Source of the DNA: Candidatus Scalindua sediminis
GTDB taxonomy: Bacteria; Planctomycetota; Brocadiia; Brocadiales; Scalinduaceae
Assembly (NCBI GenBank): GCA_008636105.1
Contig: VSDH01000010.1
Coordinates: 1 to 64,000, forward strand
DNA: 64,000 nucleotides
Direction: 5' to 3'
The translations under genes and the position numbers were made by a program. The notes under the pieces were generated by a model. It was not told the DNA's origin. It was given only the letters and a program-made list of their open reading frames with translations, and did no database searches. Each line of letters opens with the position of its first letter. Positions within the stretch are counted from its first letter, which is position 1. Shown one piece after another: positions 1 through 64,000 of the stretch.

Positions 1-396
1 ACCGCCACCGCTTTGGTGAATTAATGCGGCGTGTTTGACAGCATCAAAGATGCTTTCTATTGAATCCTCAACTGGTAGCACAAAACAAGCGGCTAGTTGC
101 TGAAATTCTCTGCCTGCATTCATGAGTGTGGGAGAATTCGGCAAAAACTCCAGGTTTGACATTGCATCGTAAAACCTATTTTCTATGGGTGCAGTATTTA
201 CGGTATTATTATATTTGGCATCAGCGGATGCGATATTTCTGGCAATACGGCGAAACATCTCCTCTGGTGTTTCGACAATTTCGCCCTTTTCATTCTTTCT
301 TAAATATCTTTTTTCAAGGACTACTTTTGATTTAGAAGAAATTTTTATACCGCAAGTTTTTGGAAAGGATTGTTTTGGCATTTTTCTGTAAACCAT
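1..396 (-). CDS. nrdJ: B12-dependent (class II) ribonucleotide reductase, N-terminal part, cut by window edge
   Basis: This reading frame starts at an ATG whose complement lies at 394-396 and runs off the left edge of the window (132 codons seen). The translation contains LPNSPTLMNAG, then ACFVLPVEDSIESIFDA and IHQSGGG. This is the substrate-site region of adenosylcobalamin-dependent ribonucleoside-diphosphate reductases, which make deoxynucleotides without oxygen. An internal ATG at 381 is an alternative start; neither has an ideally spaced ribosome binding site. It is divergent from a small CPKC redox protein that could re-reduce the enzyme, and paired NrdR-like boxes lie between the two. 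The family assignment rests on the N-terminal quarter only; the catalytic cysteines lie outside the window. Confidence 0.9.
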   Translation of the reverse strand, partial: MVYRKMPKQSFPKTCGIKISSKSKVVLEKRYLRKNEKGEIVETPEEMFRRIARNIASADAKYNNTVNTAPIENRFYDAMSNLEFLPNSPTLMNAGREFQQLAACFVLPVEDSIESIFDAVKHAALIHQSGGG

Positions 397-436
397 TGAT
401 TTTCTTATATTTCCCTCTATAAATTATAACCTTACT

Positions 437-483
437 ACACAATATGTGCAATTAAATTTTGAATGATATACTAAATGTTGTAT
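437..483. promoter_or_regulatory. Candidate tandem NrdR boxes
   Basis: Two 16-base sites resemble the NrdR box consensus (ACACwATATATwGTGT). The one at 468-483 matches about 12 of 16 positions. The one at 437-452 matches perfectly over its first nine bases and about 11 of 16 overall. They start exactly 31 bases apart, about three helical turns, which is the usual spacing of paired NrdR boxes. They lie in the divergent region between the class II reductase and the glutaredoxin-like gene, where the NrdR repressor would be expected to act. The sites were matched by eye. Confidence 0.5.
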
Positions 484-565
484 ATTTCCCTTGACATTCT
501 ATTTTCTTCTGTTAACCTGTAGCGAATAAAGTTAATATCATTAATTCTGCAAAAAGGGGGGTATT

Positions 566-766
566 ATGAGATATATATATACTGCGCCTGAGTGTCCGAA
601 GTGTGAATCGTTGAAGGAAAGGTACAAAACTCAAGGTTTAGAGTATATTGAGAGAGATGCAGATAGACTCAAGAATCCGGCTATTGATAGAGACGATATT
701 GATGTTGAGGCATTCGTACAGCTCTCTATGCAAAACATGATTTTGCCTGTAGAAGTAAACAAGTAA
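566..766 (+). CDS. Glutaredoxin/NrdH-like small redox protein (CPKC)
   Basis: This is a 66-residue protein. Its beginning, MRYIYTAPECPKCESLKER, is a beta strand followed by a CxxC redox motif (C10, C13), as in NrdH/glutaredoxin-fold proteins. A GGGGGG stretch lies a few bases upstream of the ATG. It is divergent from the nrdJ start, so it probably supplies electrons to the ribonucleotide reductase. The C-terminal half is short for a full glutaredoxin and lacks an obvious cis-proline TVP motif, although ILPVEV near the end could fill that place. Thiol-disulfide exchange is likely; the exact partner is inferred from position. Confidence 0.75.
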   Translation: MRYIYTAPECPKCESLKERYKTQGLEYIERDADRLKNPAIDRDDIDVEAFVQLSMQNMILPVEVNK

Positions 767-803
767 AACCAGGTTATCTCATTACATTAATAAAACTGTC
801 TTT

Positions 804-845
804 CCCCACAGCTTGCTCGCTTCGCTTCGTAAGCTAGCAGTGGGG
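804..845. terminator. Hairpin between convergent genes, possible terminator
   Basis: CCCCAC (804-809) pairs with GTGGGG (840-845), and AGCTT (810-814) pairs with AAGCT (831-835), leaving a four-base bulge. It lies between the redox gene and the convergent queA. A short T-run follows on the plus strand (848-851). The inner sequence resembles dispersed palindromic repeats, so it may be a repeat that also serves as a terminator. Confidence 0.45.
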
Positions 846-888
846 GCTTTTGAGCTCTTACTTACAGGAATTGATGAACATTAAGTAG

Positions 889-1944
889 TTACAGTATTAG
901 CATGCAGTCCCCATAGCTGTAAAATCTATACCTGAGATTTTTAGCATCTTCATAAGAGTTAAGGGTATTTTCCCTCCCTGCGAAAGCAGATACAAGAAGG
1001 ATCAGTGAGGTCCTCTGCAAATGAAAGTTCGTTATCAACGAATCTGTGAGCCCAAACCTATATGGTGGATATATAAATAGGTCTGTCCACCCTGCACTTT
1101 CTTTTATTGTACCATTGTTTGCTATAGTTTCTAGTGCCCTGCATGTTGTTGTTCCTGTGGCAATAACTTTCCTACCAAGTGACCTTGCTTCATTAATCGT
1201 GTCTATCGTATTTTTAGGAACAAAGTAGAATTCCTTGTGCATCGTATGCTGCGTAAGGTATTCTGCCTTTACGGGTTTAAATGTTCCTAAACCAACGTGT
1301 AAGGTTATATAAGCTATTTTTATTCCTTTCGCGGCTATTCTTTCCAGCAGGTTTTCTGTGAAATGAAGGCCTGCAGTGGGAGCAGCAACTGCCCCCAATT
1401 TTTTTGCATAAACGGTTTGATAACGTTTTTTATCCAGCATTCTCAATGATTTATTCTCAGGATTTCTCTTTATATATGGCGGTAATGGCATGTTGCCGGT
1501 ATTTTTTAAAACCTCTTTAAATTTCTTGCTGTTTTTAAATTCGATTGTGAAACTTCCATTTTTGTTATGACATACAATTCGCCCTTTTGCAGAATTATCA
1601 TCAAAATGCAGTGTTTCGTTTTCTTTCAACTTGCTATTAGATTTTAAAAGCATTTCCCATATCCCATCTTCGATTTCTTTAATAATAAGCGCCTCTACCT
1701 TGCCGCCAGTGGTCTTAGAACCTACTATCCTTGCGGGAATCACCTTCGTGTCGTTTAGTACTAGGACATCTCCACAATTTAAATATTCAGTGATTTCGTG
1801 GAATTTCCTGTGTTCGATCTCGGAGTTTTTCTTATGAAGCACAAGTAACCGTGATTCATCTCTTATAGCTGTCGGATACTGAGCTATAAGGTTCTTAGGA
1901 AGAACATAGTCGTAGTAAGACGTCTTGAAAGGATGTGAACTCAT
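889..1944 (-). CDS. queA: S-adenosylmethionine:tRNA ribosyltransferase-isomerase
   Basis: At 351 residues this is the normal QueA length. QueA transfers the ribosyl group of SAM to 7-aminomethyl-7-deazaguanine in tRNA, making epoxyqueuosine in the queuosine pathway. Family hallmarks are YDYVLPKNLIAQYP at the N-terminus, VLNDTKVIPARI, the APTAGLHFT motif in the middle, HVGLGTFKPV and the final YRFYSYGD. It is transcribed away from the dcw cluster, with about 230 bases separating its start from mraZ. No frameshift or missing motif was seen. Confidence 0.96.
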   Translation of the reverse strand: MSSHPFKTSYYDYVLPKNLIAQYPTAIRDESRLLVLHKKNSEIEHRKFHEITEYLNCGDVLVLNDTKVIPARIVGSKTTGGKVEALIIKEIEDGIWEMLLKSNSKLKENETLHFDDNSAKGRIVCHNKNGSFTIEFKNSKKFKEVLKNTGNMPLPPYIKRNPENKSLRMLDKKRYQTVYAKKLGAVAAPTAGLHFTENLLERIAAKGIKIAYITLHVGLGTFKPVKAEYLTQHTMHKEFYFVPKNTIDTINEARSLGRKVIATGTTTCRALETIANNGTIKESAGWTDLFIYPPYRFGLTDSLITNFHLQRTSLILLVSAFAGRENTLNSYEDAKNLRYRFYSYGDCMLIL

Positions 1945-2104
1945 GATTGTCGGATGAAACGTTAGAATTTGGATAAAAAAAAATTTTTAAGTCATTTTAT
2001 GAACAATTATACAATATGTTGTTATTTTCTATTTTACAATCATTAAATGTAGTAAAGGAAGCATAATTTCAGGTTTAATCACAAAGAAATTCTGTAAAAA
2101 TGCC

Positions 2105-2132
2105 TTGACAAAGGCTAAAATTGGTGTATTGT
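2105..2132 (+). promoter_or_regulatory. Probable promoter of the dcw cluster
   Basis: TTGACA at 2105-2110 and TATTGT at 2127-2132 are separated by 16 bases, a good vegetative sigma-70-type promoter. The predicted start of transcription falls just before the MraZ-box-like repeats and about 40 bases before the mraZ start. Confidence 0.6.
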
Positions 2133-2142
2133 TTTACCGAAA

Positions 2143-2167
2143 CGGTGAACAATGGGTAAAAATGGGG
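2143..2167 (+). promoter_or_regulatory. Candidate MraZ operator (10-base-spaced TGGG boxes)
   Basis: TGGGT at 2153 and TGGGG at 2163 repeat with a period of 10, preceded by an imperfect copy, CGGTG, at 2143. MraZ autorepresses the dcw cluster by binding TGGGN boxes spaced five bases apart just downstream of the promoter. The position here, between the promoter and the GTG start, fits autoregulation. The last box also overlaps the ribosome binding region. Confidence 0.6.
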
Positions 2168-2177
2168 GACAAAAGCC

Positions 2178-2660
2178 GTGTTCACAGGTAAATATAATCA
2201 TGTAATTGACCATAGCAATAGGCTGGCCATACCGTCTATATTGCGCAAATGCATTGATGAAAAAAAGGACGGGAAGGGATTCTATATAACACCTGGGCTT
2301 GACAGGTGCCTTGCTATATACCCTCCGTTACAGTTTAGACAATTAGCAAAAAAATTAGAGCAACTCATGTTTACTAATCAAAAGGCGCGAAATTTTCAGC
2401 GCCTTTTTTTTTCGAAATCAAGTGGTTGTGTTGAATGTGACAAACAAGGAAGAATTATTATACCAGAAATGCTCAAGGAACATGCAGATTTGGAAAAGGA
2501 AGTCGTAATTGTTGGTGTAATGAATAAGATTGAGATATGGGACTTACAACATTGGAAAGAATATGAAACAGATCACGAGCAAAATTTTGAAAGAGATGCA
2601 GAAGATCTTTTTCAATTGGGCTATGCTCCGAATTTGGGACAAAATCCTGTAGATAAGTAA
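2178..2660 (+). CDS. mraZ: Transcriptional regulator MraZ
   Basis: This 160-residue protein starts at GTG with MFTGKYNHVIDHSNRLAIP, the first of two SpoVT/AbrB-like half-domains. The second contains the DKQGRIIIP motif at about residues 88-96 (seen as CDKQGRIIIPEML). MraZ forms ring-shaped oligomers that bind DNA and repress the dcw operon. It is the first gene of the cluster, as in most bacteria, and is followed 10 bases later by rsmH. It is slightly longer than usual because of a C-terminal acidic and aromatic tail. Candidate binding boxes lie immediately upstream. Confidence 0.95.
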   Translation: MFTGKYNHVIDHSNRLAIPSILRKCIDEKKDGKGFYITPGLDRCLAIYPPLQFRQLAKKLEQLMFTNQKARNFQRLFFSKSSGCVECDKQGRIIIPEMLKEHADLEKEVVIVGVMNKIEIWDLQHWKEYETDHEQNFERDAEDLFQLGYAPNLGQNPVDK

Positions 2661-2670
2661 AGTTTTATTA

Positions 2671-3591
2671 ATGGTTTTATTTGATGATGAACGGTTGTTG
2701 CATACACCTGTTATGCTTGATGAGGTCATGAGCTTTATCAAGCCAGGTAAGGATGACATCATTGTAGACGCAACAATTGGTGCTGGAGGACATAGTCGTG
2801 AAATATTAAAAATGATAGGAACTGGTGGTCTCCTGATAGGAATAGATAAGGATGCCGAGATACTTAAGATAGCAAGCAAAAATCTATCAAAGATAAGCAA
2901 ATCTTTTAAACTGTATCATGCTGACTATGTGGATTTAAGTGCTATATTGAATGAATTAAAAATCAGTAGGATTAATGGTATTCTTCTTGATCTTGGAGTT
3001 TCATCTATGCAACTAAATTCCGAGGAACGCGGCTTTAGTTTTATCAGGGAAGGTCCTTTAGACATGAGAATGGATAGATCAAAGGGTATTACCGCTGAAG
3101 ATCTACTAAAAAGACTTCCTGAAAAGGAGATGGAAGAAATTTTTTGGAGATACGGCGAGGAAAGACGGTCTAGAAGCATTTCTAAGGCTATTTCTCGAGA
3201 AAGGAGAAAAGGAGAAGGCATAAAAACAACGACTCAGTTAGCAAAGATTATCGAAAGAGCTGTATACACACCGAAAAAACATACGAAAAGAAGGAAAATT
3301 CATCCCGCTACCCGAGTATTCCAGGCCCTGAGAATAGTTATAAATGATGAACTGAAAAGTCTGGAATATTTTTTAAATAATGCTCATGAGTTTCTGTTAA
3401 GTGGTTCAAGGATTGTTGTAATATCATTTCATTCTCTTGAGGACCGTTTAGCCAAGAATGCATTTCGTAAAGGTAAAAACACATCAACTCTGAAAATTTT
3501 AACAAAGAAACCATTAAGGCCCCTTGAGTCAGAAATAAAGAAGAATATCAGATGTAGAAGTGCGAAACTTCGAGCAGCAGAAAGGACATAA
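2671..3591 (+). CDS. rsmH: 16S rRNA (cytosine1402-N4)-methyltransferase
   Basis: The protein is 306 residues, typical of RsmH/MraW. It methylates N4 of C1402 in the decoding centre of 16S rRNA. HTPVMLDEV at the N-terminus, the SAM-binding DATIGAGGHS near residue 30, GILLDLGVSS, MRMD, RVFQALRIVINDE and SFHSLEDR are all present and in order. It lies second in the dcw cluster, 10 bases after mraZ and 3 bases before ftsL, so co-transcription is near certain. Confidence 0.96.
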   Translation: MVLFDDERLLHTPVMLDEVMSFIKPGKDDIIVDATIGAGGHSREILKMIGTGGLLIGIDKDAEILKIASKNLSKISKSFKLYHADYVDLSAILNELKISRINGILLDLGVSSMQLNSEERGFSFIREGPLDMRMDRSKGITAEDLLKRLPEKEMEEIFWRYGEERRSRSISKAISRERRKGEGIKTTTQLAKIIERAVYTPKKHTKRRKIHPATRVFQALRIVINDELKSLEYFLNNAHEFLLSGSRIVVISFHSLEDRLAKNAFRKGKNTSTLKILTKKPLRPLESEIKKNIRCRSAKLRAAERT

Positions 3592-3594
3592 CTT

Positions 3595-3903
3595 ATGAGA
3601 GTCTGTAGATACATTTGTGTGCTCTTAATCATTTTAATCATGACGATATTTACTATCTCGGAAAGTTCCCGAACTGTAAATATTGGATATAACATTGCGA
3701 GAATGGAGAAGGAATTAAAAAGGCTATCAGAAGAAAACAAAAAGTTGGAATACAAATCAGACAGGTTGAAGGTGCGCGAGAAGGTTTCTTTAAGAGTAAA
3801 AGACATGAAACTGAATCTGATTATCCCGGATAAAGGTAAAGATATTATTCTTGTGAAAAAACCGCGTGAGCATATGGACAAAAATCCTCATGGGAAAAGT
3901 TGA
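3595..3903 (+). CDS. ftsL: FtsL-like cell division protein
   Basis: This 102-residue bitopic protein has one hydrophobic segment at about residues 6-22. A charged heptad-rich stretch follows (EKELKRLSEENKKLEYK, about 35-60), predicted to form a coiled coil, as in FtsL. Sequence conservation in FtsL is low, so the call rests on size, topology and position between rsmH and ftsI. FtsL normally joins FtsB and FtsQ to activate the FtsW-FtsI septal synthase. The stop codon overlaps the TTG start of the next gene. Confidence 0.8.
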   Translation: MRVCRYICVLLIILIMTIFTISESSRTVNIGYNIARMEKELKRLSEENKKLEYKSDRLKVREKVSLRVKDMKLNLIIPDKGKDIILVKKPREHMDKNPHGKS

Positions 3904-4415
3904 AGCGTAAGCTATATATTTTAAATATGCTAAACCACAAGTTACATGATTTAAATAATATAATAAAGTCAGCGTTGATATTTATGGAGTATAGAATAAA
4001 AACTGAGCATGTATCTTTGCGGAAAAAGTTTACACCAAACATACCCAAGGTACAGGTCAATGCCGATGATATTTTCCTGGTAATTGTAAATCTTTTGACC
4101 AATGCCTTTGATAGTATGCCGAAGGGTGGAAAATTACTGATTGAATCAAAATGCTATAAGGGACGTGATACCTGTGTGCAATTTTCAATATCAGATACGG
4201 GATGCGGAATTGAAAAAAATGAAATGGATAAGATATTTGAGCCCTTTTTTACAATGAAGGCTGATGGAGAAGGAAATGGAAATGGCCTAGGGCTTACTAT
4301 ATGCCAAACGATTATAGAAAACCACAATGGAAAGATTAAAGTGGTGAGTTCATTAGGAGAAGGAACGACTTTTACTGTATGCTTCCCTGCAAGGCAAATA
4401 ATAATGCTAAATTAA
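3900..4415 (+). CDS. Stand-alone HATPase domain (histidine-kinase-like, no phospho-acceptor domain)
   Basis: This 171-residue protein corresponds to the C-terminal catalytic half of a histidine kinase. The N box (NLLTNAFDSMPKGG), G1 box (DTGCGI), F box (FEPFFTMK) and G2 box (GNGLGLTIC) are intact. The HisKA dimerisation and phospho-acceptor helix with its HExxN motif is absent; the protein begins where a DHp-CA linker would. The start is a TTG overlapping the ftsL stop. An intact ATP site without an acceptor suggests an anti-sigma-like, Spo0B-like or split kinase, or a decayed kinase. No such gene sits between ftsL and ftsI in model bacteria. Confidence 0.8.
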   Translation: MKRKLYILNMLNHKLHDLNNIIKSALIFMEYRIKTEHVSLRKKFTPNIPKVQVNADDIFLVIVNLLTNAFDSMPKGGKLLIESKCYKGRDTCVQFSISDTGCGIEKNEMDKIFEPFFTMKADGEGNGNGLGLTICQTIIENHNGKIKVVSSLGEGTTFTVCFPARQIIMLN

Positions 4416-4433
4416 GCGTGAGAAAACAACAAT

Positions 4434-6170
4434 ATGCCAGATAGAAGAAAAATACCCAAATGCTACAGAATCAGAGCAGGTTTTTTATATGCTAGTGTTT
4501 TTATAATTTTCCTTGCATTGTTATATCAACTAATTCGTATCCAGATTCTTGACCACAGGAAATATTATACATTAGCCTTGTCACAACAATTTGAAAGATT
4601 AGAAATCCCAACAAGGAGAGGACTTGTTTTCGATAGAAACGGCTTAAAACTGGCAGAATCAATTCAAGTAAGTTCGGTCTTTGCAGATCCTTTATTAATA
4701 GAAGACAAAAAAGAAACCGCTAAAGTTATATCGGATGTATTAAGCTTGAATACATCAAACGTTGTAAAACTGTTGAACAGTAAAAAGAGATTTGTATGGA
4801 TAAAAAGAAGGGTAGAAGATAGGCATGCAGAGGCAATAAGAAGATTAAAACTTCAAGGTATTGGACTCAGGAATGAGTACAAAAGAGTTTATCCTTATGG
4901 TGAGCTATGTTGCCACGTAATAGGCTTTACGGATGTAGACGAGATTGGTTTGGAAGGTGTTGAACATTCACTTAATCAGACACTTTCTGGAAGCAAGGGA
5001 TATAAGGTAATCGAAAAAGATGGCCATCAGCGACAAATTTCTACATTAAACGAAGAAACCATTTCTGCAAAATACGGTGATAGTATCTTTTTAACAATTG
5101 ATTATAAAATTCAGTCTATAGTTGAAAACGAGCTTGAAAATGCATGTTTGAAATGGCAGCCAAATTCAGCTACTGCAATCGTAATGGACCCCTCTACAGG
5201 TGAGATATTAGCAATGGCGAATCGCCCTTCATTTAATTTGAATTTTGTTCAAGATTCTAAACAACATGAGAGACGGAACAGGGCAATCACAGATTGCTTT
5301 GAGCCAGGGTCAATAATTAAACCCTTAATCGTATGTGGTGCACTGGACAGTGGTTTAGTAAAAGAAGATGAGACATTTTTTTGTTACAACGGTACTTATA
5401 AAGTTAGAAGAAGGGTAATTAGAGATATTCACCCATACGATCATCTAACTGTATCGGAAATAGTAATTAATTCAAGCAATATCGGAATGGTGCAATTAGG
5501 AATGCTCATGGGGGGAAAAAGGCTATACAACCATTTGAGTAACTTCTCTTTTGGTAAAAAGCTAGGGATAGAATTGCCAGGTGAATCTAAAGGCATAATA
5601 AGACCCTTAAACCTATGGTCAACCTATTCAATAGCTTCCGTTGCTTTTGGCTATGAGATAGCAGCAACACCATTGCAATTAACAACCGCTTTCTGCTCGA
5701 TTGCTAACGGAGGAACGTTACTGAGACCACGAATTGTTTATGCAATAGCTGATTATGCAGGTAAAAGGGTGAAAAGGAAATATGAATTACCTGAACGAAT
5801 TCAACGAGTTATCTCACCAAAGGTAGCGAGGGAGGTGATGAGTCCTATGTTGGAGGATGTTGTAAAAGAAGGAACGGGGAGAAATGCTATGCTTTTTGAG
5901 TATAGAGTTGCAGGGAAGACGGGTACTGCTAAGAAATTGCAAAAGATCGGGAATAAAATGAGATATTCTGATGATAAATATATTGGTTCCTTTATTGGGT
6001 ATGCACCTGCGGATAATCCAAAAATTTGTGTCCTGGTAACATTAAATGAGCCAAAAAACGGTGATTATTACGGAGGGATTGTGGCTGCACCTGTAGTAAG
6101 CGATATTATAAAGAGGGTTCTTCGTTATATGCAGGTTGAACCACAATATATACGAACCGTCCGAAGATAA
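4434..6170 (+). CDS. ftsI: Septal peptidoglycan transpeptidase FtsI/PBP (class B)
   Basis: This is a 578-residue class B penicillin-binding protein. It has one N-terminal membrane segment (about residues 13-33), a pedestal starting at RRGLVFDRNG, and a transpeptidase domain. The three active-site motifs are present: SxxK (S293-I-I-K), SxN (S347-S-N349) and KTG (K495-T-G). SIIK is unusual next to the common STFK/STMK, but the catalytic serine and lysine are kept. No PASTA repeats follow. It cross-links septal peptidoglycan with FtsW and lies in its usual place after ftsL, apart from the intervening ATPase gene. Confidence 0.95.
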   Translation: MPDRRKIPKCYRIRAGFLYASVFIIFLALLYQLIRIQILDHRKYYTLALSQQFERLEIPTRRGLVFDRNGLKLAESIQVSSVFADPLLIEDKKETAKVISDVLSLNTSNVVKLLNSKKRFVWIKRRVEDRHAEAIRRLKLQGIGLRNEYKRVYPYGELCCHVIGFTDVDEIGLEGVEHSLNQTLSGSKGYKVIEKDGHQRQISTLNEETISAKYGDSIFLTIDYKIQSIVENELENACLKWQPNSATAIVMDPSTGEILAMANRPSFNLNFVQDSKQHERRNRAITDCFEPGSIIKPLIVCGALDSGLVKEDETFFCYNGTYKVRRRVIRDIHPYDHLTVSEIVINSSNIGMVQLGMLMGGKRLYNHLSNFSFGKKLGIELPGESKGIIRPLNLWSTYSIASVAFGYEIAATPLQLTTAFCSIANGGTLLRPRIVYAIADYAGKRVKRKYELPERIQRVISPKVAREVMSPMLEDVVKEGTGRNAMLFEYRVAGKTGTAKKLQKIGNKMRYSDDKYIGSFIGYAPADNPKICVLVTLNEPKNGDYYGGIVAAPVVSDIIKRVLRYMQVEPQYIRTVRR

Positions 6171-6216
6171 TTTTTTTTGGGGAGATATTTTTATTTATTA
6201 CGGAAGGAGGTGATAT

Positions 6217-6240
6217 ATGACCCAAAATGCTGGAAGGTAA
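6217..6240 (+). CDS. Seven-codon mini-ORF with near-perfect Shine-Dalgarno (possible leader peptide)
   Basis: AAGGAGGTGAT at 6204-6214 matches the complement of the 16S rRNA 3' end over 11 bases, far stronger than any other ribosome binding site in the cluster. Six bases after GGAGG an ATG opens a frame encoding MTQNAGR before TAA. Two hairpins follow before the next gene. The layout resembles a translated leader or attenuator. There is no run of one amino acid that would name a ligand. Whether the peptide is made is unknown. Confidence 0.45.
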   Translation: MTQNAGR

Positions 6241-6242
6241 GT

Positions 6243-6302
6243 ACATCAGTGGGTGATGTGTTGATGCCCTATGCTTGCCCCAAACTTTGGGGCAGCATAG
6301 GG
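6243..6302 (+). promoter_or_regulatory. Two tandem hairpins downstream of the mini-ORF
   Basis: ACATCA (6243-6248) pairs with TGATGT (6254-6259). Then a long stem pairs 6267-6284 with 6286-6302: CCCTATGCT plus GCCCCAAA against TTTGGGGC plus AGCATAGGG, with one bulged T and a one-base loop (a tetraloop in practice). No T-run follows, so this is not a classical terminator. It may be an attenuator, an RNA processing or stability element, or a dispersed palindrome. Confidence 0.6.
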
Positions 6303-6346
6303 TGTCGTATAAAAGATTACAAAACCATTTCAAAAAGGAGAATGTC

Positions 6347-6577
6347 ATGACAGAAAAAGAACTAGAAAGACAGAACTTTCTTACTTGGTGTAAATATGCT
6401 ACTTTAGAAGAAATTGAAAGGGCAAAAAGGACGAACAAAAAAACATTGGAAAGATTGTTATATAAATATGCGGATGAAGTCGAGAAGATAAACAATTCAA
6501 AGTATGTGAGCGAATATATATCACAACACAATGTAGGAGTGCAAAAATTAGAACTTTCCTTAGAAATTGCAAGATAA
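6347..6577 (+). CDS. Small charged helical protein of unknown function
   Basis: This 76-residue protein starts at the ATG preceded by AAAAAGGAG with seven-base spacing; an in-frame upstream start at 6275 would run through the hairpin and is less likely. The sequence is highly charged and probably all helical (MTEKELERQNFLTWC, then EEIERAKRTNKK). It has no membrane segment and no motif I recognise. It lies 15 bases before murE, so it is co-expressed with cell-wall genes. A role in division or wall synthesis can only be inferred from position. Confidence 0.65.
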   Translation: MTEKELERQNFLTWCKYATLEEIERAKRTNKKTLERLLYKYADEVEKINNSKYVSEYISQHNVGVQKLELSLEIAR

Positions 6578-6592
6578 AGATATGGCATTTTA

Positions 6593-8050
6593 ATGAAATT
6601 AAATGCACTGATTCGCCATTTGGATTCAGAAGAGGTACATGGCTTTAGTGATTTTGAAATAACTGGCATTACTAATGATTCTCAAGAGGTAAGACCTGGT
6701 TACCTCTTTGTTGCAATTAAGGGTTATAAAACAAACGGACATGATTTTATAGAAAAATCTCTTAAGCACGGTGCCGTAGCCGTAGTTAGTGAAAAGAAAC
6801 TCCGTCTTGATCCGAGAATCCCACAAATAATCGTACGCAGTTCAAGGAAAGCACTTTCTAATTTAAGTTGTTGCTTTTACAACAATCCATCTAAGAAAAT
6901 TGATGTTATTGGAATAACGGGGACGAACGGTAAGACTACTTCAACATTTTTAACCAAATCTATAATTGAATCTGCAGGATATGAAACAGGCTTGATTGGT
7001 ACAATCAAGTATCAGATAGGGAAAAAAGTCTTACCTGCAAAGGAAACGACACCGGAATCAATAGAACTTCAACGCTTCATCGCAGAAATGGTAGCCTCAA
7101 ATATAAAGTTTGCCGTGATGGAAGTATCTTCCCATTCAATTGCCCAACACAGGATCGATGACATAAGCTTTAAAACGGCTGTCTTCACAAATATAAGTGC
7201 TGAACACCTGGATTATCATGAAACAATTCAAAATTATACGGATGCTAAAGTAAGGCTATTCGAGCGCTTGGAAAGAGACTCTTTTGCGATATTAAATGCC
7301 GATGACGAGTTTAGCAAATACTTTGCTGATAGAACAACGGCACAAATATTATGGTATGGAATAAAAAGTAATGCTGACGTAAAAGCGAGGATATGTGATG
7401 AATCCATGAGTAATACTATGATTAAGCTGAGCTATTCAGGGGCAGAGATAGATGTTAATATGCCCCTCATGGGCCGACATAATGTTTACAATGCACTTGC
7501 TTCTGCTGCCGGTACGCTTTCACTTGGATTTGAACTAGAAGCAGTAAAACAGGGTATTGAAACTGCGCCTGTTATACCGGGTAGATTAGAAAGCATACCT
7601 TGTAAGCATGGTTTTAGTGTTTTTTTAGACTATGCTCATACCCCTCATGCACTTGAGACAGTATTGCACACACTTAAGAATTTGGCAAAACGTAGGATAA
7701 TCCTTGTCTTTGGTTGCGGGGGTGATAGGGATAAAGAGAAACGGCCGAAAATGGGAAAAATAGCTGATGAAAATTCAGACATTTTTTGGATAACAAATGA
7801 CAACCCACGTTCAGAGGATCCAATGAGTATAATAGAAGACATTAAGGTCGGGATAGGTCCTGGAAGACCATTTCACGTCCAAACAGATAGATATAAAGCA
7901 ATAGGAGAAGCACTTGCCGAGGCAAAAAATGGTGATTTTGTCTTAATTGCAGGAAAGGGCCATGAAAAAAAACAAATATTTAAAGATACCGTTATTCCTT
8001 TTGACGATAAGGATGTAGTCAAAAAGATGCTTTCAAACAATTCATCATAA
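6593..8050 (+). CDS. murE: UDP-MurNAc-tripeptide synthetase (meso-diaminopimelate type)
   Basis: This is a 485-residue Mur ligase. Domains: an N-terminal UDP-binding domain, an ATP-binding domain with GITGTNGKTT at about residue 108, and a C-terminal domain. The DNPR motif (D403-N-P-R406, in NDNPRSEDP) is the signature of enzymes that add meso-diaminopimelate, as opposed to lysine. The stem peptide is therefore predicted to carry mDAP, as in Gram-negative walls. It adds the third residue to UDP-MurNAc-dipeptide in the cytoplasm. It lies between the 76-aa gene and murF, with a 104-base gap to murF. Confidence 0.96.
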   Translation: MKLNALIRHLDSEEVHGFSDFEITGITNDSQEVRPGYLFVAIKGYKTNGHDFIEKSLKHGAVAVVSEKKLRLDPRIPQIIVRSSRKALSNLSCCFYNNPSKKIDVIGITGTNGKTTSTFLTKSIIESAGYETGLIGTIKYQIGKKVLPAKETTPESIELQRFIAEMVASNIKFAVMEVSSHSIAQHRIDDISFKTAVFTNISAEHLDYHETIQNYTDAKVRLFERLERDSFAILNADDEFSKYFADRTTAQILWYGIKSNADVKARICDESMSNTMIKLSYSGAEIDVNMPLMGRHNVYNALASAAGTLSLGFELEAVKQGIETAPVIPGRLESIPCKHGFSVFLDYAHTPHALETVLHTLKNLAKRRIILVFGCGGDRDKEKRPKMGKIADENSDIFWITNDNPRSEDPMSIIEDIKVGIGPGRPFHVQTDRYKAIGEALAEAKNGDFVLIAGKGHEKKQIFKDTVIPFDDKDVVKKMLSNNSS

Positions 8051-8154
8051 AATTGCAAAAAAATAGAACTCAATTACCAATACGGCTTGATTTTTGCGCT
8101 TATATTTAATTTCCCTTTTTAAAGCCTTTTTGTGTAAAATTTTGACAATATTTA

Positions 8155-9558
8155 ATGAATAGTTTAAAAGTATCTGAAATCCTCAATGCAACTGGCGGGA
8201 AGTTAATATATGGCAACCTGGAATCACCTATTGCAGGGATCTCAACAGACACAAGGTCTATAAAACATGGAGAGATATTCTTTGCCTTACACGGCGAAAA
8301 TTATGACGGTCATAATTTTATTAAACAAGCCGTATATAATGGGGCAGCAGGTTTAGTAATATCGGCTGACAAAAGAATTGAGAATTTATCACTTAACGGT
8401 TCTGATAAGGTTACTTTAATAGAAGTATCAGATACGTTAAGAGCTTTAGGTGACCTGGCGAAATATTATCGTCAAAACTTGCAAGCTAAGTTTATAGCGG
8501 TTACGGGTAGCAATGGTAAAACAACAACAAAAGATATGGTTTATCACATTCTTAAGAAATTCAAGAATGTGTCAAGATCTAGAAACAGCTTTAATAACTT
8601 TATCGGTGTGCCGTTAACTATCTTTGGGGCAGATTTGTCTGATGATTTTTGTGTTGTCGAAATGGGTACAAACGCACCGGGAGAAATAAAAAGGTTATCT
8701 GAGATTATATCTCCAAATTTCACCATCCTAACTAACATATCTCATACACATCTAGAAGGACTTGGCAGTATTAAAGGTGTTGCAAGTGCTAAGGCAGAAT
8801 TCATTGAAAATATGGATGAAGATGGAACCCTAATCACGAATGCCGATGATACCTGGTGTAGTCAAATTGCAGGCCGTTTTAACGGTAAGGTTGTTAATTT
8901 TGGCTTTGGTGAAAATACCCAGATAAAAGCATCGAAAGTTAAACGTAACAAATCTGGGTTTACCTTTACAGTCAATAAATCCTTTACTATCAATTTGCCA
9001 GTTCTGGGTAAGCACAATATTTATAATTCCTTGGCCTCAATAGCTCTCTGTAATGCCATCGGTATTCGTATGGAGGATATGTGTGAAGGATTTGTTGATT
9101 TTAAGCTTCCGCCTATGCGAATGGAGAAACGGGTTTGTGGTGATGTTATTGCGATCAATGACGGATATAATTCCAGTCCCTCATCAATGTCAGCTGCGTT
9201 AGATGAATTTTCTCAATTGCCAGCTCCTGGCAGAAGGATATTTGTATGTGGGGATATGCTAGAACTAGGGAAAGATACGGAAAGGTTACATAAAGAGATT
9301 GGTAAAAGGGTTGCCTCGTCAAAGGTTGACATCCTCTGGACCGTTGGTCCTTTTTCACGATTTGTGGCTGAAGGAGCCATTGCCAATGGCATGCCAAGTG
9401 AAAATGTCTTTAGTTATGATACTTCGGAAGAGACATGTTCTCTGGTTGCTTCACAGCTAAAGAGTAAAGATACTGTTTTCATAAAAGGATCAAGAAGAAT
9501 GAAGCTTGAGCGTGTTTCACGCCAAATTGAGAATTACTTCTCAGAGAAAAAGAAGTGA
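8155..9558 (+). CDS. murF: UDP-MurNAc-tripeptide:D-Ala-D-Ala ligase
   Basis: This 467-residue Mur ligase has GSNGKTTTK at about residue 120, the MurF-type DGYNSSPSSM loop (equivalent to DAYNANP) and GDMLELG. It attaches D-Ala-D-Ala to the tripeptide, completing the UDP-MurNAc-pentapeptide. A 104-base gap separates it from murE. The start ATG has no good Shine-Dalgarno. An 86-base gap follows before mraY. Confidence 0.96.
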   Translation: MNSLKVSEILNATGGKLIYGNLESPIAGISTDTRSIKHGEIFFALHGENYDGHNFIKQAVYNGAAGLVISADKRIENLSLNGSDKVTLIEVSDTLRALGDLAKYYRQNLQAKFIAVTGSNGKTTTKDMVYHILKKFKNVSRSRNSFNNFIGVPLTIFGADLSDDFCVVEMGTNAPGEIKRLSEIISPNFTILTNISHTHLEGLGSIKGVASAKAEFIENMDEDGTLITNADDTWCSQIAGRFNGKVVNFGFGENTQIKASKVKRNKSGFTFTVNKSFTINLPVLGKHNIYNSLASIALCNAIGIRMEDMCEGFVDFKLPPMRMEKRVCGDVIAINDGYNSSPSSMSAALDEFSQLPAPGRRIFVCGDMLELGKDTERLHKEIGKRVASSKVDILWTVGPFSRFVAEGAIANGMPSENVFSYDTSEETCSLVASQLKSKDTVFIKGSRRMKLERVSRQIENYFSEKKK

Positions 9559-9644
9559 GATTACATAAATGATATAGCCTAAAGCAAAAAGATGTATTAA
9601 CGTCACTTATTAAAGTGGTTATTAAACTGCTCTGGAGGAAATAA

Positions 9645-10739
9645 TTGTTCTATAATTGGATTTATCAGTTTCACAGTCAAATTCCCGAACTTGAGGTGAT
9701 AAAGTACATATCATTTAGGGCTGGTCTTGCAGCTATAACAGCTTTTTTAATAACCATATTCATTGGGGCAAAGATAATAAAGATACTTAAAAAGCATAAC
9801 GTTTCAGAAGACACTACAAAAAAGGATTCTGAAATATTAAAAGATCTTCATAAAGACAAAAAGAACGTTCCTACAATGGGTGGCATCATTATACTGGTAG
9901 CGATTATCATTTCCACCTTGATGTGGTGTAACATCTTCAACATATATGTGATAATGGTGTTGTTTACAACGGTATGGCTTGGTATTTTAGGTTTTTTTGA
10001 TGACTATATAAAACTGACTCGTAAGCATTCTTCTGGACTAGCGGGTACAACAAAGCTCCTTTCTCAATGTGGTTTAGGACTCATCCTGGGTTTAGTATTG
10101 TATTTTCATTTTAGTAATATCAACGACGGAACGAGTCTTGTGATACCGTTCTTCAAGGGAATTAAACCTGATCTGGGGGTATTTTATGTGTTGTTAGTGA
10201 TGTTCTTTATAGTGGGAATGTCCAATGCAGTCAATATTACGGATGGTCTTGATGGGCTGGCGATTGGATGTACGGTAATTGCCGGTTTGGCCTTTACCTT
10301 GATAGCCTATGTTGTGGGAAGGGTTGACTTTAGTAGCTACTTACAAGTTCCTTATATACCAGGGAGTGGCGAACTAAGTATCTTTTGCTCTGCATTGGTA
10401 GGTGCTGGATTAGGTTTTATGTGGTTTAATTGTTTTCCTGCACAGGTATTTATGGGAGATGTAGGCTCGTTGCCATTGGGAGGAATACTTGGCCTTATGG
10501 CTATTATTGTGAAACAGGAACTCCTTCTGTTTTTTATATGTAGCATATTCGTAGTAGAAGCTCTTTCTGTCTTATTACAGGTTGGCATATTCAAGATTTA
10601 TGGGAAAAGGGTACTTATGTGTGCACCTCTTCATCATCATTTTCAATTTAAGGGTTGGCTGGAAACAAAAATTACAATAAGATTTTTTATAATTGCAGCA
10701 ATAATGGCACTTTTTAGCCTGATAACCCTAAAATTATGA
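9645..10739 (+). CDS. mraY: Phospho-MurNAc-pentapeptide transferase
   Basis: This is a 364-residue polytopic membrane enzyme that makes lipid I from UDP-MurNAc-pentapeptide and undecaprenyl phosphate. The start is a TTG placed correctly after TGGAGGAA. Motifs: the DDYIKL acidic pair, NAVNITDGLDGLAIG, and HHHFQFKGW near the C-terminus. About ten membrane helices are visible. It overlaps ftsW by four bases (ATGA). In most dcw clusters murD sits between mraY and ftsW; here there is no room for it. Confidence 0.96.
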   Translation: MFYNWIYQFHSQIPELEVIKYISFRAGLAAITAFLITIFIGAKIIKILKKHNVSEDTTKKDSEILKDLHKDKKNVPTMGGIIILVAIIISTLMWCNIFNIYVIMVLFTTVWLGILGFFDDYIKLTRKHSSGLAGTTKLLSQCGLGLILGLVLYFHFSNINDGTSLVIPFFKGIKPDLGVFYVLLVMFFIVGMSNAVNITDGLDGLAIGCTVIAGLAFTLIAYVVGRVDFSSYLQVPYIPGSGELSIFCSALVGAGLGFMWFNCFPAQVFMGDVGSLPLGGILGLMAIIVKQELLLFFICSIFVVEALSVLLQVGIFKIYGKRVLMCAPLHHHFQFKGWLETKITIRFFIIAAIMALFSLITLKL

Positions 10740-11962
10740 ATACCTTGAGAAATCGATTTTTAGTTAATACAAATATTCGCAGTTTGGAACCGGCAAATAT
10801 TATTATTTACCTTGTTACAACTTTACTCGTAATAGGGACAATTATGATATATAGTACAACCTCAGCAAAAGTAGCTGGAGGTCTTAATCCATTTAATCTT
10901 GCTTTCCTTAAGCATATATTATGGGTGATTCTTGCAGTCATAGGTATGTTGACTATGATGAGCATTGATTATAATTACATACAAAAATATAGCAAGTTAA
11001 TCCTCATTATTGCCCTCGCTTTCCTGGTAATCGTGCTCATTCCGGGGATAGGAACTACTACTAATGGTGCTAGTAGGTGGATAAGGTTTGGGAGTTATTT
11101 TGGATTTCAACCGTCAGAATTTGCTAAACTTGCAATGATTATTTTTATGTCAAGCTATATAGCAATAAAACAAGAAAAGATGGCAAATTTTACTAAGGGT
11201 TTCGTGATTCCTGTTGTATTAATTGGTCTCGTTTCCTTACTTATATTGAAAGAGCCTGATTTGGGTACGGCAATATTCGTATCATTAATCTCGTTTATAC
11301 TAATGATGGTAGGAGGAACAAGGATAGTTTATGTAATCTTTACCTTAGTAGCAACAGCCCCTCATATATATGCGATGATATATAAATTCCAAGCTTATCA
11401 AAAGAGCAGGTTACTCGCATTTCTTGATCCTTGGAAGGATCCTGAGGGGATAGGATATCAAATCATACAATCATGGATTGCACTTGGTTCAGGAGGGTTA
11501 ACAGGTTTGGGGCTCGGGGAAAGTCGGCAGAAATTGTTTTTTTTGCCTGAAAGCAATAGTGATTTTATCTTCTCAATAATAGGAGAAGAGCTAGGATTTA
11601 TAGGGGCAACAGGTGTTATCATTATGTTTGCCTTATTAGCATGGCAGGGGATGAGGATCTGTATGTCGGCACCAGATATACTTGGGTTTTGCCTTTCATT
11701 GGGTATAACTCTCTCAATTACCTTACAATCAGCCATAAATATTGCAGTTGCTACTGGAGCTATACCAACAACAGGTCTTCCATTACCATTTATTAGTGCG
11801 GGGGGATCCTCACTGTTTTTATCGTCAATTGGGATAGGAATACTTTTAAATATTGCGAGACAATCAAAAACTGGTGCCGTTTTGGTGAATGGCAGCGTGC
11901 CGCGGGAGCCGCGACTTTCGCCGCCACGGTGCACTGAAAATAATAGGAGCTTTGTTACTTGA
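10736..11962 (+). CDS. ftsW: SEDS-family septal glycosyltransferase FtsW
   Basis: This 408-residue protein has about ten membrane segments. SEDS-family motifs are present: GASRWIRFG, FQPSEFAKLA, EPDLGTA and GLPLPFISAGGSS. FtsW polymerises lipid II at the septum with FtsI. The reading frame begins four bases inside mraY and ends four bases inside murG, so the three genes are translationally coupled. The C-terminal tail after the last helix is short and basic. Confidence 0.95.
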   Translation: MNTLRNRFLVNTNIRSLEPANIIIYLVTTLLVIGTIMIYSTTSAKVAGGLNPFNLAFLKHILWVILAVIGMLTMMSIDYNYIQKYSKLILIIALAFLVIVLIPGIGTTTNGASRWIRFGSYFGFQPSEFAKLAMIIFMSSYIAIKQEKMANFTKGFVIPVVLIGLVSLLILKEPDLGTAIFVSLISFILMMVGGTRIVYVIFTLVATAPHIYAMIYKFQAYQKSRLLAFLDPWKDPEGIGYQIIQSWIALGSGGLTGLGLGESRQKLFFLPESNSDFIFSIIGEELGFIGATGVIIMFALLAWQGMRICMSAPDILGFCLSLGITLSITLQSAINIAVATGAIPTTGLPLPFISAGGSSLFLSSIGIGILLNIARQSKTGAVLVNGSVPREPRLSPPRCTENNRSFVT

Positions 11963-13146
11963 AGGTTATCTTTGCTGGTGGAGGTACAGGCGGACATTTA
12001 ATTGCTGGACTCAGCATAGCAGAAGAAATAACATCCCGATTTCCCAATGCTGAAGTGATCTTTTTAGGTACAAATAAAAAGAGCGAATCAGTATACATAG
12101 AGGGAAGAGGGTATAAATTTAGACAAATCAAGGCATGTACACTAACATCATTTTCTCGATTACCAGTTTTTATCTTTGTTTCTCTAATCGGAATTATACA
12201 TTCTTTAATTAATATCATTAAAATTAAGCCAGACATAATCATCGGATTAGGGGGTTATGGTTCAGTTTTGCCAGTAATTGCAGCATATGTTGTTGGCGTA
12301 CCAATTGTATTGATCGAACAGAACGTTATTCCCGGAAGAGCTAATCTGTTAATGGCAAGATGGGTAGATTGCGTCCTCTGTCATTGGGAAGGTACGACGA
12401 GGTGGTTTAAAAAGGGGTGTATACATGTAACGGGTATACCAGTACGTAATAACATCATAAGGGATAAAATGGATATTGCTGATAATGTGCTTGATTTGAC
12501 TTCTCAGAAAAAGACGTTGTTGATAATGGGAGGCAGTCAGGGAGCTCAGGTGATAAATAAAGTGATGTTACAAAGTATTCCAAGACTTAAGAGCTTAATC
12601 CCAGACTTACAAATTATTCATCTCACGGGAAAACATGGATATAAAGAGGCTAAAGTTGCTTATGATAAGATGGAAATAAGGGCTTTTGTTTCTGAATTTC
12701 TTGATGACATTGGCATTGCCTATGGATTGTCAGATATGGTTATTTGTCGCGCGGGGGCAAACACTACTGCAGAAATCTCTGCTGTAGGCATTCCAGTGAT
12801 TTTTATACCTTATCCATATGCGACCGATAATCATCAATACTGGAATGCTTATGAACTTGCCAAAAGAGGAGGAGCGCTGATCATAAAGCAGGAAGAGCTA
12901 GAGCCTGAGAGGGTTATAGAATTAGTATCAAACTTGCTTATGAATGACGATAAATTGAATGATATGAGAAAAATTAATAAAAGCTTAAGCAAACCGTTTG
13001 CTGCTAAAAGAGTTGTGGACAAAATATTTCAAACTCTTGAAGCGAAAAGACCTAAGAGGAACATAATCCTTACTCGAACGGTAGAGGGGTCTGAAACAAG
13101 AAAATATATAAAGAAAGATGAGCCTTACCTTACAAAAATATTATAA
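11959..13146 (+). CDS. murG: UDP-GlcNAc transferase MurG (lipid II synthase)
   Basis: This 395-residue GT28 enzyme has the N-terminal GGGTGGHLIAGLSIAEE loop, ExxVIPGRAN (EQNVIPGRAN), GGSQGAQ at the start of the second domain, and RAGANTTAEISA for UDP-GlcNAc binding. It converts lipid I to lipid II on the inner membrane face. The start is a TTG overlapping the ftsW stop. It is some 30 residues longer than many homologues because of a basic C-terminal tail, and it overlaps the predicted murC start by 29 bases. Confidence 0.95.
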   Translation: MKVIFAGGGTGGHLIAGLSIAEEITSRFPNAEVIFLGTNKKSESVYIEGRGYKFRQIKACTLTSFSRLPVFIFVSLIGIIHSLINIIKIKPDIIIGLGGYGSVLPVIAAYVVGVPIVLIEQNVIPGRANLLMARWVDCVLCHWEGTTRWFKKGCIHVTGIPVRNNIIRDKMDIADNVLDLTSQKKTLLIMGGSQGAQVINKVMLQSIPRLKSLIPDLQIIHLTGKHGYKEAKVAYDKMEIRAFVSEFLDDIGIAYGLSDMVICRAGANTTAEISAVGIPVIFIPYPYATDNHQYWNAYELAKRGGALIIKQEELEPERVIELVSNLLMNDDKLNDMRKINKSLSKPFAAKRVVDKIFQTLEAKRPKRNIILTRTVEGSETRKYIKKDEPYLTKIL

Positions 13147-14716
13147 TAAAATGAATCACAAACACTACCCAAATCTTATTGATTGTAGCAATATGCAGGG
13201 GAAAAGTGTTTACTTCATCGGTATTGGAGGTGTTGGGATGAGTGCAATCGCTAAGATTTTAATAGATGAGGGTTGCTTTGTATCTGGTTCCGATTTGGAA
13301 TGCTCTCCCATTACCCATAATCTTGAAAAACTAGGTGCAAAGATTAACACAAACCAGGATGGAAAAAGCATTGTCCAGTATACAAACTTAGTGATAATTT
13401 CTGCCGCTATAAAGGAGAATAATCCTGATCTTATGAAGGCAAAAATGTTAGGATTAAAAGTTGTTAAATATTCTGAGTTTTTAGGTTCTTTAATGAGTAA
13501 TAAACGTGGTATTGCAGTAAGTGGTACGCATGGGAAAACTACAACAGGTGCAATGATTTCAACAATATTAAAGAAGACAGGGTGTGAACCTACCTTTGTA
13601 ATTGGTGGTGACGTTGAGGGAATTGGGGGTGGTTCGTGTGTTGGAAAAGGAAACCTTTTTGTTGCTGAGGCATGTGAATATGATAGAACATTTTTAAATC
13701 TATCACCGCAGATAGGAGTAATCACTAATATTGATGAAGATCATCTGGATTGCTATAAAGATATCAATGGAGTAACAAATGCTTTTTCAGAGTTTGCGTC
13801 CTTAATACCTGAAGATGGTTTGCTTGTTGTAAATAGTAATGATGAAAATATAAAGGAGGCCATCAAGAGTGCAAGATGCAGGGTTGAAAAGTATTCAGTT
13901 ATTATGGCGTCTAGTAAACACCTGCCGGACTATGTTGTTCGGGCGGGAAAGGCATCCATGTTAAAGTCTGCCTTACTTAACACAGCGTCCAAACCGTTAG
14001 TTGATGCGTCACATAGTAGCGCATGTTATTATGAATCGGATACGACATGGCTTGCTGTCGTGCATTATTTTGATAAGGAGATGAGTCTTTTTAGTGTATT
14101 TAATGAAGGAAAATATTTTGGTGAATTTAGTCTAAAGATGCCTGGATTTCATAATGTATCAAACGCACTTGCTGCAATTTCTGTTTGCAGTTGTGTCGGA
14201 TTAAATGAAGAAGTTATTAAAAAAGCATTGGTATCATTTAAAGGTGTAAGGCGGCGTTTTCAAACTATTAGTAGTAAAGATGGAATTACAATTATTGATG
14301 ACTATGCCCACCATCCCACAGAAATTAGAATGACATTGGAGACTGCAAAATTAGTCTACCCCTCAAAACGACTTTGGTGTATATTCCAACCACATCAGTA
14401 TAATCGTACAAGACATCTTCTAGAAGAATTTGCCAAGGCACTTACCCTTGCTGACAAAGTAATCATCACTGATATTTATGCTGCGAGAGATTCAGATATA
14501 GACAGGGCTTCTGTTAGATCGTTAAACCTTGTACACGAATTACTAAAAATGGGTAGTGACGTTAAATATATTGAAGGCTTTTCTGAGATCGTAAGCTATT
14601 TACACTTAGATGTAAAAAGAGATGATGTCGTCTTAATCATGGGTGCAGGTGATATCTGGAAAATAGCCTACGAGTTAGAAAATAACTTGGAAGCGCATGA
14701 TCTGAGCGTTCATTAG
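13118..14716 (+). CDS. murC: UDP-MurNAc-L-alanine ligase
   Basis: This Mur ligase has IGIGGVGMSAIA at the N-terminus, SGTHGKTTTGAM at about residue 130 and DDYAHHPTEI in the third domain. It adds L-Ala to UDP-MurNAc. At 532 residues it is longer than the usual 450-490. The extra length is an insertion at roughly residues 265-320, between the ATPase core and the GEF/MPGFHNVSNALAA segment. An ATG at 13151 would avoid the murG overlap and is an alternative start. Confidence 0.95.
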   Translation: MSLTLQKYYNKMNHKHYPNLIDCSNMQGKSVYFIGIGGVGMSAIAKILIDEGCFVSGSDLECSPITHNLEKLGAKINTNQDGKSIVQYTNLVIISAAIKENNPDLMKAKMLGLKVVKYSEFLGSLMSNKRGIAVSGTHGKTTTGAMISTILKKTGCEPTFVIGGDVEGIGGGSCVGKGNLFVAEACEYDRTFLNLSPQIGVITNIDEDHLDCYKDINGVTNAFSEFASLIPEDGLLVVNSNDENIKEAIKSARCRVEKYSVIMASSKHLPDYVVRAGKASMLKSALLNTASKPLVDASHSSACYYESDTTWLAVVHYFDKEMSLFSVFNEGKYFGEFSLKMPGFHNVSNALAAISVCSCVGLNEEVIKKALVSFKGVRRRFQTISSKDGITIIDDYAHHPTEIRMTLETAKLVYPSKRLWCIFQPHQYNRTRHLLEEFAKALTLADKVIITDIYAARDSDIDRASVRSLNLVHELLKMGSDVKYIEGFSEIVSYLHLDVKRDDVVLIMGAGDIWKIAYELENNLEAHDLSVH

Positions 14717-14813
14717 GGAAAGATGCGGAATGATACTGAAAATGATAAGCGACGAGCAAGTTATTAATTAAGGGATGGTGTTTGATAATTTAGTGTAATT
14801 CCAAGAATATCCC

Positions 14814-15713
14814 ATGGTAAGTTATTGTCAAATGATTAAGAGTACAGAAATTATTGATAACATCTTTAAATATGACGTGCCCCTGCAAAGATATACCTCT
14901 TTCAAAACAGGAGGCGTAGCCGAGATATTTGCAGAACCGGAGAATATATCAGAATTAAGGAAAGTACTCCAATTTTGCGAGAATGAGCAGAAAAGGATTT
15001 TCATTTTTGGAAATGGGAGTAATATCCTGGTCGATGATAAGGGAGTTCAAGGTGTGGTAATCCACTTGGGGGGAGTCGATTTTAAAAAAGTAAAGAGAGA
15101 TGGTAAATATATATTTTCTAAGGCAGGAGTAAAGCTCCCTCGGCTTATTAGGAAATCAGCCTCGTGGGGATTAGGGGGTTTAGAAGTATTGGCAGGAATT
15201 CCAGGTACTGTAGGTGGTGCTGTTAAAATGAATGCAGGAGGCAAATACGGTAATATAAGTGAAACGATAAGTTCTGTAACCACTATGACCTTTGACGGTG
15301 AAATTAAAAATATTAGTCGTAAAGATATTGAATTCACGTATCGTGGGTGTAATCTTAATAAGCAAATAGTTATAGAAGTAGAATTTCTGCTTAAGGAATC
15401 AGGAAAAGAAGAAATCCTTGAAAGAATGGATGAAATCTATAAGGAAAAAAAAAGAAAACAACCCTTAGCAACATTTAGTGCAGGTTGTATATTTAAAAAT
15501 ACTCCTTACTTTAAAGCAGGAGAGCTTATTGAAAAAGCAGGCCTTAAAGGCAAGAAAGTAGGGGGTGCAATTGTTTCCAAAAAACATGCAAATTTTATAG
15601 TTAATACGGAAAATGCTACTAGTGCTGATATACTTAAACTCATAAAGATAATCAAAGAGACCGTTAAAAAGAAATATGATATCTCATTAGAGACCGAAAT
15701 ACAAATATGGTAA
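14814..15713 (+). CDS. murB: UDP-N-acetylenolpyruvoylglucosamine reductase
   Basis: This 299-residue FAD enzyme reduces UDP-GlcNAc-enolpyruvate to UDP-MurNAc. YTSFKTGG, LAGIPGTVGGAVKMNAGG and the C-terminal KHANFIVN segment are present, matching the shorter type II MurB. The catalytic serine position in the GSxFKxP motif is a cysteine (AGCIFKNT), a variant I recall in several lineages. An ATG six codons downstream is an alternative start. It lies 97 bases after murC, and a signalling gene set follows. Confidence 0.94.
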   Translation: MVSYCQMIKSTEIIDNIFKYDVPLQRYTSFKTGGVAEIFAEPENISELRKVLQFCENEQKRIFIFGNGSNILVDDKGVQGVVIHLGGVDFKKVKRDGKYIFSKAGVKLPRLIRKSASWGLGGLEVLAGIPGTVGGAVKMNAGGKYGNISETISSVTTMTFDGEIKNISRKDIEFTYRGCNLNKQIVIEVEFLLKESGKEEILERMDEIYKEKKRKQPLATFSAGCIFKNTPYFKAGELIEKAGLKGKKVGGAIVSKKHANFIVNTENATSADILKLIKIIKETVKKKYDISLETEIQIW

Positions 15714-15950
15714 CCATTCACATCCATTAGTGATTTTAGTAAAATGGAGAGTCCAGTTTAGCGTATGGCGATGTATTGCTGTATGATCCAAGGTAAGACA
15801 TCCGTTCTACAATCTAAGCTATTTTCTGATTAACATAGGGAGGAATATAGAAAGAATAATAAAAACCTTTTTTGTTAAATTCTGTGGATTCTTTGTGCAT
15901 CTGTAATATTAAAAAATTATTTCCACAATAAAAAGAGGATTTTTTGCTTT

Positions 15951-16928
15951 ATGTTTCAATTAGAAAGCGTTTTGGGAATTATCGTTACAGACAGGGATGG
16001 AATTGTAAAATCAATAAGTTGCAGTAATGGCAACTTTGACTCCAATTTAATTGGAGTTAAGTGGTACATTGCCCTTAAGATACCAAAAGAAGAATACTAT
16101 AAGATCGAAGATAAATGTCCCAGAATTTTCAGCCTACCAGAAGAAAGACAAAAAATTTCAGTTAATCCTTCTTACGGTAAAAAAGGAGATATTTCTGGGT
16201 TTCATATCTTGATTGAGAAAATAGATGATGAAAAAGACTCTACGCAATATCTGAATAAAATGTTGTGTTTCGGGGAAATAGTTCCTGGGATTGCCCATGA
16301 GATATGTAATCCTTTGACCTATGTGTCAGGATGGCTACAGATGTTTCTCGCAGAAACCCGTGATAATGATCCCAAAAAAAAGACCTACGAGGCACTTATT
16401 AGAGAGTTTGAACGTATAGCTAAGTTGGTCAGAAGCTTACTTGCATTTGCAAAACAAACTCCCGAGCCAAAACAAATCTTTGATGTAAATCAAGCAATAG
16501 AAGATGTGGCACTTATGGTTGTATATACTATGAAGAATGAAAATATCGAATTAATAAAGGACCTGTTACATTCTGAACTTCAGGTAAAGGGAGATAGCAA
16601 CAAGTTGAAGCAAGTTGTTTTTAATTTGTTGCAAAATTCAAGGGAAGCCATGCCAAATGGGGGTAAGATTTATCTAAGTACTAATCTTATCCATAGTAAT
16701 TCAATTATAATTCAATTCCGTGATACAGGATGTGGACTCACAAAGGATCAATTAAGTAGGATCTTTCGTCCTTTTTATACTACCAAGAACAATGGCAAGG
16801 GTGCAGGTTTAGGATTATCTGTATGTAAAACTATTATTGAAGAATTTGATGGGACAATAGATTTAGGTAGTAAGGTGGATGAGGGAACGGTTATTACTAT
16901 TAACATACCGACGTATTCTTCTAGTTAA
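15951..16928 (+). CDS. Cytoplasmic PAS-like sensor histidine kinase
   Basis: This 325-residue protein has no membrane segment. It has a PAS-like N-terminal part (IVTDRDGIVKSIS, about 8-95), an H box PGIAHEICNPLTYV near residue 115 in a NtrB-like DHp domain, and a complete HATPase: NLLQNSREAMPNGG, DTGCGL, FRPFYTTK and GAGLGLSVC. It senses a cytosolic cue and would phosphorylate a response regulator. It is the first of three signalling genes between murB and ddl, followed 15 bases later by a receiver-kinase. Its link to cell-wall synthesis is by position only. Confidence 0.9.
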   Translation: MFQLESVLGIIVTDRDGIVKSISCSNGNFDSNLIGVKWYIALKIPKEEYYKIEDKCPRIFSLPEERQKISVNPSYGKKGDISGFHILIEKIDDEKDSTQYLNKMLCFGEIVPGIAHEICNPLTYVSGWLQMFLAETRDNDPKKKTYEALIREFERIAKLVRSLLAFAKQTPEPKQIFDVNQAIEDVALMVVYTMKNENIELIKDLLHSELQVKGDSNKLKQVVFNLLQNSREAMPNGGKIYLSTNLIHSNSIIIQFRDTGCGLTKDQLSRIFRPFYTTKNNGKGAGLGLSVCKTIIEEFDGTIDLGSKVDEGTVITINIPTYSSS

Positions 16929-16943
16929 CATAAAATCTTTAAA

Positions 16944-18014
16944 ATGCCAAACATCCCTAAGATTATAGTAGTATTCAGAGAAGATGAAAATATGAAAGCA
17001 GCTGTAGAACTCTTAGCAAAAAAGGGCTACGCTGTTTTTTCCGAAACAAGTATATTTCAAGCAATAGCTACATTAGCTGAAAGAAAAGCAGATGTTATTG
17101 TTCTTGATATAGACGATCTGGAATTAAGGGAAATGGAATTCTTTGATGTTGTAAAAAAAATTAATCCGAATCTGTTCATTTTGATTTCCTTCTCTCTTGT
17201 AAATCGGGAGAGAGCTATTAAATTTCTAGAAAGTGGAGCAGATTGCTATATGTTAAAGCCCTTTTATATAAATGAGTTACTCGCTATCGTTCGTCAATTT
17301 TTAGATAGAATAGATCATAAGGGAGATATCTTAGAGGAATCAATTGAAAAACAGTCATCTTTAGAACGTATGGCATTAAAGATTGCCCATGAAATTAACA
17401 ATCCATTAACCATAATCAGTGGCCAGTTACAATTACTCTTGTCAGAGACGAAAAGTAGTGCCCCCAATTATCCCGTATACGTAACTTTAGAGGAGGAAAC
17501 GCAGAGGGTAGCTAAGGCTGTGAGAAGTCTAGTTGCATATGCTCAACTGAAAGAGCCTAAAAAAGCAGTTGTAAATTTGAACGATATCTTAAAAGATGTA
17601 ATCCATTTCTTTAAAGACACAAGGGAAGGAAAAGATACTCAGATAATAGAAGCTTTTGACAAGGATTTACCTATGATTATGGCCGATAAAAAACAAATTG
17701 CCTTAGTTTGTAAAAATATAATTTGTAATTCCAAAAAGGCTGTTGGCAGTAAGGACGTTTTAAATATTTCTACAGAAAGAGATGAAAGCAATGTAGCCGC
17801 TACTTTTTATGATACAGGTAAAGGAATTCCTTTTAAGGTAATTGACAGGATTTTTGATCCCTTCTCGGTGGTAAACGGGGCTGAAGGAGGAATGGGTCTA
17901 GGACTTTGTGTTTCTCATAAAATTATTGAAAGGCATGGAGGAGATTTAGCCGTTAAAAGCCTGGAGAATAAAGGTGCCGCCTTCCGTTTCACATTACCAA
18001 TTGAAAGCACTTAA
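16944..18014 (+). CDS. Receiver domain-histidine kinase hybrid (REC-HisKA-HATPase)
   Basis: This 356-residue protein has an N-terminal receiver domain (about 1-125) with the VLDID aspartate and the YMLKPF lysine. It continues into a kinase with H box KIAHEINNPLTIISG. The HATPase has a divergent N box (NIICNSKKAVGS) but a normal G1 (DTGKGIP) and G2 (GGMGLGLC). It could pass phosphate from the preceding kinase to the next regulator. Receiver-first architecture typifies relay kinases. Confidence 0.88.
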   Translation: MPNIPKIIVVFREDENMKAAVELLAKKGYAVFSETSIFQAIATLAERKADVIVLDIDDLELREMEFFDVVKKINPNLFILISFSLVNRERAIKFLESGADCYMLKPFYINELLAIVRQFLDRIDHKGDILEESIEKQSSLERMALKIAHEINNPLTIISGQLQLLLSETKSSAPNYPVYVTLEEETQRVAKAVRSLVAYAQLKEPKKAVVNLNDILKDVIHFFKDTREGKDTQIIEAFDKDLPMIMADKKQIALVCKNIICNSKKAVGSKDVLNISTERDESNVAATFYDTGKGIPFKVIDRIFDPFSVVNGAEGGMGLGLCVSHKIIERHGGDLAVKSLENKGAAFRFTLPIEST

Positions 18015-18041
18015 GTCTCAGAATCTCTTAGAGGAATAAAA

Positions 18042-19634
18042 ATGAGTGTTGGGATAAAAATCTTATTTGTAGATGATGAACCTAAAATATGTCAATTAAT
18101 TAAAGAATTGTTCAAACAAGAAGGTTATCAGACAGATACAAGTTTATCAGGCATTGAAGCGCTACAGATGATGAAAAAGTATAATTATCAAATGTTGATA
18201 ACTGATCTGAAGATGCCAGGGATTGATGGTTTGGAATTGATTCGAAAGGCTAAAAGGGAGCATCCAGAAATCAGCACTATAATGGTTACTGGTTATGCAA
18301 CTATAGAGACCGCTGTTCAATCACTTAAACATGGAGTGGATGACTATATAACCAAACCCTTTAATATTTTTGAGTTGAAAAAGGCAGTAAAGCGAACCTT
18401 ATATAGCCATCTGATTACAAAGGAAAATAAACAACTTTTATATGATTTAAAGAAAACAAATATTGAGCTCGATTTTTATAAACAACAATTAACTCAAAAG
18501 GTTCAAACAACTAGTAAGCATCTAAAGGATGCCAATAAAGAGCTTGTTCGAAGAATAAGGGAACTGGGCGCAATAAATGAGATTAGTAAAGCAACTACAT
18601 CTGTCCTGGATATCGATGAACTTCTAAAGCTATGCTTGGAAAAAATCAATGAAAAGTTAAAGGTAACACACAGTTCAATCATGTTGTTTGATGAAAAAAA
18701 GGATGAGCTAATAGTTAAGGCATGTCAGGGTTACAGATGCGACGAAGTTTTAGGTAAAACTCAAAAGATAGGTGAGGGTATTGCAGGGCGTGTTGCAAAA
18801 GAAAAAAAACCAATCTTGGTTAAGAGTAGTGATGATAATGGGTTTAGAAGAGATGAAAAATTTGATTATGTAACAAAATCATATATTTCTGCACCTTTGG
18901 TTTCAGGTAAAAGACTTCTCGGAGTAATAAACATCACAGACAAGATGTCAAGAGAAAGTTTTTCTGAGACGGACTTTAATTTCCTTTGTATTATGGCGGG
19001 CCAGGTGAGCATTGCGTTAGAAAACATAAGACTTTACGAGACAATAGAAGAAAATTGTTTTAACACGGTTCGGTCTTTGGCTAATCTTCTTGAGGCAAAA
19101 GACCGTTATACAAGTGGTCATTCGCAAAGAGTATCTGAATACGCAGCCTCCATCGCAGATGTGATAGGAGTATCTCCTAAGAAAAAAGACATACTACATC
19201 ATGCAACACTACTACATGACATAGGCAAAATAGGTATATCAGAACTCATACTTAACAAACCCGGCAAATTGAACGAATCTGAATTTGATGTAATAAAATC
19301 CCATCCAATTATAAGTGAAGAAATAATAGAACCTTTAGATTTTCTCAAAGAGGCAAGTCTCCATATAAGAGGTCATCATGAGAGTTTTGATGGCAGTGGA
19401 TATCCGGATAAATTAGGTGGAGAAGATATACCACTTCTAACTAAAATAATGACAGTAGCGGATGCATTCGATGCAATGACCTCTGCAAGGGCGTTTCGCC
19501 CTCCTAAAAGCATAAAAGATGCAATATCCGAACTCAACAGAGTATCTGGAAAACAATTTGACTCAGACTTAGTAGATGCCTTTATGTCTTGCGAAGCAAT
19601 GAAGTTAAATTCAGATTTAAAATCTTCTACATAG
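18042..19634 (+). CDS. Response regulator with GAF and HD-GYP domains (probable cyclic di-GMP phosphodiesterase)
   Basis: The protein is 530 residues. REC (1-120) has LFVDDEP, LITDLKMPGIDG and the TKPF lysine. A coiled stretch (about 125-180) and a GAF domain (about 185-325) follow. The HD-GYP domain has HSQRVSEYA, LLHDIGKIG, HHESFDGSGYP and DAFDAMTSARAFR. All metal-binding and GYP residues are present, so degradation of cyclic di-GMP is likely. A ribosome binding site (AGAGGAA) precedes the ATG. With the two kinases upstream it forms a likely phosphorelay inside the wall-gene cluster. Confidence 0.9.
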   Translation: MSVGIKILFVDDEPKICQLIKELFKQEGYQTDTSLSGIEALQMMKKYNYQMLITDLKMPGIDGLELIRKAKREHPEISTIMVTGYATIETAVQSLKHGVDDYITKPFNIFELKKAVKRTLYSHLITKENKQLLYDLKKTNIELDFYKQQLTQKVQTTSKHLKDANKELVRRIRELGAINEISKATTSVLDIDELLKLCLEKINEKLKVTHSSIMLFDEKKDELIVKACQGYRCDEVLGKTQKIGEGIAGRVAKEKKPILVKSSDDNGFRRDEKFDYVTKSYISAPLVSGKRLLGVINITDKMSRESFSETDFNFLCIMAGQVSIALENIRLYETIEENCFNTVRSLANLLEAKDRYTSGHSQRVSEYAASIADVIGVSPKKKDILHHATLLHDIGKIGISELILNKPGKLNESEFDVIKSHPIISEEIIEPLDFLKEASLHIRGHHESFDGSGYPDKLGGEDIPLLTKIMTVADAFDAMTSARAFRPPKSIKDAISELNRVSGKQFDSDLVDAFMSCEAMKLNSDLKSST

Positions 19635-19704
19635 GATATAACGTCTACCGTAATACATACATGGGATCTAATACAGTATTAGTGTTATCTTTCTAACCAG
19701 CATA

Positions 19705-19783
19705 GATGCACAGAGAGTGCAGAAAAAAATAATAAAAAACCAATAAAATAATTTTTGGTACGATCTGCAATTCTCTGTGCATC
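19705..19783. repeat. Inverted repeat upstream of ddl
   Basis: GATGCACAGAGA (19705-19716) plus TGCAG (19718-19722) are mirrored by CTGCA (19765-19769) plus TCTCTGTGCATC (19772-19783). A related single arm (TTTGTGCATCTG) occurs before the kinase at about 15890. It is probably a small dispersed palindrome; it could also lower read-through into ddl. Confidence 0.55.
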
Positions 19784-19800
19784 CAATAATTTGAGGGACT

Positions 19801-20775
19801 ATGTCCGATAAAAAAAACATCGTGGTGTTAATGGGTGGAATATCTTCCGAGAGAGAGATTTCACTTCAGTCAGGTAAAGCTGTTGCAAATGCTCTGAGGG
19901 AGACCAATAATAATATTATCGAGATAATTGTTAAAGATGAAAGAGTTGATGAACTTGACAATTATGAAATCGATGTAGCATTCATAGCCCTTCATGGACG
20001 TTTTGGCGAGGATGGTGGTATTCAGAAAATTCTGGAATCAAAGGGTATTCCATATACTGGCTCTGGTGTTCATGCAAGCAAACTTGCAATGAACAAACTC
20101 AAATCTAAGAATATATTTAAAAGGAACAATATACCAACCCCAGATTATCTTACAGTGCCAGCTGTACAGAGTATTACTGAAATCATCAAAAAAATTGAAA
20201 GATTAAAATTGCCTGTTGTTACGAAGGCCATAAGTAATGGTTCCAGCGTTGGAATATCTATAATAAAAGAATATGACGAATTACAAAATGGAATAAATTA
20301 TGCAGGATCGTTTGACAAAGAAGTTCTTATTGAAAAATATATTGAAGGCAGGGAATTGACCGTTGGTATCCTTAACAGTACACCTCTACCTGTTATCGAA
20401 ATAAAACCTGCATTAAAGTTTTATGACTATGATTCAAAGTATAAAGACAAAAGAACTCAGTATATAATCCTGAAAGCCAGTGATGTATCATCTGAAGAAT
20501 CTTTGTTTCATTCTGTCTATACCAGTACACAAGAACTAGCAATTCGTGCACATGATAGCCTTGGCTGCCGTGGTATCTCGAGGGTAGATATGATTTTAGG
20601 CAAAGACGGTCAAATATACGTCCTTGAAGTTAATACAATTCCTGGATTTACAGAAAGAAGTTTATTACCAAAGGCTGCTAATGCCGTAAATATTGGCTTT
20701 ACCGAATTATGTAATATGGTCATTGCCACTGCATTTAAACCTACCTATGAAGATACTCATATTGTGTGTCCTTGA
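19801..20775 (+). CDS. ddl: D-alanine--D-alanine ligase
   Basis: This 324-residue ATP-grasp ligase makes D-Ala-D-Ala for MurF. GGISSEREISLQSG at the N-terminus, FIALHGRFGEDG, TGSGVHASKLAMNK and the C-terminal EVNTIPGFTE are all present. The omega-loop tyrosine is retained (YDYDSKY), which points to D-Ala-D-Ala rather than the D-lactate-type ligases that have phenylalanine. It lies 166 bases after the HD-GYP gene and 117 bases before ftsQ. Confidence 0.96.
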   Translation: MSDKKNIVVLMGGISSEREISLQSGKAVANALRETNNNIIEIIVKDERVDELDNYEIDVAFIALHGRFGEDGGIQKILESKGIPYTGSGVHASKLAMNKLKSKNIFKRNNIPTPDYLTVPAVQSITEIIKKIERLKLPVVTKAISNGSSVGISIIKEYDELQNGINYAGSFDKEVLIEKYIEGRELTVGILNSTPLPVIEIKPALKFYDYDSKYKDKRTQYIILKASDVSSEESLFHSVYTSTQELAIRAHDSLGCRGISRVDMILGKDGQIYVLEVNTIPGFTERSLLPKAANAVNIGFTELCNMVIATAFKPTYEDTHIVCP

Positions 20776-20892
20776 TTAGTGGTCGTAAAAGTTTTGAATA
20801 CTAACCCCATAACCAATCATCAGATTTATTGAGCGGATACAGGTAAAAGATTTACACAGCTGTAAATTAAGATCGTAGTTCACGAAAAGAAA

Positions 20893-21816
20893 ATGATAGA
20901 AATATTCAAGTATCATTACAGTAAAGTTGCAGATAAAGTAAGAGAAAGTATTGATGAATTAAGACCGTATCTTGAGAAGACACAGAAAATAACCTTATCC
21001 TTTTCTTTCTGGTTGGCGCTTGTAATTGTTGCGGTCTTGGCTATTATGTGGTTGGGTAAATCTACATGGAAGTATTTAACAAATCGAAGTACATTTATAG
21101 TAAGCCCCGTAACATTTTCGTTTGATACGCCAGACTGGGCAACTGATAGACTCATCAATGAGATAAAGAATATCCCAGGGTTGAAAAGAGAATACAATAT
21201 ATTCGAAAAAGACTTAACAAAAAAGATTGCCGAAGTGTATGAAAATAATCCACTTATCTATAGGGTTTACTATATTGAAAGAGAACTGCCTAACATGATA
21301 AATTTAAAACTTGAATTAGGCAGGCCAATAGCCATTGTTAAAAGGAAAGGAAAGGAGTACTTAGTAGACAAAGATTGTGTGAGACTTCCAGATGAATTTT
21401 ATGAATATCCTGAAAGAGATGAAAATCCAGTTTATGTAATTTGTAGCAGGCTTTCAAGGGTTCCTGAATACGGTGAAAAATGGGAAGACAGGTCAATCGA
21501 GGAAGGTGTAAATCTTTTAAATTATCTAAAATATAACGGTATAGATAAGCTTTTAGAAATTGCTACCATAGACGTTTCAAATGTGGCCAGAAGGTTGAAA
21601 AGTGGTAAGAGTGACATAATCTTATATACAGAAAATGGAACAATGATAAAGTGGGGATGCCCACCATCATGCGAAAGGCCTAACGAACTGTCAAATTATG
21701 AAAAGCTTCAAAACTTACTGAGTGTTGCAAAAGAAGAAGGAATTACTCTGGCCAACATGGAATATGTAGATGTGAGGTGGAAAGTTCCTTTAGGCAAACG
21801 CATAAACGTGCAATAA
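20893..21816 (+). CDS. ftsQ: FtsQ-like divisome protein
   Basis: This 307-residue bitopic protein has a cytoplasmic N-terminus (1-36), one membrane helix (about 37-60), then a POTRA-like segment (about 80-160, with IYRVYYIERELPN at the strand expected for FtsQ) and an FtsQ/DivIB-like domain. Sequence similarity is weak, so position after ddl and topology carry the call. FtsQ scaffolds FtsL and FtsB. The cluster ends here: the next genes are on the opposite strand and unrelated, so ftsA and ftsZ are absent. Confidence 0.75.
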   Translation: MIEIFKYHYSKVADKVRESIDELRPYLEKTQKITLSFSFWLALVIVAVLAIMWLGKSTWKYLTNRSTFIVSPVTFSFDTPDWATDRLINEIKNIPGLKREYNIFEKDLTKKIAEVYENNPLIYRVYYIERELPNMINLKLELGRPIAIVKRKGKEYLVDKDCVRLPDEFYEYPERDENPVYVICSRLSRVPEYGEKWEDRSIEEGVNLLNYLKYNGIDKLLEIATIDVSNVARRLKSGKSDIILYTENGTMIKWGCPPSCERPNELSNYEKLQNLLSVAKEEGITLANMEYVDVRWKVPLGKRINVQ

Positions 21817-21913
21817 AGGACATACTCAAACATGTTGTAGGAAAGTGTTCTTTAAAGCCAGATGCAGGAAGTGTTATATTGTGGAGCAAGATGCATAAGA
21901 GAAGTGTTACCTA

Positions 21914-22360
21914 TTACTTCTTCCCAAAAATATTCCAATCATACGTAAAATCAAAATTTCCATCGAATTTGAATTTATCATCATATTCTACTTTAAAATC
22001 ATAAAGATTGTCAAAATCTCCCAATGAATCTGACTCGGTTTTGCCCATTAATCCACTTTCAACTAAATTAAAAACTATTTCCCCAAAATCTCTACTTTTA
22101 GTTATACCCCATTGTTCGAAGATTATCCTTGCCATGAAACCGAATTTTTTCGAAGCGTATTGCTTAATTCCTTCTGAAAGTTCCTGCCCGGTAACATGAC
22201 GTTCTTCCTCCCTTGAGCTATTATATTTTTTACCGAGTTTAGAAGCAGTAAAATCAAGAGATTCAAAGATAAATTGGTATGCATGTATTGAGAATCGATT
22301 ATCTTTCTTGGTAACCTCTTGAAGTTTTTTCCAGGTATCAAACACAGTTTTTTTGCCCAC
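21914..22360 (-). CDS. Minf_1886-family protein (planctomycete/verrucomicrobial conserved protein)
   Basis: This 148-residue protein has the family pattern: DNRFSIHAYQFIFESLDFT, RHVTGQELSEGIKQYA, FGFMARIIFEQWGI and DFGEIVFNLVESGLMGKTE. The family is found essentially only in Planctomycetes and Verrucomicrobia and has no known function. It is the strongest single taxonomic marker in this window. The C-terminus after GDF is acidic and aromatic. It lies 51 bases upstream of metG on the same strand, so the two may be co-transcribed. Confidence 0.88.
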   Translation of the reverse strand: MGKKTVFDTWKKLQEVTKKDNRFSIHAYQFIFESLDFTASKLGKKYNSSREEERHVTGQELSEGIKQYASKKFGFMARIIFEQWGITKSRDFGEIVFNLVESGLMGKTESDSLGDFDNLYDFKVEYDDKFKFDGNFDFTYDWNIFGKK

Positions 22361-22411
22361 TTTATTTCCTTTACACTATCAGGTTATGGAATTTGTTGCA
22401 ATTAATGTTTA

Positions 22412-23977
22412 CTAAGTAATTGTAGAGTATTCAACCTTAGGGAAGATAGGTTTTCCCTTATGCACTTTTATTCCAGATTTCATACCACCCCATGTAGTTC
22501 CACATTCAATGGACTTCTCATTAGCAGATAATCCTAGCTGTTTTTGCATCTCAATAGCTGTGTCTGGCATAAACGGCGATATAAATAACGAAATTATTCT
22601 AATGGATTCGGCCAGGGTATATAGAACTTCATTAAGCTCATCTCTTGTAGTATGCTCTTTTGCTAATACCCAAGGTTTTGATATTTCTACATATTTGTTA
22701 ACTAACCCAATATATTCCCAGATTGCCTCTAATGCTCGGCTGAATTGTAAATCACACATTGCAAGCTCAACTTCGTCATTAAGAGTTTTAGATTTTTTAA
22801 TAAGTTCCTGACCATCTGTTGATACGTTTTTAACTTCTGGGACAATTCCGTTACAATACTTTTCGATCATAGTTAATGTTCTATGAAGAAGATTTCCCAA
22901 ATCATTTCCCAGGTCACAATTGATTCTATTTACAAGGGCATTGTATGAAAAATTTCCATCCAGTCCAAATGGTACTTCTCTAAGCAAAAAGTATCTATAA
23001 GTATCTACACTGTATGTATCTGTTATCTCAACAGGATCTATTGCATTCCCTAAAGATTTCGATATCTTTTGTCCTTCCAATGTCCACCAACCATGGGCGT
23101 ATATTTGATAAGGTGGTTCTATTCCTAATGACATCAACATTGCTGGCCACACGATACCATGAAACCATAGAATTTCCTTGCCCATTATTTGGACATTGGC
23201 TGGCCAATATTTCTTTAGTCTTTTTGATCCGTCATAATATTCTAGGGCTGTTATATAATTAAAAAGTGCATCAACCCATACATAAATTGTGTGTTTTTTA
23301 TCCATTGGTACTGGGATACCCCATTCAACTGCGGCCCTGCTCACACTAATGTCGTCTATGCCCGCTACTAATCTTCTGTGCAATTCATTTCGTCTGGATT
23401 CTGGCCTGACAAAATCAGGATGTTCTTCGAAATGCTTTAAGAGGAAATCTTGATATTTTGACAATCTAAAAAAAAAATTTTTCTCTTTTAGCCTTTCGAC
23501 AGAACGACTACATTCTGGACAGTTGCCTGAGGATAATTGTGATGCTGTCCAGAAACTTTCACAGGGTATACAATACCAACCTTCATACTCTCCTAAATAG
23601 ATGTCACCATTTTCATATATTTTTTTAAATATGTCTTCTACTTGTCTGACATGTTTATCCTCTGTGGTTCTAATAAAGTCATCGTTTGAGACATTAAGAA
23701 TTTTCCACAGATTTTTAAATTTTTCTACCATTCGATCTGCCAGTTCAATGGGCTTTTCCTTGTTTGCCTGGGCAGCTTTCTGTATTTTTTGGCCATGTTC
23801 ATCTGTTCCCGTCAAAAAAAATACATCGTAACCCCTCATTCTCTTATATCTAGCTAAGGCGTCAGCAGCTATGGTAGTGTATGAATGTCCTATGTGCGGT
23901 ATATCATTTACATAATAAATTGGGGTAGTAATGTAAAACGTATTTCTATTCACACCTATGCTCACAATTCGATTCAC
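22412..23977 (-). CDS. metG: Methionyl-tRNA synthetase
   Basis: This 521-residue class I synthetase has the HIGH motif (HIGHSY), the KMSKS loop (KISKSLGN), a zinc knuckle with cysteines in CIPCESFW and NCPECSR, and an anticodon-binding helical domain. The C-terminal tRNA-binding appendix is absent, as in short MetG forms. The ATG start overlaps the ricT-like gene by 32 bases; a GTG at 23953 is the alternative and fits the usual TFYITTPIYYVN beginning better. Confidence 0.95.
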   Translation of the reverse strand: MNRIVSIGVNRNTFYITTPIYYVNDIPHIGHSYTTIAADALARYKRMRGYDVFFLTGTDEHGQKIQKAAQANKEKPIELADRMVEKFKNLWKILNVSNDDFIRTTEDKHVRQVEDIFKKIYENGDIYLGEYEGWYCIPCESFWTASQLSSGNCPECSRSVERLKEKNFFFRLSKYQDFLLKHFEEHPDFVRPESRRNELHRRLVAGIDDISVSRAAVEWGIPVPMDKKHTIYVWVDALFNYITALEYYDGSKRLKKYWPANVQIMGKEILWFHGIVWPAMLMSLGIEPPYQIYAHGWWTLEGQKISKSLGNAIDPVEITDTYSVDTYRYFLLREVPFGLDGNFSYNALVNRINCDLGNDLGNLLHRTLTMIEKYCNGIVPEVKNVSTDGQELIKKSKTLNDEVELAMCDLQFSRALEAIWEYIGLVNKYVEISKPWVLAKEHTTRDELNEVLYTLAESIRIISLFISPFMPDTAIEMQKQLGLSANEKSIECGTTWGGMKSGIKVHKGKPIFPKVEYSTIT

Positions 23978-24809
23978 ATTCTTTTCCCATGTTCGTGCGT
24001 GTTTCGTTTACTTTTTCCAAAATCTCGTCTTTTAATACTACAATTAATTTTTTATCCTTTGTTTCCATAGTTACTTTTTGTTGTAAAATATCATAATCCA
24101 CAACCTCGCCTACACCTTTAGTGGTCATGATTAATGTTCCTTTCTTAGGAAGATAGTGTTTTAGTTCTTCATAGGCATTATCCTCGTATCTAAGGCAGCA
24201 CATTAGTCTACCGCATCTGCCCGATATCTTTGATGGATCAAGTGTTGCTTTTTGATTCTTGGCCATCTTCATTGTAACGGGTTCTAGATCTTTTAGAAAT
24301 GTTCTACAACAAAGTTCCCTGCCACAGTGTTCGTATTCGGCCAGCAATCTGGCTTCATCTCGAACACCGATTTGTTTCATCTCAATCCTGGATTTATATT
24401 CCTTTGCCAGATCTTTAACCAGTTCTCGGAAATCAACTCTTCCTTTAGCAAGGAAATAGAATATTATTTTTTTGCTTCCAAAAAGATGTTCAACACTGGC
24501 AAGTTTCATTGGTAAATTATGTTCTTTTATTTTCTTTTGACAAAGACTGAATTCTGATGGGATTTTCTCTTCTTCGATTTCTTTCTGTTTTTTCTTGTCT
24601 TCTTCTGTAACCTTGTATAGAACTTCTCCCATATTCTGCACAACTGTTTTGTCATCTATTTCTTGTGGTTGCGAAACAACTTCACCCAGCTCCACACCAC
24701 GAGAAGAACGTATAACTACCTTGTCACCTTTTCTCAGAGTGGGAGTAGGAGTGTATACGTTTTCTATATTCCTTAAAATACCATATCTTATTGTTACCTG
24801 ATGTTGCAT
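23946..24809 (-). CDS. ricT: RicT/YaaT-like PSP1-domain protein
   Basis: This 287-residue PSP1-domain protein carries the cysteine clusters CGRELCC and GRCGRLMCC, which bind an iron-sulfur cluster in RicT. In Bacillus, RicT (YaaT) works with RicA and RicF to direct RNase Y processing and developmental phosphorelays. The N-terminal part (residues 1-90) is a beta-rich SH3-like region. It lies directly upstream of metG and overlaps it, an arrangement also seen in other phyla. The C-terminus is rich in Cys and His (CESNCEHRCE). Confidence 0.85.
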   Translation of the reverse strand: MQHQVTIRYGILRNIENVYTPTPTLRKGDKVVIRSSRGVELGEVVSQPQEIDDKTVVQNMGEVLYKVTEEDKKKQKEIEEEKIPSEFSLCQKKIKEHNLPMKLASVEHLFGSKKIIFYFLAKGRVDFRELVKDLAKEYKSRIEMKQIGVRDEARLLAEYEHCGRELCCRTFLKDLEPVTMKMAKNQKATLDPSKISGRCGRLMCCLRYEDNAYEELKHYLPKKGTLIMTTKGVGEVVDYDILQQKVTMETKDKKLIVVLKDEILEKVNETRTNMGKECESNCEHRCE

Positions 24810-25021
24810 AAATATTTCCTAACCTTTATGATAATAAAGAATTAGCACGAGATTAACATAAAGATATAAGATTGTCAAGCGTATCTATATTACCTATTCT
24901 TCGAATATATGGGAGGTTTGGGAGGTGATGCTTATGCAAAGATGTAATAGAGGATATCTTGTGTTAGATTTTTAAATGTTTAGGAATTGTAAACGTTTAG
25001 TAAAGATTTATAAAATGAAGA

Positions 25022-25399
25022 CTATTTCTTAATCACAAAAAAAGTTAACGCCATAAGTTGAAAAACTATAGCAAGAAGTAAAAAAGAGTGTACGTCTCCA
25101 TCCCTATTAATGTAGGCAAATATTAATGTGCCGAAAGTGAAACACTGTGCTACAGCCGCGATAATGTTTAGCCATGAACCCGATTCATATGTTAATACTC
25201 TTGTAATATTTTTGATTTCGTTAAGAATAGATTCAGAGAGAAAGTTTTGCTCGTTAAATCCCGTATCTTTTTTCTTACTAAGAAGATTAGAACATTCCTG
25301 GCAAATTGTCTGGCCGTAGCGTTCTGTTGTTATTCCAGATTCAAAATCTTTTTGGGAAATACTTCTTTTGCATAGACCACAAAGTCGGATTTCTGGCAT
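25022..25399 (-). CDS. Small zinc-ribbon membrane protein, function unknown
   Basis: This 125-residue protein has an N-terminal zinc ribbon (CGLCKRSI at 7-14, CQEC at 34-37), a polar linker and two hydrophobic helices (about 78-97 and 105-122) ending in basic residues. It begins 11 bases after the stop of the NtrC-type regulator on the same strand and is probably the last gene of that operon. I do not recognise a named family. Membrane sensing or a scaffold role is possible but unsupported. Confidence 0.65.
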   Translation of the reverse strand: MPEIRLCGLCKRSISQKDFESGITTERYGQTICQECSNLLSKKKDTGFNEQNFLSESILNEIKNITRVLTYESGSWLNIIAAVAQCFTFGTLIFAYINRDGDVHSFLLLAIVFQLMALTFFVIKK

Positions 25400-25410
25400 A
25401 GTTATTGTTC

Positions 25411-26769
25411 TTATTTTAAGCCGTATTTATCGAGTTTTCTGTAAAGAGTCCGTTCACCAATTCCTAGTATTTTTGCTGTTTCTCCTCTATTTCCACCTGC
25501 ATAGGCTAGTGTGTTTTTTATTACTTCTTTTTCCATTTCATCCAGTGGCAACCCAACAGGAAAAACAGGCCCTGGCAAGGCTGTTTTATTGTTCTTATAT
25601 ATGTGTTCAGGAATATCGTTAATGTCAAGAAAGTCATTCTGGCCAATAACAATCATACTTTCAATACAATTCTTAAGTTCTCTAATATTTCCAGGCCAGC
25701 TGTATCGGAAGAGTATCTTTCTTGTTTCAGGAGTGATCCCCTTAATATTCTTACTATGTTTTTTTGAGAATTCTTGAATGAAAACATCAGTCAACAAAAA
25801 AATGTCATCTTGCCTCTCTCTTAAAGGTGGTAGTCTAAGGCAAATAACATTAAATCTAAAATATAAATCTTCCCTAAATATACCATCCTTCACTAACTCT
25901 CCCAAATCTTTATTTGTGGCAGCGACTATTCTTACGTCTATCTTTATGGATTCGTTGCTACCGACACGCGTAATCCTTCCATCATCAATTACTCTTAATA
26001 GTTTTACCTGAGTTGAAAGTGGCATATCTCCAATTTCATCCAGAAACAAAGTACCATTATTTGCATATTCAAATTTCCCTTTTCTTTGGTATAAAGCCCC
26101 TGTAAAAGCCCCTTTTTCGTGCCCAAATAATTCGCTTTCAAGGAGGGATTCTGAAATTGCAGCGGAATTTAAGGCTACAAAAGGGTTGTTCTTACGCGAA
26201 CCGTTGTAATGTATTGCGCTAGCTATTAACTCTTTGCCAGTACCGCTTTCGCCTACTATTAATACTGTTGCTGTAGTTGAAGAAATTTGTTTAAGTATAT
26301 TAAATATTCTATGCATTTGTTGGCTATTGCCTATAATACCTGCGAATCCAAACTTTTCTTCAAGTTGTTTGTGCAGTTCTATATTGCTTCTTACTAGATT
26401 CTGTTTCTCAACAACTTTATCAACTACTGCTCTCAGCTGTTTTATGTTTATAGGTTTTAAAAGATATGTTGACGCTCCCTTCTGCATTGCAGTAACCGCA
26501 TTTTCAACAGTACCATAGCCAGTTATTAAGATAACTTCTGATTCTGGTGATTTCTCTTTTGTTTCCTTTAGGATTTCCATTCCATCTATCTCATGCATAA
26601 TAAGGTCGGTAATTACCACGTCAATTCTATCTTTCCTAATTATATTAAGCCCTTCACTCCCGTTCATGACGGTGGTGCATTTATATCCTATGTTTCTCAG
26701 GCTTTCCGCTATAGCTTCGGCCTGGTCTTTTTCATCATCGATTATCAGAATATTTGCTTCTCGTATCAT
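25411..26769 (-). CDS. Sigma-54-dependent response regulator (NtrC family)
   Basis: This 452-residue protein has a receiver domain (1-125: ILIIDDEKD, VITDLIM, LLKPI), an AAA+ domain (about 145-385) with Walker A GESGTGKE, the sigma-54 contact loop GAFTGA and DEIGDMP, and a C-terminal Fis-type HTH (ETAKILGIGERTLYRKL). It activates transcription from sigma-54 promoters on phosphorylation. It overlaps the upstream histidine kinase by four bases, so the two form a cognate pair. No -24/-12 promoter was recognised nearby. Confidence 0.95.
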   Translation of the reverse strand: MIREANILIIDDEKDQAEAIAESLRNIGYKCTTVMNGSEGLNIIRKDRIDVVITDLIMHEIDGMEILKETKEKSPESEVILITGYGTVENAVTAMQKGASTYLLKPINIKQLRAVVDKVVEKQNLVRSNIELHKQLEEKFGFAGIIGNSQQMHRIFNILKQISSTTATVLIVGESGTGKELIASAIHYNGSRKNNPFVALNSAAISESLLESELFGHEKGAFTGALYQRKGKFEYANNGTLFLDEIGDMPLSTQVKLLRVIDDGRITRVGSNESIKIDVRIVAATNKDLGELVKDGIFREDLYFRFNVICLRLPPLRERQDDIFLLTDVFIQEFSKKHSKNIKGITPETRKILFRYSWPGNIRELKNCIESMIVIGQNDFLDINDIPEHIYKNNKTALPGPVFPVGLPLDEMEKEVIKNTLAYAGGNRGETAKILGIGERTLYRKLDKYGLK

Positions 26770-27476
26770 GATATTTTGCTGTTTATAGGTATCTTTATTA
26801 AAAAGCTGCTTCCCTTGCCAGACTCACTACGAACATTAATCGTGCCCTTGTGATCTTCAATAATTCTCTTGGTAGTGGGTAATCCAAGACCTGTACCCGT
26901 TTCTTTTGTTGAATAGTAAACCTGAAATATTTTATCCATTTTATCATGTGGGATTCCAATCCCTGTGTCTGTAATATCTATAAGGATATATTCTTCATTT
27001 TTATTGGTTCGCACTATAAGTTCCCCACCTTTTGGCATTGCTTGTTGTGCATTTAGGATTATATTTAATAAAGCCTGTTTTATTACGTTACGATCCAGAT
27101 AACAATTAGGCAATTTTGCATCAAAACTTTTAAGTATTCTAATAGATTTTTGCATAACCTCGGGAGCTATGAAATCAAGCACACTGTCAATAATTTCATT
27201 GATATCACATTCCTCAAAATGAAGTTTATATTTTTTTGCGAACCGTAAGAAATCACTGAGTATATTTTCCAATCTACAAACTTCTTTTTGCAACAACTGG
27301 ACTTTTCTTGATATTTTTGAGTCTTTTTCTAGGTTGTACTTTTGCAAATCCTCCCTGAGCAATTGCAAATTTACACTTATTGTATTTAAAGGGTTCTTTA
27401 TTTCATGTACTAAACCAGCAGCTATTGTATTAAGGTGGTTTAGTTTATCGGAGTCCAAATTGTTTTTCCTTGACAT
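26766..27476 (-). CDS. NtrB-like cytoplasmic histidine kinase
   Basis: This 236-residue kinase has no sensor domain: it begins directly with the DHp helix (AAGLVHEIKNPLNTISVNLQ). A full HATPase follows (NIILNAQQAMPKGG, DTGIGIP, FQVYYSTKETGTGLGLPT). Translationally coupled to the NtrC-type regulator, it is the likely phosphodonor. Sensory input must come from another protein or from the DHp domain itself. Confidence 0.92.
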   Translation of the reverse strand: MSRKNNLDSDKLNHLNTIAAGLVHEIKNPLNTISVNLQLLREDLQKYNLEKDSKISRKVQLLQKEVCRLENILSDFLRFAKKYKLHFEECDINEIIDSVLDFIAPEVMQKSIRILKSFDAKLPNCYLDRNVIKQALLNIILNAQQAMPKGGELIVRTNKNEEYILIDITDTGIGIPHDKMDKIFQVYYSTKETGTGLGLPTTKRIIEDHKGTINVRSESGKGSSFLIKIPINSKIS

Positions 27477-27501
27477 GGTTCAAATTCTGAATATATACAT
27501 T

Positions 27502-27549
27502 AAAAAAATAAGCCAGGAAGCAAAGTACATTTATCTACTTTCCTGGCTT
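27502..27549 (-). terminator. Rho-independent terminator of the cold-shock gene
   Basis: On the minus strand the stem AAGCCAGGAAAG / CTTCCTGGCTT (arms at 27538-27549 and 27510-27520) is followed by a T-rich run (27502-27508). It sits 19 bases downstream of the cold-shock stop codon. Confidence 0.8.
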
Positions 27550-27567
27550 ATATGTAAATATAAAGGT

Positions 27568-27780
27568 TTATGTTTTGGTTACAGATTTTACATTTTGTGC
27601 TTGTAATCCTTTGGAGCCTGTCACAACTTCGAATTCAACTTCTTCTCCATCCTCTAAAACTTTAAAACCTTTTCCAATGATGTTTGAATAATGGACAAAT
27701 ACATCACTGCCACCTTCTTCCTCAATAAATCCAAAACCTTTTTTTACATCAAACCACTTTACTTTGCCTTTTGTAGACAT
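27568..27780 (-). CDS. csp: Cold-shock domain protein (CspA family)
   Basis: This 70-residue single-domain OB-fold protein has RNP1 (KGFGFIEE) and RNP2 (VFVHYS). It binds single-stranded RNA or DNA and acts as an RNA chaperone. It has its own terminator and a 141-base upstream gap before pnp. A long leader would suit the usual post-transcriptional control of this family, but no specific element was recognised. Confidence 0.95.
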
Positions 27781-27921
27781 TTCATTCCCTCATTTTCTAA
27801 AATACATATCACAAATAAAATAAAAAATCGACCCGATACATCTCTTTATTTTTTCTACCTTACCTCCTATAAAAAAATCCGAATAATTTAATACAAAAAC
27901 AAGTTTAATATTATTCGACGA

Positions 27922-30033
27922 TTATGTGCTTGATTTAACTTCTTCTTTTTCTTCTTCTTTTAAGGCGGCCTTCCTGCTCAACTTTATTCTTTTTTGATCA
28001 TCAATCCCTATCAATTTTACTTTTATTTCCTGGCCGACTTTTACTACATCTTCTACCTTCTCGATATAGTCATTTGAAAGTTCGGAAATGTGTACCAGGC
28101 CTTCTTTTCCCGGCATTATCTCAACGAAAGCACCATACTCTTTCACTGCTACAACCTTACCCGCGTAGGTCTTTCCTATTTCCGCATCTTCTGTGAGTCC
28201 CTTGATATATGTCTTGGCCTTTTCTACTGATTCAAAAGTAGCAGATGAAATAATAATGGTTCCATCATCTTCAATTTCTACACGCGAATCTGTTTCTTCT
28301 TGTATCCTTTTGATCATCTTGCCTCCAGGGCCTATAACTAATCCAATCTTATCAGGATTGATTTTAATCTTAATAAGTTTCGGAGCATGGACTGAAATCT
28401 CACTGCGAGGTTTCTCAATGGCAGTCAGCATTTCCTTTAAAATATGCATTCTACCTTCTTTGGCCTGAGCAAGCGCATCCTTCATAATTTGTTCACTTAT
28501 ACCTGAAATTTTCAGATCCATCTGAAGGGCGGTGATACCTTGGTCTGTTCCAGCTACTTTGAAGTCCATCGCCCCCAAATGATCTTCATCTCCCAATATA
28601 TCAGATAATATTCGAACTTCCTCACCTTCTTTTATCAATCCCATTGCTATTCCGGCAACAGGTCGTTTTATAGGAACACCTGCATCCATCAGACAAAGTG
28701 TGCCTCCACACACACTTGCCATTGATGATGATCCGTTCGATTCAAGAATGTCAGATACTATCCGTATGGTGTAAGGAAAATCTTCATAAGCAGGTATCAT
28801 TGGTTCTAGAGCTTTTTCAGCTAAGGCCCCATGACCTATTTCCCTTCTACCCGGCCCGCGAATAGGTTTTGTCTCACCAACACAAAAAGATGGAAAATTG
28901 TAATCAAGCATGAACTTTTTTTTGTATTCTTCCATCAAACCATCTACACGTTGTTCGTCCATCGATGTTCCTAACGTAGAAACTACAAGCGCCTGGGTTT
29001 CTCCCCTTGTAAACAAAGCGGAGCCATGTGTTCTAGGCAAAAAACCAACCTCACACGTAATTGGCCTTATATCTTTGAGACCTCTACCGTCAATTCTTTT
29101 GTTCTCTTTAATAATCTGTTCCTGTACTACTTGTTCCACAAGCTCTTCAAAAATTGTCTTAACCTTTTCTTCTCTGTCTTCGTCATCTGTATCAGTGCAA
29201 TATTCTTCAATTAATCTATCGCGTACTTCTTTTAGAGCCTTTTTACGGGCCATTTTCCCTATGACTCTGGATTTTTCCTTAATCTCTTCGTAAGCCTTTG
29301 CCTTTATGTCATCAAGAAGTGTGGCATCTATTGTTGGCGCCTCATGTTCCTGTTTTTCTTTTCCACATTCGGAAGCCAGGTCTTTTTGCATTTGTACAAT
29401 CTTTTTAATTACTTCAAAACCGAACATTATTGCGTCAACAAATTTATCCTCGGAAATTTCCTTTCCAGAAGCCTCTACCATTATTACAGCATCTTCTGTT
29501 CCGGAAACAACCAAATTAAGGTCGCTCATCTCAAGCTCTGAGTTTTTAGGGTTAATTACAAATTCATCGTTTATTAAGCCTACCCTTACTGAGCCGGTAG
29601 GGCCATTAAATGGTATGCACGATACAGCTACTGCTGCAGAAGCTCCTACCATAGCAATAACGTCGGGGTCGTTTTCTTTATCAGCAGATAGAACTACCGC
29701 CATTATTTGTATTTCATTTGAATATCCTTCCGGAAAAAGGGGACGCATAGGTCTATCTGTCATCCTCATTGTTAATATTTCTTTGTTGGTGGGCCTGCTT
29801 TCACGTTTATAAAATCCACCAGGGAATTTTCCAGCTGCATATGTCTTTTCCCTATAATCAATCGTTAATGGGAGAAATCCAGCATTACCTCTCGGCTCTC
29901 CACGTACTGCCGCAACCAACACAACCGTATCTCCATAACGGACTATAACAGCACCATCCGCTTGCTTTGCAGCCTCGCCAGATTCAATACTTAAAACCTC
30001 TTTACCAATAGTCTCCTCAACCTTAAATTTCAT
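27922..30033 (-). CDS. pnp: Polyribonucleotide nucleotidyltransferase (PNPase)
   Basis: The protein is 703 residues with the standard order: RNase PH domain 1, helical domain, RNase PH domain 2 (with SDILGDEDHLGAMDFKVAGT), KH (IGLVIGPGGKMIKRI) and S1 (GKTYAGKVVAVKEYGAFVEI). It degrades RNA 3' to 5' by phosphorolysis and is part of RNA turnover complexes. It lies 18 bases after rpsO, the classical rpsO-pnp operon. The C-terminus ends in an acidic-basic tail rich in Glu and Lys. Confidence 0.97.
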   Translation of the reverse strand: MKFKVEETIGKEVLSIESGEAAKQADGAVIVRYGDTVVLVAAVRGEPRGNAGFLPLTIDYREKTYAAGKFPGGFYKRESRPTNKEILTMRMTDRPMRPLFPEGYSNEIQIMAVVLSADKENDPDVIAMVGASAAVAVSCIPFNGPTGSVRVGLINDEFVINPKNSELEMSDLNLVVSGTEDAVIMVEASGKEISEDKFVDAIMFGFEVIKKIVQMQKDLASECGKEKQEHEAPTIDATLLDDIKAKAYEEIKEKSRVIGKMARKKALKEVRDRLIEEYCTDTDDEDREEKVKTIFEELVEQVVQEQIIKENKRIDGRGLKDIRPITCEVGFLPRTHGSALFTRGETQALVVSTLGTSMDEQRVDGLMEEYKKKFMLDYNFPSFCVGETKPIRGPGRREIGHGALAEKALEPMIPAYEDFPYTIRIVSDILESNGSSSMASVCGGTLCLMDAGVPIKRPVAGIAMGLIKEGEEVRILSDILGDEDHLGAMDFKVAGTDQGITALQMDLKISGISEQIMKDALAQAKEGRMHILKEMLTAIEKPRSEISVHAPKLIKIKINPDKIGLVIGPGGKMIKRIQEETDSRVEIEDDGTIIISSATFESVEKAKTYIKGLTEDAEIGKTYAGKVVAVKEYGAFVEIMPGKEGLVHISELSNDYIEKVEDVVKVGQEIKVKLIGIDDQKRIKLSRKAALKEEEKEEVKSST

Positions 30034-30051
30034 TTAGACAAAATCCTTTCG

Positions 30052-30330
30052 TTAGCTAATTTTATGACGTATGCCTAATTTTTTTATTATACTCTTATAG
30101 CCTTCTTGATTATTTTTATTAAGATATTTCAGCAATGAGGCTCTCTTGCCAACCATCATAAGTAATCCTCGTCTTGATGTATGATCCTTTTTGTGATCTT
30201 TAAGATGATTGCTAAGATGTTTTATACGTTCCGTCAATAAGGCTATTTGTACTTCCGGGGAACCTGTATCTTTGTCGTGTATTTTACTATCTCCGATTAT
30301 CTGCTTTTTAAGCTCTTTTTCTATGCCCAT
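30052..30330 (-). CDS. rpsO: Ribosomal protein S15
   Basis: This 92-residue protein has the S15 signature [16 protein letters not shown] and the [15 protein letters not shown] helix. S15 binds the central domain of 16S rRNA early in 30S assembly. The start follows a strong AGGAGG. A palindromic leader hairpin sits just upstream, where S15 autoregulates in other bacteria. It is followed by pnp. Confidence 0.97.
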
Positions 30331-30342
30331 ACACTTCCTCCT

Positions 30343-30365
30343 GATATATTTAGACTTAATATATC
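30343..30365 (-). promoter_or_regulatory. Hairpin in the rpsO leader
   Basis: GATATATT (30343-30350) and AATATATC (30358-30365) form an 8-bp stem with a 7-base loop. It lies immediately upstream of the AGGAGG of rpsO in the transcript. It could be part of an S15 autoregulatory fold or the end of the upstream transcript; there is no T-run. Confidence 0.4.
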
Positions 30366-30383
30366 ACAAAGGTGGTGAAGTTT

Positions 30384-32870
30384 TCAATAAAAAACTTCGC
30401 CCTGCCCCAAAGTAGTTTTCAACTTAACGCTATTAATATACGCTTCAGAACCTTCTCTCGTCTCTACAAGAAACGTCGCAATAATAAAACTATTTACACA
30501 AGTTACACTGCTGTATCTACCTTTTGAATCTTTAAATGTATATAACGCACCAGCATATGTAATTTTTTCTCCCCATGATTTTCTTAACTCTATGAAATTC
30601 TGAAATGATTTCTTTGCTATTGATTTATTGCGGTATTTGACTATCAAGATTTTAAAAGGCAAACTGCTTTTCTTAGATTTATATTCAGCAACGACTGCGT
30701 CTGTTTGCTCACTGAGGTTTAATATGTTTTCATCTGTAAACTTGTCAAAAATATAAATGTTATCAAGGATTATCTTTTCATGAAAAAATTTTGAACTTCC
30801 CTGAATATAACCCTCTTCCGGCAAATATCCTACGATAGTTGGCACATAGACTTTGCCAGAAAGAATATTATTTGCTATAGAAGTACCTATAAACGTTACC
30901 TCATCGGGGGTAATGCTTCCCATATACGGTTCAACACTTATAAAATATTTTCCCTCCCATATCCACAAATAGTTCTCGTATAAGGAAGCTTCATTTCCTA
31001 TCTTTATGTCCTGCCCAGCCCTGTCCTTCGTAAATACACCATAAGCATCATCAGAATTACCAAACTCCCATATATTTACCTTGATAGAATTTCCAGTATC
31101 CTTCAAGATATACGTCGACACGGATACTTGAACAAACGAATAAGACAAATATGTTTCGGCGCCACCATTTATATATTCAAAAAGTTTATCCTTACCGGCG
31201 TACACAATAGGCCTTCCTTTCCTTTGCCATCGGTCAATAGATTCAGGGAAAAAGTCACTTTCCGTTATATCAATCTCGCTGATCATTACTTGGGGTTGTA
31301 TTCCTTCAACAACTATTGCAGAACGTCCGGCCACAGGACAGACCTTTTCACAAAAACCGCATCCAATACAAGCTTCTTCCCTTACATATACCCTTCTTAT
31401 TTCTTTGCCGTTACCATGTGTATACGTATTGAAATGGATTGCTTTTGTTGGGACAGGACAAACCTCTTCACACACCCCACAGCTGACATCTTCCCAATTT
31501 TTATCTAAATCCGGCAATCTTGCATAGCCTACCCAGGGTATACATCTATTCCTGTCTATTCTGGCCTTGCCTATTGCCAACCTTTGTTTCTTCTCTTTAG
31601 GAAGCTTTGTAATTGCTCCAGAAGGGCAAACCCTTGTACAAAGTACACAATCATGGGCACAATATCCAATACGCGGAATCAGTCGTGGAGTCCACATTCC
31701 GCTTAGGTCTGCCTCTAAAAGTGTCGGATGTAAACCATTTGTCTTACACACTCTCATACACTCGCCGCATCTTATGCATTTTGCCAAAAACTTGTCTTCA
31801 GGTAGCGAACCCGGGGGGCGAATAATACCAAGATTGCCCTCACTATTCTTCTTGTGAAAGTTTAACGATAAAAGTGGCGCTACAACCGCACTGGAAATAC
31901 ACGCCGTAATAAAACCTCTCTTTGTCAAACTAACAGGATCTTCTTGCTCAGGAGGCTGTTTAGGTGTAAATCTGATGGCTCCCGCAGGACAAATATCCTG
32001 ACATTTCATGCATAAAATGCATTCGCCTTCTTGTGTTTTCTTACCTGTATCATCAATAGCTCCCATCTTACATTCAACATTACATTTATCACACCCTTCA
32101 CAAATATTTTCTCCCACAACACGTTTGAAGAGCGACCAGTCTGAAAACAGAGACAGCAAAGCACCTAGTGGGCATAGATTTCTACACCAATATCTTTTAT
32201 AAAATAAACCCAAGGCAATAATTACTGAAAATATTATCAGGAAAACAAAATGCCCTCTGAAAAAAGGTGCATGCATTGCAAATAAAACCTTTTTTAAAAG
32301 ACTATGGATACCATCACTTACAAAACTTATCAGGTAAAATCCATGAAGAAAGTTGAAAAGCGAGTTAATTATAGAAATGAAATACGGATGAATAACAATG
32401 GTATACGCGTTAGTCACGATGCTGAGCGGATCAAACCAGCCAACCATCTGATAGCTTATAAATAAACTCAAAAGTAGAAAGGCTAACAAATAATATTTTA
32501 ATTTCTTGCCATCATAAATCTTATATGAGATTCTCCTCCTTTGCGCTTTAAATATCTTATCAGTAATATCTATGGTTGTTCCAAGGGGACACACCCAGCC
32601 ACAAAAGAAACGACCTAAAAATACTGATGCTATTAAGATGGCAATGGCTGGCCAATAATTAATAATAAATTCCCTTGCAGCCACCATTGCACCAATTGCA
32701 GAAAGGGGGCTTAGGCGAAGGAAAATGTTTACTGCTTTGTCTTTTTCTGCAATCGGATCGGCGTACAACAGTAGACAAATAAAAGTGATAAAGATAAGTG
32801 ATTGTACAATCAGTCTAATCTTGTAAGGTGTCGAACCCCTTTTTACATTTATATTGCTGTGTTCTGCCAT
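30384..32870 (-). CDS. Membrane polyferredoxin (NapH/NosR-like) with C-terminal DUF6599-like domain
   Basis: This is an 828-residue protein. Residues 1-240 hold about five membrane helices and two NapH/NosR-type motifs (GRFFCGWVCPLG and CRNLCPLGA). Then come about six [4Fe-4S] motifs: CEGCDKCNVEC, CILCMKCQDIC, CIRCGECMRVC, CAHDCVLCTRVC, CGVCEEVC and CIGCGFCEKVC. In the middle, TKRGFITACISSAVVAPLL looks like an internal twin-arginine or membrane segment. Residues about 570-828 match a DUF6599-like domain (YINGGAETYLSYSF). It is likely an electron-transfer hub between membrane and extracytoplasmic partners. The gene on the other side of the island, a Tat-exported DUF362 protein, is a plausible partner. 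Confidence 0.85.
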   Translation of the reverse strand: MAEHSNINVKRGSTPYKIRLIVQSLIFITFICLLLYADPIAEKDKAVNIFLRLSPLSAIGAMVAAREFIINYWPAIAILIASVFLGRFFCGWVCPLGTTIDITDKIFKAQRRRISYKIYDGKKLKYYLLAFLLLSLFISYQMVGWFDPLSIVTNAYTIVIHPYFISIINSLFNFLHGFYLISFVSDGIHSLLKKVLFAMHAPFFRGHFVFLIIFSVIIALGLFYKRYWCRNLCPLGALLSLFSDWSLFKRVVGENICEGCDKCNVECKMGAIDDTGKKTQEGECILCMKCQDICPAGAIRFTPKQPPEQEDPVSLTKRGFITACISSAVVAPLLSLNFHKKNSEGNLGIIRPPGSLPEDKFLAKCIRCGECMRVCKTNGLHPTLLEADLSGMWTPRLIPRIGYCAHDCVLCTRVCPSGAITKLPKEKKQRLAIGKARIDRNRCIPWVGYARLPDLDKNWEDVSCGVCEEVCPVPTKAIHFNTYTHGNGKEIRRVYVREEACIGCGFCEKVCPVAGRSAIVVEGIQPQVMISEIDITESDFFPESIDRWQRKGRPIVYAGKDKLFEYINGGAETYLSYSFVQVSVSTYILKDTGNSIKVNIWEFGNSDDAYGVFTKDRAGQDIKIGNEASLYENYLWIWEGKYFISVEPYMGSITPDEVTFIGTSIANNILSGKVYVPTIVGYLPEEGYIQGSSKFFHEKIILDNIYIFDKFTDENILNLSEQTDAVVAEYKSKKSSLPFKILIVKYRNKSIAKKSFQNFIELRKSWGEKITYAGALYTFKDSKGRYSSVTCVNSFIIATFLVETREGSEAYINSVKLKTTLGQGEVFY

Positions 32871-32892
32871 ATCCTAACCTGAACTAGAGTAT

Positions 32893-32930
32893 TTTAGATT
32901 TACGAATTACGATTTCAGATTTACGATTTT
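32893..32930. repeat. AT-rich repeat at left edge of the accessory island
   Basis: This stretch holds copies of GATTTACGA-type words. TTTAGATTTACGA at 32893-32905 is an exact reverse complement of 40780-40792 on the far side of the island. It is probably a dispersed AT-rich repeat that marks the edges of the inserted DNA. Confidence 0.5.
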
Positions 32931-33149
32931 TAAATCTTTTGGAGTTAAGGCTTTAGCCTTTTATATTAACAGGTATTATCGTGTTAATAGTAAGATGCAA
33001 GCCTTAAATGAATGTATCAGCTGTGTGATGTAAGTCAAGTAAGAATTTAGTATCTAAGGGGAAAGATAATAGCTTTTACATGTCCCTTTTTTCCAGGGCT
33101 AGATTTCTATCTGAAGACCGCAAGTTCAAATCTTGAATATTGCTAAAAC

Positions 33150-33194
33150 TTACAGGAACCATTATACCATTATATGTTAGAATGGTTCCTGTAA
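33150..33194. repeat. Perfect 14-base inverted repeat upstream of the RAYT gene
   Basis: TTACAGGAACCATT (33150-33163) is repeated in inverted form at 33181-33194, with a 17-base loop. There is no T-run. It lies in the 372-base gap between the polyferredoxin and the transposase; apart from it, the edge repeat and the REP copy, I see nothing gene-like in that gap. Confidence 0.65.
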
Positions 33195-33198
33195 AGGT

Positions 33199-33222
33199 AA
33201 AGGGGTCAAGTCCTTTCTTGAC
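33199..33222 (+). repeat. REP-like palindrome, left copy (inverted relative to right copies)
   Basis: AAAGGGGTCAAGTCCTTT matches the reverse complement of the tandem units after the transposase gene. Here it extends into a true hairpin, GTCAAG (33205-33210) with CTTGAC (33217-33222). Such repeats are the usual substrate of REP-associated tyrosine transposases. Confidence 0.75.
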
Positions 33223-33252
33223 TACATATAATCTGTTGGTTAAAATGAGGAA

Positions 33253-34239
33253 ATGTCACGACCATTACGAATAGAATTTTGTGGTGCCTGGTATCATGTA
33301 ATGAATAGAGGTGCTAACAACGCTAAGATATATTATGATAAAGAAGACTACACTTTATTCCTAACTGTTCTCAAGGAAGCTTGCAATTTGTTTAATGTAA
33401 CCATATCTGCATACTGCCTTATGACCAACCATTATCACATTCTTGCCAATACCCCTGAAGGAAACATTTCCCGCTTTATGAGGCATGTAAACGGAGTTTA
33501 TACGCAGAGGCATAACAGGAAACATGGAAAAGACGGCCCTTTGTTTAGAGGACGTTTTAAATCTGTATTAGTACAGGAGGATATGCATTTGATGGGTGTT
33601 GTGAGATATATCCATCTCAATCCAATTAAAGCAAAGATGGTAAAGAATATTAAAGATTTTAAGTGGAGCAGCCATAGTATATATTTAAAAGGAAAAAGTA
33701 ACGTTGCCTGGATAGATGTCGATTCTATATTGCACTTTTTTTCTAAAAATAAAATAGAGGCTATAAAAGAATATAAAGAGTATATGTCTCAAGATATTGA
33801 TGAAGAGGCAGAGGTATTTTACTCAAAGAAAAATCAAAGCTCCATATATGGAGATAATAACTTTATTGAAAAAATAAAGGAAATTTTTATAATTTCAGAT
33901 AAAAGGTCAAATATTGAAATAAAAGAAAAAAGAGTACTTATGGGAGAAGGAGTGTTAAAGCGAGTTAATATGGAAATTTGCAGAAAGTTTGGGGTCAGTG
34001 AAAAAAAGCTTTACCAGGGAAAAAGAGGAGAAGAAAATACGGCTCGTTTTTTTGCCATTACATTAGCAAGAGAGTTGTCCGGCCTTCGCATGCCAGAAAT
34101 TGCAGAACGTTATAAAAGTGCAAGCTACAGAACTGTGGGAACAATTTGTTTTCGTTTTAGTAAGAGAATGAAAGGTGATAAAAAATTACGAAATCAATAC
34201 AATTCACTCAAGCATATATGTAGTCATGGAAGGACTTGA
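33253..34239 (+). mobile_element. REP-associated tyrosine transposase (RAYT, Y1/IS200-like)
   Basis: This 328-residue protein begins SRPLRIEFCGAWYHVMNRG, typical of RAYTs. It has the HUH motif (H60-Y-H62 in TNHYHIL) and the nucleophile tyrosine (Y119 in RYIHLNP). The C-terminal third (about 230-328) looks like a DnaA-type helix-turn-helix. RAYTs cut and move single-stranded REP palindromes. The stop codon lies inside the first of three tandem repeat copies, and one inverted copy lies upstream, so gene and repeats move or spread as a unit. It sits immediately left of the integron cassettes. Confidence 0.92.
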
Positions 34240-34296
34240 CCCCTTTCCTTGGAAGGACTTGACCCCTTTCCTTGGAAGGACTTGACCCCTTTCCTG
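34228..34296 (+). repeat. Three tandem 23-base REP-like units
   Basis: Units at 34228-34250, 34251-34273 and 34274-34296 are identical except for the last base. Each carries GGACTTGACCCCTTTCC and is an imperfect palindrome (GGAAGG against CCTTTCC). They are inverted relative to the copy at 33199. The first overlaps the last codons of the transposase. Confidence 0.9.
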
Positions 34297-34345
34297 ACCT
34301 CATTATCTCTCTGCCAAACGGGTTAGCTTAGCTCAACCGTTATGT
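34297..34345 (+). repeat. Right half of an attC or attI site (start of cassette 1)
   Basis: GTTATGT at 34339-34345 is the reverse complement of ACATAAC at the left end of attC1, which marks it as the recombination core at which cassette 1 was inserted. The bases before it (TTAGCTCAACC) resemble the right arm of an attC. No matching left arm was found upstream, where the REP element lies. It may be a site truncated by the REP element or part of an attI. Confidence 0.55.
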
Positions 34346-34370
34346 TTAGGATTATTCAAAAGTTTAATCA

Positions 34371-36080
34371 ATGACAATAAAAAGCATAAACCTAAGAAAT
34401 ATCTACTCCTTTGGAAATAATGGGACTCCTGAATTAGAGGGCTTTGCACTATTCAATCTGTTTATCGGAAAAAATGGTAGTGGGAAAAGTAATGTGTTTC
34501 GAGCATTAGTCGCTCTTGATTTGGAGATAAAATATAATAAACCATATCAAATTTCCCTATCATCCAATATTTTCAACAAATCTATCCATAAATTTAAAGG
34601 TGGAAAAAACCCACAAGAAGAAAAGAAAAAAGATAGGGATTTCAGCATAGATTTGGAGACACATACTATTCATTTTGAGGATAGCATACATATTAAAGGT
34701 GACTACGCTGAACTACAAAAATCAGTTGAACATTTTGAATTATTTAGCAGTTTTGAGCATCTAAAAGAAAAGCTTATAAAGTTGAGTACTCATCCAGATA
34801 GAGAAATTTTACTAAGTTTTGCTTTATCTTATATATTTGGGGTACCAATAAAAATTCAAAATGCTGGAATTACTGAACGTTTTATGGAAGCTAAAGGAGG
34901 CAGAACAGGTCGTTGGGTAGACTTAGGACGTGTGGGCGGTCATCCAGAACTTAATTCTTGTGCATGGGCATCTGGTTACACAGCAGTGACAAATATTCTG
35001 TCACAGTTTCTTTTGGCAGTGGAGAAGGTAATCGTATGCATAGATGAACCCGAAATTAATTTGGAACCAAGAATTATTAGAAATCTAATGCGTGTAATAT
35101 TTTGGCTAAACTCATCTTTTGATCCTCATCATGAAATTACCATGTTGTTGTTACAATGGATTGACGAGAATCAAAAGGAATTTCAATTGGATAAGAAAAA
35201 AATACAGCTCTATATCCATTATTTGGAAAATAATGTTTTTATCGGAAGACAAATATTTATCAGCTCACATTCTCCAGCTCTTATTAATCAATTTATAAGC
35301 TATAAAGATTATTGTGCTATTTATGAATTTGATGTGTGTAGTGAATTAAATAGCTATATCTCTCCTAACACCCAACAAAAAGGTGTACTTATAGAGCAAA
35401 ATTGCTTAGTTTCAGTGGTAAGAAAAATTCCTATAAATGAATATCCTCACAGTATTTTAGATAACCTTGGCGCCCATGGTTCTGATCTTCTTCAAACAAA
35501 TGGTATTATATGGGTCGAGGGACCAAGTGATGTGATTTATATTACAAAATGGCTTGAAATGTATGCAAAAGAAAACAAAAAACCAATTTTAAAGCAAGGC
35601 ATTGATTATGAGTTTCAAATGTTCGGAGGGACACTCTTGGATAGCTTGTGCCTAATAAAAAAAGGATTAAGTGAAGAAAAGGAATATAAAAAACTTGTAA
35701 GCATGTTTAGCTTTAGTAGGAATGCATTTGTAATTACCGATAGTGACGCAATAAAAAAAGATAATGGAGAAATTGTTGATCAATCTAACTTTAGAAATGC
35801 AAAAGAATTTATTGCTAACCAATTTGATGAACTTCCAGAGGGATACAACGTTGGTCTCTGGTATAAAGAAAACAATACAGAAGTTAGAACATTAGAAGAT
35901 TATCTTGATGCTGATACGATTAAGGCTGTTGGCATAAAGGTGGGGAGTCCAACAAAAAAAATATATGCGCAGAGAGTTGTTGACAGTTGGGGAGTCGATA
36001 AAAAACTTAGTGCCTTTGAGCATGAACTTGAAAAGGAAATCAAGTCCTTTGACGACACAATAAGGACTTGGAATGGATAA
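34371..36080 (+). CDS. OLD-family ATPase with TOPRIM nuclease domain (cassette 1)
   Basis: This 569-residue protein has an SMC/AAA_21-type ATPase with Walker A GKNGSGKS (33-40), Walker B CIDEPE (D225, E226) and the SSHSPALINQF switch. It is followed by a TOPRIM domain with E383 (WVEGPSD) and DxD (D457, D459). OLD-family nucleases act in phage exclusion, and similar proteins are the effectors of Gabija, PARIS and retron systems. Here it stands alone in one cassette, with no UvrD-like or other partner. The start ATG has no good Shine-Dalgarno. Target and trigger are unknown. Confidence 0.88.
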   Translation: MTIKSINLRNIYSFGNNGTPELEGFALFNLFIGKNGSGKSNVFRALVALDLEIKYNKPYQISLSSNIFNKSIHKFKGGKNPQEEKKKDRDFSIDLETHTIHFEDSIHIKGDYAELQKSVEHFELFSSFEHLKEKLIKLSTHPDREILLSFALSYIFGVPIKIQNAGITERFMEAKGGRTGRWVDLGRVGGHPELNSCAWASGYTAVTNILSQFLLAVEKVIVCIDEPEINLEPRIIRNLMRVIFWLNSSFDPHHEITMLLLQWIDENQKEFQLDKKKIQLYIHYLENNVFIGRQIFISSHSPALINQFISYKDYCAIYEFDVCSELNSYISPNTQQKGVLIEQNCLVSVVRKIPINEYPHSILDNLGAHGSDLLQTNGIIWVEGPSDVIYITKWLEMYAKENKKPILKQGIDYEFQMFGGTLLDSLCLIKKGLSEEKEYKKLVSMFSFSRNAFVITDSDAIKKDNGEIVDQSNFRNAKEFIANQFDELPEGYNVGLWYKENNTEVRTLEDYLDADTIKAVGIKVGSPTKKIYAQRVVDSWGVDKKLSAFEHELEKEIKSFDDTIRTWNG

Positions 36081-36101
36081 AATTGAAAGCTTTGGAAAGT
36101 C

Positions 36102-36182
36102 ACATAACAAAGCAAATTCACTCGGACGTCAAAAAGTGCCGCTACACTCCGCTTTTGCCACCGGTGATTTGCGACGTTAGAG
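36102..36182 (+). repeat. attC: attC site 1
   Basis: The left core ACATAAC (36102-36108) and right core GTTAGAG (36176-36182) bracket arms GCAAATTCAC and GTGATTTGC, which pair with one extrahelical base. That unpaired base gives integrase its strand choice. The variable loop is about 40 bases. It closes cassette 1. Confidence 0.9.
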
Positions 36183-36191
36183 CTCTAAAAC

Positions 36192-36971
36192 ATGGACAAA
36201 ATAACTACCGAAGAATTGGACAATCTCGAAACGGAAGAGTTGGTATCGAGAATGGATGAAGCTCTTTCTTCGCCATATTGGAGTAGAATGGGCAATAAAA
36301 TTCTCAAGCTTAATGTCTGCAGCCTATACGAATCTGCCACTGTTAAAAAGTTTGATCCTGTTTTTCAGCGTAAGGTGGCATATAAGTCTTTTGGCTTCTT
36401 GCTTCAACTCCAATATTCAGAGTTGTCCTCTTCCGCCAATTTTTTCCGTCTTCCAGAGAAAGACGAAAATGGAGCTAAGCAGATTTATTGGGCTGCACGA
36501 AATCAATGGACAATCGTCTCTAGCCGAATGGCATTTGAATATTTCATGCATTTGACCTATATGCTTGGCAGTGGTAGCGATTTCAAATCAGGGAAGAGCG
36601 CTATCAAGAAATTCAAGAACTGGCTGAAAGAGCGTGAAAACCCATACTCGTATTTTACAATTAGCGCCGCGCGGGCAATGCAATTTGATAGAAGCAAACG
36701 TAGTCCAGAGGTCCACGCCACTACAAAGTTGGTACGCCGCATATTGTTAATGACCGCAAGTGATATTGATAATGATGTTTTTCAATTAATCAACATATTA
36801 AAGAATCAATGGCAGTTCATCTTAGACATTGCGCATCAACGCGAACCCAATGGGTGGGTATCATGCGGAAATGTAGATGACGATAAAGAATGGTATGGAA
36901 TTTGGGAGTCTAAAGATTATGATGCCATTTCAAAAAAAATTGACGAAGTTTTTGTGAATTATGAAAATTGA
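36192..36971 (+). CDS. Cassette 2 protein, unknown, possibly HEPN-like
   Basis: This 259-residue, mostly helical, soluble protein starts nine bases after attC1 with no Shine-Dalgarno. I do not recognise a named family. A single R-x4-H pattern (R170-S-P-E-V-H175) resembles the HEPN ribonuclease motif, and the surrounding helices (SRMAFEYFMHLTYM before it, LVRRILLMTASDI after it) would fit such a fold. This is suggestive only. The coding region ends just before attC2. Confidence 0.7.
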   Translation: MDKITTEELDNLETEELVSRMDEALSSPYWSRMGNKILKLNVCSLYESATVKKFDPVFQRKVAYKSFGFLLQLQYSELSSSANFFRLPEKDENGAKQIYWAARNQWTIVSSRMAFEYFMHLTYMLGSGSDFKSGKSAIKKFKNWLKERENPYSYFTISAARAMQFDRSKRSPEVHATTKLVRRILLMTASDIDNDVFQLINILKNQWQFILDIAHQREPNGWVSCGNVDDDKEWYGIWESKDYDAISKKIDEVFVNYEN

Positions 36972-36979
36972 AAGGCGAG

Positions 36980-37040
36980 CTCTAACAAGCCCTTTGCAGC
37001 GGAGCGCAAAAAACCGCGCCCGCTGAAAAGCACGTTAGGT
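36980..37040 (+). repeat. attC: attC site 2
   Basis: The left core CTCTAAC (36980-36986) is the reverse complement of the cassette 2 start, and the match extends to ten bases (GAGCTCTAAC with GTTAGAGCTC). The right core is GTTAGGT (37034-37040). Arms CTTTGCAGCGG and CCGCTGAAAAG pair with an extrahelical G. A short attC of about 60 bases. Confidence 0.92.
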
Positions 37041-37071
37041 TCTGAAACTTTATTTTTTTTAAAGGGGAGTC

Positions 37072-37599
37072 ATGTCAATTAATAATAGTGAACTTTACCA
37101 ATCTAAAGGGAATTCCGTATATTTATGGAAGTTTAGATCACAAGAACTCTTTGATGCTGCTTTTCTAGTTTGGGAGGGTAAAGTAATAAGAACAAAGCTC
37201 CCGAACGGTGAAATTGATGAGACTCACGAACTGTATAGGCCAGCGCAATTATTAATGGGTATGAGTCTTGAGGTTTTGCTTAAAGGCTTAATTGTTCAAA
37301 AGAATCCTGATCTAATTGACAGTGACAAACTACCGAAAGACCTAAGCACACACTCATTAGAGAAGTTATTCGAAGATGCCAGTATTAATCTTGAGGACAA
37401 TGAAGACGAGTTGAACTTTATAAGAAAACTATCTGATGCTGTGGAGTGGGTCGCCAAATATCCAATACCTCTTCATGCGAACCACTTGAAACAGCCAAAA
37501 CATAGAAGTAGTAGTCTAATGATAAGAAATGATTTGGATTTTGAAAGGTTTAAAAAGCTCAGAACCAAAATCGAATCTTGCTTTGCCGAAGAAACCTAA
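37072..37599 (+). CDS. Cassette 3 protein, HEPN-like helical protein
   Basis: This 175-residue soluble helical protein has a good ribosome binding site (AAAGGGGAG). The segment PAQLLMGMSLEVLLKGLIVQ followed by HSLEKLF resembles the first helices of HEPN/AbiV-like proteins (A-x-SLE-LLKG ... H-L). The usual C-terminal R-x4-6-H motif was not found, so catalysis is doubtful. The stop codon (TAA at 37597-37599) lies inside the left core of attC3, so the cassette is as compact as possible. Confidence 0.75.
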   Translation: MSINNSELYQSKGNSVYLWKFRSQELFDAAFLVWEGKVIRTKLPNGEIDETHELYRPAQLLMGMSLEVLLKGLIVQKNPDLIDSDKLPKDLSTHSLEKLFEDASINLEDNEDELNFIRKLSDAVEWVAKYPIPLHANHLKQPKHRSSSLMIRNDLDFERFKKLRTKIESCFAEET

Positions 37600-37652
37600 C
37601 AAGGCAAATACAGCCGACGCAAAAAACGCACGGCTGATTTGCGACGTTATAC
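37594..37652 (+). repeat. attC: attC site 3
   Basis: The left core ACCTAAC lies at about 37594-37600 and the right core GTTATAC at 37646-37652. Arms GGCAAATACAGCCG and CGGCTGATTTGC pair almost perfectly with one extrahelical A. The left core complements the start of cassette 3 (GTTAGGTT). Confidence 0.92.
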
Positions 37653-37668
37653 CTATTAGAGAATAAAA

Positions 37669-38337
37669 ATGGATGCAGCACTGAAAAAGCAAATAACCAA
37701 ACAACTTAGTGACCTCTCAAATGAGTACAAGCAATTTCGGGCAAAGTCCCAATATGATGATGCCTCTGATGTAATTTCAAACACTGAAGTCAGGCGTTTA
37801 AAAACACAGGCGTTATCAGCTATTGAGAGATCGACCGGAAGGAACTCTGTATATTATGAGCAAGCACAGGCAGTATTAAACAAGAAAGAGCATGATTACA
37901 ATCATTTGGCTTCCTTAATAGGAATTGTTGATTCAGCAAATCAAGATATTCAAGCTGGGTACTTAAAAAGCATTGAAGAATTGATACATGGTGATGTATT
38001 CACTGATTTCTTAGAGATGGCTGAACACCTTGTTAATAGCAGTTATAAAGATGCTGCAGCAGTGATAGCTGGCAGCACATTGGAAGCACACATTAAGCAT
38101 CTCTGTTCAAAATTTCATATTCCAACTGATAATAATGGTAAAAACAAAAAAACAGATACCCTTAATTCGGAGCTAGTTAAGAACAATGTATATACCAAAT
38201 TGGATCAAAAGAATGTAACAGCATGGCTTGGTCTACGGAACAATGCAGCACATGGAGACTATCATGAATATGACAAACAACAGGTCAGGTTGCTTATAAG
38301 TAGTATTAGAGATTTCATAACTAGAAACCCTGCCTAA
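37669..38337 (+). CDS. Cassette 4 protein with C-terminal HEPN-like domain
   Basis: This 222-residue protein has a charged helical N-terminal part (1-100) and a C-terminal HEPN-like domain. The latter contains AGSTLEAHIKHLC and the R-x4-H motif R190-N-N-A-A-H195 (LGLRNNAAHGDY), the catalytic signature of many HEPN RNases in abortive infection and toxin-antitoxin systems. No cognate antitoxin (MNT or similar) lies in the cassette. A stand-alone RNase or RNA-binding defence protein is a reasonable inference. Confidence 0.8.
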   Translation: MDAALKKQITKQLSDLSNEYKQFRAKSQYDDASDVISNTEVRRLKTQALSAIERSTGRNSVYYEQAQAVLNKKEHDYNHLASLIGIVDSANQDIQAGYLKSIEELIHGDVFTDFLEMAEHLVNSSYKDAAAVIAGSTLEAHIKHLCSKFHIPTDNNGKNKKTDTLNSELVKNNVYTKLDQKNVTAWLGLRNNAAHGDYHEYDKQQVRLLISSIRDFITRNPA

Positions 38338-38347
38338 TGCAAATAAT

Positions 38348-38419
38348 GTATAACAAATCGCTGCACTGGATTCTTACTACGCTACGCTCCGTAAAAACCA
38401 GTGAGTTCAAACGTTAGAT
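38348..38419 (+). repeat. attC: attC site 4
   Basis: The left core GTATAAC (38348-38354) complements the cassette 4 start GTTATAC. The right core is GTTAGAT (38413-38419). The inner arms CACTGG and CCAGTG pair; the outer arms are less conserved than in the other sites. The loop contains TACGCTACGCTCCG. Confidence 0.85.
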
Positions 38420-38431
38420 GTTGGAGAAATA

Positions 38432-39334
38432 ATGAGTATCGGTAAAACAATAAGGATATATCTGGATGATGGCTCAGTTTCTGGAATACGTCATGCTGAG
38501 ATAGTGAACTGGACAGGACAAGCAGTTTCATCACCACGCTCAAAAATAAAATCACTCACTTCATGGAGCGAATCAAAAAAACCAGGGGTATACTTTCTTT
38601 TTGGTGTAGATGAAGAAAGCGGTGAAGATGCGGTTTACATTGGTGAGGCTGAAAATGTATTTGAAAGATTGCAGAACCACTTGGATAATAAAGATTTCTG
38701 GAATGAAGTTGTTTTCTTTACAAGTAAAGACGAAAACCTAACAAAATCACATGTTAAATATTTAGAATCGCGTTTAGTCCAACTCGCAAAGCTATCTTCG
38801 AGGCATGTAGTTTTAAATGGTAATGAACCACAGTTGCCAGTATTACCGAGAGGTGATCGCGATGCAATGGAGGAATTCATTTCAAACCTAAAAATACTAT
38901 TGGGTGTTGTAGGTTACAAGACACTTGAAAGCCTTGAGAAAAAATCTCCCAAAGACATTCTTGAACAAGATAGCATCGCTGCAATACCATTAAATGAAGA
39001 AGTCATAGAGTTAAATTTGAAAGTAAAAGGCATTAATGCCAAAGCACATTTAACTGATGAAGGTATTGTTGTTTTAGCCACATCTCATGTATCAGAAGCG
39101 GTTAAAGATAGTCTTTCTGCTGGCTATAAAAAACTCAGAGAGCAATTAATCCAAAATGGCACTCTAGAAAAATCTAACAGTGGGTATATTTTTACCAAAA
39201 ACCAGCTATTTAAAAGTCCATCACAAGCAGCAGCAATCATAGTTGGATATTCAATAAATGGGCGGCATCATTGGCAGACCACGAATGGCGTGACATTAAA
39301 ATCAATTGAAGAATCAAATATAAAAAGCATCTAA
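38432..39334 (+). CDS. GIY-YIG nuclease with DUF4357 domain (cassette 5)
   Basis: This 300-residue protein has a GIY-YIG fold at about 50-120 (GVYFLFG, VYIGEAENVFERL), with likely catalytic R79 and E112. A C-terminal DUF4357-type domain follows (about 230-300, ending SINGRHHWQTTNG). GIY-YIG/DUF4357 proteins often travel with mobile and defence loci, but their substrates are mostly unknown. A good ribosome binding site (TTGGAGAAA) lies just after the attC4 core. The stop is in the left core of attC5. Confidence 0.88.
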   Translation: MSIGKTIRIYLDDGSVSGIRHAEIVNWTGQAVSSPRSKIKSLTSWSESKKPGVYFLFGVDEESGEDAVYIGEAENVFERLQNHLDNKDFWNEVVFFTSKDENLTKSHVKYLESRLVQLAKLSSRHVVLNGNEPQLPVLPRGDRDAMEEFISNLKILLGVVGYKTLESLEKKSPKDILEQDSIAAIPLNEEVIELNLKVKGINAKAHLTDEGIVVLATSHVSEAVKDSLSAGYKKLREQLIQNGTLEKSNSGYIFTKNQLFKSPSQAAAIIVGYSINGRHHWQTTNGVTLKSIEESNIKSI

Positions 39335-39417
39335 CAAGGCAAATACACTCGGACGGCAAAAAACGCCGCTCGTTTCTCGCTCTGCTTTTTGCAGCCGGTG
39401 ATTTGCGGCGTTAGGGC
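39328..39417 (+). repeat. attC: attC site 5
   Basis: The left core CATCTAAC (39328-39335) complements the cassette 5 start GTTAGATG. The right core is GTTAGGGC (39410-39417). Arms GGCAAATACAC and GTGATTTGC pair with an extrahelical A. It is very similar to attC1 and attC3, suggesting that these cassettes were made by one integron pool. Confidence 0.92.
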
Positions 39418-39437
39418 TCGAAACAACAAATTACCTT

Positions 39438-40559
39438 ATGAAAATTGGCAGAAATCAACCTTGTTGGTGCGGTTCAGGAAAGAAATTAAAAAAATGCCAT
39501 TTGAATCGCAAAGAACAAGAAGAAATAAAACCATGGGAGGCAGCGCAAAACCTAAGAAGAGCTTTTGGGGCTAAATATTGCTCTGTCCCTGACAATCTAA
39601 AAGCTGAGTGCAAGGGGAACATCGTCAGAGCGCATACAGTCTCAAAAAGCATGAATTTGAAAAAAATTCAAAGGAACGGACATATATATGCCTTTATCCC
39701 TAGTTTCGAAAATTTAACAAAAAATAACGGAGTATTACATCCAGAGCTTTATGGCATCAATAAAGCATCAACCTTTACTGGGTTTTGTGCTCAACATGAC
39801 AAAGTAATATTTTCTCCACTTGAAGATAAAGAATTTGTTGGTAGCAAAGATCAATGCTTCCTGCTGGCATATAGAGCTCAAGCCAGAGAATATTTTACAA
39901 AAAAAAGTTCTGCAAACCTAATGGACTTTATGAAGCAGGCCGACCGAGGGAAAAGCCCTCTTGATCAACAAGACATCCAAAGTATGGTTTTTCATCACTC
40001 GCTTGGTGTTGATGCAGGAATGAGGGATGTAACAATTTATAAGAACAAATTGGATACAATTTTAAATACAAAAAACTTCAACAATATTAATGCGTTTATA
40101 ATAAATTTCCAAAAAATACCTTCAGTGTTTTGCAGTGCTGGGATTTTCCCAGAGTGTGACTTCCAAGGCAATCAATTACAAGATTTATTCGACCTAGAAA
40201 CAACTCCTGACTTGCTTACTTTTTCGACCATAGCGACAAAAAATGGTGGGGCAGTTGTCTTTTCCTGGCTGAACGATGATGACAGCAAAGGGAATTGCGA
40301 AAAATTTATAAACAGTCTCAAGACGGTAGCTCCTGAGAATATCACCAGTTCTTTAATAAGATTTTTTTTCGAATTTTGCGAAAATGTTATCATGGAACCG
40401 ACTTGGTGGGAATCGCTGGACAAACCGAAACACGAGAGTTTAGTGAACCGTCTTGCCAATGCTGCTTCCCTTTTGGAGGAAAGACAAGCAGACTGTTTAT
40501 GTACTGACAACCTAACTCTCGATGACTGGGAGTTAAGTGGAATTCAAGAAATAAAGTAA
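39438..40559 (+). CDS. Cassette 6 protein with N-terminal SEC-C zinc motif, otherwise unknown
   Basis: This 373-residue protein starts with a SEC-C metal-binding motif (RNQPCWCGSGKKLKKCH; C9, C11, C20, H21), as at the C-terminus of SecA and in many stand-alone proteins. The remainder (30-373) is not recognised; CVPDNLKAEC-like and FCAQHDK segments suggest further cysteine/histidine sites. No membrane segment. The Shine-Dalgarno is weak. It is the last cassette; its stop is five bases before attC6. Confidence 0.8.
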   Translation: MKIGRNQPCWCGSGKKLKKCHLNRKEQEEIKPWEAAQNLRRAFGAKYCSVPDNLKAECKGNIVRAHTVSKSMNLKKIQRNGHIYAFIPSFENLTKNNGVLHPELYGINKASTFTGFCAQHDKVIFSPLEDKEFVGSKDQCFLLAYRAQAREYFTKKSSANLMDFMKQADRGKSPLDQQDIQSMVFHHSLGVDAGMRDVTIYKNKLDTILNTKNFNNINAFIINFQKIPSVFCSAGIFPECDFQGNQLQDLFDLETTPDLLTFSTIATKNGGAVVFSWLNDDDSKGNCEKFINSLKTVAPENITSSLIRFFFEFCENVIMEPTWWESLDKPKHESLVNRLANAASLLEERQADCLCTDNLTLDDWELSGIQEIK

Positions 40560-40563
40560 AGAA

Positions 40564-40647
40564 GCCCTAACCAAGGTGTCAACCTGACCAGAAGATGAAA
40601 CTAGGGACAGCGACTGTTTTTCGTTGGGGTTAGTTGGAGGGTTAGAA
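40564..40647 (+). repeat. attC: attC site 6, terminal and diverged
   Basis: The left core GCCCTAAC (40564-40571) is an exact complement of the cassette 6 start GTTAGGGC. The right core GTTAGAA (40641-40647) and arms TCAACCTGACC and GGTTAGTTGGA pair imperfectly. No further cassette follows, so this marks the right end of the array. Confidence 0.75.
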
Positions 40648-40703
40648 AGGGATCTGCTATTGAGGCAGAATAACTACTTGATAAATCAATTGGCATACTC
40701 GCA

Positions 40704-40792
40704 AGAGATTCTTCGGTCGTTACTCCCTCTAGAATGACATATTGGTGCAAATCTAAATTCGTAAATCCCAAATCCCAAATCGTAAATCTAAA
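40704..40792. repeat. Dispersed repeats at right edge of the island
   Basis: 40704-40740 resembles the AGATTCTTCG...AGAATGACAT element also seen near 49073. 40751-40792 is an AT-rich array of CCCAAATC and CGTAAATC words whose last 13 bases are the inverse of 32893-32905. The stop codon of the DUF362 gene lies inside this repeat. Confidence 0.6.
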
Positions 40793-41774
40793 TACTTATT
40801 TCTTCAAAGCCCCTTAATTTAAAATCGATTTCTCCCAATCCGGCCTCATATGATTCCTGGATAAAACCTATGTCCTTACCTTCATATCCAAACATGGTGG
40901 CGCCATAGGAATCTACCGCTACCGGATCAGTACTTATTATTAATCTCCTCGCATTTTCAAAAGTATTATCAACGTCTTCTAATCTCCCCCCGGTAGGTCC
41001 ATGTCGCTTTAAAATTCTAAATGCATCTAGTACAGTAAGGTCAACCTTAACCACTTTATTGAGGTCTGCTATTTTTGGATGTATATCCTTATGAAGTGAA
41101 CCCCTATTTCCACCGACCATACCTAAAGTATTCTTAAGGGCCATGGATAAACGGGAAGTACTATGCTGCTTAGCTATAGGTACGTTAATCAAAACATCAA
41201 CTTCATCCTGGTATATTAATTCCTCATAGAACGACCATGAATTGAGTACTTTACCACCCGGAATCTTAACATCCTTAAATAGCCTTCTATTAACGAATCT
41301 GACGTCTGCTCCAGCTTCTCTTGCAGCCTTTTCAATTCCACTATTTATATACGAAGGACCTGGATTAATTGCGCAGGTATGATCAAGCACTCTTACCCTA
41401 TTGGCTCCCGCTTCTACACACATTCTGACCAAAGCGGCAACAACAAAGGGGTTTGTATTCACTGCATACTCAGGTTGCCTATCCCATGCTATGTTCGGTT
41501 TGATAACAACCTTGTCTCCCCTAGAAACTAGTTTTTCCATACCGCCGAGGGCCTTAATGCCTCTTCGCATCATTTCCTTTATAATTGAACCTTCGTCATT
41601 TTTCTCGTTCATGCCACCATGTACTACAACCAAATTCTTTCTTAATTCATTTTCCTTAAACCTCTTTAAAGTTTTCTGTCTCTCAATAGAACCTAAATAT
41701 GACAGACCATAGAGTCCTGCACCAATGGCAGCACTAGCTTTGAGAAAAGTCCTTCTTGATATTTTGTTTTTCAT
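40788..41774 (-). CDS. Tat-exported DUF362 protein
   Basis: This 328-residue protein has a twin-arginine signal at the N-terminus (SRRTFLKASAA, followed by a hydrophobic stretch). A DUF362 domain follows, with KPNIAWD, LDHTC, NVPIAKQHS, LKNTLGMVGG and DPVAVDSYG. DUF362 proteins are often encoded beside, or fused to, ferredoxin modules and are thought to act in redox reactions; no reaction is established. Here the ferredoxin module (30384-32870) lies on the same strand on the other side of the island, which suggests a split operon. It lies 103 bases after ftsY. Confidence 0.9.
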   Translation of the reverse strand: MKNKISRRTFLKASAAIGAGLYGLSYLGSIERQKTLKRFKENELRKNLVVVHGGMNEKNDEGSIIKEMMRRGIKALGGMEKLVSRGDKVVIKPNIAWDRQPEYAVNTNPFVVAALVRMCVEAGANRVRVLDHTCAINPGPSYINSGIEKAAREAGADVRFVNRRLFKDVKIPGGKVLNSWSFYEELIYQDEVDVLINVPIAKQHSTSRLSMALKNTLGMVGGNRGSLHKDIHPKIADLNKVVKVDLTVLDAFRILKRHGPTGGRLEDVDNTFENARRLIISTDPVAVDSYGATMFGYEGKDIGFIQESYEAGLGEIDFKLRGFEEISI

Positions 41775-41877
41775 AACTTAACAAAAACCATTTTGGGAAT
41801 CTTACAAGTTGTGTTTGATTGGTGATGTTTGAAAAGAGAAAACCTATTGAAAAAGGGGGGGTGAACTGTTTTTTTCA

Positions 41878-42852
41878 CTAATCAAATAAAGCATCCACAA
41901 AATTATCTGCGTCAAATTCCTGAATATCTTCTGCGCTTTCACCAATACCAATAAATTTTACCGGTATATCTATTTCATTGCGCATACCTAAAATTATGCC
42001 ACCCTTAGCAGTTCCATCAAGTTTTGACAAAAATATTCCTGTAATGTTAACTGCACGGTTGAATAGTTTTGCTTGTGAAACAGCATTTTGCCCCGTAGTA
42101 GCATCCAGAACCATTAGCACTTCATGTGGTGCATTTTCAATCTTTTTTGATATTACTCGCTTAATCTTTGACAATTCGTTCATCAAATTATCATTAGTAT
42201 GCAGACGCCCTGCAGTATCAACTATCAAAACATCTATTCCTCTACTTAAACTAGCTTCAAGCGCGTCAAAAGTGACCGCAGCAGGGTCAGCACCTGTCTG
42301 ATGTTTTACTATATCGGCTCCAATCCTTTTACTCCATATATCTAATTGTTCCACAGCAGCAGCTCGGAAGGTATCACTTGCCGATAGCATAACTTTCTTG
42401 CCTTGTTTTATAAAGAAATCGGCAAGTTTTGCAATTGAAGTAGTCTTGCCTGAGCCGTTAACACCTGCAACCATAATCACCGTTGGTGGGACCGGTGCCG
42501 TTATTAATGAAACATCCCACGCTTTAAGTTCTTGTTTAAGCTTATCCTTTAAGAAATCGTAAATATTGGATGTGTCCTCAATTTCTTTAGATTTCCAGGC
42601 ATCTCTTACATCTTGTATAATCTTTGTTGCCGGACCAACACCCATATCCGATTCCAGTAATATAGTCTCTAACTCCTCTAGTATATCCTCATCTATCTTT
42701 CTTCTGAATGATAATAAGTCTTTGAAGCGTGAAGTTATTTTAGTACGTGTTTTTTCTAAGCCTTTCTTTAATTTTTGAAAGGAAAGCCATGATTTATTTT
42801 CTATATCTTCTTGTGTGGATACCCCTGCATTCTTTTTTGAAAACCAGCCCAT
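41878..42852 (-). CDS. ftsY: Signal recognition particle receptor FtsY
   Basis: This 324-residue SRP GTPase has an NG domain with an N-terminal helical bundle (about 20-105), the P-loop GVNGSGKTTS, DTFRAAAVEQL, DTAGRLHTN and the TKLD equivalent SKLDGTAKGG. The acidic A domain is very short, as in many Gram-negative and planctomycete forms. It docks ribosome-SRP complexes at the membrane. It is preceded by the NusB-PHP gene (17-base gap) and followed by the DUF362 gene. Confidence 0.97.
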   Translation of the reverse strand: MGWFSKKNAGVSTQEDIENKSWLSFQKLKKGLEKTRTKITSRFKDLLSFRRKIDEDILEELETILLESDMGVGPATKIIQDVRDAWKSKEIEDTSNIYDFLKDKLKQELKAWDVSLITAPVPPTVIMVAGVNGSGKTTSIAKLADFFIKQGKKVMLSASDTFRAAAVEQLDIWSKRIGADIVKHQTGADPAAVTFDALEASLSRGIDVLIVDTAGRLHTNDNLMNELSKIKRVISKKIENAPHEVLMVLDATTGQNAVSQAKLFNRAVNITGIFLSKLDGTAKGGIILGMRNEIDIPVKFIGIGESAEDIQEFDADNFVDALFD

Positions 42853-42869
42853 AATTTCTCACTTTAATC

Positions 42870-44186
42870 CTACTTGTTACAACTTAACATACCAACCATA
42901 TTATCGTGTCTTTCCTTAATCTTTTCAACAATACCGTCATCTACCGTTATACCACCCAGCTTAATAAACGATCTTCTTTCACCATGATAGTCTGAACCAC
43001 CAGTAACTAAAAGATCATATTTCTTTGCCAATTGTAAATATCTTTCTATGTCATCTGGCAAATGTGTTGGGTAATAAACCTCGATCCCCTGTAAACCGTA
43101 TTCTACCATCTTGGGGATTAATTCATCTCTTTTTGTGGTGCCGGGGTGTGAATAAACAGAAATGCCACCTGAAGAATTTATAAGTTTTATGGCATCTGCT
43201 AACATTAATGTCATTTTGGGTACATAAGCAGGACACTTGTCAGCCAAATATCTTCGAAAGCTTTCCCGAATATTGCTGCAGTAACCTCTTTTGCACAAAG
43301 CCTCAGCCACATGCATTCTACCGGGTGAGCCTTTTCCCGCAATGTCAAAAACTTCTTGAGGATTTATGTTAACACCCAGATTGTTCAGTTTCTTTGTTAT
43401 CTTCTTTATTCGTTCTATTCTTTCGAGCCGCAACTCCGCCAGTTTTCCTAATAGTGCGCTATTTTTTATGTCTATAAAATAACCTAAAATATGAATATCT
43501 GCAGGACAATAATAGGAAGAAAGTTCTACGGCTGGGATGATATTTATGCCTTTTCTATTACAAAAGGTTTGTGCAATTTCGATAGCATCGATGCTATCAT
43601 GGTCAGTTATTGCAATTGTGTGAAGGTTGAGTCGCAGCGCTTCTTCAACTACCTCTTCCGGAGACGCGGTGCCGTCGGAATAATCTGTATGAATGTGTAA
43701 ATCACCACGCGAACGCTTTCCTATTTTTAAATTAACTTTTTCTTCCAAACCTGAGGTACCATCTTGATCCTCTTCGCCGTTCTTCACATAACGTGAATAT
43801 ACCTTATCCAGTACGCCATTTACGAACAAGCCGGATTTTTCAGTACTGTATTTCTTTGCTAAATCAATTGCTTCATTGATAGATACCTTGGGAGGAATAT
43901 CACTCATGTAGAGAAGTTCATAGCATGCCAACCTTAAGACATTTCTATCTATTACTGCCATCCTATGTAAATCCCAATTTTCGGAAATAGAAATTATCTT
44001 TTTGTCTATTTCTTTTATAGCCGGAAAGCAGCCTTTAACCAGCATTATGGCAAAATCGCTTATCTCAGCTTCTTTTGCCTGCTTTCTGCAAAAGGAATCT
44101 ATCTCCTTTATAATTTCATCCCCGCGAACCTCTAATTGATAAAGAGCTTGCAACGCAATCTCGCGAGACAGCGTTCTTTTCCGCAT
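42870..44186 (-). CDS. nusB: Fusion of NusB antitermination factor and PHP phosphoesterase/nuclease
   Basis: This is one open frame of 438 residues. Residues 1-135 are a complete NusB (SREIALQALYQLEVRG, MAVIDRNVLRLACYELLY, SINEAIDLAKKYSTEKSGLFVNGVLDKV). After a charged linker (136-160) a full PHP domain of the YciV/TrpH type follows (GDLHIHTDYSDGT at 161, AITDHDS at 192, PAVELSS, YSHPG, GGSDYHG). NusB binds boxA RNA in rRNA antitermination. YciV of E. coli (RNase AM) trims rRNA 5' ends. The fusion would put both activities in one chain; the role is inference. Confidence 0.92.
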   Translation of the reverse strand: MRKRTLSREIALQALYQLEVRGDEIIKEIDSFCRKQAKEAEISDFAIMLVKGCFPAIKEIDKKIISISENWDLHRMAVIDRNVLRLACYELLYMSDIPPKVSINEAIDLAKKYSTEKSGLFVNGVLDKVYSRYVKNGEEDQDGTSGLEEKVNLKIGKRSRGDLHIHTDYSDGTASPEEVVEEALRLNLHTIAITDHDSIDAIEIAQTFCNRKGINIIPAVELSSYYCPADIHILGYFIDIKNSALLGKLAELRLERIERIKKITKKLNNLGVNINPQEVFDIAGKGSPGRMHVAEALCKRGYCSNIRESFRRYLADKCPAYVPKMTLMLADAIKLINSSGGISVYSHPGTTKRDELIPKMVEYGLQGIEVYYPTHLPDDIERYLQLAKKYDLLVTGGSDYHGERRSFIKLGGITVDDGIVEKIKERHDNMVGMLSCNK

Positions 44187-44225
44187 CCTTAAGACTCCAA
44201 AACGAAAGAACAGATTATTACATAT

Positions 44226-44690
44226 TTATATCTTATCGAACAAGTTCACCATCTCCAGGGCAGCGAGTGCAGCTTCAGCACCTTTATTACCTCCTCTAGC
44301 ACCAGCTCTATCTATAGCTTGTTCCAATGTATCAGTAGCGATGACTCCATAAATCGTTGGAATGCCTGTTGAGAGTCCGACTTCAGTGATACCCCTGGCT
44401 GCTTCACTGGAGACATAATCGAAATGGGGTGTTTCACCACGTATTACTGCTCCCAGACAGATAATACCGTTGTATTTGGCATTTTTAGCTAATCTCAAGG
44501 CAGTAATTGGTATCTCACAAGCTCCTGGAACCCAAAACACATCAATATCGTTCTCCTTCGTACCATGTCTAACTAAACAATCCTGGGCTCCTTCTAGCAA
44601 TTTCTTTGTAATGAAATTGTTGAACCTGCTGACAATTATAGCAAAGGTTTTGCCCGTACCAATAAGATTGCCTTCAAATGATTTTGCCAT
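44226..44690 (-). CDS. ribH: 6,7-dimethyl-8-ribityllumazine synthase
   Basis: This 154-residue protein has the lumazine synthase hallmarks FNNFITKKLLEGA, PGACEIP, GAVIRGETPHFDYV and GVIATDTLEQA. It catalyses the penultimate step of riboflavin synthesis and usually assembles into pentamers or 60-mers. It is the first gene of the minus-strand run ribH, nusB-PHP, ftsY. ribH-nusB adjacency is common across bacteria. Confidence 0.97.
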   Translation of the reverse strand: MAKSFEGNLIGTGKTFAIIVSRFNNFITKKLLEGAQDCLVRHGTKENDIDVFWVPGACEIPITALRLAKNAKYNGIICLGAVIRGETPHFDYVSSEAARGITEVGLSTGIPTIYGVIATDTLEQAIDRAGARGGNKGAEAALAALEMVNLFDKI

Positions 44691-44947
44691 GGCATCATCT
44701 CCTTAGTAAAAGAAAGTAAAGCAAAGTCAAATGCGATAATATCAGAAAAGAACTACCCTTGCAAGGCTTTTCTAATACCCCTCTGGAGTAAGAAAATCTC
44801 AAATGATTGTATTGAATCTTGTAATTTCAACACCATCCTAGTATTATAATCACGCCTTTAAAATAAAGGCATTTTGGGGAAGTTATGGATTTTCAAGAGT
44901 ATGCTTAATCAGGTTGTATTTGATGCAAAAGGTAATGGAAGAAGATA

Positions 44948-46276
44948 ATGGGAGAAGATAAAGAGGTCGAAGGGCAAAGGTTGCCTATAAGTGAACATCT
45001 CGAAGAGTTGAGAAGAAGGATTATAAATTCAATCCTTATTGTTATTGGATTCTTCTTTATCAGCTGGTTTTTTAAATCAAATATACTGGACATCATGAAA
45101 CGGCCACATGACCTTGCTATGGAAAATCTGGGATTATCACAATCACTCCAGGTGTTGAGTTATCAAGAAGGGTTTTACGCTTACATAAAGCTATGTTTAA
45201 TAACAGCCATCTTTATGGGATATCCTGTAATTGCACATCAAATCTGGAAATTTGTAGAAGCTGGTTTATATAAGAAGGAGCGCACGTATGTAAAAATATT
45301 TGCCCCGATTTCCTTCATGGCGTTCATAATAGGTGTATTATTTGGATACTTTTTCCTGATACCCTTTGGCCTTCAATTCTTGATAAGGATACTGGGAGCA
45401 GAGATAGAGCCTATTATTACGATGAGTCAATATATCAATCTTGTTACCCTGTTGACGCTTGCCCTGGGTATTGTGTTTCAACTCCCACTCGTAATGTTAT
45501 TCATATCTAAGATTGGAATATTTAAGGCCGAAGATTTCGTTAAATGGCGTATGCATGCCGTCCTTATTATGTTTATTCTTGCAGCCATAATAACCCCTCC
45601 GGATCCATTTACACAAGTTATGACTGCCTTGCCGATGATGGCTCTTTATGAAGTGGGCATTCTTGCAATAAGACCGACAAAGAAAGCGATTATGCGATTT
45701 GGTATCCTATTAGGTTCCGGCACTTTATTAATATATATAGTTTTCCTGACATTTACACTTCCACCAAAGGCAGAGTTCATAAACACATCAGGCATTGTCA
45801 AGATTCTTCCGGCCGCAAGCACAAAATGGATGGCGGTGACACCTGAGTCCAGAATACATAACGGCGCCACACTGGAAACAGGCAAAAGCAGTAAGGCCTC
45901 CTTCCTCCTGAAGGATGGTACTTATATTATAATGGACGTGGATACGGTAATTAAGCTTGTGGAAAAGAGAAAAATCGCTCTCTTAAAGGGGCAAATACTT
46001 GTGACCATAAAGGCAGACGATGGCCCTTTTTCGATAACGGCAAATGACAGCATCATCACTGCAAATGACGGCAATATTGACGTAAAGATATTGGGATACA
46101 CAGTCTTGATTACAGTGGCGGAAGGTGTAGCAACAGTTGTCTCGGATGGAGAGGAGAAGAAGGTACTTGCAGGAAGGCAGCTAAAGGTCGTAACCGGTGG
46201 CGAACCCGTAAACGTGGATGGTGTGACAAAATGGTCAAAGGAGATGCGAAAGTTGATAAAGGAGAAAACAAGATAA
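44948..46276 (+). CDS. tatC: Twin-arginine translocase TatC with C-terminal FecR-like domain
   Basis: This is a 442-residue protein. Residues 1-250 are TatC: EHLEELRRR, FVEAGLYKKER with the conserved glutamate, and six membrane segments. An extra seventh helix (251-271) follows, then about 165 residues of FecR-like beta repeats (PESRIHNGATLETG, ASFLLKDGTYIIM, KIALLKGQI, VAEGVATVV). The seventh helix would place the FecR-like part outside the cytoplasm. TatC binds twin-arginine signals for export of folded proteins such as cofactor enzymes. No tatA or tatB is adjacent. Confidence 0.92.
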   Translation: MGEDKEVEGQRLPISEHLEELRRRIINSILIVIGFFFISWFFKSNILDIMKRPHDLAMENLGLSQSLQVLSYQEGFYAYIKLCLITAIFMGYPVIAHQIWKFVEAGLYKKERTYVKIFAPISFMAFIIGVLFGYFFLIPFGLQFLIRILGAEIEPIITMSQYINLVTLLTLALGIVFQLPLVMLFISKIGIFKAEDFVKWRMHAVLIMFILAAIITPPDPFTQVMTALPMMALYEVGILAIRPTKKAIMRFGILLGSGTLLIYIVFLTFTLPPKAEFINTSGIVKILPAASTKWMAVTPESRIHNGATLETGKSSKASFLLKDGTYIIMDVDTVIKLVEKRKIALLKGQILVTIKADDGPFSITANDSIITANDGNIDVKILGYTVLITVAEGVATVVSDGEEKKVLAGRQLKVVTGGEPVNVDGVTKWSKEMRKLIKEKTR

Positions 46277-46448
46277 ACAGAAAACGCTAAATATTTATTT
46301 TGCTATCATAGAAATAAGTGTCTATTCGTATTTATCCCGATATCTTCATACTTGGTAAGCTTCGCAGCTATTATTAGCAAAGAGGGGGTGTTTGAGATTA
46401 ATTGGTGCTATATCGGGTGTTAACCATTGCATCCCCAATCATGAATAT

Positions 46449-47426
46449 TTAGTCTAATCTTATTGAACCAATGCGTATGGTTTTTAGTTTTGTAAAGTCA
46501 GAAAGTGGAGTAAGAAGAGTTATAGTTCTTCTTTGGAGATTAATTTTTTCTACTTTACCTAGGCCAATGGTAAAGTTGTCCTCGTCATTAAGTCCTACGA
46601 GTAAACCTTGCAATGTAACCATTTGTCTCACCTGAGGAATATCGGTTCTACCCTGAAAGTTATTTTCGATTGTTTCTTGTGCTGTATGATTATTCTTGTC
46701 TATGTTCTTATCTTTTTCAAATATATTCTCAGTAGGAATAGAAATGTGGTATGGATTAATGATTGTTATTCTGTCCAGGTGAATTTCCTGCTCCTTTGAA
46801 AGACGAAAGTACTCTTTGAATCTTTGTTCCCTGTAGAGCCTACGTTGCTCTTGAGATTTATGCTTAACCTTTTCATGGACAGCGAGGCGATGTACTCTTA
46901 GCTGTGTTTTGTCTTTGTAAGGTCTCAAAATATCCTCGATTTCTCTGAATCTTTGGATTGCAATTATGTGTTTTGGATTTATAAGATTTATCTTCTGATA
47001 TTTGAGTTCCCATGCTACTTGTCCACTAACTAACCCGGTAGTATTTATAATGGTTATGTCCATACCGTTTTGGATTGATTTTTCAAGCAACTTTTTCATA
47101 CCCACTACAGTAGGTAAAAGATGTCCAATAGGGGACGTTGAACCCACAAAAAACATAAGGTCTGGTTGAATCGAATGAAGAAACTTAATTGCAGACTTTA
47201 TAAATGCCAGGCCAATCGTGGTAGGGGGGCCAATAATAGATTGCCCTACGTCGCCGTCTATAATACAAACCTTATTTTCTTTATTATACAGTTCTCTAGC
47301 CAGATAACTCACTAATGTACTTTTTCCCGTGTCCGAGGCGCCGATAACCATTATAATACCCTTGTCTTTATTAAGCTTATGTGTGAGTTCAGCCCAGCTT
47401 GGTGAGATTTTGATGTTGTTGGTCAT
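46449..47426 (-). CDS. Clp1/Grc3-like polynucleotide 5'-hydroxyl kinase family protein
   Basis: This 325-residue P-loop protein has Walker A GASDTGKST (about 29-37), the family motif DGDVGQS and GSTSPIGHLLPTV. It matches the Clp1/Grc3/Nol9 group of 5'-OH RNA/DNA kinases. The C-terminal 80 residues form a beta-rich domain (LVGLNDEDNFTIGLGKVEKI) as in archaeal members. Such kinases are common in archaea and eukaryotes and patchy in bacteria. Substrate unknown. It stands alone between tatC and a long gap. Confidence 0.85.
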   Translation of the reverse strand: MTNNIKISPSWAELTHKLNKDKGIIMVIGASDTGKSTLVSYLARELYNKENKVCIIDGDVGQSIIGPPTTIGLAFIKSAIKFLHSIQPDLMFFVGSTSPIGHLLPTVVGMKKLLEKSIQNGMDITIINTTGLVSGQVAWELKYQKINLINPKHIIAIQRFREIEDILRPYKDKTQLRVHRLAVHEKVKHKSQEQRRLYREQRFKEYFRLSKEQEIHLDRITIINPYHISIPTENIFEKDKNIDKNNHTAQETIENNFQGRTDIPQVRQMVTLQGLLVGLNDEDNFTIGLGKVEKINLQRRTITLLTPLSDFTKLKTIRIGSIRLD

Positions 47427-47840
47427 TTTTAGTTTTTCACCTTTATATTGGTTTATTTCTCTTCATATTTATTTTAAATCTTAAGACATCCTCACACAAA
47501 AGGAAGTTCGTTGACATTCATAATTGTTTTAATAGTATTCAATAAAAGAGTAGAGCATTATTTTGATATTTTATCATTAATATAACTCATAGTGTAGTAT
47601 TGTACATAATAAGTCTGTTATTTGAAGAACGAACTTATGCGAGATAACGTAAGTAATAGGGGACAGACACAATTTCTTTTCTATATCATTCATCTCAATC
47701 ATCTAAAACTGCATCTTGCATAGACCTGTTTCTCCATCGACTTCAATAGTTAAAGAGGATAGGGAATATTTTGTTAAAGAAAAAGGTGGGAATCAGATTA
47801 TTTAAGCTGAAGGAATAGCCAATGATCTTCCGGGGTCGCT
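47427..47840. other. Intergenic region, no gene seen
   Basis: This is a 414-base AT-rich gap with stops in all frames. A GGGGACAGACAC word at 47659-47670 resembles sequences often seen in RAYT-linked repeats (a similar GGGACAG occurs at 40604 inside attC6), but no palindrome surrounds it. No promoter or RNA gene was recognised. Confidence 0.5.
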
Positions 47841-49025
47841 ATGAATAAGTACGAGGTTGTGATCATTGGCGCGGGAGCGGCAGGGTTGATGTGTGCACTA
47901 ACGGCGGGGCAGAGAGGGCGTAAGGTCCTGCTTTTGGACCACGCTGACCGTGTAGGGAAAAAAATCCTGATTTCTGGCGGCGGACGCTGCAATTTTACCA
48001 ATCTTTATATAAAATCTGAACATTATCTATCCCGTAATCCCCATTTCTGCAAATCAGCCTTGAGCCGATTTAGTCAGTATGACTTTATTTCGTTAGTAGA
48101 AAAGCATGGTGTGTCTTATCATGAGAGGAAATTGGGGCAACTTTTCTGTGACGGAAAATCCAAAGAGATTTTGAGCTTTTTATTGGAAGAATGCCGGAAT
48201 GCTGGCGTCAGGATTCAGACGAAATGTACAATCGAGAAAATCGAAAAAACCACAAAAGAACAACATTTCACTGTAAGGACTAATTCGGGAAATTATGTAA
48301 CAGAATCGCTCGTTATAGCCACAGGTGGTTTGTCGATGCCGGAAATAGGAGCTACTGGTTTCGGATATGAGATGGCTGAACAGTTTGGACTTAATGTACT
48401 ACCTCGTCAACCGGGATTAGTCCCTCTTACCTTGAGCAAAGAGGGCCTAAAAAATTTCGTTGATTTGTCCGGTATCTCCGTAGATGCGGTCGTTTCCTGT
48501 AAGGGGCAATCTTTTCGAGAATCCATCCTTTTCACTCACAGGGGCCTGAGCGGTCCGGCCATATTGCAGGCTTCAAACTATTGGCAACCGAGAGATGAGG
48601 TTGTCATCAATCTACTGCCGGATATTGATCTGACTGAAACCATAAAGCGATGGCAAAAGGAAAGGCCAAAAACAGAACTGAAGAACCTGATAGGCGAACT
48701 ATTAACCAGACGCCTTACCCATCGGTGTATGGAGTTGTGGTGTCATAATAAACCCGTTAATCAATACAATGAAAAAGAAATCAATGAGATCGCAGGGATC
48801 TTTCATAAATGGAGTATCAGGCCTTCCGGCACCGAAGGTTATAAGGTAGCGGAAGTAACTAAAGGGGGAGTTGATACGGATGATCTATCTTCCAAAACCT
48901 TCGAAGCCGGGAATGTGAAAGGGCTTTACTTTATCGGGGAAGTCGTAGATGTGACAGGTTGGCTGGGCGGCTTTAACTTTCAATGGGCCTGGGCATCGGG
49001 GTACTGTGCCGGACAATTTGTATAA
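47841..49025 (+). CDS. HI0933/YhiN-family FAD-dependent oxidoreductase
   Basis: This 394-residue flavoprotein has the N-terminal dinucleotide-binding loop GAGAAGLMCALTAGQRG, then GKKILISGGGRCNFTN, ATGGLSMPEIGATG, LFTHRGLSGPAILQ and the C-terminal GLYFIGEVVDVTGWLGGFN. All are family hallmarks. The physiological reaction of this family is not established. The gene is visibly richer in G and C than its neighbours and stands alone between two repeat-rich gaps, which may indicate more recent acquisition. Confidence 0.92.
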   Translation: MNKYEVVIIGAGAAGLMCALTAGQRGRKVLLLDHADRVGKKILISGGGRCNFTNLYIKSEHYLSRNPHFCKSALSRFSQYDFISLVEKHGVSYHERKLGQLFCDGKSKEILSFLLEECRNAGVRIQTKCTIEKIEKTTKEQHFTVRTNSGNYVTESLVIATGGLSMPEIGATGFGYEMAEQFGLNVLPRQPGLVPLTLSKEGLKNFVDLSGISVDAVVSCKGQSFRESILFTHRGLSGPAILQASNYWQPRDEVVINLLPDIDLTETIKRWQKERPKTELKNLIGELLTRRLTHRCMELWCHNKPVNQYNEKEINEIAGIFHKWSIRPSGTEGYKVAEVTKGGVDTDDLSSKTFEAGNVKGLYFIGEVVDVTGWLGGFNFQWAWASGYCAGQFV

Positions 49026-49072
49026 ATTATTATTTCTTTAAAATAAAAGGCTGAAGTCTGAAGAATTAGAAG

Positions 49073-49257
49073 TATAGATTCTTCGCTCCCGCAGGTCACT
49101 CAGAATGATTATATGACATAAGCGAAGGGTTCAGAGTGGTCCACGTTGCCAGTAGGGTAAGCATGCACAGTCATTTTTACCATATGGATTGATTGATGGG
49201 CTGAGGAAGTCCTTCACCTGTCATCTCTGAAAGAGCGAAGCGAATGAAGAATCTATA
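49073..49257. repeat. Inverted dispersed repeat pair
   Basis: TATAGATTCTTCGCTC (49073-49088) is mirrored by GAGCGAAG...GAAGAATCTATA (49233-49257). The left arm continues into CACTCAGAATGAT, the AGATTCTTCG...AGAATGA family also seen at 40704. It fills most of the 404-base gap 49026-49429, in which I see no gene. Confidence 0.65.
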
Positions 49258-49429
49258 TCTAGAATTCAGGGTAAACTCCGTGAAGGGTCTCAGTATAATG
49301 TTGCCAGAAATCACTGACAGACTATGATATTCCAGTCCGACCGACAAGGCCGGGGGTGAGGGACTTTGCCGTAACATTAAATCATGGAAGCTCATTGACA
49401 TTTAAAACTATTTTAATAGAATCGATATC

Positions 49430-50560
49430 ATGCGAGATAATAAAGCAATACTAATTATTGCAGATAGTGAAAAAGATTCCAATATGTACTATGCTACGGG
49501 TTTTTTGGCGCCTGACCCTTTTATTTATATCCAGAAAGGCGACGAAAAGTTTATAGTCGCAAACGATCTCGAATTAGACAGAGCAAGGCTTCAATCCAGG
49601 GTGGACAGGGTACTCCCTCTTTCTAAATATGAAAGACTCCTCAGGAAAAAAGGAAACAAATCTCCCAGGCTTATCGAGGTAGTTGTCGCTGTTCTTAGAG
49701 AGATAGACATAAAGGAACTTTTGGTTCCCGCAAATTTCAATGTTGAGTATGCTGATTTTCTAAGGGAAAAAGGGTTTAAACTTAAGGTTAAGCAAGAACC
49801 ATTCTTTAATTCCAGAGAAGTAAAGAATAAGCTGGAAACAGAATATATTATTAAAGCCCTGCGTGAAACTGAAAGGGCCCTTGGCAAGGCAATTGATTAC
49901 GTCAAAAAATCGAATATTAAGAATGGTTTTTTGTACACAAAGGGTGGTCGTCCGATAACGTCTGAATCAGTAAGGCAGATGATAGATGTGGAGTTGATGA
50001 AGAAGGGGTGTACCGCCAAACATACGATAGTATCCTGTGGTGAGCAATCTTGCCAGCCACACAATGTGGGAAGCGGTCCATTAAGGGCAAATGAAGCAAT
50101 CATATTTGATGTATTCCCAAAGGACGAGCAAACAGGTTATTATGCAGACATAAGCAGGACCGTTGTTAAAGGCAGAGCTTCAGGTCCATTAAAGAAGATG
50201 TACAAAGCGGTGGCTTCTGCTCAAAAACTGGTTTTCAAACTAGCCAAAAATGGAGCTAAAGGTGAGATTATACACAGGGAGGTTATGAAACACTTAAAAT
50301 CTCTGGGATTCAAGACGGGAAAGATTAAGGGGAAAATGAGAGGTTTCTTTCATGGAACCGGTCATGGTGTCGGTCTGGACGTGCACGAAACCCCACGAAT
50401 ATCCACGGCAAGATATACGTTGAAAACCGGGAATGTTGTTACTGTGGAACCGGGGCTTTATTATCCCGGCATAGGTGGTGTAAGAATTGAAGATATGATA
50501 CTTATTACGGATGATGGTTGTATAAATCTCACTAAACTTCCTAAAGTGCTCGAAGTATAA
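49430..50560 (+). CDS. M24-family aminopeptidase (Xaa-Pro peptidase-like)
   Basis: This 376-residue protein has an N-terminal creatinase-like domain (1-130) and a C-terminal pita-bread metallopeptidase. The five metal ligands are visible: the two aspartates in IFDVFPKDEQTGYYADISRT, H in FHGTGHGVGLDVHE, E in VEPGLYYPG and E in GGVRIEDM. It probably removes N-terminal residues next to proline. Stand-alone cytoplasmic enzyme with no signal peptide. There is no clear operon partner; it is convergent with the acyl-CoA dehydrogenase gene. Confidence 0.93.
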   Translation: MRDNKAILIIADSEKDSNMYYATGFLAPDPFIYIQKGDEKFIVANDLELDRARLQSRVDRVLPLSKYERLLRKKGNKSPRLIEVVVAVLREIDIKELLVPANFNVEYADFLREKGFKLKVKQEPFFNSREVKNKLETEYIIKALRETERALGKAIDYVKKSNIKNGFLYTKGGRPITSESVRQMIDVELMKKGCTAKHTIVSCGEQSCQPHNVGSGPLRANEAIIFDVFPKDEQTGYYADISRTVVKGRASGPLKKMYKAVASAQKLVFKLAKNGAKGEIIHREVMKHLKSLGFKTGKIKGKMRGFFHGTGHGVGLDVHETPRISTARYTLKTGNVVTVEPGLYYPGIGGVRIEDMILITDDGCINLTKLPKVLEV

Positions 50561-50645
50561 ATACAGAAACGTCAGACGTCAAAGAGTTGCGTATCTTGGA
50601 CTGGCAAACGCTGTCTGGCGTAGCATAATAACGAAAAGAGTATGT

Positions 50646-51866
50646 CTATTCGCCGGCCCCAACTTTATATGGTAGGAATTCCTTACCTAAGAGTTCACGG
50701 GCGATTATGAGCTTCATTATGTTTATTGTACCCTCCGCCCCTATAGAGTATGACCTGACCCCTCTTATGCCCATCTCGATGGGACACTCAGTGGTATATG
50801 CCAACGTACCCAGCCAGTTGGCTACTTCGTTAAGAGTATTAAATGCTTCTGTAGGTGCCTTGAGTTTTGCCATTGCAGTCTGTTTGGCAATTTCAAAGTG
50901 ATTTGGTTCGCCTTCCTCGTACATCTTATCGAGCATCCATGCTGCCCTGTATGTAAGCAATTTTATTGCTTCTATGTTTGTATAATGTTCCACGAGTGGA
51001 AACTGGATACCTTCATAAGACGCAATTGGTCGATTGAACGCCTTTCTCTGCTTGATGTAATCGATTCCTATTTCCATTCCCGCTTCCGCAGCGCCAATAC
51101 ATGTTGCCGCAATGAGTGTTCGAGCAAGAGAGAAGCCCTCCATAGCATAGTAGAAACCGCGATTAAGCTCTCCTACCAGAAAAGCCTCAGGTATGCTAAT
51201 ATCGTCCATTGTAAAACCGCCAGTAGAGATTCCCATCCTGCCCATATTTTTGAATATAGTTGTGCTTATGTTAGGATTATCCTTGAGTGTTACGCCAAAG
51301 AAGGACATCCCCTTGTGTTCCTTTTCTGGTTCTGTCTTTGCCAGGGTCAGATAAATTCCACCATACTTCAATGATTCTGCCACGCCACTTATATATATCT
51401 TTTCGCCTTTGAGTTTCCAGTTGTTTCCATCTTTCTTTGCCGTTGTCTTTGTAGCACCAACGATGTCGCTTCCACCATCTGGTTCTGTGGTAGCAATTCC
51501 CAGGAAAACATCCCCATTAACCATCTTAGGTAATATTTCTGCCTTTGCTTCCTTTGTGCCATATCTATCAAGGATAAATCCCCAGCTTGCTTCGACAAGA
51601 TAAAGAACTGGAACTGCGATACTGATATCTGCCCTGCCAAGCTCTTCAGCAGCTATGCATGCCATCTTCCAATCTGTCCCTGCTCCACCGTAATCGGGCG
51701 AGACGGTCAAACCCAATAAGCCAAGTTTTGCCATACCCTTTATTATGTCATCGGGAATACGGGCGTTTGTATCTATGTCTCTTACCCTGGGCTTGATTTC
51801 TTTTTGCGCAAACTCTCTTACAGTCTGTCTCCATATTTCTTGTTCTTCCGTCCAACTAAAATCCAT
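50646..51866 (-). CDS. Acyl-CoA dehydrogenase family protein
   Basis: This 406-residue flavoenzyme has LTVSPDYGGAG, ATTEPDGGSD (FAD-binding), GEKIYISG, RTLIAATCIGAAEAG and RSYSIGAEGTINIMKLIIAREL. The glutamate in GAEGT occupies the catalytic-base position of medium-chain enzymes. It oxidises acyl-CoA thioesters to enoyl-CoA and needs an electron-transfer flavoprotein, not found here. The ribosome binding site is AGGGAGG. It is isolated from other fatty-acid genes, so its substrate cannot be assigned. Confidence 0.93.
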   Translation of the reverse strand: MDFSWTEEQEIWRQTVREFAQKEIKPRVRDIDTNARIPDDIIKGMAKLGLLGLTVSPDYGGAGTDWKMACIAAEELGRADISIAVPVLYLVEASWGFILDRYGTKEAKAEILPKMVNGDVFLGIATTEPDGGSDIVGATKTTAKKDGNNWKLKGEKIYISGVAESLKYGGIYLTLAKTEPEKEHKGMSFFGVTLKDNPNISTTIFKNMGRMGISTGGFTMDDISIPEAFLVGELNRGFYYAMEGFSLARTLIAATCIGAAEAGMEIGIDYIKQRKAFNRPIASYEGIQFPLVEHYTNIEAIKLLTYRAAWMLDKMYEEGEPNHFEIAKQTAMAKLKAPTEAFNTLNEVANWLGTLAYTTECPIEMGIRGVRSYSIGAEGTINIMKLIIARELLGKEFLPYKVGAGE

Positions 51867-51950
51867 TTTTTAGCCTCCCTTAAAAATAACAAAATTTACA
51901 CATAATGTAGATTATGCTTGAATGATAACCTCCCCTTTTTCCCTCCTTCT

Positions 51951-52089
51951 CACCCGGATGAAGCCCTGCCCAACAAGTGGCAGGCGGGCGTTCGGGTGTG
52001 CACAAGGAGAGGATAGAGCAGAGATTTGTAGGGGCTATTCCCCGAACAGCCTTATAAAAGTGGTTCGTTCGGGGAACGAACCCTACATA
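51951..52089. repeat. Two adjacent GC-rich palindromic elements
   Basis: Element one (51951-51998): CACCCG...CTGCC pairs with GGCAG...CGGGTG. Element two (about 52025-52089): TTTGTAGGG and TTCCCCGAAC are mirrored by GTTCGGGGAA and CCCTACAT. Both are much richer in G and C than their surroundings and lie in the 346-base gap 51867-52212, which otherwise shows no gene. They are probably MITE-like or REP-like insertions. Confidence 0.7.
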
Positions 52090-52212
52090 AATATTATTAA
52101 AAATCTTAACTTATTTTATATTGAAAATAGGTTCCGTCAAAGATATTATTATTTACGGATGTTATTTTTATAAGGGATCTTAACAGACTATTTTGGTTAA
52201 GGACGTTATATT

Positions 52213-52686
52213 ATGCAGAACTTACTGAAATGTAGAATTGGAAGAATGAAACAATTATTGATAATGTGCGTAATAGTCTCTGGAATGTTTATGGTTTTTT
52301 CTTCTTGTAAGAAGGTTGAAGAGATACACGCATACATGTCAGAAGAAGAGAGTTTGGGACGGGCCATGAAAAGGACATCTAGAGATACAAGGAGATTAGC
52401 AAGAGCTTTAGAATCCAGGGATTGGATTGAAATAGAGATGTAGGCGGGAGAATTGAAACAAGGTATAGGTGTTAGTTGTGTGAATCTGTATATAAAAAAC
52501 CATCCCGGTGTTTCAGGTGAGTTTATTATATTGGGTGATAGATTTTATAATGCTGTAATTAGATTAATTCTATCTTGTAAAGACCAGGATACTGAGGTTG
52601 CAGATGCAGAATTTAAAAAAATGTTAAAATCTTGTGATGATTGTCACGAAGGATATAAAAAGAAAGAGAAAAAAGAGGGTGAATGA
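52213..52686 (+). pseudogene. Lipoprotein c-type cytochrome interrupted by an in-frame TAG
   Basis: One reading frame runs from 52213 to 52686 with a single TAG at 52441-52443. The first part (76 residues) has a signal peptide with a lipobox-like VFSSC. The second part (80 codons) ends with one heme-binding motif, CDDCH, and a basic tail. The two halves together (about 155 residues) look like a small helical monoheme cytochrome. A single change of TAT/TAC (Tyr) to TAG would explain the break. An ATG at 52453 could restart the second half, but without a signal peptide it could not be exported for heme attachment. Confidence 0.75.
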
Positions 52687-52726
52687 CATATACTTTGCTA
52701 TTGCTATTCCTTTAGGTTCCTTCTAT

Positions 52727-52990
52727 TTACTCCTCAACCTCTTCATCAGCAGCTTCTTCATCAGCAGCTTCTTCATCTGTTTCTTCGGTTGCTTCTTCCT
52801 CTTCTGATGCTTCTTCGGCAGGGGCCTCAACAGCTGCCTCTGGTTTTTTCGTCGAACTTAGCAGGCTTCCTGCACCCACAAAAAGAGCGGCAAGTGACAG
52901 AATAACTACAATAAAACAGAACAGTCCACCTATCTTCCGCACAATATTTTTCGTCATTATTTCATCTAACTTTTTTAAAAGATCTTCCAT
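52727..52990 (-). CDS. Small single-pass membrane protein with acidic Glu/Ala-rich tail
   Basis: I prefer the ATG at 52990 (MEDLLKKLDEIMTKN), which has GGAG nine bases upstream, over a GTG at 53032. The protein is 87 residues: an amphipathic start, one membrane helix (about 19-43) and a low-complexity tail of Glu, Ala, Asp and Thr. Part of the tail is encoded by a directly repeated 15-base unit (about 52742-52772). It resembles in composition the acidic linker of the ComEA-like protein at 54442. Function unknown. Confidence 0.55.
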   Translation of the reverse strand: MEDLLKKLDEIMTKNIVRKIGGLFCFIVVILSLAALFVGAGSLLSSTKKPEAAVEAPAEEASEEEEATEETDEEAADEEAADEEVEE

Positions 52991-52995
52991 CAAAA

Positions 52996-53039
52996 AATCT
53001 CCGCATAAGCCTTTGGGAATTCTAAAAATCACGGAGATT
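52996..53039 (-). promoter_or_regulatory. Inverted repeat covering the ribosome binding site of the acidic protein
   Basis: AATCTCCG (52996-53003) and CGGAGATT (53032-53039) are perfect inverses with a 28-base loop. In the minus-strand transcript the proximal arm contains the GGAG used by the ATG at 52990 and is followed by a T-run. It may hide the ribosome binding site or act as an attenuator. Confidence 0.4.
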
Positions 53040-53040
53040 A

Positions 53041-53479
53041 TACATCCTTAAGAACAAAATTCAAGAGATAAATCAAATTATGATATTTAAATGTCAAAGC
53101 CTTCGTATCTTATAGGTAAGTTTGTGATCCGAACAAAGTAAATGGCATTTGTGACGGGCATGTATAATTTGGTGTGTAAACTCTGACCATTCAATTATTG
53201 TTGAATATTGTAAAGGAAAACAGACATATCTACACTCTCTCTTACAAAAAAATAAAATCCTAACGTATATTCATTCTATAGCTTACAACAATATTTACTC
53301 TTTAACACTTAATGGTAAGGGAATTGCTATTATTTTAGAAATGATTTTAATCAAAAAACTATTCTTAAATTTATTAGAGAATAGGATTCGAGATTTAAAA
53401 CCGGAATAACCATTAAACAAACGTTACTATTAATATATTTTTCACCATTACCCGCTGTAATTGAATAGGTGTAGTTGTT
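53041..53479. other. Intergenic region, nothing recognised
   Basis: This 439-base AT-rich gap has no long reading frame. I found no convincing hairpin-plus-T-run, tRNA or other RNA. Confidence 0.5.
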
Positions 53480-53623
53480 ATGAGAAAATTGATGATTAGT
53501 TTACTGTTTTCGTTCATCCTGCTAGCATTAGGGGCAATGGCCTCACTTGCCATTAGCGTTGCAGGAGATATTGCCCATAATTTAAAGACTTCTTATGTGA
53601 CATGGAATGTCCTATTAAAATAG
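53480..53623 (+). CDS. Possible 47-residue membrane or secreted micropeptide
   Basis: The frame begins MRKLMISLLFSFILLALG, a typical signal peptide or membrane helix, and ends ...TWNVLLK before TAG. The ribosome binding site is weak (AGGTG). It lies 52 bases before another small membrane protein gene. The pattern of a basic start followed by 20 hydrophobic residues is better than chance, but nothing else supports it. Confidence 0.4.
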   Translation: MRKLMISLLFSFILLALGAMASLAISVAGDIAHNLKTSYVTWNVLLK

Positions 53624-53675
53624 GCATAGACAACAGTCAAGAAGAGGTTTTAATTCATAATAGAGTGGGGGTAGA

Positions 53676-53966
53676 ATGTATAACATAACGAAAGGGCAAC
53701 TGATAACAATATGGGTATTTGGTTTATTCTTATGGGTGGTAACTTTCTTTTGTGGGTTATATTCTTATTCATCTATTTTTGATAAAATTTGGCTATTCTT
53801 ATTTTTGGTAATACCTTTCATTGTGGTTTTTTATACAATTGGTTGGCGAAATTGCCAAAAACGTTCTTTAAAGCACAGAGAAAAGGAAAAGGCAAGGGAA
53901 AGGGAAAGGGAAAGGGAAAGAGAAAGGGAAAGCATAAGGTGGTCCTCTGCTAGAGAATTTTATTAG
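53676..53966 (+). CDS. Two-helix membrane protein with Arg-Glu repeat tail
   Basis: This 96-residue protein has two hydrophobic helices (about 8-28 and 37-55), then a basic stretch and an (Arg-Glu) repeat encoded by a GGGAAA-type hexamer array. A good ribosome binding site (GTGGGGG) lies before the ATG. It is not a family I recognise. The repeat length can change in steps of two residues without breaking the frame. Confidence 0.6.
   Translation: MYNITKGQLITIWVFGLFLWVVTFFCGLYSYSSIFDKIWLFLFLVIPFIVVFYTIGWRNCQKRSLKHREKEKARERERERERERESIRWSSAREFY
53891..53932 (+). repeat. Hexanucleotide microsatellite (GGAAAG)n inside a coding region
   Basis: There are seven consecutive six-base units: the first is GGCAAG, the sixth AGAAAG, and five are perfect GGAAAG. 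They encode Arg-Glu pairs. Slippage would alter tail length without a frameshift. Confidence 0.85.
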
Positions 53967-54441
53967 GAACTATCAAAGTATCTAAATATTGGTGCGTAAT
54001 GGGTAGGAATGTATAAATAGTTTAAACGTCTTTCCATATTATTCCTTATCTCCACTTTGTCTCAAGCCCAAATAAGAACTATACTTCCATCAAATCTCAC
54101 AGGATTGTATAGAATATCGAAGGGAAGACGAGTCTATTACAATTAGTGATATCAGCAAGAGTAACATCAAACCTTAAAAATTCAATCAATCCTGGAAATT
54201 TCACAAAATAATCATGTTTACCCTTGACATTATTTACTAAGGGTAGTTAAATACTTATGGCTTTCCTGAATAAACACCAAAGATAAGTGATATTTCTAAG
54301 GTCTTATACAAAAACAGGAACCTGAAGAAACACATTCCTCCAATACAATAAGCACGGCATCCTTAGAATGTTTATTAATGCATTAACATAAACTCGCATT
54401 AAAAATAATATCGGATGTAAATTTTAGAAAGGAGGTAGAAA
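53967..54441 (+). other. Intergenic region with a possible promoter for the ComEA-like gene
   Basis: No gene is seen in 475 bases. TTGACA at 54224-54229 and TTAAAT at 54247-54252 have 17-base spacing and would give a leader of about 180 bases before the ComEA-like gene. A strong AAAGGAGG precedes that gene's start. Confidence 0.4.
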
Positions 54442-54807
54442 ATGGACGTTATTCGTAAAGTGTGTTTTATATTAATTTTGGTAGCGTTAGTTTCTTTTAT
54501 GGGAGGATTAGCCAGCGCAGAAGAAAAGGTAGCCGAAGAAATTGCAACTATAGAGAAGGTTGCTGAAGAAGCGGCTGAAGCGGCTGAGAAGGTTGCTGAA
54601 GAAGAAGCTAATGCTGAGGTAAATATTAATACGGCAACCGCTGAGGAATTATCAACATTAGAAGGAATTGGTGAGATGAAGGCTGCATCTATAATTGAAT
54701 TCCGTGATAATCACGGTCATTTCACTAAAATCGAAGATTTAAAAAATGTGAAAGGTATAGGAGATAAAATCTTCGAGAAAATCAAAGATCAGATTACGGT
54801 AGAATAA
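54442..54807 (+). CDS. ComEA-like secreted helix-hairpin-helix protein
   Basis: This 121-residue protein has a signal peptide (1-27, ending GLASA), an acidic Glu/Ala-rich linker (28-58) and a ComEA-type double helix-hairpin-helix domain (VNINTATAEELSTLEGIGE, then FTKIEDLKNVKGIGDKIFEKI). ComEA proteins bind DNA in the periplasm during uptake. The acidic linker is unusual next to a DNA-binding domain. The ribosome binding site is AAAGGAGG. No other competence gene is adjacent, so DNA uptake is inferred from the family. Confidence 0.85.
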   Translation: MDVIRKVCFILILVALVSFMGGLASAEEKVAEEIATIEKVAEEAAEAAEKVAEEEANAEVNINTATAEELSTLEGIGEMKAASIIEFRDNHGHFTKIEDLKNVKGIGDKIFEKIKDQITVE

Positions 54808-54828
54808 TACACATACTTCACTACTCAA

Positions 54829-54949
54829 TGCCATTGCGAGGAAGAGATAATTTGAGATGAACTTAATCAAAACTTAGGATTTCCTCGGTTCGCTGAAACA
54901 CAGTACATAATTTATGAAATGAGATTGCTTCACTTCGCTCGCAATGGCA
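54829..54949. repeat. MITE-like element with 12-base terminal inverted repeats
   Basis: TGCCATTGCGAG (54829-54840) and CTCGCAATGGCA (54938-54949) are perfect inverses bounding 121 bases with no coding capacity. The inner part holds GATTGCTTCACTTCG, a word found in dispersed repeats of many genomes. The rest of the 346-base gap (54808-55153) shows nothing. Confidence 0.75.
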
Positions 54950-55153
54950 TAAGTAAATTCGGTTAGAAGGTTGAATAATTTACATGCTTTTTTCATCCAA
55001 GTATTCTGCATTTCAGAACATCTTCCCTCGACTCAGCCTGTAAAATACCTAACATAATTGAAGAATTCATCATATATCTATGGTGGTATGAAGTTTTGAA
55101 GATAAATGGCCAAAAGCCAGTGGCGGATTACTGTTTAAGGTAAGTTGTGAGTA

Positions 55154-55540
55154 TTAATGTGGTTGTCGCTGTTTAAGGTCTTTGGCTTTCTTTGTGAGTA
55201 TTTCTTTGATTTTGTTTTTTAATTCTGTTAGATCTGAGGATTTAACAATATAAGCGTCGGCGGCCCATGACATAAAATTATCTTTATAGCTACTATAGGC
55301 CGTGTTGATAATAATGGGAATATTTTTGTATTTACTTAAGATCATACCCATTGTCTCAATACCGTTCATCTTTGGTATATTAATGTCCATTATGATCATA
55401 TCCGGTGGTTGTTCTTGAACTTTTCCTAAACCCTCTTTGCCATCAGCAGCTGTTACGATTTCGTAACCTTCAAGCCTTAGTTCTTGTTCATAAAGTAAAC
55501 GTTGATTCTTATCATCCTCTACAAGAAGAATAGTAGTCAT
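55154..55540 (-). CDS. Single-domain response regulator (receiver only)
   Basis: This 128-residue receiver has ILLVEDD, phospho-acceptor aspartate in IIMDINIPKMNG, the switch threonine in INTAYSSY and lysine in IVKSSD. There is no output domain. It lies 210 bases downstream of the start-side neighbour histidine kinase (55750-57660, same strand), its likely phosphodonor. It may act by protein-protein contact or as a relay. Confidence 0.93.
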   Translation of the reverse strand: MTTILLVEDDKNQRLLYEQELRLEGYEIVTAADGKEGLGKVQEQPPDMIIMDINIPKMNGIETMGMILSKYKNIPIIINTAYSSYKDNFMSWAADAYIVKSSDLTELKNKIKEILTKKAKDLKQRQPH

Positions 55541-55718
55541 ATCTTAAAGCTCCTTTCCGTTGATTTTGTAAGTAATTTTGACGACTTTTATGATGCCATA
55601 AAATTTATTCTAAAAAGATATCATCAACTATTACAATTTTAGGTTTGCTTTTTATAAACTTTGTTTTGCCTGCAAAAAGAGCATAAACCCATTCCTGACA
55701 GGTACTGTAATTAACGGC

Positions 55719-55745
55719 TTCCTGCCGACTTCGTTCAGGCAGGAA
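55719..55745. repeat. Small palindrome between kinase and receiver genes
   Basis: TTCCTGCC (55719-55726) and GGCAGGAA (55738-55745) form an 8-bp stem with an 11-base loop, immediately after the kinase stop on the minus strand. There is no T-run. It resembles dispersed GGCAGGAA repeats. Confidence 0.55.
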
Positions 55746-55749
55746 AGAA

Positions 55750-57660
55750 CTAATTTGTTGGTAAGGTTAATGACATAGTCGTACCCTTTCCCCATTCACT
55801 TTCAGCGTTTATATTTCCACCGTGATCCTCAATAATCTTAAGACTAACCGCCATCCCCACTCCAGTGCCATGCGGTTTAGTTGTAAAAAATGGTTCGAAG
55901 ATGTTTTTTAATGCGTCTTTTGTCATACCTTTGCCAGTATCAATTATATCTATTTTTATTGATTTGTTAACAGTCGTAATCTTTACGGTAAGATCACCAC
56001 CATTAGGCATTGATTCTACTGCATTCATTAAAATGTTAAGAAAAACTTGTTTAATTTGTGTGGGATCGGTTAGTACCTGGGGTATATCAGGCTCAAACTC
56101 CTTATATAGGTTTACATACCTTTCTTGAAGGTAATTTTCCATTAATGTGCATGTGTTTTCCATTATTTCGCATATTTGAACATTAATCTTTTCAGGTATT
56201 GGTGGTTTACTGAAGTCAGTGATATTATTAAGTATTATTTCCAAGCGTTTTACTTCATCAAGGATTATATCAATATTAGCCTTAATTTTTTGGTCTGTGA
56301 ACTTAAAACGAGAGAGAGATTTTGCAAATCCGCCGATATTTACCAGTGGGTTTCTAATTTCATGCGCAACATGTGATGCCATCGAGCCTATGATGGCTAA
56401 TTTTTCAGAACGAATGAGTTTATGCTGTGTTTCAGTAAGCTGGTTCATCTTGTCTGCAAGCCTTTTGTAGGTCTCAGCGTTTTCAATAGCTAGTGCAGCT
56501 TGACCGGCAAACATTGTTAAGGTGTTTACTAAATCCTCGGTTATAGGTTCTCCTGTATAGATGTTATCTGCAACTATAACTCCTTTAGGTTCATCTTTTG
56601 TTATTAAGGGTACACAGACAAATTGATTAGCCCCTAAAGTATTTCTGAATTCCTCAGTTACGCGCGGGTCATTAGCAGCATCTTTAACAATTATTGGTTT
56701 CTTCTTTCTTACACAAGATGCGACGACTTCTCTTCCATCTGATAATGAAAATACCATAAGCTTTGTCATAGTATTAAAAGGCGTATCAATATTATAGCTA
56801 TGATCTAATTCGTCAAGTATATCTTTAAGTGAAGTATACTTACTCGATATATCCTGCCAAATTTGGTTCGCCTCTTCTGGAGAGGATGGCCCTACTGCTA
56901 GTTTTCCATTCAAGACGTCGTGTTCTTTATTAATCAAGAAAAGCATCGCCCGGTTAAAGCCAAATGCATAGCCAGAAGTTACGCAGGTTAAAATCAAGTG
57001 AAGTAATTTGTCAAGATGGAGTGTTCCTTGCATTGCTTCACCAAGCTTCTGCAATAGTAAAAGCCTGTGGACTATCTTTTCACTTTCAGTCGCATCTATT
57101 GTAAGCATTAAAACATTATTAATATCTCCCCTTTCATCGGTTATGGGTGTGGCAACATGTTGGACACACATTCTTCTTTTTTCTTTAGTTGTAATCCATG
57201 TCTCAATTATACGACCTGATCCTCCTTGGAAGACATTCATTGCCGGACAGTTTTTAGTTCCAACTTCGCTACAGTGGTAAATATCATGGCAGCAACTGCC
57301 GATAGGCGATTCTTTTAAATCCAACCAATTACATATGGTTTTATTTGCCCAGATAATTTTCAGCTCCTTGTCAAGTAAGCATAAGCCAATTCCAATAACA
57401 TCCGTTATGTTATCGTTTTTTCTCCTTTCTTGTTGTCTTCGCTCTTCAAAATTTTTTAACTTCTTACTTTGTTCGGCATCTTTAAACAACATTGCAGTTT
57501 CAATGCCTTCCTTCTTTAACTCTGCTTCTATATTTCCACAAATAACATCTATCTTACTTAATATGCTTTCATCAAGTACCATTCCCTTGTGTTCACTTAG
57601 GATACTTCTAAGTTTGTTTGTTACTTTCTCAGAGTTAAAGGTTGAAAGTTCATTGTTCAT
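55750..57660 (-). CDS. PAS-GAF sensor histidine kinase, cytoplasmic
   Basis: I start at the ATG at 57660 (MNNELSTFN); an upstream TTG at 57672 would overlap galT. The protein is about 636 residues with no membrane segment. It has a coiled start (1-90), a PAS domain with several cysteines (CCHDIYHCSEVGTKNC, about 125-140), GAF (about 215-395), DHp with SHVAHEIRNPLVNIGG, and a complete HATPase (NILMNAVESMPNGG, DTGKGM, GTGVGMAV). The cysteine-rich PAS could bind metal, heme or an iron-sulfur cluster; this is inference. The receiver gene at 55154 is the likely partner. Confidence 0.92.
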   Translation of the reverse strand: MNNELSTFNSEKVTNKLRSILSEHKGMVLDESILSKIDVICGNIEAELKKEGIETAMLFKDAEQSKKLKNFEERRQQERRKNDNITDVIGIGLCLLDKELKIIWANKTICNWLDLKESPIGSCCHDIYHCSEVGTKNCPAMNVFQGGSGRIIETWITTKEKRRMCVQHVATPITDERGDINNVLMLTIDATESEKIVHRLLLLQKLGEAMQGTLHLDKLLHLILTCVTSGYAFGFNRAMLFLINKEHDVLNGKLAVGPSSPEEANQIWQDISSKYTSLKDILDELDHSYNIDTPFNTMTKLMVFSLSDGREVVASCVRKKKPIIVKDAANDPRVTEEFRNTLGANQFVCVPLITKDEPKGVIVADNIYTGEPITEDLVNTLTMFAGQAALAIENAETYKRLADKMNQLTETQHKLIRSEKLAIIGSMASHVAHEIRNPLVNIGGFAKSLSRFKFTDQKIKANIDIILDEVKRLEIILNNITDFSKPPIPEKINVQICEIMENTCTLMENYLQERYVNLYKEFEPDIPQVLTDPTQIKQVFLNILMNAVESMPNGGDLTVKITTVNKSIKIDIIDTGKGMTKDALKNIFEPFFTTKPHGTGVGMAVSLKIIEDHGGNINAESEWGKGTTMSLTLPTN

Positions 57661-57662
57661 TT

Positions 57663-58664
57663 TTATGCACAACCTGTGTTTCTCAAGAATTTAGCGGCTT
57701 TTTCTGGAGGCATTGGATTAATATAAAACCCGGTACCCCATTCGAATCCTGCAATATTTATGACTCTTGGTATTATCTCTATATGCCAATGGTAATACTC
57801 TGACTCATTTATATGAAAGGGAGTAGTATGTATAATATAATTATATGGTGGAAATTCTAAAGCAGATTCTAACCTGATAAGTGTATTCTTTAAGACATTT
57901 GCCAGTTCTTCTATTTCAAGCTTTTGTAAGTTTTCAAAGTGAGAATCATGTGTTCTGGGAAGAATCCATGTTTCAAAAGGAAATCTAGAGGCAAAAGGCG
58001 TAAAAGCAACGAAATTTTCTGCTAAAATGACTATTCTACTATCCGTGGCAATTTCTTGCTGTATCATATCACAAAAGAGGCATCTACCCCTGTATTTGTA
58101 AAATGTTTCAGCTCCTGCCATCTCATTTATGACCTGTTGGGGTACAATCGGTGTTACAATCAGTTGTGAATGCGAGTGTTCGAGCGATGCGCCTGCTGCA
58201 ACGCCAACATTTTTAAATAGCAATCCATAGACAAACCTTTTGTCCTTTTTTAAGTCAATCAAACGGTCTCTATAGCACCATAAGACCTCTTCTACACTTC
58301 CGTTATCGAGCGCTGTTAAGGACAATACGTGTTTGGGGCTTTCGATTATGACTTCATGCGCTCCAATACCATTCATCATATCATATATACCTTCTCCACG
58401 CTTGTTTTGTTCCCCTTCTATCTGTAATGCAGGAAATTTGTTTGGTACAACCCTGACTCTCCAACCTCTTGTATTTGCCTTTGTTCCTTTTTCTCTATAT
58501 GCCATGATTTCTGGTGGTGTTTTTGCTTCGTTACCCTCGCAAAAAGGGCAGAAGTTACTCTTAATAGGTTGGGGAGTAGATTTAAAATCTGTTGGTCTTG
58601 CAGATCTTTCTGAGGCGATAATTACCCAGCGTCCGGATACAGGTTCCTTTCTTAACTCAGGCAT
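57663..58664 (-). CDS. galT: Galactose-1-phosphate uridylyltransferase family protein
   Basis: This 333-residue HIT-superfamily transferase has a zinc site CPFCEGNE, a second CLFCDM, the catalytic EHSHSQLI (nucleophile histidine in H-x-H-x-Q) and [11 protein letters not shown]. It exchanges UMP between UDP-glucose and a hexose 1-phosphate. It lies opposite the glycogen genes, so feeding glucose 1-phosphate to storage polymer is plausible. The HSHSQ form, in place of the textbook HPHGQ, is common in planctomycete and thermophile homologues. It sits three bases upstream of the kinase gene. Confidence 0.9.
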
Positions 58665-59056
58665 CTTTTTCCCCTAAGACCAACTGGATAGTTCCATAAG
58701 TTAATTATGGCAGTCATAAATACTTAAGCCATTATAACCAATTGAGATAAAGTTTTGACCTTTAAAATTGGCAGAAAAATTCTATTGGAAATTGATGTCT
58801 TCAATAATTCTTGGTAAAGTTCTAAAAATACTATTGTAAAGATGATAACATCTAAAAAGCAGATAAACAATTGAAAAAGATGGAAAGGTCTTAGGAAAAA
58901 ACGGAAATATTTTTCATTTTTAGAAGTGAAAAAAAGAAATACTATATTAAAATATGGAATTGTTGATTTGTATTAACTCATGGTAAGATACATTGATTTC
59001 AAAGGATAGAAAATCCTTTTAGGAAAACCAAAGCGGTTGTTAAGAATTCGATAACG
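58665..59056. other. Divergent intergenic region, nothing recognised
   Basis: This 392-base AT-rich gap lies between the starts of galT (minus) and glgB (plus). It must contain both promoters, but I could not pick one with confidence. No hairpin or RNA gene was seen. Confidence 0.5.
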
Positions 59057-60988
59057 ATGAGGACGAAAGAAAACAGAACAAATGTAGTAAAAAACAATGT
59101 GAGCCTTTTAACAGATCACGATATATACCTCTTTAAAGAGGGAAGTCATTTTAAGCTTTACGATAAACTCGGCTCACATGTTATGACGATTAATGGAGAA
59201 GAAGGTGTTTATTTTGCCGTATGGGCCCCGGGTGCAGAAGAGGTCTCGGTTATGGGAGATTTTAACGGATGGAACCGAGAATCCCATCCTCTGAAGGTGA
59301 GGGAGGATGAATCTGGTGTATGGGAGGGATTTATTCATGGTATTAAAAAGGGAGACATTTATAAATATCACATATTCTCCAGGTACAATAACTACAGGGT
59401 TGATAAAGGGGATCCATATGTTTTTTATTGGGAATTACCTCCCAAAACTGCTTCTATAGTATGGGGCCTGGATTATGAATGGAATGATAATGAGTGGATG
59501 GTAAACAGACATAAATTCAATTCCTTAAATGCTCCTATTTCTGTATACGAAGTTCACCTAGGTTCGTGGAGAAGAGTACCTGAAGAGGGGGATAGATTTC
59601 TTACTTATAGAGAAATAGCCCATCATCTTGCAAATTATGTAAAGGAGCTGGGTTTTACACATGTTGAATTGCTACCGATTACGGAGCATCCGTTTTATGG
59701 CTCCTGGGGGTATCAGACTGTAGGATACTTTGCGCCTACAAGCAGGTATGGAACTCCTCAGGATTTCATGTACTTGGTTGATTATCTTCATCAAAATGGG
59801 ATTGGCGTTATACTTGACTGGGTGCCTTCGCACTTCCCGTCTGATGAGCATGGACTTGCCTTTTTTGACGGTACATACCTTTATGAACATGCAGATCCCA
59901 AGAAGGGATTTCATCCTGAATGGAATAGCTATATTTTTAACTATAGCAGAAACGAGGTTAGATCCTTTCTTATCAGTAGTGCCCTCTTCTGGCTTGATAA
60001 ATACCATATTGATGGTATCAGGGTAGACGCAGTGGCATCTATGCTCTATCTTGACTATGCGAGAAAAGAAGGAGAATGGATACCTAACAAATATGGGGGG
60101 AATGAAGATTTAGATGCCATAGTCTTCATAAAAAAACTAAACGAAGCTGTTTACAGTGCTTATCCTGATGTTCAAACCATAGCTGAAGAGTCAACTGCAT
60201 GGCCTATGGTATCAAGGCCTACACATGTCGGAGGCCTTGGCTTTGGTATGAAATGGAATATGGGATGGATGAATGATACATTGGAATATATCTCAAAAGA
60301 ACCTATTTACAGAAGATATCATCACAATCAGCTTACCTTCAGTATATGGTATGCATTTTCAGAAAATTTTGTTCTCCCTCTTTCACATGATGAAGTGGTT
60401 CATGGGAAAGGTGCTCTTATTGGGAAGATGCCTGGAGATGAGTGGCAAAGATCGGCAAATCTCAGACTGTTATTTGGATATATGTATGGTCATCCGGGGA
60501 AGAAGCTTCTATTTATGGGAGGAGAATTTGGTCAGTGCAAAGAGTGGAATCATGATGAAAGTTTAGAATGGCAGGTTCTTCAATATCCTCGTCATCAAGG
60601 AGTACAGAAATGGATCAAAGACTTAAACTACTTTTATAAGACTGAACCAGTAATGTATGAATTGGATTTCTCAATTGATGGCTTTGAGTGGATAGACTCT
60701 CACGACTGGGAACAGAGCATCATAAGTTTTATAAGAAAGGGTAAAAATACCGATGAAATAATTCTTGTTGTGTTTAACTTCACCTCTATTCCGAGATATA
60801 ATTACAGGGTAGGAATCCCACATGGAGGTTTCTGGAGAGAGGTCTTAAACAGCGATGCGGAGATATATGGAGGAAGCGGTTGTGGGAATTTTAGAGGTGT
60901 TGAAACCACCACAATACCAGCGCAAGGAAGACACAACTCTCTTTCTCTAACTTTGCCACCCCTCGGTGTTTTATTCTTCAAAGGTTAG
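59057..60988 (+). CDS. glgB: 1,4-alpha-glucan branching enzyme
   Basis: This 643-residue GH13 enzyme has an N-terminal CBM48 ([25 protein letters not shown]), the catalytic barrel with [14 protein letters not shown], nucleophile aspartate in [12 protein letters not shown], acid glutamate in IAEESTAWP and [10 protein letters not shown], and a C-terminal beta domain. It makes alpha-1,6 branches in glycogen. Length and motifs are typical. It ends two bases before the GH57 gene, forming an operon with it and malQ. Confidence 0.97.
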
Positions 60989-60990
60989 AT

Positions 60991-63417
60991 ATGGATAAAT
61001 ATATTTGCATTCATGGACACTTTTACCAGCCGCCAAGGGAAAATCCCTGGATTGAAGAGGTTGAATTTCAAGATGCAGCTTACCCCTACCATGATTGGAA
61101 CGAAAAAATAACAGCAGAGTGTTATGCTCCAAATACAGCTTCACGTATACTTGATGCGGATGGGAGGATAATTGAAATAATGAACGCCTATTCAAAGATT
61201 AGCTTTGACTTTGGTCCTACCCTTCTGTCCTGGCTGGAAAGGCAAAAACCAGATGTCTATCAGGCAATTCTTGAAGCAGACAGATTAAGTATGGAGGGAT
61301 TCTCTGGACATGGTTCTGCCATAGCTCAGGCATATAACCATATGATAATGCCACTTGCAAACTGGCGGGACAAATACACTCAGGTAATATGGGGAATAAA
61401 GGATTTTCAGAAGAGATTTAATAGATTTCCAGAAGGGATGTGGCTCCCAGAAATGGCCGTGGATATAGAGACCCTTGAAGTGTTGGCAAATCTTGGAATT
61501 AAATTTACCATTCTTTCACCGAGACAGGCAAAGAGGATAAGTAAAATAGGAGAAGATGGAAAGTGGCATGATGTAAGTGAAGAAAAAATAGATCCCACAA
61601 TGACTTATCTTTGTATACTACCATCTGGAAGGACTATAAAGCTTTTTTTCTACGATGGCCTAATTTCTCGGGATGTGTCCTTCGGAGGACTGTTGAATAA
61701 TGGAAAAGCCTTTGCTAAAAAGTTACTTTCTGCATTTAATGACCAGCGAAATAGGTCTCAGATTGTCCATATTGCGACTGATGGAGAGACTTTTGGTCAT
61801 CATCACCGTCATGGAGATATGGCACTTTCATACTGTCTGCATTACATCGAGGCCAAAGAACTTGCAAAGATAACCAACTACGGTGAGTATCTTGAGAAAC
61901 ACCCACCAACTTATGTAGTTGAAATCTTTGAGAACTCGTCCTGGAGCTGTGCCCACGGGGTAGAAAGGTGGAAAGATAATTGTGGATGTAACTCAGGAAA
62001 ACACCCTAAGTGGACTCAAGCCTGGAGAAAACCTTTAAGGAAGGCTATGGACGTATTGAGAGATAGACTCATCCCTATCTATGAAAGCGAAGCATCAAGA
62101 TATTTTAAGAGCCCATGGGATGTAAGGAACGATTATATTGAGGTTATGCTTGACAGATCACGCGAGAATGTAGATGGCTTTTTAAAAAAATATGCTACTA
62201 AAGGACTTTCAAAGTTAGAGAAGATAAAGGCCTTAAAACTCCTTGAGATACAGAGAAATGCCATGTTAATGTACACGAGCTGTGGATGGTTCTTTGATGA
62301 TGTTTCAGGCATTGAGACCATACAGGTAATGCAGTATGCATCAAAAGCCATTCAACAAGTAGAAGAATTACAGGGTTCGTCTCTTGATTCAGAATATTTG
62401 AAATTTTTAAAAGAAGCGCCGAGTAATGTATTTGAAAATGCTATGAAAGTTTACGAGGTGTTTGTAAAACCTGCCAGGAGTGACCTCCTCCGAATAGGAG
62501 CTCACTATAGCATATCATCTATCTTTGAGGAATGTCCGGAGGAAGACATAAAAACATTTCACTATACTGTAAAGAGTGAATTTTGTGACAAAATAGAGGC
62601 TGGGAAGCTAAAGCTTACTGTAGGAAAGGTGAATATTACCTCAGATATAACGTGGGAAGAAAAAACAATTAGCTTTGCAGTACTCCATCTTGGAGATCAT
62701 AATATAAATGGTGGTGTTAAAGAATTTGCAGGAGACGAAGACTTTTCTACTACGCGAGATGAGATAAGGGGGGTATTTGAAAAAGGTGATATCCCTGAGT
62801 TGATAAGGCTTATGGATAAGCACTTTGGAGGCAACATCTATTCTGTTTGTCATCTCTTTAAAGATGAACAAAGAAAGGTCTTAAACCTGATACTTCAATC
62901 AAGATATGAAGATGTTGAAATCTCTTACCGTCAGATATACGAGAACAACTACGCTATAATGAATTATTTTCATAGTTTGCATATGCCTCTTCCAAGACCT
63001 TTTTCTGCATCGGCTGAATATATACTGAATACGGACATAAGAAAAATTTTCGAGGAAAAGGATTTAGATATAGAAAAGCTTAAGAAATTGATAGATGAAA
63101 CCAAAAAATGGTCTATTAAGATTGATACAACCACGATTGGATTTGTCGCAAGCTCATGGTTAAATTCACTCGTGGAAAGACTGTATGAGCAACCAGAAGA
63201 TTTACAACTCTTTGAAAAAGTTGACAATACCTTGGAGATATTAAGGCCACTATCTTTATCAATGGATTTCTGGAAGCCCCAGAATATACATTTCTTAATC
63301 GGGAAGAATTTTTACACCACGATGAAGGAAAAAGCATCAAAAGGGGATGTTTTTGCTGAAAGGTGGGTGGGGGTATTTCGCAAATTAGGTTATTACCTGA
63401 ATATAAAGGTTTCGTGA
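60991..63417 (+). CDS. GH57 family glycosidase with DUF3536 domain
   Basis: This 808-residue protein begins ICIHGHFYQPPRENPW, typical of the GH57 group with a C-terminal DUF3536. Barrel motifs include GHGSAIAQAYNHMIMP, PEGMWLPEMAVD (catalytic glutamate in the xxPE region) and ATDGETFGHHHRHGD (catalytic aspartate). Residues about 450-808 form the DUF3536 part. Members are annotated as alpha-amylase or glucanotransferase-like; activity on glycogen is inferred from its place between glgB and malQ. The start is two bases after the glgB stop. Confidence 0.93.
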   Translation: MDKYICIHGHFYQPPRENPWIEEVEFQDAAYPYHDWNEKITAECYAPNTASRILDADGRIIEIMNAYSKISFDFGPTLLSWLERQKPDVYQAILEADRLSMEGFSGHGSAIAQAYNHMIMPLANWRDKYTQVIWGIKDFQKRFNRFPEGMWLPEMAVDIETLEVLANLGIKFTILSPRQAKRISKIGEDGKWHDVSEEKIDPTMTYLCILPSGRTIKLFFYDGLISRDVSFGGLLNNGKAFAKKLLSAFNDQRNRSQIVHIATDGETFGHHHRHGDMALSYCLHYIEAKELAKITNYGEYLEKHPPTYVVEIFENSSWSCAHGVERWKDNCGCNSGKHPKWTQAWRKPLRKAMDVLRDRLIPIYESEASRYFKSPWDVRNDYIEVMLDRSRENVDGFLKKYATKGLSKLEKIKALKLLEIQRNAMLMYTSCGWFFDDVSGIETIQVMQYASKAIQQVEELQGSSLDSEYLKFLKEAPSNVFENAMKVYEVFVKPARSDLLRIGAHYSISSIFEECPEEDIKTFHYTVKSEFCDKIEAGKLKLTVGKVNITSDITWEEKTISFAVLHLGDHNINGGVKEFAGDEDFSTTRDEIRGVFEKGDIPELIRLMDKHFGGNIYSVCHLFKDEQRKVLNLILQSRYEDVEISYRQIYENNYAIMNYFHSLHMPLPRPFSASAEYILNTDIRKIFEEKDLDIEKLKKLIDETKKWSIKIDTTTIGFVASSWLNSLVERLYEQPEDLQLFEKVDNTLEILRPLSLSMDFWKPQNIHFLIGKNFYTTMKEKASKGDVFAERWVGVFRKLGYYLNIKVS

Positions 63418-63436
63418 TAATTGATAAGGAGAAAAT

Positions 63437-64000
63437 GTGGAACGAAGAGGAAGCGGGATACTTCTTCATATTACATCCCTACCGTCATCCTATGGTATAG
63501 GTGATCTTGGGCCAGGCGCTTACGGATTTGTTAATTTTCTCTCAGAAGCAGATCAAATCTACTGGCAGATACTTCCCTTAAACCGAACATGTACTGCCTA
63601 CGGAAACTCTCCTTATAGTAGTTTTTCAGCCTTTGCCGGCAATCCTCTCTTGATAAGTCCTGAGCTAATGGTGGAAGATGGTATACTTTTGAAATCTGAT
63701 ATTGAGGAACATCCTACATTTCCAAAGGAAAGAGTTAATTATAGAGCCGTTACTAAATACAAAGATAAAATACTTGGTATAGCTTATGAAAGAAACAAAG
63801 AGAAGTTAACCGGAAACTACGAATTTGAAAGATTTTGCAGCGAAAATTCATATTGGCTCAATGATTATGGCTTATTCGTTTCTATAAAGAGACAGTTTAA
63901 GGGAGTTGATTGGAGTAAATGGCCGGAAGATTTAAAGGATAGGAAGGAAGGCGTGATAAAAGAATGGGAAGAAAGATTAAGGGAAATGATATTAATGGAG
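63437..64000 (+). CDS. malQ: 4-alpha-glucanotransferase, N-terminal part, cut by window edge
   Basis: The GTG at 63437 is preceded by AAGGAG and opens a frame of 188 codons to the window end. An overlapping ATG at 63435 is in another frame and soon stops. The sequence RGSGILLHITSLPSSYGIGDLG is the classical GH77 (MalQ/DPE1) beginning, followed by WQILPLNRT, YGNSPYSSFSAFAGNPLLIS and ENSYWLNDYGLF. The enzyme moves maltodextrin chains during glycogen turnover. Third gene of the glgB operon. Confidence 0.95.
   Translation, partial: MERRGSGILLHITSLPSSYGIGDLGPGAYGFVNFLSEADQIYWQILPLNRTCTAYGNSPYSSFSAFAGNPLLISPELMVEDGILLKSDIEEHPTFPKERVNYRAVTKYKDKILGIAYERNKEKLTGNYEFERFCSENSYWLNDYGLFVSIKRQFKGVDWSKWPEDLKDRKEGVIKEWEERLREMILME

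Follow-up and report, generated by a model that had tools for sequence, protein, structure and literature searches.

A cassette array without adjacent integrase in the anammox bacterium Candidatus Scalindua sediminis, probably split from a resident integron

The cassette array and its surroundings

The window analysed here is a stretch of 64,000 nucleotides (64 kb) from one contig of Candidatus Scalindua sediminis, hereafter C1, in a draft genome of 2.96 Mb (71 contigs, 93.6% complete). Between positions 34371 and 40559 it contains six open reading frames on the same strand (+), each followed by a candidate attC site. The features of the region are as follows, with the matches on which they rest; R1 and R2 are the covariance models described below.

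30384 to 32870, minus strand: FeS protein gene (4Fe-4S/DUF6599; Pfam), left neighbour of the insertion
32893 to 32908, plus strand: 16-base inverted repeat, left copy, TTTAGATTTACGANTT (pattern search)
33202 to 34290, plus strand: REPtron with a Y1 transposase CDS at 33253-34239 (PF01797, NF047646 and REP positions)
34300 to 34345, plus strand: right half of an attC of the ~126-base family type, with the right core GTTATGT at its end (HMM from other genomes)
34371 to 36080, plus strand: cassette 1 gene, predicted AAA ATPase and TOPRIM-like protein (OLD/retron-Eco8-effector-like nuclease; PF13304, 50.7 bits)
36102 to 36182, plus strand: attC1 (R2, 37.8 bits)
36192 to 36971, plus strand: cassette 2 gene, product without family (no Pfam or NCBIfam match)
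36980 to 37040, plus strand: attC2 (R2, 28.3 bits)
37072 to 37599, plus strand: cassette 3 gene, product without family (no Pfam or NCBIfam match)
37594 to 37652, plus strand: attC3 (R2, 39.5 bits)
37669 to 38337, plus strand: cassette 4 gene, weakly HEPN-like (PF18735, E 0.0026, below cut-off)
38348 to 38419, plus strand: attC4 (R1, 36.0 bits; R2, 37.0 bits)
38432 to 39334, plus strand: cassette 5 gene, DUF4357 protein (PF14267, 67.5 bits; PADLOC PDC-S14, 367.6 bits)
39329 to 39416, plus strand: attC5 (R2, 44.0 bits)
39438 to 40559, plus strand: cassette 6 gene, N-terminal SEC-C motif (PF02810, 38.1 bits)
40564 to 40647, plus strand: putative attC6, with a valid left core and unrecognised arms (9-base core match; no R1 or R2 match)
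40777 to 40792, minus strand: 16-base inverted repeat, right copy (pattern search)
40788 to 41774, minus strand: DUF362 gene, right neighbour of the insertion (PF04015, synteny)

Tandem in arrangement and without an adjacent integrase, the cassette array is a CALIN. A profile search of C1 for an integron integrase gave no match to TIGR02249, and the array thus lacks the adjacent intI and attI of a complete integron. The preliminary description of this DNA had already proposed the CALIN label, which the attC cluster and the missing integrase bear out, and its coordinates for genes and cores are confirmed; the half attC at the left edge was absent from it.

The DUF362 and FeS genes are directly adjacent, with a gap of about 10-30 bases, in three relatives (G001, G003 and G004), and the array together with the REP transposase is therefore an insertion. 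The 16-base sequence TTTAGATTTACGANTT occurs in exact form five times in the genome, and a pair of these copies, inverted with respect to each other, exactly borders this 7.9-kb insertion. In three further relatives (G002, G010 and G014) the same junction holds other insertions, that of G010 including a gene followed by an attC, and it is possible that the junction is an insertion hotspot. Across several Scalinduaceae (L158, L159 and L163) the inserted sequences differ, and one of them carries an attC and an OLD-like nuclease.

Several of the captured genes have predicted functions suggestive of anti-phage defence, the weak HEPN match of cassette 4 among them. Besides its Pfam match, the cassette 1 protein resembles the AriA and ATPase-Toprim entries of PADLOC and, weakly, NF038234; its product probably acts in phage defence. 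The cassette 5 protein corresponds to the PADLOC candidate defence family PDC-S14. Its homologues are annotated as belonging to the GIY-YIG nuclease family and are also found on plasmids, and full-length relatives occur in four of the 59 related genomes, at just 39-44% identity. When the 6.3-kb array was compared with these 59 genomes at the DNA level, almost solely attC sites were matched (77-91% identity, each beside other sequence), the only other match being one 25-base REP-like string and never a whole gene. Since the attC sites recur in relatives while the genes change, the units behave as cassettes.

The attC sites

Each left core is complementary to the first bases of the cassette to which it belongs, as had been claimed from the sequence (7-10 bases): the match extends over 7, 10, 8, 7, 8 and 9 bases for cassettes 1 to 6, and over 4-5 bases only when the start of the next cassette is taken instead. 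Among all 720 permutations of cores against cassette starts, the true order alone reaches the observed total of 49. The R cores (RYYYAAC/GTTRRRY) have AAC and GTT at all six sites.

The sites were searched for with two covariance models. R1 was built from 10 attCs: one came from Ca. Scalindua rubra, the other nine from sites next to IntI in non-anammox bacteria. Run over the full window, on both strands and with filters off, it ranked attC4, attC3, attC2 and attC1 in places 1-4, all on the bottom strand, followed in fifth place by the half site at the left edge. With R2, built from 75 attCs of which none is from this genome, the five best matches in the 64 kb were attC5, attC3, attC1, attC4 and attC2, again all on the bottom strand, and the next-best match in the window scored 13.7 bits. 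The corresponding E-values range from 1e-4 to 2e-8, but self-built models yield only approximate E-values, and more weight lies on the score gap and the strand. attC1-5 fit a model of 13 pairs with a bulged column (imperfect L arms, extrahelical bases, bottom strand), and are mixed in sequence, with pairwise identities of 61-86%.

The arms of attC6 were matched by neither R1 nor R2 in searches of the whole window. At 40604-40620 this site carries GGGACAGCGACTGTTTT, a REP-like string within a 25-base stretch that recurs in relative G010, and the site may be a disrupted one. The preliminary description counted six attC sites, whose arms would pair with single extrahelical bases, and suggested that a covariance model should recover at least five. 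With the models built here five were indeed recovered, and the extrahelical bases hold for these canonical sites (attC1-5) but not for attC6; because both models miss it, the count becomes five good sites and one doubtful. An Rfam search of the window returned no match. A motif scan demanding full R''/R' pairing within one site overlooked real attCs, and a relaxed version gave raw counts not above those of shuffled sequence, hence the use of covariance models.

Integrons elsewhere in the genome

The genome contains one intact integron integrase, on contig C14 (161338-162717; L009:16338-17717, minus strand), which scores 450.8 bits against TIGR02249 (cut-off 265). It aligns with the solved structure of a Vibrio IntI, 2a3v, over chain residues 8 to 317, a span that includes the IntI-specific insert and the catalytic motifs, and it possesses both this insert and the catalytic residues of tyrosine recombinases. 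Its reading frame of 459 residues has about 145 extra N-terminal residues resembling a second SAM-like domain. Long intI frames (about 440-570 aa) are recurrent in Brocadiales, and near full-length relatives exist in Nitrospirota and Kiritimatiellae. The integrase gene is adjoined by two divergent cassettes, carrying a T5orf172/GIY-YIG gene and a DUF6602 gene; the attC of the former scores 48.8 bits.

A second, degraded integron lies on contig C28 (L011:1-2884). It comprises a C-terminal integrase fragment, two cassette genes (one in an HNH/HTH cassette, one in a small cassette) and a 129-base attC (49.7 bits), with a REP transposase at the contig end. Genome-wide, R2 found 19 attC candidates at E up to 1 on ten contigs, many of them with an open reading frame ending at the attC and a proper cassette start, often as single cassettes. 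The term 'integrase-less' therefore holds for the locus on C1 but not for the genome.

A split attC site

An attC type of about 126 bases is common to relatives of this bacterium, and the C14 array and the window array are each bounded at one edge by part of such a site. The C14 array ends with a left part of 82 bases (C14:164663-164744), the left core of which, GCATCTAAC, matches the start of the DUF6602 cassette, GTTAGATG. The window array starts with a right part of 46 bases (C1:34300-34345). In an HMM of the 126-base type, built from eight complete sites of other genomes, the C14 edge covers model positions 2-80 (45.4 bits) and the window edge positions 88-126 (22.5 bits, E 1e-5). Joined, the two halves cover positions 2-126 with 82.5 bits (E 3e-24), whereas the single complete copy in this genome, on contig C27, reaches 60.6 bits. 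The joined site is about 127 bases long, the length of the family, and the breakpoints of the two halves coincide. A genome-wide search with it returned a single left half, a single right half and, at 80% identity, the full copy on C27.

The assignment of the halves to each other rests on their homology to complete sites of the family type and on the coinciding breakpoints, not on duplex energy: the energy of the C14 and window halves (-8.8 kcal/mol) is weaker than that of some other pairs and does not single out the partners. Taken together, these observations suggest that one attC was split and that its complementary pieces now lie at the edges of the window array and the C14 array. A search via the MobB/Hdr neighbours found no empty site for the C14 integron, whose other flank is not syntenic.

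REP elements at the broken ends

Both attC halves run straight into REP-like repeats. The repeat types differ between the two sides, with GGGGTCAGACC-type units on C14. In the window, the REP transposase matches PF01797 (43.2 bits) and NF047646 (71.2 bits, cut-off 80), and is surrounded by one REP unit in reverse orientation at 33202 and three forward 23-base units at 34232, 34255 and 34278. In Brocadiaceae, 10-kb regions around attCs (L207-L226, in G039, G037, G026, G030, G042 and G053), 200 kb in all, contained 8 REP transposases, and 400 kb of control regions contained 2. This is a density about eight times higher near attCs, with controls that are arbitrary, and both elements may simply gather in variable regions. 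The REP repeats capping both broken ends and the excess near attCs in relatives raise the idea that REP-associated transposases, enzymes that work on single-stranded hairpins, cut integron arrays at folded attCs and so scatter CALINs and single cassettes over the chromosome, a role that we regard as conceivable yet rather unlikely.

Integrons in anammox bacteria

The genome encodes hydrazine synthase alpha above the model cut-off, as none of 14 control genomes does, and the same family includes Ca. Scalindua rubra; the anammox host supposed in the preliminary description is thus confirmed. An integron integrase above cut-off is present in 26 of the 59 Brocadiales relatives and attCs (E up to 0.001) in 50 of them. 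The search for intI elsewhere, which had been proposed as a check, accordingly succeeds twice, with the full-length protein on C14 and with these relatives. An array is not unexpected in this lineage, contrary to the first impression, the more so since integrons in Planctomycetes have already been published (PMC2426708, PMC3108266, PMC8352920). A literature search found no dedicated report on integrons in anammox bacteria or Scalindua.

In one family, f2, none of the nine genomes (G017, G020, G023, G025, G027, G029, G031, G033 and G035) has an intI above cut-off, and each has 0-1 attC match, in contrast to the other families of the order, which makes f2 a useful negative control for the attC search. 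Hydrazine synthase was found in all three f2 genomes tested for it.

Origin of the array

The array is probably the broken-off continuation of the resident C14 integron, as judged from the sequences at its edge. Cassettes would have been captured one by one at the attI of the resident integron, giving an ancestral order of intI, GIY-YIG cassette, DUF6602 cassette, the attC now split, and window cassettes 1 to 6. The array would later have been cut inside the loop of one attC, with REP elements now capping both ends, and its distal part would have ended up in the DUF362/FeS junction; relocation could have taken place in either direction. In principle attC1-5 could still be substrates of the resident IntI in trans: the enzyme would bind their folded bottom strands, excise cassettes and re-insert them at attI. 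The original proposal, in which IntI once acted in trans or the integron platform was lost, is not the best reading: an intact IntI is present on C14, and the attC halves of the window array and the C14 array complement each other. The split itself is deduced from halves on different contigs, not seen as an event. Two independent breaks might coincide if REP elements favour the same loop position and, the 126-base attC being recurrent across the family, it is possible that the halves come from two different sites.

Construction in place is the nearest competitor, with a small share of the probability: the resident IntI, acting in trans, would have inserted successive cassettes at a secondary site, the DUF362/FeS junction. 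The enzyme exists, the attC candidates scattered over ten contigs include many single cassettes with proper boundaries, and G010 has a gene followed by an attC in the very same junction. The left edge, however, is no simple insertion point but consists of a right attC half of the family type next to REP units, and the complementary half stands at the end of the integrase-linked array on C14. The same half site bears on the idea that a ready-made CALIN, unrelated to the C14 integron, was acquired horizontally within a larger element with inverted repeats and a REP transposase. The 16-base repeats around the whole 7.9-kb insertion would agree with such an element, as would the mixed sequences of the five attCs, which are unlike the 126-base type common in the family; but the half site at the edge is of precisely this type, the inverted repeats are short, and a transposase known to act on them was not seen. 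Horizontal acquisition is accordingly improbable, about half as probable as construction in place.

Two further explanations would dispense with a biological break or with the sites themselves. In a draft of 71 contigs, with both breaks beside repeats, the halves and their separate contigs could be artificial and the integron really one piece. Yet the REP types differ between the two sides, leaving no long shared sequence over which an assembler could jump, and both breaks are interior to contigs, with flanking genes in the same order as in relatives; an assembly artefact is very improbable. Least probable of all, to the point of being negligible, is that the sites are due to chance or are ordinary terminators or REP hairpins. 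Hairpins after genes do occur in many genomes, but here a gap of about 15 bits separates the sites from the next match, all are on the correct strand and in register with the cassette starts, and attC matches are many in IntI-bearing relatives and nearly absent from the f2 genomes. Breakage of the resident C14 integron is thus the reading that we favour.

Whether a CALIN arose because intI was lost, because cassettes were inserted in trans or because an integron broke is usually a matter of guesswork. One attC cut in two would provide direct sequence evidence for breakage, and it names both ends, so that the event becomes testable. Integrons with partly defence-like cargo also appear as common features of anammox bacteria.

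Comparison with known systems

CALINs coexisting with a distant intI are known from Xanthomonas (PMC12444791) and from archaeal MAGs (PMC9668308), and defence cargo in integrons is known as well (PMC12444791). The present array is like these CALINs in having an intI elsewhere in its genome and in being mobilisable in trans in principle; it differs in its anammox host and in the specific split attC that ties it to the resident integron. The C14 integron shares with sedentary chromosomal integrons a full-length intI, divergent cassettes with attC sites and a recurring family attC of about 126 bases. It differs from them in its small size, two cassettes remaining, and in being broken up over the genome; the piece in the window has no integrase. 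The REP element of the window resembles a REPtron (PMC8266576) in having a Y1 transposase CDS between inverted REP units and a GTAG beside a unit, with the difference that it directly abuts a broken attC. The type of array is therefore already known, whereas the trace of its origin is unusually clear, and the explanation shifts to a split resident integron.

Follow-up and report, generated by a model that had tools for sequence, protein, structure and literature searches.

A NusB-PHP fusion protein in Candidatus Scalindua sediminis and its class, and its possible role in coupling rRNA antitermination with 5' end trimming

One open reading frame of the anammox bacterium Candidatus Scalindua sediminis joins NusB, which together with S10 binds boxA in the rRNA antitermination complex (PMC10250234, PMC6614801), to a phosphoesterase domain of the PHP type. 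The locus raises two questions: are these two genes really one, and what could a single polypeptide with both domains do? We have analyzed a window of 64,000 nucleotides (positions 1 to 64,000 of contig VSDH01000010.1). The nusB::php fusion gene occupies 42870..44186 on the minus strand, with its ATG at 44186, its stop at 42870 and no break along 438 codons, which bears out, at the same coordinates, the uninterrupted frame of the initial annotation. All its parts lie on the minus strand. The NusB domain (residues 1 to approximately 133; 43788..44186) is recognized by Pfam (PF01029), the NCBIfam nusB model and Foldseek. It is followed by a linker of about 25 amino acids (residues 137–158; 43713..43778) that is predicted to be disordered, with pLDDT below 50, and by a COG0613-type PHP phosphoesterase domain (residues 160–438, core around 160–430; 42873..43709) identified by PF02811, its active-site residues and its fold. 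The AlphaFold2 model has the same organization, two confident domains (mean pLDDT of 84) with the disordered stretch 137–158 between them.

The gene sits in an operon with the order ribH-[nusB::php]-ftsY, all on the minus strand. Upstream is the lumazine synthase gene ribH (44226..44690, PF00885), separated from the fusion by 39 nt, and downstream is ftsY (41878..42852, TIGR00064, 358.5 bits) after a gap of 17 nt, an arrangement that is alike in the relatives. Other genes of the neighborhood were also examined. A 442-amino-acid frame at 44948-46276 of the plus strand combines TatC with a C-terminal FecR domain, and a near-full-length match to it recurs beside ribH in the Scalindua relatives and at one further locus (L078). 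The product of a minus-strand gene at 46449-47426 matches CLP1_P (141 bits), a domain of the Clp1/Nol9-type polynucleotide kinase family, which is unusual in a bacterium; it was discarded as a partner of the fusion, as it was not found in the flanks of the Scalindua relatives. Finally, a protein of 373 amino acids (39438-40559, plus strand) has an N-terminal SEC-C metal-binding motif as its only recognized domain.

The nearest named relatives of the fusion belong to Ca. Scalindua rubra and other Scalindua and Brocadiaceae assemblies, at 66–76% identity. Leaving aside six genomes without a match and one whose gene is truncated at the end of a contig, 68 genomes of the host's class have both NusB and PHP, and 63 of them carry the fusion. 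A script confirmed that the frame is continuous in 45 fused genes; the stops reported inside a few matches are located at the C-terminal end. That an assembly or frame error joined two genes might be suspected from the separate genes of some relatives, but the single open frame recurs in the 63 genomes, including single-contig assemblies and independently deposited Ca. Scalindua and Brocadiaceae ones, and it contains no conserved internal start, so we rejected a merger of this kind as hardly credible. The fusion is real. Nor did we find support for a free PHP protein translated from an internal start, since the start codons with a Shine-Dalgarno-like motif present inside 15 of the 45 fused genes are at non-conserved places, mostly within NusB or the HxH motif.

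NusB and PHP are separate in the other five genomes of the class (G019, G021, G062, G063 and G064). In two of these (G062 and G063), and in eight loci from other Planctomycetota families, nusB and php are adjacent genes with their order kept, and in five unfused loci the start of php overlaps the stop of nusB by 4 nt (ATGA or TTGA). In four other Planctomycetota loci php adjoins ftsY without nusB. Two of the eight loci, in G180 and G249, resembled a full-length fusion outside the class and were rejected as such, because a stop codon at the domain junction makes them separate genes in one frame. Relatives with two genes had been proposed as a refutation of the fusion. Such relatives do exist, both beyond the fused lineage and, within it, in one family. 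Beyond the lineage, however, the two genes are neighbors in the order of the fusion, an arrangement that reveals a route to the fusion and does not refute it. The 4-nt overlaps would also provide a one-step route for the strongest rival explanation of this architecture, a nearly neutral operon fusion by a small indel across the overlap, in which the halves would act independently and the PHP substrate would be pAp, nucleoside 3',5'-bisphosphates or short 5'-phosphorylated oligonucleotides. We consider this quite possible. It fits less well with a fusion that has been kept across most of the class in spite of the fast change of the linker, which varies in sequence and length (8–70 amino acids) among relatives, or with php adjoining nusB in several Planctomycetota families. 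Such conserved gene order may, for its part, mirror operon inheritance and not function.

A tree of RibH and FtsY requires two changes of fusion state, with the family f4 nested in the fused order, and the PHP tree likewise nests f4 in the fused group. The most parsimonious history would be a single fusion close to the base of the class, followed by a split in f4; depending on the branch order at this base, there may instead have been two fusions. We infer that the fusion is old. In G021, a member of f4, the split is a rearrangement, with ribH-nusB on one contig and php-ftsY on another, neither of them near a contig end. This family having separated the genes and kept PHP is what a nearly neutral fusion would allow, and the separation counts against a bifunctional protein. 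The free php frame of f4 (L071, about 2985-3010, in G021; L076, about 3995-4030, in G019) opens just before the HxH motif. Neither genome has an in-frame ATG, GTG or TTG ahead of this motif in that frame, and both have ATT at matching places, so that translation must begin at an unusual codon or in some other way.

The NusB half is complete, as had been proposed. The Pfam match covers residues 7–130 (124.9 bits against a cutoff of 23.1), and the NCBIfam nusB model is passed with 137.4 against a curated cutoff of 88.35, residues 4–131 aligning to positions 2–129 of the 131 of the model. Foldseek matches this half to NusB structures, among them complexes of NusB, NusE and boxA, while RsmB models give a weak alignment. 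Since the fusion protein is the sole NusB Pfam match of the genome (94% complete), its NusB half would have to serve antitermination. A possible target is present in the same genome, where the rRNA operon has the order 16S-tRNA-tRNA-23S and its leader contains the boxA CGTTCTTTGAAAA about 130 nt before the 16S. A boxA-like site without mismatches was found in 11 of 28 leaders of the class (0.11 in dinucleotide shuffles) and with at most one mismatch in 23 (2.5 in the shuffles), a contrast that is somewhat optimistic given that the pattern was set after viewing some leaders and that the leaders of close relatives are non-independent.

In the PHP half, the Pfam match covers residues 162-223 (49.1 bits against a cutoff of 26.4), and the best fold match by Foldseek is the RNase AM of Vibrio cholerae (9etk), BAD_1165 and CV1693 being also among the nearest. 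Aligned to the RNase AM of Escherichia coli, the metal ligands H164, D171, H196, E221, H232, H347, D399 and H401 correspond to His13, Asp20, His45, Glu72, His83, His198, Asp255 and His257, and the residues R256, R259, R290 and F310 of the pocket for the 5'-phosphate and base to Arg107, Arg110, Arg141 and Phe161. The eight ligands and the four pocket residues are invariant in all 45 fused proteins aligned. Judging from these alignments the PHP half is a COG0613-type phosphoesterase with a trinuclear metal site, apparently catalytically intact, in agreement with the complete, metal-binding PHP domain described initially. Arg201 is different. In RNase AM this residue contacts a sulfate at the position of the scissile phosphate (PMC9410882, as for the other residue roles), and it is not conserved here, being Thr350 in the fusion protein and mostly Leu or Val in its relatives (alignment of the 45 fused proteins).

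The readings divide on the substrate that this site would accept. The 5'-phosphate pocket is common to RNase AM and CV1693 (PMC9410882), so that the expected ligand is either a nucleotide or an RNA end with a 5'-phosphate, neither of them being singled out. Over residues 161–413 both dedicated models remain below their curated cutoffs, RNase Rnm (NF047791) with 162.6 bits against 375 and nucleoside-bisphosphatase (NF041577) with 182.6 against 400. The slightly higher score of the latter and the pocket identical to that of CV1693 favor the small-nucleotide enzyme of a nearly neutral fusion, for which the missing Arg201 leaves room; against it speaks that short RNA has an NrnA-like protein of its own in the genome (116.4 bits, under its curated cutoff). 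In the PHP tree, Rnm, 9etk and CV1693 form a clade of their own (support 100/99), with the fusion PHP outside. The description as a YciV/RNase AM-type domain is thus right at the level of family (fold, ligands and pocket) but not of orthologue, because of the separate clade, the score under the cutoff and the loss of Arg201. Four PHP matches were detected in the genome. The other three are a frame of DnaE size (1154 amino acids, assigned by length alone), a HisJ-like and a CehA/McbA-like protein, so that the fusion holds the only COG0613-type PHP found.

The position beside ribH suggests two further explanations. The PHP half could work together with RibH in riboflavin synthesis, as the phosphatase of the pyrimidine phosphate step. 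We find this highly improbable, as in five broken operons php stays with ftsY and not with ribH, and the conserved 5'-nucleotide pocket suits RNA or nucleotides. Alternatively, the PHP half might exert quality control at the antitermination complex, removing or degrading faulty or specially capped (e.g., FAD-capped) transcripts. RNase AM does have deFADding and processive 5'-3' activities (PMC9410882), and ribH is a gene of flavin biosynthesis, but ribH and nusB are adjacent in E. coli too, which says little about flavins, and no feature pointing to FAD caps in particular turned up. This role is improbable, if less so than the one in riboflavin synthesis.

The ribonuclease set of the genome is relevant here. 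According to PMC9757072, no bacterial 5'-3' exoribonucleases are known besides RNase J1 and RNase AM; the RNase AM of E. coli has been described as a trimmer of rRNA intermediates (PMC9848016). We found no match to RNase J in this genome (control genomes do match), nor any above the curated cutoff in 199 Planctomycetota genomes, which gave weak or partial matches only. RNase E/G is present. With no RNase J found and RNase E/G at hand, the need for an AM-like 5'-3' trimmer is plausible, and together with the boxA of the leader these data fit a coupled synthesis and maturation of rRNA. We propose, at about even odds (roughly 0.5), that the fusion is a bifunctional protein of rRNA biogenesis, a boxA-anchored NusB with a tethered, 5'-phosphate-dependent 5'-3' PHP trimmer. 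The NusB half and S10 (NusE) would bind the boxA of the newly made rRNA leader and enter the antitermination complex, and the flexible linker would hold the PHP half near the rRNA 5' ends. This half, as a trinuclear-metal, 5'-phosphate-dependent 5'-3' phosphodiesterase, would trim the monophosphorylated ends produced by RNase III and RNase E/G cuts, the job of RNase AM in E. coli.

In favor of the bifunctional protein we count the conservation of the fusion in the class, the invariant site, the adjacency of nusB and php, the fold match to RNase AM, boxA and the ribonuclease set; the low Rnm score, the missing Arg201, the separate clade and the pocket common with CV1693 weigh, like the split in f4, on the other side. 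We infer the exonuclease activity, the rRNA substrate, the assembly into the antitermination complex, the coupling in time or space and the benefit of the fusion. That antitermination and the 5' trimming of rRNA are coupled is a well-motivated hypothesis, and that one boxA-anchored polypeptide performs both antitermination and 5' maturation in anammox bacteria and the rest of their class is put forward tentatively, with slightly less confidence than the bifunctional protein itself. If correct, the fusion would name a candidate finisher of rRNA 5' ends in a phylum where RNase J was not found, the link of PHP to NusB would predict the site of action of the enzyme (boxA), and a role in RNA metabolism would be suggested for the PHP proteins encoded beside nusB in other Planctomycetota.

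No description of a NusB-PHP fusion was found in the literature searched, to which our statement of novelty is confined and where the same impression of the initial annotation holds. Both halves belong to known families and a NusB-like domain joined to an rRNA enzyme has a precedent in RsmB, so that the novelty lies in how known domains are combined. The E. coli and V. cholerae RNase AM (Rnm, YciV) has in common with the fusion the PHP fold, the eight ligands and the Arg107/Arg110/Arg141/Phe161 pocket, but it is free-standing and has Arg201, which the fusion PHP lacks together with part of the loop that follows, shorter here. The nucleoside 3',5'-bisphosphate phosphatase CV1693 (2yb1) and BAD_1165 (3o0f) have the same COG0613 fold and pocket; they are also free-standing, whereas the fusion PHP is under the NF041577 cutoff and in a different clade from CV1693. 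The NusB proteins of E. coli, Thermotoga maritima and Aquifex aeolicus are alike in fold and in the ribH-nusB gene order, and the curated model is passed here, but unlike the fusion they are without a C-terminal enzyme. In RsmB a NusB-like domain is followed by a 16S rRNA methyltransferase. In both proteins, then, such a domain precedes an enzyme, an rRNA-acting methyltransferase in RsmB and a PHP hydrolase in the fusion, which differs from RsmB in that its NusB half is the only NusB of the genome.
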